Source of the DNA: Candidatus Merdinaster equi
GTDB taxonomy: Bacteria > Bacillota > Clostridia > Lachnospirales > Lachnospiraceae
Length of the DNA: 34,660 bases
Assembly: GCA_018064935.1 (NCBI GenBank)
Contig: JAGHUF010000050.1
Span: 1-34,660 of the forward strand
Direction of reading: 5' to 3'
Shown here: positions 1 through 34,660 of the stretch, piece after piece
Layout of the letters: every line of letters begins with the position of its first letter
Numbering within the stretch: the stretch's first letter is position 1
Translations under genes and position numbers: made by a program
Notes under the pieces: generated by a model
The model's database searches: none
Seen by the model: the letters and a program-made list of their open reading frames with translations, nothing else
What the model was told of the DNA's origin: nothing

Positions 1-2024
1 TCATCTGCTGGCTTACGAACAGCTTCCATATCAGCCATGATAGTATCATGATAGAACTTAGCCTGCTCTAATGAATCAGCCATAGCCTCTGCCTTTGCAG
101 TATCCTCTTCTAACTTATCCTCGGCCTCTGCAATCTCCTCATAGAGTTTATTGAGCTTCTCTACAAGCTTGGTCTGACTCTTTGCACTAAGTCCAAGCTC
201 TTTCTTTGCAGCAACTGATGATACGAGATCATCAATGTAAAGTGATACAGCTGGAAGGAACTGAGTATTTACCATATCCTGCATAGTCTTGGTCTCAATA
301 TGAATGGTCTTGGTGTAGTTCTCAAGAAGAATTTCATATCTTGACTTAACCTCTGTCTCAGAGTAAATACCATGCTTCTCAAACAGCTTAATGTTCTTAT
401 CTGCAATGAATACAGGAAGTACTTCTGGAGTAGAACGGAAATTGTAAAGTCCTCTTGACTCAGCTTCTTTAACCCACTCATCTGTGTATCCATTTCCATT
501 GAATACTACTCTCTTGTGCTTAATAATTGTATCTTTTACAAGCTCATGAATCTTAGCTTCCATCTCTGCTTCAGGAACATCCTTCAGAACACCATAGAAC
601 TCTGAAAGAACTTCTGCTACAGCTGTATTAAGTACAATGTTTGGTCCTGCTACAGAAGCAGATGAACCAAGTGATCTAAACTCAAACTTATTACCTGTAA
701 AGGCAAAAGGTGATGTTCTGTTTCTATCTGTTGTGTCCTTAGCAAAATGAGGAAGTACGCTTGCTCCGATGCTCATCTCAACTTTCTCTGTCTTACCAAA
801 GAACTTATCCTCTTCGATTGACTTAAGAATTGCAGTAAGCTCATCACCAAGGAAGATAGAGATGATTGCGGGTGGTGCCTCGTTTGCTCCAAGTCTGTGA
901 TCATTGCCAGCGCTTGCAACAGACAGACGCATCAAATCCGCATATTCATCAACTGCTTTTATTACTGCTGACAGGAATAACAGGAACTGTGTATTCTCAG
1001 CAGGTGTTTTACCGGGATCTAGGAGGTTAACACCGGTATTAGTAGACATTGACCAGTTGTTGTGTTTACCAGAGCCATTAATTCCTGCAAATGGCTTCTC
1101 ATGAAGCAGACATACATATCCATGCTTATCTGCAATTTTCTTCATAAGTTCCATTGTCAGCTGGTTGTGATCAACAGCAACGTTTGTTGTATCAAATACA
1201 GGCGCAAGCTCATGCTGTGCTGGAGCAACTTCATTATGCTTGGTCTTTGCTGGAATTCCAAGTTTCCAAAGCTCCTCATCAAGCTCGTGCATGAATGCTG
1301 CAACTCTTGGCTTCAGCGCTCCAAAATAATGATCTTCCATTTCCTGACCCTTAGGAGGCATGCTTCCTAAAAGTGTACGGCCTGTAAATATCAAGTCTTT
1401 TCTTAATTTGTAATCTTCTTTATCAACCAGGAAATATTCCTGCTCAGGTCCAACAGTTGTTGAAACTCCTGTAACATCCTTTTTACCAATAAGCTGCAGA
1501 ATCTTAACTGCTTCCTTTGAAAGTGCTTCCATTGATCTAAGAAGAGGTGTCTTCTTATCAAGCGCTTCACCGCTATAAGAACAGAACGCTGTTGGGATAT
1601 ATAATGTTCCATCTTTAATGAATGCTGGTGAGGTAGGATCCCATGCTGTATATCCTCTAGCCTCGAATGTCGCTCTAAGACCACCAGAAGGGAAAGAAGA
1701 AGCATCCGGCTCACCCTTAATCAATTCCTTACCAGAGAACTCCATGGTAATCTCACCATTTCCATCAGGAGAAATGAAGCTGTCATGCTTCTCTGCTGTG
1801 AATCCTGTCAAAGGCTGGAACCAGTGAGTGAAATGAGTAGCACCATTCTCTACTGCCCACTCCTTCATAGCAACTGCAACTGCATTAGCTACATCAAGTT
1901 CAAGATGTGTATTATTATCAATAGTCTTTCTAAGTGCCTTATAAATATCTTTAGGTAACTTATCCTTCATTACCTTGTCTGAAAATACCAGACTGCCATA
2001 AAGCTCAGGAATTTTTTCTGCCAT
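1..2024 (-). CDS. glnN: Type III glutamine synthetase, 3' end cut off by the window
   Basis: Makes glutamine from glutamate, ammonia and ATP in the cytoplasm. 674 codons are visible from the ATG at 2024; the family is about 700 residues, so roughly the last 25 are outside. Type III (GlnN) hallmarks are clear: the early block FPSGGLRATFEARGYTAWD, then KHNEVAPAQHELAP, FAGINGSGKHNNWS, and the long block around SAGNDHRLGANEAPPA. The C-terminal part is helical, with a Lys/Glu-rich coiled-coil-like stretch. The start is set by AAAGGAG about 9 bases upstream. The gene is monocistronic at its 5' end, with its own promoter and a leader terminator of the kind also found before carA and purF. Identification is secure; regulation by nitrogen is inferred from the leader. 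Confidence 0.95.
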   Translation of the reverse strand, partial: MAEKIPELYGSLVFSDKVMKDKLPKDIYKALRKTIDNNTHLELDVANAVAVAMKEWAVENGATHFTHWFQPLTGFTAEKHDSFISPDGNGEITMEFSGKELIKGEPDASSFPSGGLRATFEARGYTAWDPTSPAFIKDGTLYIPTAFCSYSGEALDKKTPLLRSMEALSKEAVKILQLIGKKDVTGVSTTVGPEQEYFLVDKEDYKLRKDLIFTGRTLLGSMPPKGQEMEDHYFGALKPRVAAFMHELDEELWKLGIPAKTKHNEVAPAQHELAPVFDTTNVAVDHNQLTMELMKKIADKHGYVCLLHEKPFAGINGSGKHNNWSMSTNTGVNLLDPGKTPAENTQFLLFLSAVIKAVDEYADLMRLSVASAGNDHRLGANEAPPAIISIFLGDELTAILKSIEEDKFFGKTEKVEMSIGASVLPHFAKDTTDRNRTSPFAFTGNKFEFRSLGSSASVAGPNIVLNTAVAEVLSEFYGVLKDVPEAEMEAKIHELVKDTIIKHKRVVFNGNGYTDEWVKEAESRGLYNFRSTPEVLPVFIADKNIKLFEKHGIYSETEVKSRYEILLENYTKTIHIETKTMQDMVNTQFLPAVSLYIDDLVSSVAAKKELGLSAKSQTKLVEKLNKLYEEIAEAEDKLEEDTAKAEAMADSLEQAKFYHDTIMADMEAVRKPAD

Positions 2025-2055
2025 TGTTATATTCTCCTTTTCTAATGATAGAAAC

Positions 2056-2099
2056 AAAAAAAGCGCTTCGAGTACTATTACTCAAAGCGCCTTTGCTTT
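2056..2099 (-). promoter_or_regulatory. Leader attenuator of glnN with AGCAAAGGCGCT box
   Basis: On the minus strand an 11-bp stem (GCGCTTTGAGT at 2080-2090 with ACTCGAAGCGC at 2063-2073, one G-T pair, loop AATAGT) is followed by seven T (2056-2062): a full intrinsic terminator about 30 bases before the start codon. Its left side contains the 12-mer AGCAAAGGCGCT (2086-2097). The same 12-mer folds into a rival hairpin AAAGC-AAAGGC-GCTTT (2084-2099) that uses bases of the terminator stem. The hexaloop has A at position 1 and G at position 4, as in ANTAR antiterminator targets. The fold is read from sequence; the regulator is inferred. Confidence 0.75.
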
Positions 2100-2109
2100 T
2101 ATGTATGTG

Positions 2110-2138
2110 ATAATAATCTTGATTTTCAAAAATGTCAA
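2110..2138 (-). promoter_or_regulatory. Promoter of glnN
   Basis: TTGACA (2133-2138) and TATTAT (2110-2115) are separated by exactly 17 bases, a near-perfect vegetative sigma promoter. Transcription should start near 2103, only a few bases before the rival hairpin of the leader. Confidence 0.85.
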
Positions 2139-2180
2139 TACATTTTTTTCATTTTTTGAAAATCTTTTTTTCGAGATCTC

Positions 2181-3362
2181 TTAATCACCTTTTTTAAGGA
2201 AATGGCGATAGGTACTATCAATTGCGAAAGCACCAAGAGGTGCAGTCACGATTATTGCCAGTACAGCAACAGTCAGTACCATGTTTCCGCAAGTAAGTCC
2301 CAAGCTGAGTGGACTAGATCCAATTGCTGCCTGCACGGTTGCTTTTGGCGTATATGCCATCATCGTGAATAGTTTTTCCTTCCCCTTTAGACCAGTCCTA
2401 ATCAAACACAGGAATACTCCAAACATACGAAATGCTATCGCACCGAATACTGCAATAATTGCCATCACACCAATATTGCCGATATAGCGAACATCTACAC
2501 ATGCCCCTACCAGCACAAATAGGAATACTTCTGCTGGAATCCATAATTTGTTATATACTCCTGAGAGATTCTGCGCTATATCAGGCTCATACTTTCGGAT
2601 AGCAATTCCCATAAACATGATTGCAATCAACGAAGAAAAACTAATCGGTGTCATCAGTGCGTCCTCTGCTGCAACCAGGAGAAATGAACAACATAATAAA
2701 GCAAACATTGCAAGCTCCTTACGCATCTTACTCACACGAAATACCACAGCCAGTATTCTTCCGCATATAAGACCAATTACAATACCAAGCACAATCGAAG
2801 CAGGTATATTTACAAATGCCCAGATATCAACTGCTTTTCCCTGCATCATTGATGCGAATGTCGTGAACAGTACAATCACATACACATCATCAACAGATGC
2901 ACCCGCCAGAATCATCTGCGGAATACCCTTCTTTGTTCCATAACCCTCATCAATCAGCTTGACCATTCTTGGCACAACAACAGCTGGCGATACAGCAGCT
3001 AGAACTGACCCAAGAAGAGCTGATTCCATCAGATTAAGTCCAAGCACACACGGACCAAGGCACAGCATGCCAGCAATTTCAAAGCTTGCCGGTATAAAAC
3101 ACATTAACAGCGCTGGCCTTCCCACCTTCTTCATTGATGACATATCCAGTCCCAGGCCTGCCCTTGTAAGTATAATAATCAGCGCAATTTTACGAATTTG
3201 AGGTGATATATCTAGAATCGTAGTATCCAATAGATTCAGCGCATACGGCCCAATAACTATCCCGACTGCAAGCATACCCACAAGCGCTGGAAGCTTAATC
3301 TTGCTGCATAGAAATCCGAGCAGTAACCCTGGTATTAAGATAAGTGCAATGCTGATTAGCAT
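2181..3362 (-). CDS. Cation/proton antiporter, CPA family (Na+/H+ exchanger domain)
   Basis: A 393-residue polytopic membrane protein, hydrophobic from residue 1, with about 12 membrane segments, fitting the Na+/H+ exchanger fold (PF00999). The motif GASVDDVYVIVLF near residue 155 carries the paired acidic residues (DD) that bind the ion in electrogenic CPA2-like exchangers. It has no C-terminal TrkA-N/RCK domain, so it is a short, membrane-only form. The ATG at 3362 has GGAG 8 bases upstream. It starts 20 bases after ylmH ends and is probably read with it. No convincing terminator was seen before the glnN promoter. Family is firm; which cation it moves (Na+ or K+) cannot be told from the sequence. 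Confidence 0.8.
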   Translation of the reverse strand: MLISIALILIPGLLLGFLCSKIKLPALVGMLAVGIVIGPYALNLLDTTILDISPQIRKIALIIILTRAGLGLDMSSMKKVGRPALLMCFIPASFEIAGMLCLGPCVLGLNLMESALLGSVLAAVSPAVVVPRMVKLIDEGYGTKKGIPQMILAGASVDDVYVIVLFTTFASMMQGKAVDIWAFVNIPASIVLGIVIGLICGRILAVVFRVSKMRKELAMFALLCCSFLLVAAEDALMTPISFSSLIAIMFMGIAIRKYEPDIAQNLSGVYNKLWIPAEVFLFVLVGACVDVRYIGNIGVMAIIAVFGAIAFRMFGVFLCLIRTGLKGKEKLFTMMAYTPKATVQAAIGSSPLSLGLTCGNMVLTVAVLAIIVTAPLGAFAIDSTYRHFLKKGD

Positions 3363-3382
3363 TTCCCAATCTCCTTGTATGA

Positions 3383-4150
3383 TTACACATATTTAAGCAC
3401 AGTCGCATTCAATTTTCCTTTTTTAGATATGCCTGCGACACCTTTATAGCAAAACTTGCCATATCCTCTCACAGATATTACATCGTCTGTCTTAACAATG
3501 GCACTATTATTCTCGATTAATCTGCCATTTCTGAATACCTTTTTCTCCCGAAACAGCACAATCGACTCATCGCGCGACACATGATACAGTTTCGCAATTA
3601 TCGCATCGATGCGCTCTGACGGCAATTGCACGAGCACCTCTTCTTCCCTCCGAATAAGGCTGTCTGGCAATTCACTTACCTCTTCCACACGTACACTTGT
3701 GTGCTTAACCTTGTTAAGGTTCTCGCATATATATTCGCTCATGGATTCTTTGCAAAAAAGAAATGCCTCCTTATCAGAGACCTGCATATCCCCTAGCACT
3801 TCCCTTTCAATACCAAGATGCATCAACGCGCCCAGAAAATCACGGTGCGATAAATCATCTGCAAATTTGTGCATCAGGGGAGAGATTCGAAGAAGACATA
3901 TAGGAAACTCTTCCGTATATCCCAGCACGGTTTCGTCTCCAAAACGAATCATGCATCGCTCCGCATCCTCCATCCCACCATAAACGTACGGCGCTGCATA
4001 CAGGTAATCCTTCTCGTTTTCAAGAAAAAGCGACACATCAGCAAGCGAAAGAAAATCTGAGTATGTGTATATATTTTTCTGATATGACCGGCTTGCAAGA
4101 TCTGATAACCGGGCCAGTATAATTTCGTCCTGATTCATATCCAATATCAT
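3383..4150 (-). CDS. ylmH: S4-domain RNA-binding protein YlmH / RqcP2
   Basis: A 255-residue cytoplasmic protein matching the YlmH family: an N-terminal RNA-binding-like half and a C-terminal S4 domain (about residues 175-240) with SERIDAIIAKLYHVSR and the KVFRNGRLIENNS strand typical of S4 proteins. YlmH (RqcP2) binds the large ribosomal subunit and helps alanine tailing during rescue of stalled nascent chains. In many Firmicutes it sits in the division cluster near divIVA; here it is between an ECF transporter gene and an antiporter gene. No clear ribosome binding site precedes the ATG at 4150 or the alternative ATG at 4138, so the start is uncertain by four codons. Confidence 0.8.
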   Translation of the reverse strand: MILDMNQDEIILARLSDLASRSYQKNIYTYSDFLSLADVSLFLENEKDYLYAAPYVYGGMEDAERCMIRFGDETVLGYTEEFPICLLRISPLMHKFADDLSHRDFLGALMHLGIEREVLGDMQVSDKEAFLFCKESMSEYICENLNKVKHTSVRVEEVSELPDSLIRREEEVLVQLPSERIDAIIAKLYHVSRDESIVLFREKKVFRNGRLIENNSAIVKTDDVISVRGYGKFCYKGVAGISKKGKLNATVLKYV

Positions 4151-4214
4151 AACACTTTTTACATATCACATATACTTATTCCTATCGCCGGCTATGCGTT
4201 CATAAGTTCTACCA

Positions 4215-4754
4215 TTAACCAATTCGTAATACTCTTCTACTGGCAACTTTCAGCGGAACAATCACAATTGACACAATTACGATTGCCGTAACCACCTGTA
4301 CTACATTCCCCGGTATGGATGAAAGCGGCACCCAGGGATTCCCATACAAAATCCACTCTGCAAGATAATATCCAACGATTTTAATTATAAGCGCCAGAAT
4401 CATACCAAGTAGATTCCAGGGAAAGGTTTTCTTTTTCTCAGATAGAAGTCCAAGGACAAACCCCATTGCGCCAACAATTACAAAAGTAAATGGTGCCCAA
4501 CTTGTCCATCCTGACAACAAATCAAAAAGTCCCATTCCAACGCCGCCGGCAATCGCCCCACTCCATCTGCCATACAGAATAGCGCAGATAAACAGCGGAA
4601 CATTACCAAGATGAATCAATCCTCCATTGGCTGCAATTGGCAGGCGTATATTTACAAAAACTGTAAAAACGTATGTAAGCGCAATAAAAACTGCAGTTAT
4701 AACAAGCCTGAGAATATGTTCATGTCCCATACTTTTGCTTCTAGCATGTGTCAT
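4215..4754 (-). CDS. ECF transporter substrate-binding (S) component
   Basis: A small membrane protein (179 residues) with five or six hydrophobic segments. The stretch IHLGNVPLFICAILYGRWSG followed by GGVGMGLFDLLSGW and WAPFTFVIVGAMGF is the pattern of ECF S components of the DUF1393/HmpT-like group (PF07155 type). These proteins catch a vitamin or vitamin precursor outside the membrane and hand it to a shared EcfA-EcfA'-EcfT module, which is not in this window. The substrate (a pyrimidine moiety, pyridoxine or riboflavin are candidates) cannot be decided. The ATG at 4754 is preferred over a TTG at 4760 because GGGAGG then lies 9 bases away instead of 3. It stands after the carB terminator, so it is likely its own unit. 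Confidence 0.75.
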   Translation of the reverse strand: MTHARSKSMGHEHILRLVITAVFIALTYVFTVFVNIRLPIAANGGLIHLGNVPLFICAILYGRWSGAIAGGVGMGLFDLLSGWTSWAPFTFVIVGAMGFVLGLLSEKKKTFPWNLLGMILALIIKIVGYYLAEWILYGNPWVPLSSIPGNVVQVVTAIVIVSIVIVPLKVASRRVLRIG

Positions 4755-4807
4755 AATCAAATACCTCCCGAATAAAAATATAGCAATATCTCATCCAACA
4801 ATTTATC

Positions 4808-4819
4808 TTCATGCATGAA
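4808..4819. promoter_or_regulatory. 12-bp perfect palindrome in the ECF leader
   Basis: TTCATGCATGAA lies about 55 bases upstream of the ECF S gene and just downstream of its likely promoter. It could be an operator, but short AT-rich palindromes also occur by chance. Confidence 0.25.
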
Positions 4820-4838
4820 TCATGTTGAATTAAATGTC

Positions 4839-4865
4839 AGTATACAGTAGCTATATGATTCGCAA
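4839..4865 (-). promoter_or_regulatory. Possible promoter of the ECF S gene
   Basis: TATACT (4839-4844) is a good -10 box. The best -35 is TTGCGA (4860-4865) with a short 15-base spacer, so the call is weak. The rest of the 237-base gap between carB and this gene holds the carB terminator and AT-rich sequence with two small hairpins. I see no known riboswitch there. Confidence 0.35.
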
Positions 4866-4934
4866 AAATGCCATTTTTATATATTTTTACAATACCAGTT
4901 TGCGATTTTATCGCCTTTAACGGGTTCTGATAAG

Positions 4935-4963
4935 AAAAAGGGATGACTCTGATAAGCCATCCC
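4935..4963 (-). terminator. Terminator after carB
   Basis: Hairpin GGGATGGCT / AGTCATCCC with loop TATCAG, followed by TTTTTC, 29 bases after the carB stop codon. It closes the carA-carB unit. Confidence 0.85.
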
Positions 4964-4991
4964 CTATGTAAACTATAGTATTTTTTTGTTG

Positions 4992-7900
4992 TTAGAAAAT
5001 AGTGGCTACTCCAATTGTCAGCTCTTCCAATACGTCAAGTAACACACGAACCGTATCAAGTGAGGTGAACATTGTCACATTATTCTCAGTCGCACATCTT
5101 CTGATTGCAACACCATCCTCATAATGTACACCTGACAGTATGGCTCTTGTATTGAGCACATAACTTACATATCCGGCGCGAATTGACTTTAATATCTCAT
5201 CAGATCCTTCGGACAATTTGTGGCGCACCTTAGTTCTTATGCCATGTTCTTTAAGATAATCTGCAGTACCAATTGTCGCCTCGATATTAAATCCAAGATC
5301 ATAGAATCTCTTAACAAGAGGCAGTGCTTCCTCCTTATCCTCATCAGCAAGAGTAACCATTACTGTTCCGTAATTCTGCAAACGTATACCAGAAGCAAGA
5401 AGTGCCTTGTACATTGCTCGATGAAGCTTCTCATCATATCCAATTGCCTCACCAGTTGATTTCATTTCTGGTGACAGATATGCATCCATTCCCTTTAATT
5501 TTGAGAACGAGAACGCAGGTGCTTTCACGTACCACTTCTCTCTCTCCTCTGGATACAGTTTAAATATTCCCTGCTCCTTCAAGCTTTCGCCGAGAATAAC
5601 CTTTGTTGCTATATCTGCAAGCTGGTATCCAGTTGCCTTGCTTAAGAAAGGGACCGTCCTTGATGATCTTGGGTTTACTTCGATAATGAATACGTTGTCG
5701 TCATCATCAACAATAAACTGAATATTAAAAAGACCAACTATCCCAATTCCAAGTCCAAGTTTCTTAGCGTACGTTAAGATAATACCCTTAACTTTATCCG
5801 AAATGCTGAAAGGCGGATATACACTTATCGAATCTCCTGAATGCACACCTGTTCTCTCAACCAGCTCCATAATACCTGGAACAAATACATCCTGACCATC
5901 GCAAACTGCATCAACTTCCACTTCTCGTCCCTTAATATACTTATCAACAAGAACTGGTTTATCTTCATCAATTTCAACTGCTGTCTTGAGATAATGACGA
6001 AGATCTTTTTCTTTGGAAACAATCTGCATCGCACGTCCACCAAGTACGAATGAAGGGCGAACCAGAACAGGGTATCCAATCTCCTGCGCAGCCTTGACAC
6101 CATCTTCAATGTTGGTGATTGCCTGACCCTTTGGCTGAGGAATATTTAAATCAATGAGAACCTGTTCAAAAGCATCTCTGTTCTCAGCTCTGTCAATAGC
6201 ATCGCAGTCTGTACCAATTATCTTGACACCATACTCAACCAGAGGCGCAGCAAGGTTTACTGCCGTCTGCCCACCGAGAGTTGCTATTACACCCATTGGT
6301 TTCTCGAACTCAATGATGTTCATAACATCCTCAACGCACAGTGGTTCAAAATACAATTTGTCCGAGGTTGTGTAATCGGTAGATACGGTTTCAGGGTTGT
6401 TATTAATTATAATTGCCTGATATCCAGCTTCCTGAATAGTCTTAACAGCATGTACTGTAGAATAATCAAACTCAACACCCTGACCTATACGAATTGGACC
6501 TGAGCCCAATACAATAACCTTTCTCTGGTCAGAACATACGGACTCATTCTCTTCCTCGTAGGTCGAATAGAAATATGGAATATAGCTGTCGAATTCTGAT
6601 GCACAGCTATCAATCATCTTATATACAGGGAATATATTATTCTCTTTACGTATATCGAATATCTGATGTGCTGTCTTGCCAAGAAGTTTTCCAATCTCAA
6701 TATCTGAGAATCCCATTCTCTTGGCATTTCTAATTTCATCAACAGATGGATTGGCCTGAAGTGCTTTCTCCTCATTGATGATATTAGCAAATACTCTTAC
6801 AAATAAAGGATCTATTCCAGTTATTCTTGAAATATCTGATAATGCAACATCTCTTCTAATCAACTCGCCAATCGCATATATACGATCATCGGTTCCCTCT
6901 TTGATATACTCAAGCAATTGACCTGTCTCATATGAATCAAACTTCGCACTGTATAAATGATAAACTCCTGTTTCGAGAGAACGAATTCCCTTAAGAAGAC
7001 TTTCCTCCATAGAACGTCCAACGCTCATCGTCTCTCCAGTTGCCTTCATCTGAGTTCCAAGTCTGTTATTTGCATCAGCAAATTTGTCAAATGGGAATCG
7101 TGGCAGCTTACTTACAACATAATCAAGTGATGGCTCAAAACTTGCCAATGTATTAGCCAAATGAATCTCATCGAGTCTGTATCCAACAGCAATCTTCGCA
7201 GATACTCTGGCAATAGGATAACCTGAAGCTTTACTTGCAAGTGCTGACGACCTGGAAACTCTTGGATTAACCTCTATCAAATAATATTGGAATGATTTTG
7301 GATCCAGCGCAAACTGTACATTGCAACCACCCTGAATTTTTAGTGCTCTTATAATCTTAAGCGCAGAATCACGAAGCATATGGTACTCTTTGTTCGTTAA
7401 CGTCTGCGACGGACATACTACGATTGAATCACCAGTATGAACGCCAACCGGGTCAATATTCTCCATATTACATATTGCAATAGCAGTATCGTTAGCATCC
7501 CTAATTACTTCGTATTCAATTTCCTTATAACCACGAACACTCTTCTCAATTAAAACCTGATGCACAGGTGATAATACAAGTGCATTTTTTAATATATCCT
7601 TGAGTTCTTCTTCGGAATCCGCAAAACCACCACCAGTTCCACCAAGGGTAAAGGCCGGCCTTACAACAACAGGAAAACCAATTTTCAGAGCAGCCTCTAC
7701 ACCCTCCTCCATTGACTCTGCAATGAGAGAAGGAAGAACTGGTTCCTTCAAAGAAATACACAATTCCTTAAACAGCTCACGGTCTTCAGCCTGTTCAATA
7801 CTTGTGAAATCTGTACCCAGAAGTTCAACATTACACTCCTTCAGTACTCCTTTTTTTGCCAGCTGCATAGCGAGATTAAGTCCTGTCTGACCACCGATGC

Positions 7901-8165
7901 CCGGAAGAATCGCATCCGGTCTCTCATGTCTGACAATTTTAGCCACATATTCGAGATTAAGCGGCTCCATATAAACTTTGTCTGCAATAGCAGGATCGGT
8001 CATTATAGTCGCAGGGTTTGAATTACACAGGATTACTTCGTAGCCTTCTTCTTTTAATGCAAGACATGCCTGAGTTCCTGCATAATCGAATTCCGCAGCC
8101 TGTCCAATAACAATTGGACCTGATCCAATTACAAGTACTTTTTTTATGTCTGTACGCTTAGGCAT
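4992..8165 (-). CDS. carB: Carbamoyl-phosphate synthase, large subunit
   Basis: Makes carbamoyl phosphate for pyrimidines and arginine from bicarbonate, two ATP and ammonia channelled from CarA. At 1057 residues it is full length. The two homologous ATP-grasp halves are plain: each begins with a VLGSGP(I)RIGQ-like block (near residues 10 and 555) and holds an EVNPR(S/V)SR block. An oligomerisation region lies between them and an MGS-like allosteric domain covers about the last 120 residues. The ATG at 8165 has GGGAGG 8 bases upstream; a GTG at 8174 would place that site inside the gene. The ATG overlaps the end of carA by 8 bases, so the two are translationally coupled. A single CarB suggests both arginine and pyrimidine synthesis may depend on it, but other copies could lie elsewhere. 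Confidence 0.97.
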
Positions 8166-9264
8166 TTGCAGCACCTCCCTTCACCTCATCCATCATACGG
8201 ATGAAATCCTCAAACAGATAGAAACTGTCCTGCGGTCCCGGAGCGCTCTCAGGATGGTACTGGACACTTGAAACATGCTCATGAAGACACATAACACCCT
8301 CAACAGTCTGATCAAGTAAATTCTTATGTGAAACATATAGAGGCGTAGCAAACAAGCTTCCCTCATCAACTGCATATGAATGATTCTGTGAAGTAATCTC
8401 AACCTTATCAGTGTAGAGATTAATTACAGGATGATTACCTCCACGATGTCCAAACTTCAATTTATAAGTTTTTGCACCGTATGCAAGACACAGAATCTGG
8501 TGACCAAGACATATTCCAAAAATCGGAACTTTTCCCTTTATTGCTTTGACTGCATCAATAACAGGTACTGCATCTGTTGGATCGCCAGGACCATTTGACA
8601 CGAAAACTCCATCCGGATTAAACGCAAGAATATCTTCTGCCTTTGTATCCCATGGAACAACAGTTACATTTACCCCTATCTTGTTAAATGAACGCACGAT
8701 ATTCTGCTTCATGCCACAGTCAATTGCAACAACATGATATTTAGGATTGTCCACCTTATACTGTTTAATCTCTTTTGTAGAAACTCTGCTTACCTGGTCA
8801 TGACGTAGTTCTGTATTCTTGAGTTTCTCCAAACCTTCTTCTAAAGAGGTTTTTGCGTCCGTTATCAGAACCTTACAGCTTCCATAATCACGAATGATTC
8901 TAACAATTTTTCTTGTATCTACACCACAAATACCACAGATATCATATTTTTTCATGATATCCGACAAAGTGTCTGTACTTCTGAAATTGGAGGGTTCTTC
9001 GGTGTATTCTCTTGAAATAAGAGCACTGATGGTTGGGACAGCTGTCTCATAATCTTCTGTATTCATTCCATAATTACCAAGAATCGGATACGTCATTACA
9101 ACAGCCTGATCGGTGTAAGACGGGTCGGATAGAATCTCCTGATATCCCGCCATAGAGGTATTAAATACAAGTTCTGCAACTTTTTCCGTTTCAGCTCCAA
9201 AAGCGTAACCACAGAACTCGTGTCCATCCTCCAAGATGATTTTACGAGTGAATTCTTTTTTCAT
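8158..9264 (-). CDS. carA: Carbamoyl-phosphate synthase, small (glutaminase) subunit
   Basis: Splits glutamine and passes ammonia to CarB. The 368-residue protein has the N-terminal CPSase_sm domain and a class I glutamine amidotransferase domain with the nucleophile Cys252 in FGICLGHQ, and His337 and Glu339 in QYHPES. The ATG at 9264 is chosen because the conserved [16 protein letters not shown] block then starts at residue 8, as in the family; an in-frame ATG at 9303 would add 13 unlikely residues. AAAAGGA and AAGGGG lie just upstream. It is the first gene of carA-carB, behind a promoter and a leader terminator shared in design with glnN and purF. This leader, not a PyrR-type or T-box leader, is the visible control. 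Confidence 0.96.
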
Positions 9265-9338
9265 GATTCCTTTTCCCCTTATGCATTCATACCCTATGCA
9301 CATAGCTTTCAGTTTTATCCAACAAGCAATTTACTCCC

Positions 9339-9381
9339 AAAAAAGGCACTTCGACCAAGGTGGTCGAAGCGCCTTTGCTTC
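9339..9381 (-). promoter_or_regulatory. Leader attenuator of carA with AGCAAAGGCGCT box
   Basis: The strongest of the three copies. The stem GGCGCTTCGACC (9362-9373) with GGTCGAAGTGCC (9345-9356), 12 pairs including one G-T, is followed by six T (9339-9344). Three more A-T pairs can form at its base. The 12-mer AGCAAAGGCGCT lies at 9368-9379. The rival hairpin GAAGC-AAAGGC-GCTTC (9366-9381) uses terminator stem bases and shows the same A1/G4 hexaloop. Compared with the glnN and purF copies the outer stem sequence differs on both sides in a pairing-preserving way, which favours an RNA structure over a DNA operator. Confidence 0.78.
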
Positions 9382-9387
9382 CATAAA

Positions 9388-9416
9388 AATATATTATGAT
9401 TTAAGCTTCATGTCAA
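9388..9416 (-). promoter_or_regulatory. Promoter of carA-carB
   Basis: TTGACA (9411-9416) and TATATT (9388-9393) with a 17-base spacer. The expected start is about 9381, which is the first base of the rival hairpin. Confidence 0.85.
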
Positions 9417-9468
9417 CCGGTTTCGAATTATTATTTGACCTCAAGTAAAAATAGATAACTGGGAGGCA

Positions 9469-10308
9469 TCATACTAATTCCCAAAATGCAATAGCACTTG
9501 CCGCCGCAACATTAAGTGAGTCAACCTCTCTCGCCATCGGTATCTTAACAATAAAATCTGCTTCCTCAATTGTTTTCTGGGACAATCCCAATCCTTCATT
9601 CCCCAACACGATTGCCAATTTGTCACATTCTTTCAATTTGGAATCTTCCAATCCTATACACCGATCATCCAAAGCCATTGCCGCACATTTAAAACCTTTA
9701 GCATGCGCATAGGAACAAACACTATTCCCCTCTGGGATATAAGCCCATGGAATACTGAAAACATTACCCATACTAACCCTCAGACATCTCCTGTATAACG
9801 GGTCAACGCAATCTGCTGTCAGAAGAAATCCATCAATCCCAAGAGCCGCTGCAGATCTAATAATTGCTCCCATATTTGTCGGATTTACAACTGATTCAAG
9901 CACAGCAATTCTGCGTGCATTATCGCTTTCAAGAAAAGAAGCATCATCATTCAGCATTCCTCTTCTCTTTATCGCGCACAACATTCCCCTCGTCAGATGT
10001 ATACCTGTCAGTTTCGATAGCACCTCATCATCGGCATAATAACACGGTACACTCTCCCCATAGCCAATATGTACTTTATCAAGCACTTCGCTGACTAAAG
10101 GCTCTCTATACTTGTCAGGACTCTCCATCAGAATAGCGACAGGTTCGTAACCAGCATCAAGTGCCCGCAATATTACTTTGGGACTTTCTGCAATGAAATA
10201 TCCAGGTTCAGGTTCATTATAGTGCTTAAGCTCATGTTCTGATAAATTTGCAAATAGAGCTACTCTCTCATCCTCTATTGAATGTATTTGAATCATCCAA
10301 ATACCCAT
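9469..10308 (-). CDS. TrmH-family (SpoU) RNA 2'-O-methyltransferase
   Basis: Predicted to methylate a ribose 2'-OH in tRNA or rRNA using S-adenosylmethionine. About 279 residues: an N-terminal substrate-binding part (about 1-115) and a C-terminal SPOUT knot domain with the three SpoU motifs, NPTNMGAIIRSAAALG near 143, IVLGNEGLGLS near 235, and IPMAREVDSLNVAAASAIAFWEL at the end. The target base is unknown. The start is uncertain: the ATG at 10308 has AAAAGG only one base away, whereas the ATG at 10296 has it 13 bases away. Only 65 bases separate it from purF, and those hold the purF terminator, so it may live on read-through. It ends just before the carA promoter. Confidence 0.85.
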   Translation of the reverse strand: MGIWMIQIHSIEDERVALFANLSEHELKHYNEPEPGYFIAESPKVILRALDAGYEPVAILMESPDKYREPLVSEVLDKVHIGYGESVPCYYADDEVLSKLTGIHLTRGMLCAIKRRGMLNDDASFLESDNARRIAVLESVVNPTNMGAIIRSAAALGIDGFLLTADCVDPLYRRCLRVSMGNVFSIPWAYIPEGNSVCSYAHAKGFKCAAMALDDRCIGLEDSKLKECDKLAIVLGNEGLGLSQKTIEEADFIVKIPMAREVDSLNVAAASAIAFWELV

Positions 10309-10318
10309 ACCTTTTCAT

Positions 10319-10355
10319 AAAAAAATTGATGCAGACATAATCTATGCTGCATCAA
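10319..10355 (-). terminator. Terminator after purF
   Basis: Perfect 9-bp stem TTGATGCAG / CTGCATCAA with a 12-base loop and seven T, ending just before the methyltransferase start codon. No promoter fits between it and that gene. Confidence 0.85.
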
Positions 10356-10373
10356 TAATATATTACATATATT

Positions 10374-11759
10374 TCATTCTTCGCAAGGTGTCACAGTTGG
10401 GTATTCGCCTGTGAAACAAGCCGTACACAGAGGTAAATCACCTGTCATCTGAGTAATATCTTCCACCTTCATATATCCAAGAGAATCAGCTCCAATTCGC
10501 TCACGTATTTCTTCGACACTGAACTTATTTGCTATCAGCTGCGAATTATCAGGCACATCTGTGCCATAATAACACGGATGTAAAAAAGGAGGTGACGATA
10601 TTCTTACATGAACTTCAAGCGCACCCGCCTCTCTAAGCATTCGAATAAGATTCGCAATTGTTGTTCCTCTAACAATTGAATCATCAATGAGAACAATCCT
10701 TTTTCCCTTCACCACATCACCGAGCACACTAAGCTTCATATGGACTGAAGACTCTCGTTCTTTCTGAGTCGGTTTTATAAAGGTTCGACCAATATAGCTA
10801 TTTTTGTGAAAAGCAAAAGCAAAGGGAAGTCCAGCCTCCTGTGCATATCCCTGTGCTGCTGCAAGACCAGATTCTGGAACTCCAGTTACAAGATCTGCCT
10901 CCACAGGATATGCCTTGGCAAGAGCAGCTCCACCTCTTATCCTTGAACTGTATATGCTGACATCATCCATCACAGAATCTAATCTCGCAAAATAAATATA
11001 TTCAAAAATACAATGTGCCTGCTTGTCATTACATAGCTCTGTATCTGACGAAAGCCCTTCCTCTGAAATAGTCAGAATCTCTCCCGGCTTTACATCTCTT
11101 ACGAATTCAGCCCCAACTGCAGATATTGCACAGCTCTCTGAAGCTATGATATAGCTATCATCCTTCTTGCCTATGCACATTGGTTTAAGTCCTAATGTAT
11201 CACGCATAGCAACAAGCTTACGAGGACTCATAAGGATAACAGCATATCCACCGATTAGTTTGCCTGCAGCTCGCTTAACTGCCTCTTCTATTGATGGTGC
11301 TCCCGCCCTCTCTTTAGCCACAAGGCACGCAAGCACTTCTGAATCAGTCGTCCCTCTAAGTGTGAGTCCCTCAGAAAACAGCTGTTCTCTCAATTCATCT
11401 GTATTCACAATGTTTCCATTATGCACAACGGCAAGCGTTCCCTTCAGGTATCTAAATGCAATGGGCTGAGCATTTTCAATATTACTTGCACCAGTTGTCG
11501 AATATCTTACATGACCTACGCCAATATTCCCCTGAAGCTTGGACAGCGTCTCCGAATCAAACACCTCGCTCACAACGCCCATCTCTTTGTGCAGACACAG
11601 ATTCCCCAATTCAGCATCCGTTTTACATACAGCTATTCCTGCAGATTCCTGACCTCTATGCTGCAATGACATAAGCCCATAATATATATCACCAGCTACA
11701 TTAGTGCCTTCATTTGACCATATTCCAAATACACCACATTCCTCATGAACTCCGCTCAT
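10374..11759 (-). CDS. purF: Amidophosphoribosyltransferase
   Basis: First committed step of purine synthesis: PRPP plus glutamine gives phosphoribosylamine. 461 residues from the ATG at 11759, which has AAAGGA 8 bases upstream; longer in-frame starts would run into the leader terminator. A short propeptide (MSGVHEE) precedes Cys8 in EECGVFGIW, the glutaminase nucleophile exposed by cleavage. The phosphoribosyltransferase half has the PRPP loop IVLIDDSIVRGTT near residue 350. Cysteines in AHCIFEYIYFARLDS, PPFLHPCYYG and LPLCTACFTGEYPT match the four ligands of the 4Fe-4S cluster in the Bacillus-type enzyme, which makes it oxygen-sensitive. It stands apart from the rest of the pur genes, with its own promoter, leader attenuator and terminator. 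Confidence 0.97.
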   Translation of the reverse strand: MSGVHEECGVFGIWSNEGTNVAGDIYYGLMSLQHRGQESAGIAVCKTDAELGNLCLHKEMGVVSEVFDSETLSKLQGNIGVGHVRYSTTGASNIENAQPIAFRYLKGTLAVVHNGNIVNTDELREQLFSEGLTLRGTTDSEVLACLVAKERAGAPSIEEAVKRAAGKLIGGYAVILMSPRKLVAMRDTLGLKPMCIGKKDDSYIIASESCAISAVGAEFVRDVKPGEILTISEEGLSSDTELCNDKQAHCIFEYIYFARLDSVMDDVSIYSSRIRGGAALAKAYPVEADLVTGVPESGLAAAQGYAQEAGLPFAFAFHKNSYIGRTFIKPTQKERESSVHMKLSVLGDVVKGKRIVLIDDSIVRGTTIANLIRMLREAGALEVHVRISSPPFLHPCYYGTDVPDNSQLIANKFSVEEIRERIGADSLGYMKVEDITQMTGDLPLCTACFTGEYPTVTPCEE

Positions 11760-11791
11760 CTGTATATTCCTTTCGGGATTGTGTAAATAGT

Positions 11792-11847
11792 AAAAAAAAC
11801 AGCGCCACAAACAATCCTTTAACTGTTTGTAGCGCCTTTGCTAACAA
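11792..11847 (-). promoter_or_regulatory. Leader attenuator of purF with AGCAAAGGCGCT box
   Basis: 12-bp stem GCGCTACAAACA (11824-11835) with TGTTTGTGGCGC (11802-11813), one T-G pair, a 10-base loop, then eight T after a short CTG/TG step (11792-11799). The 12-mer AGCAAAGGCGCT is at 11831-11842. The rival hairpin TAGC-AAAGGC-GCTA (11830-11843) has the A1/G4 hexaloop; three further pairs (TTG/CAA) could form across a one-base bulge if the transcript starts early enough. The stem sequence differs from those of the glnN and carA copies while pairing is kept. Confidence 0.75.
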
Positions 11848-11851
11848 GGTC

Positions 11852-11880
11852 ATGTTATACCTTTTATTTTACTAAGTCAA
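11852..11880 (-). promoter_or_regulatory. Promoter of purF
   Basis: TTGACT (11875-11880), 17-base spacer, TAACAT (11852-11857). The -35 box directly follows the stop codon of the YcxB-like gene. Start expected near 11845, a few bases before the 12-mer. Confidence 0.75.
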
Positions 11881-12408
11881 TTAAATATTATTTTTACGAG
11901 TATTAACATACTGAATAAGTTCCGCACTATCCCCACCTGATATAGTATCCTTATTTATCCAGAAATAAAGCTGTCCCTTCAGAATAAATATAATTAAATT
12001 CTGTGTTTCGGTAATGCTCTCTATATCTTTGTACCAGTACTCCCTGCTATCGTCTGAATTACCGACAGATTCTATCTTATCCTCATTAAATGAAATAAAC
12101 TTCTCATATGCATCAACATGATATGTTGTCTTAATCTGCTCGAGCAAACGAACTGCTATCCTGTCCTGAGTACGTCTAGCGCCAAAAAACAATATAACTG
12201 TAAAGACTACTGTCCCAACAGCAACCATTCCATAGTTGATAAGATTATTACTTAAGAATTCCGAAGGTCTTCTGAGCGCAACAAAATATAATAGTGCTGC
12301 AAATACCAAAAGGTCTATAATGACATACATTACCTTCATTTTCTTACTAAGTTCCTTTGCAACCTCTTTACAGGCTTCAATATTAACTATGCATTTTGCA
12401 GTAAACAT
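11881..12408 (-). CDS. YcxB-like membrane protein
   Basis: 175 residues with two close membrane helices (about residues 28-47 and 57-79) and a C-terminal soluble part. The block SREYWYKDIESITETQNLIIFILKGQLYFWINK resembles the YcxB-like C-terminal domain (PF14317 type), a PH-like module of unknown role. The ATG at 12408 has AAAGGAG 9 bases upstream. The first 22 bases overlap the end of the phosphatase gene, so the two are almost certainly one transcript. Function is unknown. Confidence 0.65.
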   Translation of the reverse strand: MFTAKCIVNIEACKEVAKELSKKMKVMYVIIDLLVFAALLYFVALRRPSEFLSNNLINYGMVAVGTVVFTVILFFGARRTQDRIAVRLLEQIKTTYHVDAYEKFISFNEDKIESVGNSDDSREYWYKDIESITETQNLIIFILKGQLYFWINKDTISGGDSAELIQYVNTRKNNI

Positions 12409-13400
12409 CTAAATTTCTCCTTTAAATACTCATATCTTAATCTTTTCTCTTCTTTTTCAAAATGGACCTCTCGGAATTGTTCAGGGCAATTCTCATAATC
12501 AAGGACCTCACCCGCAAATTGCTCACTGGTCAAATCAAATACTACTCCATCAACTACGTTAAAACAATGGAAGTTTCCTCCTGACCTTGGAACACCATAT
12601 ACTTTCCCACCAAATATATCCTGAACAAGAAAAGCAGTAATACTGCATTGTCCGAGTGTCATATTATCCCTTGTCCAGCCCAGTCTCATTCTGGGCGCAC
12701 ATGTATATTCGCACCAGATTTTTGATAAATAATCATACATATCGATAGGATTCTTTATCGCTCCCCAGACGGTCTCTGCCTGAGGAACAGGTTTAAGATT
12801 TACAATTCCCTCCGCATATGCCCCGTAGAATTCATATTTTTTTGCAGCAAATCGAAATTCATTCAGGCTGCAGTTTTTTACAGAAAAAGAAGCATACTCT
12901 TCATTTGTCATATCTTCAAAATAAGACTTAACAACTCGCGCAATTCCATTATGCGCTACTAGAATATATATCCTACTGTCATCTGCAAGTTCATCCAGAA
13001 GATTGTATATTCTCTGTGCCATCTGGAGCATTGATTCCCCAGTTCCGTAATGATTGACAAACTGCCTTTTATCAGCTTTAAAATCTTCACGATTCCTTGG
13101 AGATGTTCCTTCCCATTTACCAAAATTCTGTTCAAATAAACGCTTTTCTTCTCTCGCTGGAATGCCAGTTACCTTCGAAATAATTAGTGCTGTCTCCCTC
13201 GCCCTTTCCAGCGGAGAATATAGAATCGCATCCGCTTTTACTCTGGAATCAAGGATAAGCTTTGCAGTCTCGCCAGCCTGCTCTACACCCTTTGCGGTCA
13301 GTGGAACGTCCGTTGATCCGCATATCTTATCTAACACATTCCATTCGCTCTGACCATGTCTTACGAAAAATAAACTTTTGTATTCACATTTTTTATCCAT
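12387..13400 (-). CDS. Histidine phosphatase fused to a YunG-like domain
   Basis: 337 residues in two parts. Residues 8-195 are a phosphoglycerate-mutase-like histidine phosphatase: the catalytic FFVRHGQSEWN (His15), YSPLERARET and the second His in LVAHNGIARVV (His150). Residues about 205-325 are a separate domain resembling Bacillus YunG, with GQCSITAFLVQDIFGG (Cys252), GGNFHCFN (His278) and VFDLTSEQF (Asp289). The order Cys, His, Asp is what a papain- or transglutaminase-like fold would use, but activity is unproven. The ATG at 13400 follows GAGGA by 5 bases. That site lies in a 28-base repeat found again near 34500. It overlaps the YcxB-like gene downstream. The phosphatase substrate is unknown. 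The YunG match is from memory of the family pattern. Confidence 0.7.
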   Translation of the reverse strand: MDKKCEYKSLFFVRHGQSEWNVLDKICGSTDVPLTAKGVEQAGETAKLILDSRVKADAILYSPLERARETALIISKVTGIPAREEKRLFEQNFGKWEGTSPRNREDFKADKRQFVNHYGTGESMLQMAQRIYNLLDELADDSRIYILVAHNGIARVVKSYFEDMTNEEYASFSVKNCSLNEFRFAAKKYEFYGAYAEGIVNLKPVPQAETVWGAIKNPIDMYDYLSKIWCEYTCAPRMRLGWTRDNMTLGQCSITAFLVQDIFGGKVYGVPRSGGNFHCFNVVDGVVFDLTSEQFAGEVLDYENCPEQFREVHFEKEEKRLRYEYLKEKFRCLLQNA

Positions 13401-13406
13401 ATTATT

Positions 13407-13434
13407 CCTCATCTCTGAGCAACTTGCCTCGAAG
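13407..13434 (-). repeat. 28-base repeat carrying a ribosome binding site, copy 1
   Basis: Reads CTTCGAGGCAAG, three variable bases, then CTCAGAGATGAGG. It matches the copy at 34490-34517 at 24 of 28 positions. CTCA and TGAG can pair across a GAGA (GNRA-type) loop, and the terminal GAGG(A) is the ribosome binding site of the phosphatase gene. It lies between yraN and that gene. Confidence 0.7.
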
Positions 13435-13448
13435 CGGCGCATCAACCT

Positions 13449-13847
13449 CTATATATGATATTCAAACGCATTTTGAATCCAGGTCAGTTCATCACCATCA
13501 ATCGCAATGACATCAAATCTTATCATCATATTGGCACATTCAGGATGTTCCATCAGATAGGCACCTGCCACACGGCATATTTGCCTCTGTTTACGAGAAT
13601 CAACAGCCTGCGCCGCATATCCCCTATCTAATCCCGACCGCTTTTTTACTTCCACAAAAATAAGCGTCCTAACTCCCACACCTTTTTCATTTGAGGAAAA
13701 CTGCATGGAGGACTCACCTTCACCAATCAGGTCAATCTCTCCAAGTTTGTGAAAACGATAATTCTTATCAATAATTCTAACACCATGCTGCTCAAGATAT
13801 ACTGCCGCAGCAATCTCTCCAGCATTACCTTCTGCTCTCTTATTCAA
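13449..13847 (-). CDS. yraN: YraN / UPF0102 nuclease-like protein
   Basis: 132 residues, full length for the family. The fold is that of a restriction-endonuclease-like (PD-(D/E)xK) protein; Glu11 in EGNAGEIAA, Asp39 in LGEIDLIG, and Glu66 with Lys68 in FVEVKKRSG would form the acidic and basic active-site cluster. Its cellular role is not settled. The start is TTG at 13847, overlapping the stop of the upstream gene as TTGA. A family-typical N-terminus (NKRAEGNAGE) starts right there and no usable ATG exists, so translational coupling is likely. A ribosome binding site is weak (AGG 11 bases away). Confidence 0.85.
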   Translation of the reverse strand: MNKRAEGNAGEIAAAVYLEQHGVRIIDKNYRFHKLGEIDLIGEGESSMQFSSNEKGVGVRTLIFVEVKKRSGLDRGYAAQAVDSRKQRQICRVAGAYLMEHPECANMMIRFDVIAIDGDELTWIQNAFEYHI

Positions 13848-14152
13848 GGATGAAGTACCTGTCCATTCTTCTCCATTTTTGCACGAATTTTATCCATTGC
13901 ATCAACAAAGACAAGTATCTCCGCAACTACCTCATAAAGTTCTGGAGGAATAAGGTCTCCTATTTCCAGTTTGGAAAGTGTTCCTGCAAGTTTCGCATCC
14001 TCATGAACAGGAACATCCGCTTCTTTTGCTGCTTCAATAATCTTTTCTGCAAGCCTACCCTTACCTGTAGCTACAATCTTTGGTGCCGCATCGGACGGGT
14101 CATACTCCAGCGCAATTGCTGTTTTATTCTTTAGATTTTTTTCTTCTGCCAT
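13844..14152 (-). CDS. FlhB C-terminal-domain-like protein (YlqH type)
   Basis: 102 residues matching only the cytoplasmic tail of the type III export switch protein FlhB/YscU: TAIALEYDPSDAAPKIVATGKG, then AKEADVPVHEDAKLAGTLSKLEIGDLIPPELYEVVAEIL. The NPTH self-cleavage site of true FlhB is missing; the protein starts where the cleaved fragment would begin, with NLKNKTA in place of NPTHYA. No membrane part is present. Bacillus ylqH is a comparable gene. It lies 38 bases after a FliK-like gene and overlaps yraN. In flagella FliK and the FlhB tail interact to switch export substrates, so the pairing is telling, but a role in this organism is inference. The ribosome binding site is poor. Confidence 0.8.
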   Translation of the reverse strand: MAEEKNLKNKTAIALEYDPSDAAPKIVATGKGRLAEKIIEAAKEADVPVHEDAKLAGTLSKLEIGDLIPPELYEVVAEILVFVDAMDKIRAKMEKNGQVLHP

Positions 14153-14190
14153 AATTTATCGTACCGCCGTCTTAATCCATTACAATATGT

Positions 14191-16101
14191 CTAAACTAGC
14201 GCCTCAAATGATTGCCTTGCCAGAAAAGTAGCTCCTGGAGTTATTCCACCAATCGTCACCGCATCCTTCAGCATTTCATCAAACGGACTTCCTTCCTCCT
14301 TCGTGTCCATCGGCATGACTTTAGAATTAAGTCTGTAACCCTTATCATTCAGATGTCCATCCAGTTCGTCCATATGATCTGCCAGAAAATCGATAACCGG
14401 CTCATCTTCAAGATAAAACTTTGTTGATACAACATTATCTTTCAGTGCAACATATATATCCATATTACCAAGGTGATCCATCCCCAGTCGAAGCATGGCT
14501 GTTACTGCCCCATCTGATCGGGCCATATTTTTCTTATTCGTATATACATACAAATCGCCATTAGAATTCTGTTGATCCATTTTTATTGGCAACTGAAGAT
14601 ATGCAAAGTTTTGATTTAGTTCATTCAGAAAGTCCACATTCTTCTGCATATTCTGAAGCGGCTTTGCCCCCTCCGAATTCTCTTTTCCAGCGCTCTCCAA
14701 TGCCTTTTGAAGCGTCTGCGTTTCGCGAAGAACTCTCTCGTATAATTTTTTCACTGCATCATCTTCTGCAATTTCTTCCGGTTTTATCAACATTTTTCGA
14801 GAGATGACTTTCTGAAGTTCTCCCGCAAACCCTTCTCTATTCAGGATACTCTTAACCTTCTCACCTATCGCGGCATAGTTTTCTTTCTTTACTTCTCCTG
14901 AATCTGTAACATCTGGCTTTTTTTCTCTTTCAACTGTTCTTATCAGTTCACCAAATGCACTCTTAGTATCACCTGCTCCAAGTGACTCGATATCTTTTCC
15001 AGATGCCTTATTTGTCACATCTGAATTTATTTTATCCTCCGCATCAAATGACTTGAGCGCAGCAAGTGCTTTCTGCGCAGCACTCAGCTTACTCTGAACC
15101 TCTGCCTGTTCATTGTCGCTTGCGAGTATATCATTCCCATTGTTATCCGTTTTGACATTATCAGGTACATCATATTTTGCAGTTTCTCTGACACTGGGGT
15201 TATTGTATGATCCCTCTGACTGCTCATTTATATTATTCAGGAGATTTATCTCCCCTTTTTCACTTATCTCAGACTGTAATCCACCACCTGGCATATTATC
15301 CGCAGATAGTCCACCAATCTCCGTCTGTCCATTATTTGCATTAGCTTCAGCCTGCATTTTATCATCTGACGGAAAAAGAGTATGAAGCTCATCATCCACT
15401 TCTCCAAGAATATCAGAGAACAGTTTACCAAGCTTCTCTATATCTCCTTCGGATGCAACCTCACCAAGAACCGATGTCAGTCCGTCAGCAATTTCTCTTG
15501 CTCCATCTAGAATCTGCGTAGTCTGGTTTTTTAACCCAACAAACGACTCATACATGTCCTGACTAATCGGTAGTGACAGTTGTTTCATTTGGACAATATC
15601 ATCAGCCTTTGCCTCTGGCAGAATATTGACCTGTCTCATCATCTCAGCTAGATTTTTGGGAGCAATATTCATCCCCTGCTTCATCATTTCATCAGTCATT
15701 GCTATCGAGCGCTCATCGGCGGGAATACCAGCCATGTTTAAAGCCTTCAATATACTATTGTCCTGCGACAGATTGGTCTGAAGCGGAGATAATACTATCT
15801 GTCCCCCATCCTTAGCACGTACTTCAAAGTTAAGAACACTTCCAAGCGTGATGTTTGCATTTTCAACTCGGGCAGATATAGTCCCTCCCTGCTCAAGCTT
15901 GAGCGACAATGTCCCATCATCCATTGAAAGCACAGTTCCACGAACCTGATTACCTGGCACAAACGCATCCAGAATCTGCGCGCCAGAAATAGCGCTTCGA
16001 GTACCGCTTTCGCTTACCCCAGACGCATTCTGATTCGTCCCCATGTTCTCATGCAGACCTATATTCTGATTACCATAGTTTGCCAGTTCTGATATATTCA
16101 T
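14191..16101 (-). CDS. FliK-like protein (hook-length control C-terminal domain)
   Basis: 636 residues. The N-terminal 110 include a small beta-rich part (GNQVRGTVLSMDDGTLSLKL near 53). A long acidic, Asn/Ser/Glu-rich, low-complexity middle (about 230-410) looks disordered. The C-terminal region (about 505-605), with YLQLPIKM, GDLYVYTNKK, MDHLGNMDIYVALKDNVVSTKF and a closing helix, matches the flagellar hook-length control domain (PF02120). True FliK is a secreted ruler in flagellar operons; this gene sits between rnhB and the FlhB-tail gene, like Bacillus ylqG-ylqH, with no other flagellar gene in view. It starts one base after the rnhB stop (TAA-T-ATG), so it is coupled to it. The role is unclear. 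Confidence 0.75.
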   Translation of the reverse strand: MNISELANYGNQNIGLHENMGTNQNASGVSESGTRSAISGAQILDAFVPGNQVRGTVLSMDDGTLSLKLEQGGTISARVENANITLGSVLNFEVRAKDGGQIVLSPLQTNLSQDNSILKALNMAGIPADERSIAMTDEMMKQGMNIAPKNLAEMMRQVNILPEAKADDIVQMKQLSLPISQDMYESFVGLKNQTTQILDGAREIADGLTSVLGEVASEGDIEKLGKLFSDILGEVDDELHTLFPSDDKMQAEANANNGQTEIGGLSADNMPGGGLQSEISEKGEINLLNNINEQSEGSYNNPSVRETAKYDVPDNVKTDNNGNDILASDNEQAEVQSKLSAAQKALAALKSFDAEDKINSDVTNKASGKDIESLGAGDTKSAFGELIRTVEREKKPDVTDSGEVKKENYAAIGEKVKSILNREGFAGELQKVISRKMLIKPEEIAEDDAVKKLYERVLRETQTLQKALESAGKENSEGAKPLQNMQKNVDFLNELNQNFAYLQLPIKMDQQNSNGDLYVYTNKKNMARSDGAVTAMLRLGMDHLGNMDIYVALKDNVVSTKFYLEDEPVIDFLADHMDELDGHLNDKGYRLNSKVMPMDTKEEGSPFDEMLKDAVTIGGITPGATFLARQSFEALV

Positions 16102-16102
16102 A

Positions 16103-16864
16103 TTAATCTACAAAATTCCCTATAAAGCTGCGCCTATGAATTGGTGTTGGTCCATATTTGCGAAGTGCTTCAATATGCCCAGCACTTCCATATCCCATAT
16201 TCGAAGCAAATCCATATTCAGGATACTGCTTATCATATTCCTTCATAAGATTGTCTCTTGTAACCTTTGCAACAATACTTGCAGCTGCTATTGAAACACT
16301 CTTCGCATCTCCCTTTATTATAGGAATCTGTCTTATATTTACTTCAGGAATTGTAACAGCATCATTTAATAATATATCGGGTTTTACTGATAACTTCCCA
16401 ATAGCCTGTCGCATGGCTTCATATGTCGCCTGTAAAATATTAATTTCGTCGATTCTCTCAGGTCCAATGAATCCGAGCCCAACGCTTATTGCTGTCTCCA
16501 TGATTTGAGGTACAAGTTCCTCTCTCTTCTTGGCACTCACTTGCTTTGAATCGTTCAGATATAGTAGCTTACAATCCTTTGGCAAAATGACCGCACCTGC
16601 TACAACAGGACCTGCCAACGGGCCTCTACCAACCTCATCAATTCCACAAATATAGCCACACATCTCGTATTCCTTTTCATATTTCTTCATCAATTCAATG
16701 CGCGCCACTTCTGCTTCATATGCAGCTATCTGCTTCTTGGCCTTGGTTACAACTGCCTGCACAGATGCTCTTTCATCATCCTTTATGCTATCAATAAAAG
16801 AGGGCAGCTCATTAATTTGAGCTGCCTTATATTCATTCGTTATTTCCTTAAGAGATTTTGCCAT
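16103..16864 (-). CDS. rnhB: Ribonuclease HII
   Basis: Removes RNA from RNA-DNA hybrids and single ribonucleotides from DNA. 253 residues: an N-terminal helical extension of about 68 residues, as in Bacillus-type RnhB, then the catalytic domain with GIDEVGRGPLAGPVVAGA (Asp76 and Glu77), LNDAV (Asp168) and GDAKSVSIAAASIVAKVTRD. The ATG at 16864 has AAGGAG about 8 bases upstream. It continues the lepB-rbgA-lepB run and is tightly joined to the FliK-like gene. Confidence 0.95.
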   Translation of the reverse strand: MAKSLKEITNEYKAAQINELPSFIDSIKDDERASVQAVVTKAKKQIAAYEAEVARIELMKKYEKEYEMCGYICGIDEVGRGPLAGPVVAGAVILPKDCKLLYLNDSKQVSAKKREELVPQIMETAISVGLGFIGPERIDEINILQATYEAMRQAIGKLSVKPDILLNDAVTIPEVNIRQIPIIKGDAKSVSIAAASIVAKVTRDNLMKEYDKQYPEYGFASNMGYGSAGHIEALRKYGPTPIHRRSFIGNFVD

Positions 16865-16917
16865 ATGCTATTCTCCTTATCAAGTTCCTCAAAATATAGC
16901 TGCAGATTATCGTTATA

Positions 16918-17775
16918 TTAGTTGGCAATAACGCTTTTACCCTGATTGCCATCATCTGGTATAAATCCAAATCCGCTAAACGGCCATATCCTGAAAAAAG
17001 CCTTACCAATTATATCTTTTCTCTTAATCTTTCCAACCATGGGATTTCTGGAATCCTTACTATTGTCCCTGTTATCTCCCATGACAAAATACTCATTTTC
17101 TCCCAGGACTACTGGTGCCGTCGTCTCATCGCCTTCGACAATAATATAATCCTGTCCCTCTGGAAGAACTCTTTCCAAATCACTATAGTATCCGTATTTA
17201 TCTTCCAAGACCTCGAAGGTTTCTTCCTGTGAATCAGCTTTTTTTATACTGATAACAAGCTTCCATTCAACCATTCCGCTATTCCCTTCAATGGAAGTAG
17301 GAACATTTTTGACTTCAACTGTTTCTCCCGGTAATCCGATGATTCTTTTTATATAAAAAGTATTCTCCTCATATTTTGGGGGAAAAACAACAATATCAAA
17401 TCGCTGAGGATCACCAAATCGATAACTTATTTTATCCACAAGAAGCTGGTCCCCATTTTCAAGTGTCGGATACATACTTGAACCAATAACCTCTGTCTTC
17501 TGACAAACAAAGACTATAAACAGATAGGTCAATACAAGAACAATCAGAAGATATATTCCAGTATTCAGCAATTCTCTTTTTCTTGAGATTGTTTTTCCTT
17601 TTTTCTTGTTCCTATGAGGCGGCTGTTTGGAAACCTTATCTAGGTCAGTATCTTTCTCATCCAGATCCAAATCCAGCTCATTGTCATCCAGTTCATTATA
17701 ATCCCACATATTTCTTACCAAATGTATCTTTCTTCTATCTACACGCCACATGCCACAAATAAATTGTACGTACAT
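16918..17775 (-). CDS. lepB: Signal peptidase I (second copy, acidic N-terminus)
   Basis: Cleaves signal peptides at the outer face of the membrane. 285 residues from the ATG at 17775. A charged cytoplasmic N-terminus holds the acidic ELDDNELDLDLDEKDTDLDK and then a Lys/Arg-rich patch. One membrane helix (about 74-92) follows, then the catalytic blocks: Ser100 in GSSMYPTLENGD, Lys143 in FYIKRIIGLPGE, and VMGDNRDNSKDSR. About 60 residues lie between the Lys box and the last box, longer than in the other copy. Start uncertain: the ATG at 17775 overlaps the rbgA stop as TGATG (coupling), but the protein could begin at the ATG at 17709 (MWDYNELDD). Neither has a strong ribosome binding site. Confidence 0.9.
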   Translation of the reverse strand: MYVQFICGMWRVDRRKIHLVRNMWDYNELDDNELDLDLDEKDTDLDKVSKQPPHRNKKKGKTISRKRELLNTGIYLLIVLVLTYLFIVFVCQKTEVIGSSMYPTLENGDQLLVDKISYRFGDPQRFDIVVFPPKYEENTFYIKRIIGLPGETVEVKNVPTSIEGNSGMVEWKLVISIKKADSQEETFEVLEDKYGYYSDLERVLPEGQDYIIVEGDETTAPVVLGENEYFVMGDNRDNSKDSRNPMVGKIKRKDIIGKAFFRIWPFSGFGFIPDDGNQGKSVIAN

Positions 17776-18617
17776 CAATCTGGAAATTCAAGCGTGAGTT
17801 TACCCATAGCACCACTTCTAAAATCGTCAAAAATCAACCCAGCCAGCTTGAAATAGTCAATCTCATTTCCCTTTTTATAGCACTTTCTTGCTTCAGCAAT
17901 TCTATTCAGTATAACAAGATTATCCTCGTCAGATTCTATGCCATATCTTGTAGGAATCGCTTCAGGATAACTCACACGAAGCTTTCCTACAAATTCATAG
18001 GATAAATCCTCTATCTGAAGAATCTCATCATTTATTGAACCTATATAAGCAAGTCTTTTTCCGACCTCTTCATCCTCAAATTTCGGCCAAAGAATTCCTG
18101 GTGTATCCAGCAGTTCAAGTTCCTTGCTAATTCTAATCCACTGTTTTCCTTTTGTAACTCCAGGTTTATTACCTGTTTTTGCCGAGCTTCTGCCAGCTAT
18201 CGAGTTGATAAAGGTTGATTTCCCTACATTGGGAATACCCACCACCATAGCTCTTATAGGTCTGTTTATTATGCCTTTCTTCTTATCTCTTTCTATCTTC
18301 TCACGGCATACTTCCCTAACAAGAGGAGCGACGTCCCTCACTCCCTTTCCAGCCTTGGAATTGAGTTCCAGCACAGCCATCCCTTTATTCTCGAAGTATT
18401 CTTTCCACTTTTTATTATATGTAGCATCAGCCAGGTCAGCTTTATTGAGAAGTATAATCCGGCTCTTTCCCTTGGCAAGTGTGTCTATATCGGGGTTACG
18501 CGATGACTGTGGACATCTGGCATCCACCAATTCCATCACCAAATCAATCACCTTCATGTCTTCTGTCATCTGACGCTTTGCCTTCGTCATATGCCCTGGA
18601 TACCATTGAACGTTCAT
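17775..18617 (-). CDS. rbgA: Ribosome biogenesis GTPase RbgA (YlqF)
   Basis: Essential GTPase for late assembly of the 50S subunit in Firmicutes. 280 residues with the circularly permuted motif order that defines the family: G4 (NKAD, 58-61) comes before G1 (GIPNVGKS, 127-134), then G2 (GVT near 154) and G3 (DTPG, 171-174). The N-terminus MNVQWYPGHMTKAKRQM is family-typical, and an ANTAR-like helical C-terminal domain is expected from about residue 200. That fold is shared in shape with transcription antiterminators but is not one here. GTGGAG lies 4-5 bases before the ATG. It sits between the two signal peptidase genes. Confidence 0.95.
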   Translation of the reverse strand: MNVQWYPGHMTKAKRQMTEDMKVIDLVMELVDARCPQSSRNPDIDTLAKGKSRIILLNKADLADATYNKKWKEYFENKGMAVLELNSKAGKGVRDVAPLVREVCREKIERDKKKGIINRPIRAMVVGIPNVGKSTFINSIAGRSSAKTGNKPGVTKGKQWIRISKELELLDTPGILWPKFEDEEVGKRLAYIGSINDEILQIEDLSYEFVGKLRVSYPEAIPTRYGIESDEDNLVILNRIAEARKCYKKGNEIDYFKLAGLIFDDFRSGAMGKLTLEFPD

Positions 18618-18678
18618 ACTTCTCCACTGTCCTTTCTATAAACTACAAAACCATAACCGCCGGCACACAGCTATTCAA

Positions 18679-19263
18679 TCAATGAACAAATCCCATGCTC
18701 ATATCGTTACTACCCATCTTATACCACGCACTTCCATATATATTTTCAAGCTTGACCGGTCCAATATTCGCGCTCCTTGAATCTTCTGAGCTGTTTACAT
18801 TATCCCCCAGCACGAAGAATTCATCCTCCGCAAGATAAAAAGCGTCCTCCGCTATTCCTGCTATTGCAATTTTATCAAATGCAGGTTCACTAAGCCTTTC
18901 ATCATTAATATAGATTCTACCATCAATAATTTGAACCTTTTCACCTGGTAACCCTACCACACGTTTCACATAATAGTGTGACTTTGTATTACCATTTGGT
19001 AGGAAAACAATAACATCCCCTCGTTCAGGCTTTGCAAAAGAGTACTTCACTCGATTTATCAGTATCTCCTGCCCATTGTACAAAACCGGTTCCATGGAGT
19101 CGCCGATTACGCTTGTTCTTGTTCCGAGACAATAAGCCAACACTCCTGCAATAAATACAGCCAGAACTACAAGAAACAGATATGTAAAGATTATCCTTAC
19201 TACATCCTTATTTATTTTTTTCTCACGCTGATAAAAATGTAAACCCTTGCCGCGTCTTCCCAT
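18679..19263 (-). CDS. lepB: Signal peptidase I (first copy)
   Basis: 194 residues, the usual compact Gram-positive form. A short basic cytoplasmic tail (GRRGKGLHFYQREKK) leads to one membrane helix (about 21-46). The external catalytic domain has Ser56 in IGDSMEPVLYNGQ, Lys100 in YYVKRVVGLPGE, and the VLGDNVNSSEDSR box. It differs from the neighbouring copy in length, N-terminus and loop size, so the two are old paralogues, not a recent duplication. It follows the rplS terminator and probably has its own weak promoter. The ribosome binding site is poor. Confidence 0.94.
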   Translation of the reverse strand: MGRRGKGLHFYQREKKINKDVVRIIFTYLFLVVLAVFIAGVLAYCLGTRTSVIGDSMEPVLYNGQEILINRVKYSFAKPERGDVIVFLPNGNTKSHYYVKRVVGLPGEKVQIIDGRIYINDERLSEPAFDKIAIAGIAEDAFYLAEDEFFVLGDNVNSSEDSRSANIGPVKLENIYGSAWYKMGSNDMSMGFVH

Positions 19264-19283
19264 AACAAATCATTTATCCGTAT

Positions 19284-19311
19284 AAAATAGAATGCGATAG
19301 AAAAAGGACAA
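19284..19311 (-). promoter_or_regulatory. Possible promoter of lepB-rbgA
   Basis: TTGTCC (19306-19311), 16-base spacer, TATTTT (19284-19289). The -35 lies in the right arm of the rplS terminator. Each box matches consensus at 4 of 6. Confidence 0.4.
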
Positions 19312-19331
19312 GTACCAGAGTACCTGTCCTT
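19301..19331 (-). terminator. Terminator after rplS
   Basis: 12-bp stem AAGGACAGGTAC / GTACTTGTCCTT (one G-T) with loop TCTG and a TTTTTC tail. It ends the rpsP-to-rplS unit. Confidence 0.88.
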
Positions 19332-19352
19332 ATAATCTCTGTTAATCAGATA

Positions 19353-19700
19353 TTACTTAACTGCCTCTTTAACCTTAGCCTTCTTACCAACACGGCTTCT
19401 TAAGTAGTTAAGCTTAGCACGTCTTACCTTACCTCTACGTACTACTTCAACCTTCTCAACATTAGGTGAGTGAAGTGGCCATGTCTTCTCAACGCCAACG
19501 CCGTTGCTTGCCTTACGTACAGTAAAGGTCTCACGGTTTGATCCGCCCTGCTTCTTAAGTACAGTACCTTCGAAAATCTGAATTCTCTCACGGTTTCCTT
19601 CCTTAATCTTACCGTATACTTTTACGGTATCACCTACGTTGAACTCAGGAACTTCGTTCTTAAGCTCTGCAGCTTCGATCTCTTTAATAATTTCGCTCAT
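19353..19700 (-). CDS. rplS: 50S ribosomal protein L19
   Basis: 115 residues, full length, located at the 30S-50S interface. It has the family features: the N-terminal helix, [28 protein letters not shown], the central [26 protein letters not shown], and the basic end [34 protein letters not shown] stands 8-9 bases before the ATG. It follows trmD with a 113-base gap that holds a likely extra promoter and a leader. Some Firmicutes have a structured L19 leader; I cannot confirm that fold here. Confidence 0.97.
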
Positions 19701-19777
19701 TTTTATATCTCCTTTTTCATTCGGATGTTCTTAATACAATTCTGTAACAGCGGACCATCTTTAATCACAACGTGAAT

Positions 19778-19806
19778 ATACTACCACACAACATAAGCAA
19801 TTGCAA
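19778..19806 (-). promoter_or_regulatory. Possible promoter of rplS
   Basis: TTGCAA (19801-19806), 17-base spacer, TAGTAT (19778-19783; an overlapping TATATT is also possible). It lies right after the trmD stop and would give a leader of about 70 bases before rplS, allowing L19 to be made independently of the upstream genes. Confidence 0.45.
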
Positions 19807-19813
19807 CACTTTT

Positions 19814-20557
19814 TCATTCTTCAGTGTTCTTATGCCTTCTATTCTCTCTTTTGCTTTTTACAACTGGTATATGTTCTGCCATATACTTCTCGTACAAATC
19901 AGGTCTTCTGATTCTTGTTCTTTCAATCGCCTGCTCAAGTCTCCATGCATCTACTTTTGCATGATCACCAGACAACAGAATTGGTGGCACCTTCTTTCCA
20001 TTCCAGGTTTCAGGTCTCGAGTACTGTGGATATTCCAACAGATTATTCTCAAAAGACTCACCTACAGCCGAATCATCATTTCCAAGAACTCCTGGACACA
20101 ATCTTGAAATAGCATCAATCATGACCATAGCCGGCAGTTCTCCTCCAGTCAGAACATAGTCTCCAATTGAGACATAATCTGTTACAACTTCCTCTAGCGC
20201 TCTCTCATCAATACCTTCATAATGACCACACAGTATTATTAATTCCTCCTCAAGCGCAAATTCTTTTGCCATTGACTGATTAAATGTATTTCCCTGCGGT
20301 GTCACATATATTGTTCGTACCTTACGCCCTGCAGTGATTGCTTTATGGCAGTCATAAACTGGCTGTGCCTGCATCAGCATTCCAGCACCACCACCATAAG
20401 GATAATCGTCCACGCTTCCATGCTTATCAAGAGTATAATCCCTTATATTTACCGCATTAATCTCTATAAGTTGCTTCTCCTGCGCTCTTGCAAGAATACT
20501 GGTATTCAATCCCTGCAGAACCATATCCGGAAAAAGAGTCATCACCGTAAATTTCAT
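19814..20557 (-). CDS. trmD: tRNA (guanine-37-N1)-methyltransferase
   Basis: Methylates G37 next to the anticodon to prevent frameshifting. 247 residues, full length. It starts MKFTVMTLFPDMV, has DDYPYGGGAGMLM and the trefoil-knot SAM site around VSIGDYVLTGGELPAMVMIDAI, and ends in the helical C-terminal domain (EAIERTRIRRPDLY-like segment). Its ATG overlaps the rimM stop as ATGA, the classic rimM-trmD coupling. rplS follows, as in most bacteria. Confidence 0.97.
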   Translation of the reverse strand: MKFTVMTLFPDMVLQGLNTSILARAQEKQLIEINAVNIRDYTLDKHGSVDDYPYGGGAGMLMQAQPVYDCHKAITAGRKVRTIYVTPQGNTFNQSMAKEFALEEELIILCGHYEGIDERALEEVVTDYVSIGDYVLTGGELPAMVMIDAISRLCPGVLGNDDSAVGESFENNLLEYPQYSRPETWNGKKVPPILLSGDHAKVDAWRLEQAIERTRIRRPDLYEKYMAEHIPVVKSKRENRRHKNTEE

Positions 20558-21096
20558 AATAAACCATCCATAACATGAACCAGCATGTAACCTTCATTGA
20601 TATTGACTTTCAAAATACATTCTTTAATTGCTGGAAGAAGCACATTTCTTCCATCTATCATGGCTACATCATATACATCATTTGCACCTGTCTGAATTAC
20701 ATCTGACAAGGTTCCCAGATCGTAGCCTATATCATTTTTCGAATTCAGATTTTCAATAATTGCTTCATCCGAGTATACTTTAATTCCAACCAAATCAGCA
20801 ATATAGTATTCATCCTTGGAAAGAGGTACGGCTTTCTGACGTGGAACATAAAATTCCGTCCCCTTAAGCAGCTGAGCCGCATCCATATCATCAACGCCCT
20901 CAATCTTAAGAATCACCATATTTTTGAAGAACTTAACGCTCTCAATCTTGGCAGTTCTCCTGTTTTTTCCATTATCAAGAATAATCTCTTTATATTTCTT
21001 GAATCTTTCCGGTTCATCAGTTGTCGGAAATACCTTGAATTCACCTTTTACTCCATGCGTTGAAGCAAAATTACCAACTCTAAAAAACTCTTGCAT
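20554..21096 (-). CDS. rimM: 16S rRNA processing / 30S maturation factor RimM
   Basis: 180 residues: an N-terminal RimM beta-barrel (FFRVGNFASTHGVKGEFKVFPTTDEPERF) and a C-terminal PRC-barrel (YYIADLVGIKVYSDE to the end). It binds S19 and helps mature the head of the 30S subunit. The ATG at 21096 is chosen because AGGAG stands 5 bases upstream and the family starts at this point; longer in-frame starts reach back to 21138 through the hairpin zone without a site. Confidence 0.93.
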   Translation of the reverse strand: MQEFFRVGNFASTHGVKGEFKVFPTTDEPERFKKYKEIILDNGKNRRTAKIESVKFFKNMVILKIEGVDDMDAAQLLKGTEFYVPRQKAVPLSKDEYYIADLVGIKVYSDEAIIENLNSKNDIGYDLGTLSDVIQTGANDVYDVAMIDGRNVLLPAIKECILKVNINEGYMLVHVMDGLL

Positions 21097-21126
21097 CAAA
21101 ACTCCTATAAATCGAACAAAGAACAT

Positions 21127-21148
21127 AAAAGGGCCCATAGGCCCTTTT
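21127..21148. terminator. Short hairpin between khpA and rimM
   Basis: AAAAGGGCC / GGCCCTTTT, a 9-bp stem with a four-base loop, has only four T on each side. It is symmetric, so it could slow or partly end transcription in either direction. It stands 5 bases after the khpA stop codon and 30 bases before the rimM start, and may tune the ratio of the genes rather than end the operon. Confidence 0.5.
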
Positions 21149-21153
21149 ATTAA

Positions 21154-21381
21154 TTACATGATATCAACATCAACTCTTGTATCATCCCTGGTAGACGCAG
21201 CCTTTACAACAGAACGAATTGCCTTAGCAATTCTTCCCTGCTTGCCAATTACCTTTCCCATATCAGAGGGTGCAACATGAAGCTCAACTTTGATATTTTT
21301 GCCATTCACAGTCTCAGTTACAACAACCTCATCAGGATTATCAACAAGTGCCTTAGCGATAACCTCGACTAATTCTTTCAT
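21154..21381 (-). CDS. khpA: KH-domain RNA-binding protein KhpA (YlqC)
   Basis: 75 residues forming a single KH domain: MKELVEVIAKALVDNPDEVVV, the GKVIGKQGRIAKAIRSVVKAA helix-loop-helix with the GxxG-type loop (GKQG), and a C-terminal strand. With its partner KhpB/Jag it binds many RNAs and affects cell division and elongation in Firmicutes. GGAGG lies 8 bases before the ATG. It follows rpsP by 44 bases, the standard position. Confidence 0.93.
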   Translation of the reverse strand: MKELVEVIAKALVDNPDEVVVTETVNGKNIKVELHVAPSDMGKVIGKQGRIAKAIRSVVKAASTRDDTRVDVDIM

Positions 21382-21425
21382 TTAATTACCTCCGTATCGA
21401 GTTAACAAAAGTAACAAACAATCTA

Positions 21426-21671
21426 TTATTTCTCGATACCGGCATTCTTGAACAGTCTTGCGATTACGTCGGTAGGCTGTGCTCCATTGTTCAGCCACTT
21501 CTTTGCTGCATCTGCATCAATCTTAACAGTTGCAGGCTCAGTGTTAGGATCATATGAACCGATTTCCTCGATGCACTTTCCACCTCTAGCTACTCTTGAA
21601 TCAGCTACAACGATTCTGTAGATAGCGTTTCTCTTCTCACCAATTCTTCTAAGTCTGATTTTTACTGCCAT
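21426..21671 (-). CDS. rpsP: 30S ribosomal protein S16
   Basis: 81 residues, full length. [66 protein letters not shown] is the S16 signature throughout. GGAGG is 9 bases upstream of the ATG. The 125-base gap after ffh holds a GGCC-TTT-GGCC hairpin and an AT-rich leader, but no promoter I would call. Confidence 0.97.
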
Positions 21672-21796
21672 TTTAAAATTCCTCCATATAAATATGTATT
21701 AATGTGTTATCTATCTATGATCAAGACGGGATTACGAATTCCCCTTCTTATCATCGACTTATATATGATTCAGGCCAAAGGCCATAACCAACAAAA

Positions 21797-23167
21797 CTAA
21801 AACGGGAATTTACCCTTGCCCATGCCGCCTAACATAGACATCGGATTACCATGCTTGCCCTTCATACCGCCCATCTGCTTCATCATTTTCTGACCTTGCT
21901 CAAACTGCTTGATGAATCGGTTTACTACAGCAATATCAACACCGGCTCCCTTGGCTATTCTGTGCTTTCTCTGTGGACTAAGAAGCTTTGGCGTTCTTCT
22001 TTCCTCAGGTGTCATCGATAGGACAATCGCCTCAAAATGTGCCATCTGCTTATCATCTACCATTCCAGAGATGTCGCCCATCTTGGAACCAACTCCCGGT
22101 AACATTGACAAAATAGAAGTGAGACCTCCCATCTTCTTCATCTGTTTCATGCTCTCGAGATAATCCTCGAAGTCAAATTTTCCCTTTTTAAGATTTGACG
22201 CCATTTTCTTTGAGGTTTTCTCATCGATATCAACCTCAGCCTGCGCCTTCTCAATCAGGGAAAGTACATCACCCATTCCAAGGATTCGGCTTGCCATTCG
22301 GTCTGGATAGAACTGTTCAAGATCTGTCAGTTTCTCACCCATACCGACGAAGAGAATCGGCTTACCAGTTACAGCCTTTACTGAAAGAGCTGCACCACCT
22401 CTTGTGTCGCCATCCATCTTAGAAAGGATAACTCCGTCAACACCAACCTTATCATTAAACTCAGTTGCAACATTGACCGCATCCTGACCAGTCATGGCAT
22501 CGACAACCAATAATGTCTGATGAACTTCTACATTCTGCTTAATCTCAATAAGCTCTTCCATCATCGCTTCATCAACATGAAGTCGACCAGCTGTATCAAG
22601 GATTACAACATTATGACCATTTTTATTTGCATGCTCTATAGCTGCTTTTGCGATATTAACTGGCTTTTGTGTATCTCCCATGGTAAAAACGTCTACACCA
22701 ACTTTTTCACCATTAACCTGAAGCTGTTTAATAGCTGCGGGACGATATACATCACAGGCAACCAGAAGCGGTTTCTTGCTCTTAAGCTTCATCTTGCCAG
22801 CAAGCTTGGCGGTTGCAGTAGTTTTACCTGCACCCTGAAGTCCACACATCATAATAACTGTAATAGACTTTCCCGGCTGATAGGTAAGCTCTGTCGTTTC
22901 AGATCCCATTAGGGATATCATTTCTTCATTAACAATCTTGATAACCATCTGTCCAGGATTAAGTCCATTAAGCACATCCTGTCCAATAGCTCTCTCCTGC
23001 ACTGAAGAAACAAACTGCTTTACTACCTTGAAGCTTACATCCGCTTCAAGCAGAGCCATTTTAACCTCTTTTAATGCAACTTTAACGTCATCCTCAGTAA
23101 GACGTCCTTTGCTTCGTAGGTTTTTAAATACGTTCGTCAGTTTATCAGTTAAACTCTCAAATGCCAT
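21797..23167 (-). CDS. ffh: Signal recognition particle GTPase Ffh (SRP54)
   Basis: Binds signal sequences and 4.5S/6S-like SRP RNA and delivers ribosomes to FtsY at the membrane. 456 residues: N domain 1-90, G domain with GLQGAGKTT (109-117), DVYRPAAIKQL, LDTAGRLHVDE and SKMDGDTRGG, and a Met-rich M domain from about 300 that ends in the flexible MKQMGGMKGKHGNPMSMLGGMG tail. GGAG stands 8 bases before the ATG. It abuts the ylxM stop (TAA-ATG, no gap). Confidence 0.97.
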   Translation of the reverse strand: MAFESLTDKLTNVFKNLRSKGRLTEDDVKVALKEVKMALLEADVSFKVVKQFVSSVQERAIGQDVLNGLNPGQMVIKIVNEEMISLMGSETTELTYQPGKSITVIMMCGLQGAGKTTATAKLAGKMKLKSKKPLLVACDVYRPAAIKQLQVNGEKVGVDVFTMGDTQKPVNIAKAAIEHANKNGHNVVILDTAGRLHVDEAMMEELIEIKQNVEVHQTLLVVDAMTGQDAVNVATEFNDKVGVDGVILSKMDGDTRGGAALSVKAVTGKPILFVGMGEKLTDLEQFYPDRMASRILGMGDVLSLIEKAQAEVDIDEKTSKKMASNLKKGKFDFEDYLESMKQMKKMGGLTSILSMLPGVGSKMGDISGMVDDKQMAHFEAIVLSMTPEERRTPKLLSPQRKHRIAKGAGVDIAVVNRFIKQFEQGQKMMKQMGGMKGKHGNPMSMLGGMGKGKFPF

Positions 23168-23527
23168 TTATAATTCTCCAAGAATAGAACCTGACAAAGC
23201 TTCAATCTGTGAAATACTCTGTCTTGCTTCCTCTGAGAGCATACCACTCTTCTGCGCATCACGAAGAAGCGCATTTATATTGGAAACCTCTCTTCTGACC
23301 TTGATGAACTTCTCAATCAGATGAAGTTTGTTCTCGTATTCTTCAAGTCCTTTGTCACATCTCTTAAGAAGATCATGCACTCCCTGACGGCTTATTCCAT
23401 ACAAATCACCGACCTCTGACAATGACATGTCATTAAGAACAGCATCTTCATATATCTGACGCTGGTGCTCTGTCAGGAGCGGACCATAGAAATCATATAA
23501 CAATCCATTGCGTGCTATTTTGTCCAT
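23168..23527 (-). CDS. ylxM: YlxM / p13-like helix-turn-helix protein
   Basis: 119 residues, a partner gene of ffh in Firmicutes and Mollicutes. It has a sigma-70 region-4-like helix-turn-helix at about residues 18-62: LTEHQRQIYEDAVLNDMSLSEVGDLYGISRQGVHDLLKRC. The C-terminus is helical. It is thought to act in or control the SRP pathway. The ATG at 23527 is chosen because GGGG is 7 bases upstream; the longer reading would need a TTG at 23548. Its own promoter lies about 100 bases upstream inside the ilvA terminator. Confidence 0.9.
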   Translation of the reverse strand: MDKIARNGLLYDFYGPLLTEHQRQIYEDAVLNDMSLSEVGDLYGISRQGVHDLLKRCDKGLEEYENKLHLIEKFIKVRREVSNINALLRDAQKSGMLSEEARQSISQIEALSGSILGEL

Positions 23528-23615
23528 TTGATTACCCCATTTCCCCAAACACGATATTGTCCAAAACTATTCCGCACCAAATTGTGAAAATAGATATTGA
23601 CTCACAATATCATAC

Positions 23616-23658
23616 AAAAAGACACTTCGCTATATTACTCAAAAAATAGCGAAGTGTC
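23616..23658 (-). terminator. Terminator after ilvA, overlapping the ylxM promoter
   Basis: Perfect 13-bp inverted repeat GACACTTCGCTAT (23646-23658) / ATAGCGAAGTGTC (23621-23633), 12-base loop, then five T. It ends transcripts from ilvA. The hairpin also spans both promoter boxes of the next unit. Confidence 0.8.
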
Positions 23659-23660
23659 AA
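23632..23660 (-). promoter_or_regulatory. Promoter of ylxM-ffh-rpsP operon
   Basis: TTGACA (23655-23660), 17-base spacer, TAATAT (23632-23637). The -35 overlaps the left arm of the ilvA terminator and the -10 lies in its loop and right arm. A further inverted repeat ATTGTGA / TCACAAT (23581-23608) lies in the roughly 100-base leader. Confidence 0.8.
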
Positions 23661-23746
23661 GTATTTTTCCTTAACAAGTTGAAAACTTTTTTTACGGTGT
23701 CTAAATGTTGATTTTACGCGGTTTCGGGGTACAAAATCTAGATTGA

Positions 23747-24970
23747 CTAAATATTGGTCCTCACTAATTTGGGTTTGTATCCTCCCTCTTCAAGTGATGC
23801 CATTATTTCCTCTTTGTGCTCCGTTCCAAACGCCTCAATTGTGATGCGAAGTTCAACAGCTGCATTCCTGTTAATTGATACAAACTGGTTATGTTCAAGC
23901 TTAATTACATTACCATTCTGCTTAGCTATCACATCAGCTATCCTTGAAAGTTCTCCCGGCTTATCAGGCAAAAGAGCAGATACAGTGAATATTCTGTCTC
24001 GCAGAATCAATCCCTGCTGTACAACGGAACTCATAGTAATGACATCCATGTTTCCACCTGATAATATTGACACTACCTTCTTATTCTTAACATCAAGCTG
24101 TCTGAGTGCTGCGACCGTGAGAAGTCCGGAATTCTCTACAACCATCTTATGGTTTTCTACCATATCAAGAAATGAAACAACCAGCTCCTGATCCTCAACA
24201 GTTATGATATCATCCAGATTCTCCTGAATATGACTGAAAAGCTTTTCCCCCGGTGTCTTTACAGCTGTACCATCGGCAATAGTATTCACGGAAGGAAGTG
24301 TTGTAACCTTTTTATTCTTGAGCGACTCTTTCATGCAAGCAGCACCTGCTGGTTCAACACCAATTACTTTTATCTTGGGATTAAGAAGTTTAGCCAGGGT
24401 AGATACACCTGTTGCCAGTCCACCGCCGCCAATTGGAACAAGAATATAGTCCACTGTTGGAAGTTCTTTTACAATTTCCATAGCGATTGTGCCCTGTCCT
24501 GTTGCAACTGCAAGATCATCAAAAGGATGAATAAATGTATAACCATGCTCATCTGCAAGTTCATAAGCTCTGGCACAAGCCTCATCATAAACATCCCCAT
24601 GAAGAACAACCTCAGCGCCATAGCTCTTGGTTCTATTCACTTTGATAAGTGGAGTTGTTGTCGGCATTACAATTGTAGCCTTTACTCCAAAACATTTTGC
24701 CGCATATGCAACACCCTGTGCATGATTTCCAGCAGAGGCTGTGATAATACCCTTACTCAGTTCTTCCTGTGACAGGGTACTCATTTTATAATATGCACCT
24801 CTAACCTTATACGCGCCTGTAAATTGCATATTCTCAGGTTTCAGATAAACCTTGTTTCCCGTCTGTCTGCTGTAGAAATCGCTATAGATCAACTTAGTTT
24901 CAAGCGTTACCTGCTTAACGATTTCTGAAGCTTCTTCAAATCTCTCAAGAGTTAACATCTCATCATTCAT
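23747..24970 (-). CDS. ilvA: Threonine ammonia-lyase (threonine dehydratase)
   Basis: Converts threonine to 2-oxobutyrate and ammonia, feeding isoleucine synthesis or fermentation to propionate. 407 residues: a fold-type II PLP domain with the PLP lysine Lys55 in FTGAYKVRGAY, SAGNHAQGVA, the phosphate-binding GGGGLATG and SGGNMD, then one ACT domain (about 330-407, FTVSALLPDKPGELSRIADVI). The short one-ACT form is shared by catabolic-type and many Gram-positive biosynthetic enzymes, so the physiological role is open. It follows ftsY by 46 bases without a terminator. The ribosome binding site is weak (GGTGA, 6 bases). Confidence 0.92.
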   Translation of the reverse strand: MNDEMLTLERFEEASEIVKQVTLETKLIYSDFYSRQTGNKVYLKPENMQFTGAYKVRGAYYKMSTLSQEELSKGIITASAGNHAQGVAYAAKCFGVKATIVMPTTTPLIKVNRTKSYGAEVVLHGDVYDEACARAYELADEHGYTFIHPFDDLAVATGQGTIAMEIVKELPTVDYILVPIGGGGLATGVSTLAKLLNPKIKVIGVEPAGAACMKESLKNKKVTTLPSVNTIADGTAVKTPGEKLFSHIQENLDDIITVEDQELVVSFLDMVENHKMVVENSGLLTVAALRQLDVKNKKVVSILSGGNMDVITMSSVVQQGLILRDRIFTVSALLPDKPGELSRIADVIAKQNGNVIKLEHNQFVSINRNAAVELRITIEAFGTEHKEEIMASLEEGGYKPKLVRTNI

Positions 24971-25016
24971 ACTGATTCACCATTCCTGCTATTACTATAA
25001 ATCTTCCAATAAATCT

Positions 25017-26042
25017 CTACTGTTCTCCGAAAAGAGCAAATCCGAAATCTACAGGATTAAATCTCTGCAAATCACCTATTTTTTCTCCAACGCCAATATA
25101 CTTAACTGGAACATTAAGCTCGGACTGAATAGCAACTGCAATTCCTCCTTTTGCCGTTCCATCCATCTTCGTCAGAACAATTCCTGTAAGTTCAGTTACT
25201 TCACCAAACTCCTTGGCCTGATTAAGCGCATTCTGCCCGGTAGTTCCATCAAGAACCACGAGTGTCTCTCGCTTTGCCTCAGGGAACTCTCTATCGATAA
25301 CTCGATTCATTTTGCGAAGCTCTTCCATGAGATTCTTCTTATTATGAAGTCTTCCTGCCGTATCAATCAGCAAAATATCTGTCTTTCTCGCTTTGGCAGC
25401 ATTACATGCATCATATATTACCGCAGACGGATCTGCCCCATCCTTACCGCCAATCATATCGACACCAGCTCTGTGGCACCACTCTTCAAGCTGTTCACCA
25501 GCCGCCGCACGGAAAGTATCCGCCGCAGCAATAAGAACTCTTTTTCCCTGACTCTTATAATTAGAAGCCAATTTTCCTATTGATGTTGTTTTACCAACAC
25601 CATTTACTCCGACAACCATGACAACTGATGTCTGATCTTCAAACGAGTAATCTGCTTCTCCGACCTTCATCTGTTCGATAATACTTCCGACAAGAATACT
25701 TCTGCAGTCAGATGCCTTCGTCAGGTGTTTTTCCTTAACCTCTGCGCGCACTCTGTCAAGAATCTGCTGCGTTGGTCCCATTCCCATGTCTGCCATGATC
25801 ATGAGTTCTTCGAGTTCTTCGTACAGATCCTCATCTATTTCTCTTGTATCCTCTAAAACTTCATCAACCTCTTTTACGAAGTTATCTCTTGTTTTAGTAA
25901 GTCCTTCAAATAATCTCGAAAAAAAGCCCTTCTTCTTTGGTTTTTCTTCCTCTTCATATTGCTTGGTGTCTGGTGCAGTATATGTACCCATGTTCAGGCT
26001 TTCTGCCAGACTCATGCTTTGTTCTTTTTTTCCAAATGCCAT
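25017..26042 (-). CDS. ftsY: Signal recognition particle receptor FtsY
   Basis: Membrane-bound partner GTPase of Ffh. 341 residues. A short, charged A region (about 1-45, Glu/Lys-rich with KKKGFFSRLFEGLTKT as the likely lipid-binding helix) precedes the NG domain, with GVNGVGKTT (145-153), DTFRAAAGEQL, IDTAGRLHNKK and TKMDGTAKGG. AAAGGA lies 10 bases upstream of the ATG. It follows smc by 45 bases, the usual partner. Confidence 0.97.
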   Translation of the reverse strand: MAFGKKEQSMSLAESLNMGTYTAPDTKQYEEEEKPKKKGFFSRLFEGLTKTRDNFVKEVDEVLEDTREIDEDLYEELEELMIMADMGMGPTQQILDRVRAEVKEKHLTKASDCRSILVGSIIEQMKVGEADYSFEDQTSVVMVVGVNGVGKTTSIGKLASNYKSQGKRVLIAAADTFRAAAGEQLEEWCHRAGVDMIGGKDGADPSAVIYDACNAAKARKTDILLIDTAGRLHNKKNLMEELRKMNRVIDREFPEAKRETLVVLDGTTGQNALNQAKEFGEVTELTGIVLTKMDGTAKGGIAVAIQSELNVPVKYIGVGEKIGDLQRFNPVDFGFALFGEQ

Positions 26043-26087
26043 AATAACAATGTCCTTTTCTTAACATGAAGACTATTCTTTTTGTAA

Positions 26088-29000
26088 TTAATTATCAAGA
26101 TCCTTATCTATCAGATCCACGCTTACAAGTGCAGATATTCCCTTTTCCTGCATAGTAATACCATAGAGTCTGTCCACCTTCTCCATGGTACCACGTCTAT
26201 GTGTAATGACAATAAACTGGGTATGCTTTGTAAGCTTATGTAGGTATTTTGCGAAACGTCCGACGTTATTTTCATCAAGCGCAGCCTCAATTTCATCAAG
26301 AAGACAGAATGGCGATGGCTTGAGATTCTGAATAGCAAACAAAAGGGCAATTGCAGTAAGCGCCTTCTCTCCACCGGACATCTGCATCATGTTCTGAAGC
26401 TTCTTACCTGGTGGCTGAGCAATTATCTTAATTCCAGCTTCCAGAATATCCTCATCCTCCATGAGTTCAAGCTCACCCTTACCACCTCCAAAGAGTTCAC
26501 GAAATACCTTATCAAACTCTCGACAGATATCAGAAAACTTCTCCTTGAACTGCTTACGCATCGCAGTATCAAGCTCCTCGATAATTCCCTGGAGTGTCTT
26601 CTCAGCCTCAACAAGATCATCATGCTGTGTCTTCAGGAAAGTATACCTTTCCATCAGATTCTTATAATCTTCAATAGCATTGACATTGACATCACCAAGT
26701 CCGCGAATCTGATTCTTCAATTCTGCAATATCCTTTTTCATTGAAGGCAGATCATTCAGTTCAATATTTCGCAGTGAAGCTGCATCATTGAGAGTAATCT
26801 CATATTCAGTCCACATGTAACTGATTCTGCTCTCAATGGATTCCTCAAGCTTTTCTCTGCGGGCATTTAATCTATAAACTTCCTTATCAAGTGCAGACAT
26901 TCTCTCTGAAAGCTGTTCTCTTTCACTGAAGAAATTCTTCTGCTTTACGGAAAGCGCGTCTCTCTTCTCTGTATTCTCTTTTAGTTCAATCTGCGTCTTA
27001 TTCTGAGCATCGCCTGCAGCTTCAATTGTGAGCGAGATTTCCTCGATGTTCTTCTGCTTAAGCACCACATCATCATCACTCTTCTTAAGTGCTTCGTCTA
27101 TCTCATTGAGATCAGCCTCAAGTCTTCCAATCTCTCCATTTATTCTGTCAACATTGAGTTGCTCGAATTCCTGCTTCTGAAGAATCTTCTGAACTTCAAC
27201 ATCCCATGACGCCGCCTTTGCAGCCTTGTCAGACTCAGTTTCTCTAATTACATCCAGCTCATTCTGAACATTCAGTATTCTCTCATTTAACAGTTTTTCA
27301 TTATTCTCAGATGCAGCCAGCTTCTCTTCGATATCCTTTTTACCATCAGTAATTTCACGGATTCTTTCTTCGATTGATCCCTGCTCATCCTTAAGTTCAG
27401 AATATCCCCTGTTTGTTTCATCCTTGCGCTCCTGAGCCTTAATAACATTCATTCGCGCTGTATTCTGCTCAATGAAGAGTGCCTGAGCACTTATTCCCAG
27501 CTCATCAAGCTTAGTTCTAAGAGTATTTCTCTCTTCCTTTACAGAAGCGATTCCACTCTGATGCTCATTTATCGCCTCCTCGAGTTCCTTAACCTTCTTA
27601 GCCAGTTCATCAAGTTCACGACGTCTTCCAAGCAAGTTGGAATTATTCTTAAAAGCTCCACCACTGATCGCTCCACCAGGAACCAGCAATTCTCCCTCAA
27701 GAGTAACCATACGAATTCCATAATCGAATTTGCGAGCAATCTTAACTGCGTTGTCAACATGGTCGACAACAACTATTCTTCCAAGCATTGCTTTGGCAAC
27801 ATTCGCATACTTCTTGTCAATATTGACAAGTTCATCGGCCATTCCAATTACACCCTTTTCATCAAGAGCCTCAGGATTCTTGAATTCCTGCGGATTAGTA
27901 ATACTTGTCAGAGGCAGGAAAGTCGCACGGCCAAACTTATTCTCCTTGAGGAATGAAATCATCCTCTTTGCTGTTTCTTCATCCTCAGTGACAATATTCT
28001 GAATATTACCACCAAGAGCAATTTCTATTGCAGTCTCATATTTCTTGTCGACCTTAATAATATCAGCGACAACGCCAATAATTCCCTTGTCTTTATCCTT
28101 ATTTTCCATGACACGCTTGATAGAATTACCATAGCCCTCATAGCGTTCAGTAAGATTAGAGATAGTCTCAAGTCTTGACTTCTCCTGATGATACATCTCC
28201 TGAGCTTTTTGAAGCTTTGAATCATGGTCAATAAGATCAAATTTCAGCTGGGCAATTCTGTCCTCGATAGTCTTTCTCTCATCGTTTACAGCAGTTATTT
28301 TGGCAGTTACTTCCTCAAACTGGCTTGTCAGCTGTTTAATAATACTATCCTGCTCTTCCTCATCAGACTTGGCTCTTAAAAGACGGCTGTTAAGCTCTGC
28401 CTTACGGATGCCAATCTGCTCCATCATTGAGTCCAGACGACCCATCTGCGTCCTGATTGAAGCCCTGTCATTAAGCATTTGAATGATAGTATTCTTATCT
28501 TCTTCTATGCTGTTATTCAGCTCACTTATTTTATTCTGCACTTCCAGAAGATCATTCTTAGCATTATCTCTTGCATTCTGAAGTTCACTTAGTTTATCAT
28601 CTATGTTCTTCTTGTCAGCAAGAATAGAATCCTTTTCAACATTCTTGAGTCGTATATCCTCCCTCAGAGCTTTCATACGCGTTTCAAAATGTCCGCGACT
28701 ACCTTCGGCTGAGTTAATCTGTTCCTTAAGAACATCAATCTGGCCCTCAAGTTTCTCTTTCATTACCGAATTATCTGTGAGAGATTTTCTGAGTTCTTCA
28801 ATAGATGCATTCAGAGACTCAATCTCTGTATCCATGCGGTCATATTCCTCACGAATCTTCTCATGCTTCTGCGTAGTATCTTCAAGATCATCATTAGCAA
28901 TCTTATGTTTTTCAACTGTTTCTTCTAATTCTTTTCTTACAGATTCATTTTCAAGAAGGAACACATTGACATCAAGAACCTTCAAATCTTCCTTCTTCTT

Positions 29001-29648
29001 AAGATATATCTTTGCCTTTTCAGACTGTTTTTCGAGAGGTCCAATCTGTCTTTCCTGTTCCGAAAGAATATCTGTTACACGAAGAAGATTAGCCTGTTCA
29101 TCCTCAAGCTTCTTCTGTGCAGTAACCTTTCTTCTCTTAAACTTTACGATACCTGCAGCTTCATCAAACAGCTCACGTCTGTCTTCTGGCTTACCAGACA
29201 GAATCTGGTCAATCTGACCCTGTCCTATGATTGAGTATCCTTCTTTTCCAATTCCAGTATCATAGAACAGCTCATTAACATCCTTAAGCCTACATGGTGA
29301 ACCATTAATCAGGTACTCACTCTCACCTGACCTGTACAGACGTCTGGCAACAGTAACCTCATCGAATTCTATTGCGAGCTGATGATCAGAATTATCAAGA
29401 GTAATGGCAACATAAGCAAAGCCAAGTGGCTTTCTCATTTCTGTACCGGAAAAAATAACATCCTGCATGGACGCGCCACGAAGCTGCTTAATTCTCTGCT
29501 CGCCAAGAACCCATCTTACTGCATCAGCAACATTACTCTTGCCCGAACCATTAGGTCCTACTATACCTGTTATTCCATTATGAAACTGAAAATTAATCTT
29601 ATTTGCAAAAGATTTAAATCCCTGAACTTCGATACTCTTTAAATACAT
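26088..29648 (-). CDS. smc: Chromosome segregation protein SMC
   Basis: Organises the chromosome with ScpA and ScpB by extruding DNA loops. 1186 residues, full length: ATPase head with GPNGSGKSNVADAVRWVLGE (Walker A, about 32-39), a long coiled coil, a hinge near 515-680 (GIIGVVADIIKVDKKYETAIEIALG to GAISGG), the return coiled coil, then the signature MSGGEKALTAIALLFA (1090 on) and Walker B CLLDEIEAALDE (about 1115-1126). AAAGGA stands about 9 bases before the ATG. It lies between rnc and ftsY, the typical Firmicutes order. Confidence 0.98.
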   Translation of the reverse strand: MYLKSIEVQGFKSFANKINFQFHNGITGIVGPNGSGKSNVADAVRWVLGEQRIKQLRGASMQDVIFSGTEMRKPLGFAYVAITLDNSDHQLAIEFDEVTVARRLYRSGESEYLINGSPCRLKDVNELFYDTGIGKEGYSIIGQGQIDQILSGKPEDRRELFDEAAGIVKFKRRKVTAQKKLEDEQANLLRVTDILSEQERQIGPLEKQSEKAKIYLKKKEDLKVLDVNVFLLENESVRKELEETVEKHKIANDDLEDTTQKHEKIREEYDRMDTEIESLNASIEELRKSLTDNSVMKEKLEGQIDVLKEQINSAEGSRGHFETRMKALREDIRLKNVEKDSILADKKNIDDKLSELQNARDNAKNDLLEVQNKISELNNSIEEDKNTIIQMLNDRASIRTQMGRLDSMMEQIGIRKAELNSRLLRAKSDEEEQDSIIKQLTSQFEEVTAKITAVNDERKTIEDRIAQLKFDLIDHDSKLQKAQEMYHQEKSRLETISNLTERYEGYGNSIKRVMENKDKDKGIIGVVADIIKVDKKYETAIEIALGGNIQNIVTEDEETAKRMISFLKENKFGRATFLPLTSITNPQEFKNPEALDEKGVIGMADELVNIDKKYANVAKAMLGRIVVVDHVDNAVKIARKFDYGIRMVTLEGELLVPGGAISGGAFKNNSNLLGRRRELDELAKKVKELEEAINEHQSGIASVKEERNTLRTKLDELGISAQALFIEQNTARMNVIKAQERKDETNRGYSELKDEQGSIEERIREITDGKKDIEEKLAASENNEKLLNERILNVQNELDVIRETESDKAAKAASWDVEVQKILQKQEFEQLNVDRINGEIGRLEADLNEIDEALKKSDDDVVLKQKNIEEISLTIEAAGDAQNKTQIELKENTEKRDALSVKQKNFFSEREQLSERMSALDKEVYRLNARREKLEESIESRISYMWTEYEITLNDAASLRNIELNDLPSMKKDIAELKNQIRGLGDVNVNAIEDYKNLMERYTFLKTQHDDLVEAEKTLQGIIEELDTAMRKQFKEKFSDICREFDKVFRELFGGGKGELELMEDEDILEAGIKIIAQPPGKKLQNMMQMSGGEKALTAIALLFAIQNLKPSPFCLLDEIEAALDENNVGRFAKYLHKLTKHTQFIVITHRRGTMEKVDRLYGITMQEKGISALVSVDLIDKDLDN

Positions 29649-29687
29649 TCTAATAAATCCTTTCAGACGTCCTGTTATTCCTACGCC

Positions 29688-30395
29688 TTATAACTGATGA
29701 TTAGGTGAATTTTTCTGCTCAAGAAGAATCTTGTATGCAGCTTCCTGTTCAGCGGCTTTCTTATTCTGGCCACTACCCTCAGCCCTTAAAACATCATTAA
29801 TATATGCTCCAACCGTGTACATCTTATTGTGTTCTGGTCCTTCTTCCTTCAAAACCTCATACCTAAGCTGCCAGCCGACATTTTTCTGTACCTCAACCTG
29901 AAGCAACGATTTCGAATCATAGAACAGCTTCTTTTCATCAAGATCATTCAATATATGATTATGAATAAAATGCTTGGCCGGAGACAATCCACCATCCAGA
30001 AAAATAGCTCCGATAATCGCCTCCATAACATCACTCGTCACAGAGGGTCTGAATCTTCCTCCCGATTCGTCTTCGCCCTTTCCCAAGAATATATACTGGC
30101 CTATGCCCAGCTCCTTCGCGCAGAAAGCAAGTGCAACCTCACATACCATAGATGCGCGAAGTCTTGTCATTTCGCCTTCCTTCATCTGTGGGTTACTCAA
30201 AAACAGAAACTCACTAGAAACCATTTCCAGCACGGCATCCCCGAGAAATTCGTAGCGCTCATAATCTTCACACTTGTTTATCTTTCTCTCGTTTGCATAA
30301 GAACTATGCGTCAGTGCTGTCTGAAGTTTCTTCACATCCACAAAATGGTATTCAATTATTTCCTGCACCTTGTTTAGTGTCTCTTCAACAGTCAT
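29688..30395 (-). CDS. rnc: Ribonuclease III
   Basis: Cuts double-stranded RNA, including rRNA precursors. 235 residues: the endonuclease domain with HSSYANE, the signature ERYEFLGDAVLEM (46-58, Glu49 and Asp53), and TSDVMEAIIGAIFLDGG, then a double-stranded RNA-binding domain (about 160-228) ending GSGQNKKAAEQEAAYKILL. The ATG at 30395 follows AGGTATAGGA. It sits between acpP and smc; a hairpin before it may reduce read-through from acpP. Confidence 0.97.
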   Translation of the reverse strand: MTVEETLNKVQEIIEYHFVDVKKLQTALTHSSYANERKINKCEDYERYEFLGDAVLEMVSSEFLFLSNPQMKEGEMTRLRASMVCEVALAFCAKELGIGQYIFLGKGEDESGGRFRPSVTSDVMEAIIGAIFLDGGLSPAKHFIHNHILNDLDEKKLFYDSKSLLQVEVQKNVGWQLRYEVLKEEGPEHNKMYTVGAYINDVLRAEGSGQNKKAAEQEAAYKILLEQKNSPNHQL

Positions 30396-30419
30396 TCCTA
30401 TACCTGCTTATGTAATATA

Positions 30420-30447
30420 AATCGAGTAGGCTGACACCTACTCGATT
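30420..30447 (-). terminator. Hairpin after acpP
   Basis: Perfect 11-bp stem AATCGAGTAGG / CCTACTCGATT with loop TGTCAG, followed only by TTTATATT. It lies 9 bases after the acpP stop. The weak T tract suggests partial termination, which would keep acpP expressed above rnc-smc-ftsY; an RNA stabiliser or a processing site is also possible. Confidence 0.6.
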
Positions 30448-30455
30448 CATCAAAA

Positions 30456-30689
30456 TCATTTTCGCTTTGCATTTTTAATCAGTTCAAGTGCATCGCCAAC
30501 TGTTATTACCTTGCCCATAGCCTCAGGCTCAAGTTCAATATCAAATTCACGTTCAACCGCCATCGCTATCTGATACAAATCCAAAGAATCTGCTCCAAGC
30601 TCCTCACGAAGCGTCGTGTTTATATTTATCTCCTCATTAACCAGATGAAGCGTCGAAGCAATCAGCCCTATAAGCTTATCAAGTTCCAT
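30456..30689 (-). CDS. acpP: Acyl carrier protein
   Basis: 77-residue acidic helical carrier for fatty acid synthesis. The phosphopantetheine serine is Ser35 in ELGADSLDLYQIAMAVE. The second half, EFDIELEPEAMGKVITVGDALELI, is standard. An AAGG and a run of G lie within 12 bases of the ATG. It follows plsX by 16 bases. Confidence 0.95.
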   Translation of the reverse strand: MELDKLIGLIASTLHLVNEEININTTLREELGADSLDLYQIAMAVEREFDIELEPEAMGKVITVGDALELIKNAKRK

Positions 30690-30705
30690 TCCCCCATGCC
30701 TTCTT

Positions 30706-31716
30706 TCACATATTTTTTACAGCTTCGCCAATTTTACCCACGATATCATTCTCTTTGAAATCAATCGCTTGCAAAATAGAATTTTTAAATTCAGCGGCAC
30801 TTGCTGAACCATGTGTCTTACATACAAGTCCTGAGAGTCCTAGCATAGGTGCACCACCATACTGATCAAGATCATACTTTTTCAAGTTAGTCTTCAATGT
30901 TTTCTTGATTAACAGTGCGCCTATCTTAGTTTTTAATGAGCTCATCATTACGCTCTTAATATCTTTAAGAAGTGTGCCACCAACGCCCTCATAGGTCTTA
31001 AGTAGAACATTTCCAGCAAATGCATCACAGACTATTACATCGCACAATCCAGCAGGAACATCCCTCGCTTCAATGCTACCTACAAAATTAATATCCTTGC
31101 ACTCCTTAAGAAGTGGAAATGTCTCTTTTACCAGCGCATTACCCTTCTCTTCCTCAGCTCCAATATTCAGAATACCAACCTTAGGATTCTTGATTCCCAT
31201 GATATTCTTCATATAAATAGATCCCATCTTTGCAAACTGTATAAGCCAAGAAGGCTTTGCGTCCACATTAGCTCCGCAATCCAGAAGAAGCTTTGGACCA
31301 TCTGCAGAAGGAATGAGTGGCGCTAGAGGTGGTCTCTCAACACCTTTTATTCTTCCGACAAGTACCTGACCTCCGACAAGATTTGCTCCTGTAGAGCCAG
31401 CAGATACATATGCATCGCACTTGCCCGCTTTAACATCTAACATAGCCCTAACTATTGATGAATCCTTTTTACTCTTTATTGCAACAACTGGTGGTTCTGC
31501 TGTTTCAATTACTTCACGGCAGTCCTCAATAGCAAGCCTGCTCTTATCATAATCCTCACATTTAGCCAGCTCAGCTTCGATTACCTCTTTCTGTCCATAG
31601 AGTGTAATCATTAATTTATCACTTTCCTTAAGTGCTGCAATGGCACCATCTACAGGTGATACTGGTGCAAAGTCACCACCCATTGCATCAACAGCTACTT
31701 TTACTAGTTCGCTCAT
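30706..31716 (-). CDS. plsX: Phosphate acyltransferase PlsX
   Basis: Makes acyl phosphate from acyl-ACP, the donor for PlsY in phospholipid synthesis. 336 residues, full length: VKVAVDAMGGDFAP at the start, SAGSTGANLVGGQVLVGRIKGVERPPLAPLIPS in the middle and YGGAPMLGLSGLVCKTHGSA late. GGGGGAG is 6 bases upstream of the ATG. It has its own promoter. I see no clear FapR-type operator. Confidence 0.96.
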   Translation of the reverse strand: MSELVKVAVDAMGGDFAPVSPVDGAIAALKESDKLMITLYGQKEVIEAELAKCEDYDKSRLAIEDCREVIETAEPPVVAIKSKKDSSIVRAMLDVKAGKCDAYVSAGSTGANLVGGQVLVGRIKGVERPPLAPLIPSADGPKLLLDCGANVDAKPSWLIQFAKMGSIYMKNIMGIKNPKVGILNIGAEEEKGNALVKETFPLLKECKDINFVGSIEARDVPAGLCDVIVCDAFAGNVLLKTYEGVGGTLLKDIKSVMMSSLKTKIGALLIKKTLKTNLKKYDLDQYGGAPMLGLSGLVCKTHGSASAAEFKNSILQAIDFKENDIVGKIGEAVKNM

Positions 31717-31747
31717 GGTCTCTCCCCCTTAACGCGGTATCTACATA

Positions 31748-31776
31748 AATATACTAAAAAAGCACGAAAAAATCAA
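31748..31776 (-). promoter_or_regulatory. Promoter of plsX-acpP
   Basis: TTGATT (31771-31776), 17-base spacer, TATATT (31748-31753), 30 bases upstream of the plsX ATG and downstream of the rpmF terminator. Confidence 0.75.
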
Positions 31777-31815
31777 TCTTAGGTTAGCTTATGGCATGAA
31801 CCAGCTTGTGTGCAT

Positions 31816-31849
31816 AAAAAAAGCAGTTGCATTACGCAACTGCTTTTTT
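31816..31849 (-). terminator. Terminator after rpmF
   Basis: Stem AAAAAAGCAGTTGC / GCAACTGCTTTTTT with loop GTAAT and a seven-T run; strong, and nearly symmetric. It lies 12 bases after the rpmF stop. Confidence 0.92.
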
Positions 31850-31861
31850 ATATGCCAGAAA

Positions 31862-32041
31862 TTAATCCATAGCGATGATTTCTTTCTTGTTGTAAGATCC
31901 ACACTTCTTGCATACTCTGTGAGGCATCATAAGAGCTCCACATTTGCTGCACTTAACAAGGGTAGAAGCGCTCATCTTCCAGTTAGCTCTTCTCTTATCT
32001 CTTCTTCCCTTGGAAGATTTATTCTTAGGACAAATAGACAT
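31862..32041 (-). CDS. rpmF: 50S ribosomal protein L32
   Basis: 59 residues, read directly from the minus strand. It begins MSICPKNKSSKGRRDKRRAN, then a zinc ribbon of four cysteines (CSKC at 31-34 and CKKC at 44-47), ending NKKEIIAMD. It is thus the zinc-binding form. AAGGAGG lies 7-8 bases before the ATG. It begins two bases after yceD ends, the conserved yceD-rpmF pair. Confidence 0.96.
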   Translation of the reverse strand: MSICPKNKSSKGRRDKRRANWKMSASTLVKCSKCGALMMPHRVCKKCGSYNKKEIIAMD

Positions 32042-32043
32042 CG

Positions 32044-32565
32044 TTACACCTCCTTAATCGCATCAAATATATTACTGAACGCGGCCATTCTTGGATCTGG
32101 TACAAATGTATCACATGAACATGTGCCAAGATTCAGATTCTGTCCACACTTCATGCAGATTCCCCTGCAATCCGGTTTACACAAAACCTTCATCGGCCAC
32201 TGCATTAGAATTTCGCATTTTAAAAGGCTATCTACATTCAGGTTGTACTCTTCCATATATGAAAAATCATCCTGATCTGAATCCTCCGGTATCATATCCG
32301 GTGCATATGCCTCTTCATCAAAAGAAATGTCAATCTCATCAATAACTTCAGATAAGCATCTGTCGCACGACAGCTTAACTTTTATCCTACCGTCTGCATG
32401 AATCAGCGCTCTTCCTTCTTCATAGTGGGTTATTCCAAGAAGAATTCTGCCTTCTGAAATCTCATGCAACACTCCGAAATCTTCTATCACCATCCCGGCA
32501 ACATCAATTTCCTCGCTGAGTTTACATCCTTCTGTTTCAAACACATCTGATAGATTCAGTAACAT
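32044..32565 (-). CDS. yceD: YceD / DUF177 protein
   Basis: 173 residues of the DUF177 family, which is linked to 23S rRNA or large-subunit maturation and is nearly always next to rpmF. The central KLSCDRCLSEV and the later LCKPDCRGICMKCGQNLNLGTCSC with DPRMAAFSNI are the family marks; the cysteines suggest a metal site. A GAGGT stands 6 bases before the ATG. A consensus promoter lies immediately upstream. Confidence 0.9.
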   Translation of the reverse strand: MLLNLSDVFETEGCKLSEEIDVAGMVIEDFGVLHEISEGRILLGITHYEEGRALIHADGRIKVKLSCDRCLSEVIDEIDISFDEEAYAPDMIPEDSDQDDFSYMEEYNLNVDSLLKCEILMQWPMKVLCKPDCRGICMKCGQNLNLGTCSCDTFVPDPRMAAFSNIFDAIKEV

Positions 32566-32591
32566 AGTATACCTCTATCCACACTCAAACG

Positions 32592-32620
32592 ATTATATAC
32601 ATCGCGTTAGTGTTTGTCAA
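32592..32620 (-). promoter_or_regulatory. Consensus promoter of yceD-rpmF
   Basis: TTGACA (32615-32620), 17-base spacer, TATAAT (32592-32597): both boxes perfect. The -35 and part of the spacer lie inside the last codons of the acetyltransferase gene. Confidence 0.92.
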
Positions 32621-33128
32621 CGGGTAATTTGGTTTTTAAATCAAGCCTGCATACATAGTCATCCATGTAGAAGCCATTACCAATATCATTTTTCTCAAGT
32701 CTGTCAACTACAAACCCAATGTGCTCATATATTTCGCAGGTCGGATTACCTCGATTGACATTGAGTTCAATCGCTGACAATCCACTCTTATTAGCTTCAT
32801 CAACAACAAATTGAAGCATCTGCTTCCCATAGCCCAGACCACGATTACTTTTATACAGATACAACTTACTAATGTACATTACATCAGCCCTTGGATAGAA
32901 CGCCATGAATCCAAGATTCTCACCCTCATTCCGAACAAAATAGTAATTGTAGCCGTGCTCTAACTGCCCCTTAATTGCCTCCTCTGACTGAAACATCTTA
33001 AGCATGTAATCGTTCTGCTCTTTTCCGATAATTGGATCGTAATAATCCTTTACTATCTCTGAGGCAATTTGAGACATTTCTGATACAGCTGCCGTATCAC
33101 TTGCATCTAGTTTAACAAAATTAGTCAT
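32607..33128 (-). CDS. GNAT-family N-acetyltransferase
   Basis: 173 residues with the GNAT fold: a strand MYISKLYLYKSNRGLGYGKQMLQFVVDEA carrying the acetyl-CoA loop RGLGYG (about residues 95-100), then AIELNVNRGNPTCEIYEHIGFV. The substrate (protein N-terminus, amino acid or polyamine) cannot be read from the sequence. It starts 7 bases after the pta stop with no visible ribosome binding site, so coupled translation with pta is likely. It occupies the place where ackA often sits. Confidence 0.8.
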   Translation of the reverse strand: MTNFVKLDASDTAAVSEMSQIASEIVKDYYDPIIGKEQNDYMLKMFQSEEAIKGQLEHGYNYYFVRNEGENLGFMAFYPRADVMYISKLYLYKSNRGLGYGKQMLQFVVDEANKSGLSAIELNVNRGNPTCEIYEHIGFVVDRLEKNDIGNGFYMDDYVCRLDLKTKLPVDKH

Positions 33129-33135
33129 TTTATTA

Positions 33136-34137
33136 TCACACTAACTGGGCCTGAACTGCTGTCATAGCAACAACACCAACAATATCTTCCCATGAGCAAC
33201 CTCTTGACAGATCATTTACAGGTTTTGCAATTCCCTGAAGCATAGGTCCGTATGCCTCTGCACCGCCTAGCCTCTGCACCAATTTGTAGCCTATGTTTCC
33301 ACAATCCAGGTTAGGGAAAATAAGAACATTCGCTTTTCCGCCAACTTCTGATCCAGGTGATTTAGTCTTTGCAACACTTGGAACAAGCGCTGCATCTGCC
33401 TGAAGCTCACCATCAAGACACAGATGTGGATATCTTTCCTTGGCAATTCTGGTTGCCTCAACCATTTTATCAACAAGTGGATGCTTTGCAGATCCCTTGG
33501 TCGAATGGCTAAGCATGGCAATCACAGGTTTTGCACCTATAAGCTGCTTAAAGCTCCTTGAAGATGACTCAGCAATGTCTGCCAATTCATCAGCTGTCGG
33601 ATCCTGATTAAGTCCGCAATCTGCAAATAATAATGTTCCCTCTTCTCCATAGATTGGGTTGTGAACATCAAGAACAAAGAATCCTGACACAAGCTTAACG
33701 CCCGGAGCAGTCTTAAGAATCTGAAGCGCTGGTCTTAATGTATCAGCTGTTGCATGACACGCTCCGGCAACCATTCCATCTGCATCATTACACTTAACCA
33801 TCATAACTCCAAAAGTCAGTGGATCTTCAATCAGAATCTCATGTGCCTTCTCAGGTGTCATTCCTTTACTCTTACGAAGCTCATATAAAGTATTGGCATA
33901 CTCTTCAAATCTATCGAATTCTTCTGGATCAACAATAGTAGCTCCATCAAGTTCGAGTTCAAGCCATCCTGCTCCATCGAGAATTTTTTCTTTTTTTCCA
34001 ACCAGAATGATATCAGCTATACGCTGCTCAATAATATGACTGGCTGCAATTAATGTTCTCTTATCTGAAGTTTCAGGAAGAACAATTCTCTTCCTGTCAG
34101 CTCTTGCTTTATCCTTCATTACATCTATAAAACTCAT
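33136..34137 (-). CDS. pta: Phosphate acetyltransferase
   Basis: Interconverts acetyl-CoA and acetyl phosphate, the step before acetate kinase in acetate formation. 333 residues, the short single-domain form without the N-terminal DRTGG part. Marks: RIVLPETSDKRTL at the start, DPLTFGVMMVKCNDADGMVAGA, NPIYGEEGTLLFADCGLNQDP, SHSTKGSAKHPLVDK, and NVLIFPNLDCGNIGYKLVQRLGGAEAYGP near the end. The ATG at 34137 has GGAGAGG 9 bases upstream; the longer TTG start at 34155 would include that site in the gene. ackA is not in the window. Confidence 0.94.
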   Translation of the reverse strand: MSFIDVMKDKARADRKRIVLPETSDKRTLIAASHIIEQRIADIILVGKKEKILDGAGWLELELDGATIVDPEEFDRFEEYANTLYELRKSKGMTPEKAHEILIEDPLTFGVMMVKCNDADGMVAGACHATADTLRPALQILKTAPGVKLVSGFFVLDVHNPIYGEEGTLLFADCGLNQDPTADELADIAESSSRSFKQLIGAKPVIAMLSHSTKGSAKHPLVDKMVEATRIAKERYPHLCLDGELQADAALVPSVAKTKSPGSEVGGKANVLIFPNLDCGNIGYKLVQRLGGAEAYGPMLQGIAKPVNDLSRGCSWEDIVGVVAMTAVQAQLV

Positions 34138-34222
34138 TGTCTGTAACCTCTCCAATCTGCCCCATAGGCATTAAATCCAAACATATAAATTTTATCACAG
34201 TGCACGTATTTTGGGTACATAT

Positions 34223-34483
34223 TCACCACAATTTCTCACTGCATGGACAATGCATATTTTTTAGTGCTGCGCGATATATCGAAAAACATCCACACATGTC
34301 ACAGGTTCCAACATTCAGGTGCTCACATTCGCTGCATATTTGCAGTCTATGCTGATACTCAGCATCACATACCTTGTCTTCTTCAGGTATGAGCAAAACC
34401 TTCTGCTTAACGCTCTCCAATATATTAAGTGGATCAAGCTTCTCTAGCAGACATTTTATACATACTACACCATCTTCATTCAT
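34223..34483 (-). CDS. Small Cys-rich protein, DUF6171-like
   Basis: 86 residues from the ATG at 34483, with AGGAG 4-5 bases upstream. Eight to nine cysteines in pairs (CIKC at 8-11; CSEC at 50-53; CDMCGC at 61-66; CPC at 79-81) point to zinc binding. The pattern of an N-terminal CxxC, an acidic middle, and a C-terminal CGCFSIYRAAL-NMHCPC fits the unnamed DUF6171 family of Clostridia, as far as I recall it. Longer in-frame readings run back through two copies of a 28-base repeat without a ribosome binding site and are not favoured. Function unknown; it could ride with pta, whose ATG is 85 bases on. Confidence 0.7.
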   Translation of the reverse strand: MNEDGVVCIKCLLEKLDPLNILESVKQKVLLIPEEDKVCDAEYQHRLQICSECEHLNVGTCDMCGCFSIYRAALKNMHCPCSEKLW

Positions 34484-34489
34484 ACTACT

Positions 34490-34553
34490 CCTCATTTCTG
34501 AGAGGCTTGCCTCGAAGAGGCGAATCCCCATTTCTGAGAAGCTTGCCTCGAAA
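34490..34553 (-). repeat. 28-base repeat, copies 2 and 3 in tandem (36-base period)
   Basis: Copy 2 (34490-34517) reads CTTCGAGGCAAG, CCT, CTCAGAAATGAGG; copy 3 (34526-34553) reads TTTCGAGGCAAG, CTT, CTCAGAAATGGGG. They start 36 bases apart, match at 25 of 28 positions and resemble copy 1 at 13407-13434. In copy 2 CTCA/TGAG pairs across a GAAA loop, and the end provides the ribosome binding site of the small Cys-rich gene. Confidence 0.7.
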
Positions 34554-34562
34554 AACCCCAAA

Positions 34563-34660
34563 CTACTTAATGATTACCTCCACAACAGAACAAGCCGGAA
34601 CACTTACCACGAGTTTTCCATCTGTAATTTCCGCCTCATGCCTATCAATTGTAACCACCT
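34563..34660 (-). CDS. C-terminal end of an unidentified gene, cut by the window
   Basis: The last 31 codons and a TAG stop are visible (…VVTIDRHEAEITDGK, LVVSVPACSVVEVIIK). The alternating hydrophobic strands ending in a VPACSVVEV-like turn resemble the all-beta C-terminal domain of some glycoside hydrolases such as family 51 arabinofuranosidases, but this is too short to assign. It ends 79 bases before the small Cys-rich gene. Confidence 0.5.
   Translation of the reverse strand, partial: VVTIDRHEAEITDGKLVVSVPACSVVEVIIK

Follow-up and report, generated by a model that had tools for sequence, protein, structure and literature searches.

What does a small hairpin that overlaps a transcription terminator do ahead of the carA-carB genes of Candidatus Merdinaster equi (Lachnospiraceae), and what might act on it? 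The window, i.e., the whole 34,660-nt stretch of contig JAGHUF010000050.1 analyzed here, holds three exact copies of the 12-mer AGCAAAGGCGCT (9368-9379, 2086-2097, and 11831-11842, all on the minus strand), and every leader in the window that carries it belongs to a glutamine-linked gene: carA-carB, glnN, or purF. Positions 9339-9416 span the carAB leader from the T-run of the terminator through the -35 box. At the start of these messages the hairpin, together with an ANTAR protein, would most likely turn on nitrogen genes by blocking a transcription stop. The element is very probably an ANTAR-type transcription attenuator that has been reduced to one hexaloop and would be held by the only ANTAR protein of the genome when nitrogen or glutamine is short.

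Leader architecture at carAB, glnN, and purF

The stems given in the original prediction for the three copies (GAAGC/GCTTC at carAB, AAAGC/GCTTT at glnN, and TAGC/GCTA at purF) were recovered as described, and its proposal that the hairpin and the terminator are mutually exclusive is borne out by folding (Table 1). During stepwise folding of the carAB leader, the hexaloop forms once 19 nt are present and the terminator once there are about 36 nt. This order, in which the hexaloop is followed by the terminator after the 3' arm of the latter has emerged, supports a competition between the two structures and is clearest for carAB and glnN; other weak folds compete in the purF and asnB leaders. 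Based on promoter spacing, the carAB start site is predicted at about 9381-9384, and R1, a covariance model of the element, matches the same leader at 9339-9382. The true start of purF probably lies downstream of the listed TTG, near 11759. Identity with a known Rfam riboswitch or leader was rejected, as Rfam 15 had no match in the window above a gathering threshold and the leader alone scored far below the threshold of every family. The type III glutamine synthetase (GSIII) of the window is only about 25-50% identical to the GSIII of many other leaders, which are 62-82% identical to one another, and is possibly a divergent subtype.

Table 1. Leader features and putative regulated genes in the window
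Feature	Position	Strand	Basis
carAB promoter, -35 box TTGACA	9411-9416	-	Read in sequence; promoter score 12, spacer 17 nt
carAB promoter, -10 box TATATT	9388-9393	-	Sequence reading and promoter scoring
carAB hexaloop hairpin GAAGC[AAAGGC]GCTTC, with A1 and G4	9366-9381	-	Sequence, stem covariation, folding
carAB intrinsic terminator with T-run; 5' arm includes the hexaloop and its 3' stem	9339-9376	-	Sequence, covariation, folding
carA (8158-9303) and carB (4992-8174), glutamine-using carbamoyl-phosphate synthase, putative regulated genes	4992-9303	-	Pfam
glnN promoter, -35 box TTGACA	2133-2138	-	Sequence and promoter scoring
glnN promoter, -10 box TATTAT	2110-2115	-	Sequence and promoter scoring
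glnN hexaloop hairpin AAAGC[AAAGGC]GCTTT	2084-2099	-	Sequence and folding
glnN leader terminator, overlaps hairpin	2056-2094	-	R1 match 2056-2100 and folding
glnN, type III glutamine synthetase, cut by contig end	1-2022	-	Pfam GSIII_N, Gln-synt_C, Gln-synt_C-ter
purF hexaloop hairpin TAGC[AAAGGC]GCTA	11830-11843	-	Sequence and folding
purF leader terminator, overlaps hairpin	11796-11836	-	Pattern match 11796-11842 and folding
purF, glutamine amidotransferase-phosphoribosyltransferase	10374-11810	-	Pfam

A single ANTAR protein and its link to the element

The original prediction called for an ANTAR response regulator somewhere in the genome and named its absence as grounds for refutation; the genome has exactly one Pfam ANTAR match (PF03861; C77:5255-5398, E 6.8e-16, 57.1 bits against a curated cut-off of 27.3). 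The suggested position directly downstream of glnN is not borne out: the contig ends inside glnN, and the ANTAR gene was located on contig C77, where a type-I glnA precedes it. It codes for 180 aa and closes the run asnB-pyrG-gltB-gltD-glnA-ANTAR, with enzyme names read from the translations, and the leader of this operon itself has the motif. The protein matches EutV, Rv1626, NasR, and AmiR, and in a profile search its front domain aligns to the receivers of CheY, Rv1626, and EutV. The phospho-acceptor Asp is absent from this receiver-like domain, where the Asp column of the profile alignment holds Gly, Ser, Thr, or Ala, and the signal is therefore probably contact with another protein or a small molecule, with GlnA the obvious candidate. 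Of the EutV residues that contact the hexaloop, as numbered by alignment, Lys149 and Met172 are kept, Arg142 is replaced by Met, and Tyr164 is replaced by Phe here and by His in most relatives.

The A1/G4 rule for the loop could be followed across the family in the GSIII leaders of 30 ANTAR-positive genera, chosen as being without the exact 12-mer pattern, and 19 ANTAR-negative counterparts. By eye and consensus, C[AG]A[AGT]G[AG][CT]G lies inside a terminator-like stem in 27 of the 30 ANTAR-positive leaders. A detector of hexaloops with overlapping terminators that is blind to the loop letters called 17/30 ANTAR-positive leaders versus 3/19 ANTAR-negative leaders (p = 0.007) and 1/300 shuffled leaders. 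The loops called in the ANTAR-positive genomes have A2 and G4 without exception (17/17) and A1 in 15/17, such that family-wide G4 is invariant and A1 is usual but sometimes G. This pattern agrees with the contacts made by EutV, which stacks on G4 and for which A1 merely shapes the loop (PMC8934654). A few of the ANTAR-negative relatives retain decayed hexaloops.

The element also tracks the ANTAR gene. R1 matches occur in 106/131 ANTAR-positive versus 2/19 ANTAR-negative genomes of the family (p = 2.7e-9), in 84/109 versus 2/19 without the training genomes (p = 4e-8), and in 51/115 versus 9/121 genomes in the rest of the class (p = 2.9e-11), p-values that overstate the case because genomes within a clade are not independent; the family and the rest of the class agree in the direction and size of the co-occurrence. 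In 15 genomes the element and the ANTAR gene share a strand, with the element 1.8-2.1 kb ahead, a spacing that fits glnA-ANTAR operons. The ANTAR-type reading of the original prediction is supported: the sole ANTAR gene is in a glutamine-metabolism operon, and the loop rule, the terminator competition, and the single hairpin hold throughout the family. It is unlikely that the attenuator is real but served by an antiterminator other than ANTAR, be it a different RNA-binding protein, a small molecule, or a repressor bound to the DNA at the start site. In favor of this alternative, two hexaloops are present in known ANTAR antiterminators, and a profile search of the nine ANTAR-negative genomes outside the family with R1 matches (mostly weak) found no ANTAR gene. 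It is opposed by the strong co-occurrence in two separate sets, the presence of the element ahead of the ANTAR operon itself, the fact that G4 is kept, and the GSIII leaders of another family, where the same loop occurs in dual hexaloops. The nine genomes, the few decayed hexaloops, the unconserved Arg142, and the replaced Tyr164 also count against the main reading.

A diverged ANTAR gene as the explanation of the exception genomes was rejected, as the search turned up no more than a truncated remnant, which belongs to one of the two exceptions within the family. This remnant (G137:C14:7330-7653, L328) consists of the front domain of the ANTAR protein without the ANTAR domain, has an internal stop, and may reflect a decaying regulator or an assembly gap; the genome keeps two elements. 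At two other loci (L316 and L317), divergent leader pairs, both with the hexaloop-terminator arrangement, separate GSIII from an operon whose last gene, about 7 kb away, is the ANTAR gene.

One hairpin at the predicted transcript start

To our knowledge, all described ANTAR antiterminators use two hairpins, P1 and P2. The original prediction had already suggested that one hairpin would mean a reduced or different version, and a single hairpin is the rule for the family as a whole: a P1-like hexaloop was found within the upstream 70 nt in none of 72 family leaders (0.74 expected by chance), versus 4 of 24 leaders of other families, all on GSIII, in the same scan (0.18 expected). In most strict-pattern family leaders a near-consensus promoter (TTGACA-N16-18-TATAcT) ends 8-14 nt before the AGC, and in the pooled 72 leaders a strong promoter call was made in 37, of which 36 end 7-15 nt before the 4-bp stem. 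Transcripts from such promoters would begin 0-7 nt ahead of the hairpin. Given the missing P1 and a promoter that abuts the hairpin, the element is filed as a variant of the ANTAR dual-hexaloop RNA and not as a standard member; as judged from sequence, it is a new, single-hexaloop, 5'-terminal variant of the ANTAR antiterminator RNA.

The same results bear on whether the leaders are instead usual two-hairpin ANTAR antiterminators in which P1 was missed and the real start site lies further upstream. About half of the 72 family leaders are without a strong promoter call, some GSIII leaders carry other small hairpins upstream, and P1 is required in known cases (PMC3369931), but the scan that returned nothing in the family recovered P1 elsewhere at well above the chance expectation, the carAB and glnN promoters are near consensus, and the boxes of purF and the asnB operon are readable with similar spacing, all of which renders a missed P1 very improbable. 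Three GSIII leaders from another family of the class (L296, L301, and L308) have a canonical P1 and P2 whose loops follow the same consensus, and offer a natural comparison of dual and single hairpins. In L296 and L301, AAGC[AATGGC]GCTT is followed by a linker and then GGAC[AATGGT]GTTC, and the -10 box with the highest score is about 45 nt upstream of P2. With P1 and P2 on GSIII in that family and no P1 in the family of the window, the same gene has a dual element there and a single one here, moved to the predicted start site.

In vivo, eutP depends on P1 (PMC3369931), and NasR binds P2 alone only at about 12 μM (PMC7496416). A version with one hairpin must therefore have different kinetics, and would be expected to show either tighter binding to the single hairpin or a polymerase pause. 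The authors of the EutV structure revised the minimal ANTAR site to a single hexaloop, keep P1 as a recruitment hairpin that is needed against the clock of the moving polymerase, and expect single sites only where this timing constraint is absent (PMC8934654). It is reasonably likely that the nitrogen regulon of the whole family is controlled by ANTAR antiterminators from which the P1 recruitment hairpin has been lost, with a single hexaloop at the first transcribed bases as the substitute and one ANTAR dimer catching one hairpin before transcription has gone beyond about 30 nt. If true, this would contradict the current model in which P1 recruits the protein in time, and the family-wide single-hexaloop terminators at the predicted transcript start would be a natural and directly assayable counter-example to the P1 requirement.

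Covariation and the predicted regulon

Across the leader alignment, 99.2% of the cells of the 4-bp hexaloop stem are paired and 17 cells are changed on both sides (0/500 shuffles as high), versus only 27-55% pairing in other registers. The base of the stem varies with compensation (GC, AU, CG, UA, and GU). The terminator stem covaries as well, with 62 cells changed on both sides, and the two stems covary on shared columns; since the loop and 3' strand are used by both structures, these joint constraints match what a switch predicts. It should be noted that the alignment was gathered with the loop consensus, which makes its loop invariance partly a matter of construction and the blind detector the fair measure.

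Strict-pattern instances in the named genome collection precede GSIII, amtB, purF, asnB, asnA, pyrG, gltB, and carA/carB, with further targets in gdhA, nadE, glnA, a PII-like gene, and amino-acid transporters. Leaders of two family genomes are identical to ones in Sellimonas caecigallum and Lachnospiraceae bacterium AC3007, which in itself points most likely to the Lachnospiraceae. Strict-pattern matches in Proteobacteria, without a promoter or a nitrogen gene, look like plain terminators. Although these matches, and the position of the carAB terminator downstream of a same-strand gene, would suit stem-loops that are ordinary terminators of upstream genes (e.g., of the SpoU methyltransferase before carA) with an accidental hexaloop, such an origin is extremely unlikely in light of the near-consensus promoter directly upstream of the hairpin in most leaders, the covariation of the hexaloop 5' strand, which is outside the terminator, with the 3' strand, and the placement of elements before nitrogen genes in step with ANTAR. 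In several distant genomes (L027, L160, and L306), the element is followed by the gene of a conserved protein of about 490 aa, whose start resembles MAAFEK..SGIPDMDEAL..IRLGDNVVW.

The ANTAR-type attenuator shares with the RNAs of EutV (eut), NasR (nasF), and AmiR (amiE) a short-stemmed hexaloop with A1 and G4 (PMC3369931, PMC8934654), an antiterminator that overlaps the 5' arm of the terminator, nitrogen-related targets, and the presence of an ANTAR protein. Those RNAs have a P1-linker-P2 layout and control a catabolic operon, whereas here there is one hexaloop at the predicted 5' end of the transcript, A1 is sometimes G, and the targets form a regulon of glutamine-related leaders. Predicted dual-hairpin ANTAR regulons of Firmicutes (e.g., Desulfotomaculum) likewise include several nitrogen- or glutamate-metabolism leaders per genome, but were derived from a two-hairpin model, and the leaders here are without a second hexaloop (PMC3369931). 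Two putative ANTAR-type antiterminators tied to GS-GOGAT genes in Clostridia, nitR from Clostridium acetobutylicum and Clo1313_2030 from C. thermocellum, have been discussed in passages that describe neither a leader RNA element nor a one-hairpin mechanism (PMC4676874). A literature search returned no paper that combines an ANTAR element with the Lachnospiraceae and nothing on one-hairpin attenuators. For this large gut and rumen family, the ANTAR protein is a candidate nitrogen regulator with a predicted regulon of glutamine synthesis, glutamate synthase, ammonium uptake, and glutamine-using enzymes.

Proposed mechanism

RNA polymerase would start 0-7 nt ahead of the hairpin, such that the short hexaloop hairpin is the first structure to fold. 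Left unheld, the hairpin would be displaced by the far more stable terminator, whose 5' arm is formed by the loop and the 3' strand of the hexaloop hairpin; transcription would then end before the gene. The gene of the ANTAR protein, which follows glnA as the last of the asnB-pyrG-gltB-gltD-glnA operon, would itself be under the same kind of leader. The direction of the response is one that we infer: with nitrogen or glutamine short, the protein would bind the hexaloop through G4, and the held hairpin would block the terminator and allow glutamine synthetase, GOGAT, and the glutamine-dependent enzymes to come on together.

Other copies and predicted targets in the genome

The genome (1.95 Mb) has four exact copies of the 12-mer, where simple base counting expects about 0.2; the fourth (C19:7-18) is likewise in a leader, and copies with one mismatch are, where readable, within coding sequence. 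The leader of the asnB operon has the same arrangement in different letters, GCGAC[AAGGGT]GTCGT followed by a strong terminator, with the boxes TTGACA and TACAAT. A sixth element, AAAC[AAAGGA]GTTT, is ahead of an ABC-transporter binding protein gene, and the loops of the genome's own copies are AAAGGC, AAGGGT, and AAAGGA. These targets come from pattern and model searches of a genome that is only 75% complete, and the list may be incomplete. The substrate-binding gene behind the AAAGGA-loop element (contig C6; L310:1056-1099) is of the branched-chain amino acid type, and the element adjoins a LysR-type regulator. The exact 12-mer attenuator on C19 (L019:7-3889) precedes a cluster with circularly permuted ATP-grasp-like, alpha-E-like, transglutaminase-like, and succinylglutamate desuccinylase-like genes, as named from reading of the translations. 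An alphaE homologue is also found 3' of an element match in a second locus (L136), which suggests nitrogen control of the poorly understood ATP-grasp/alpha-E cluster.
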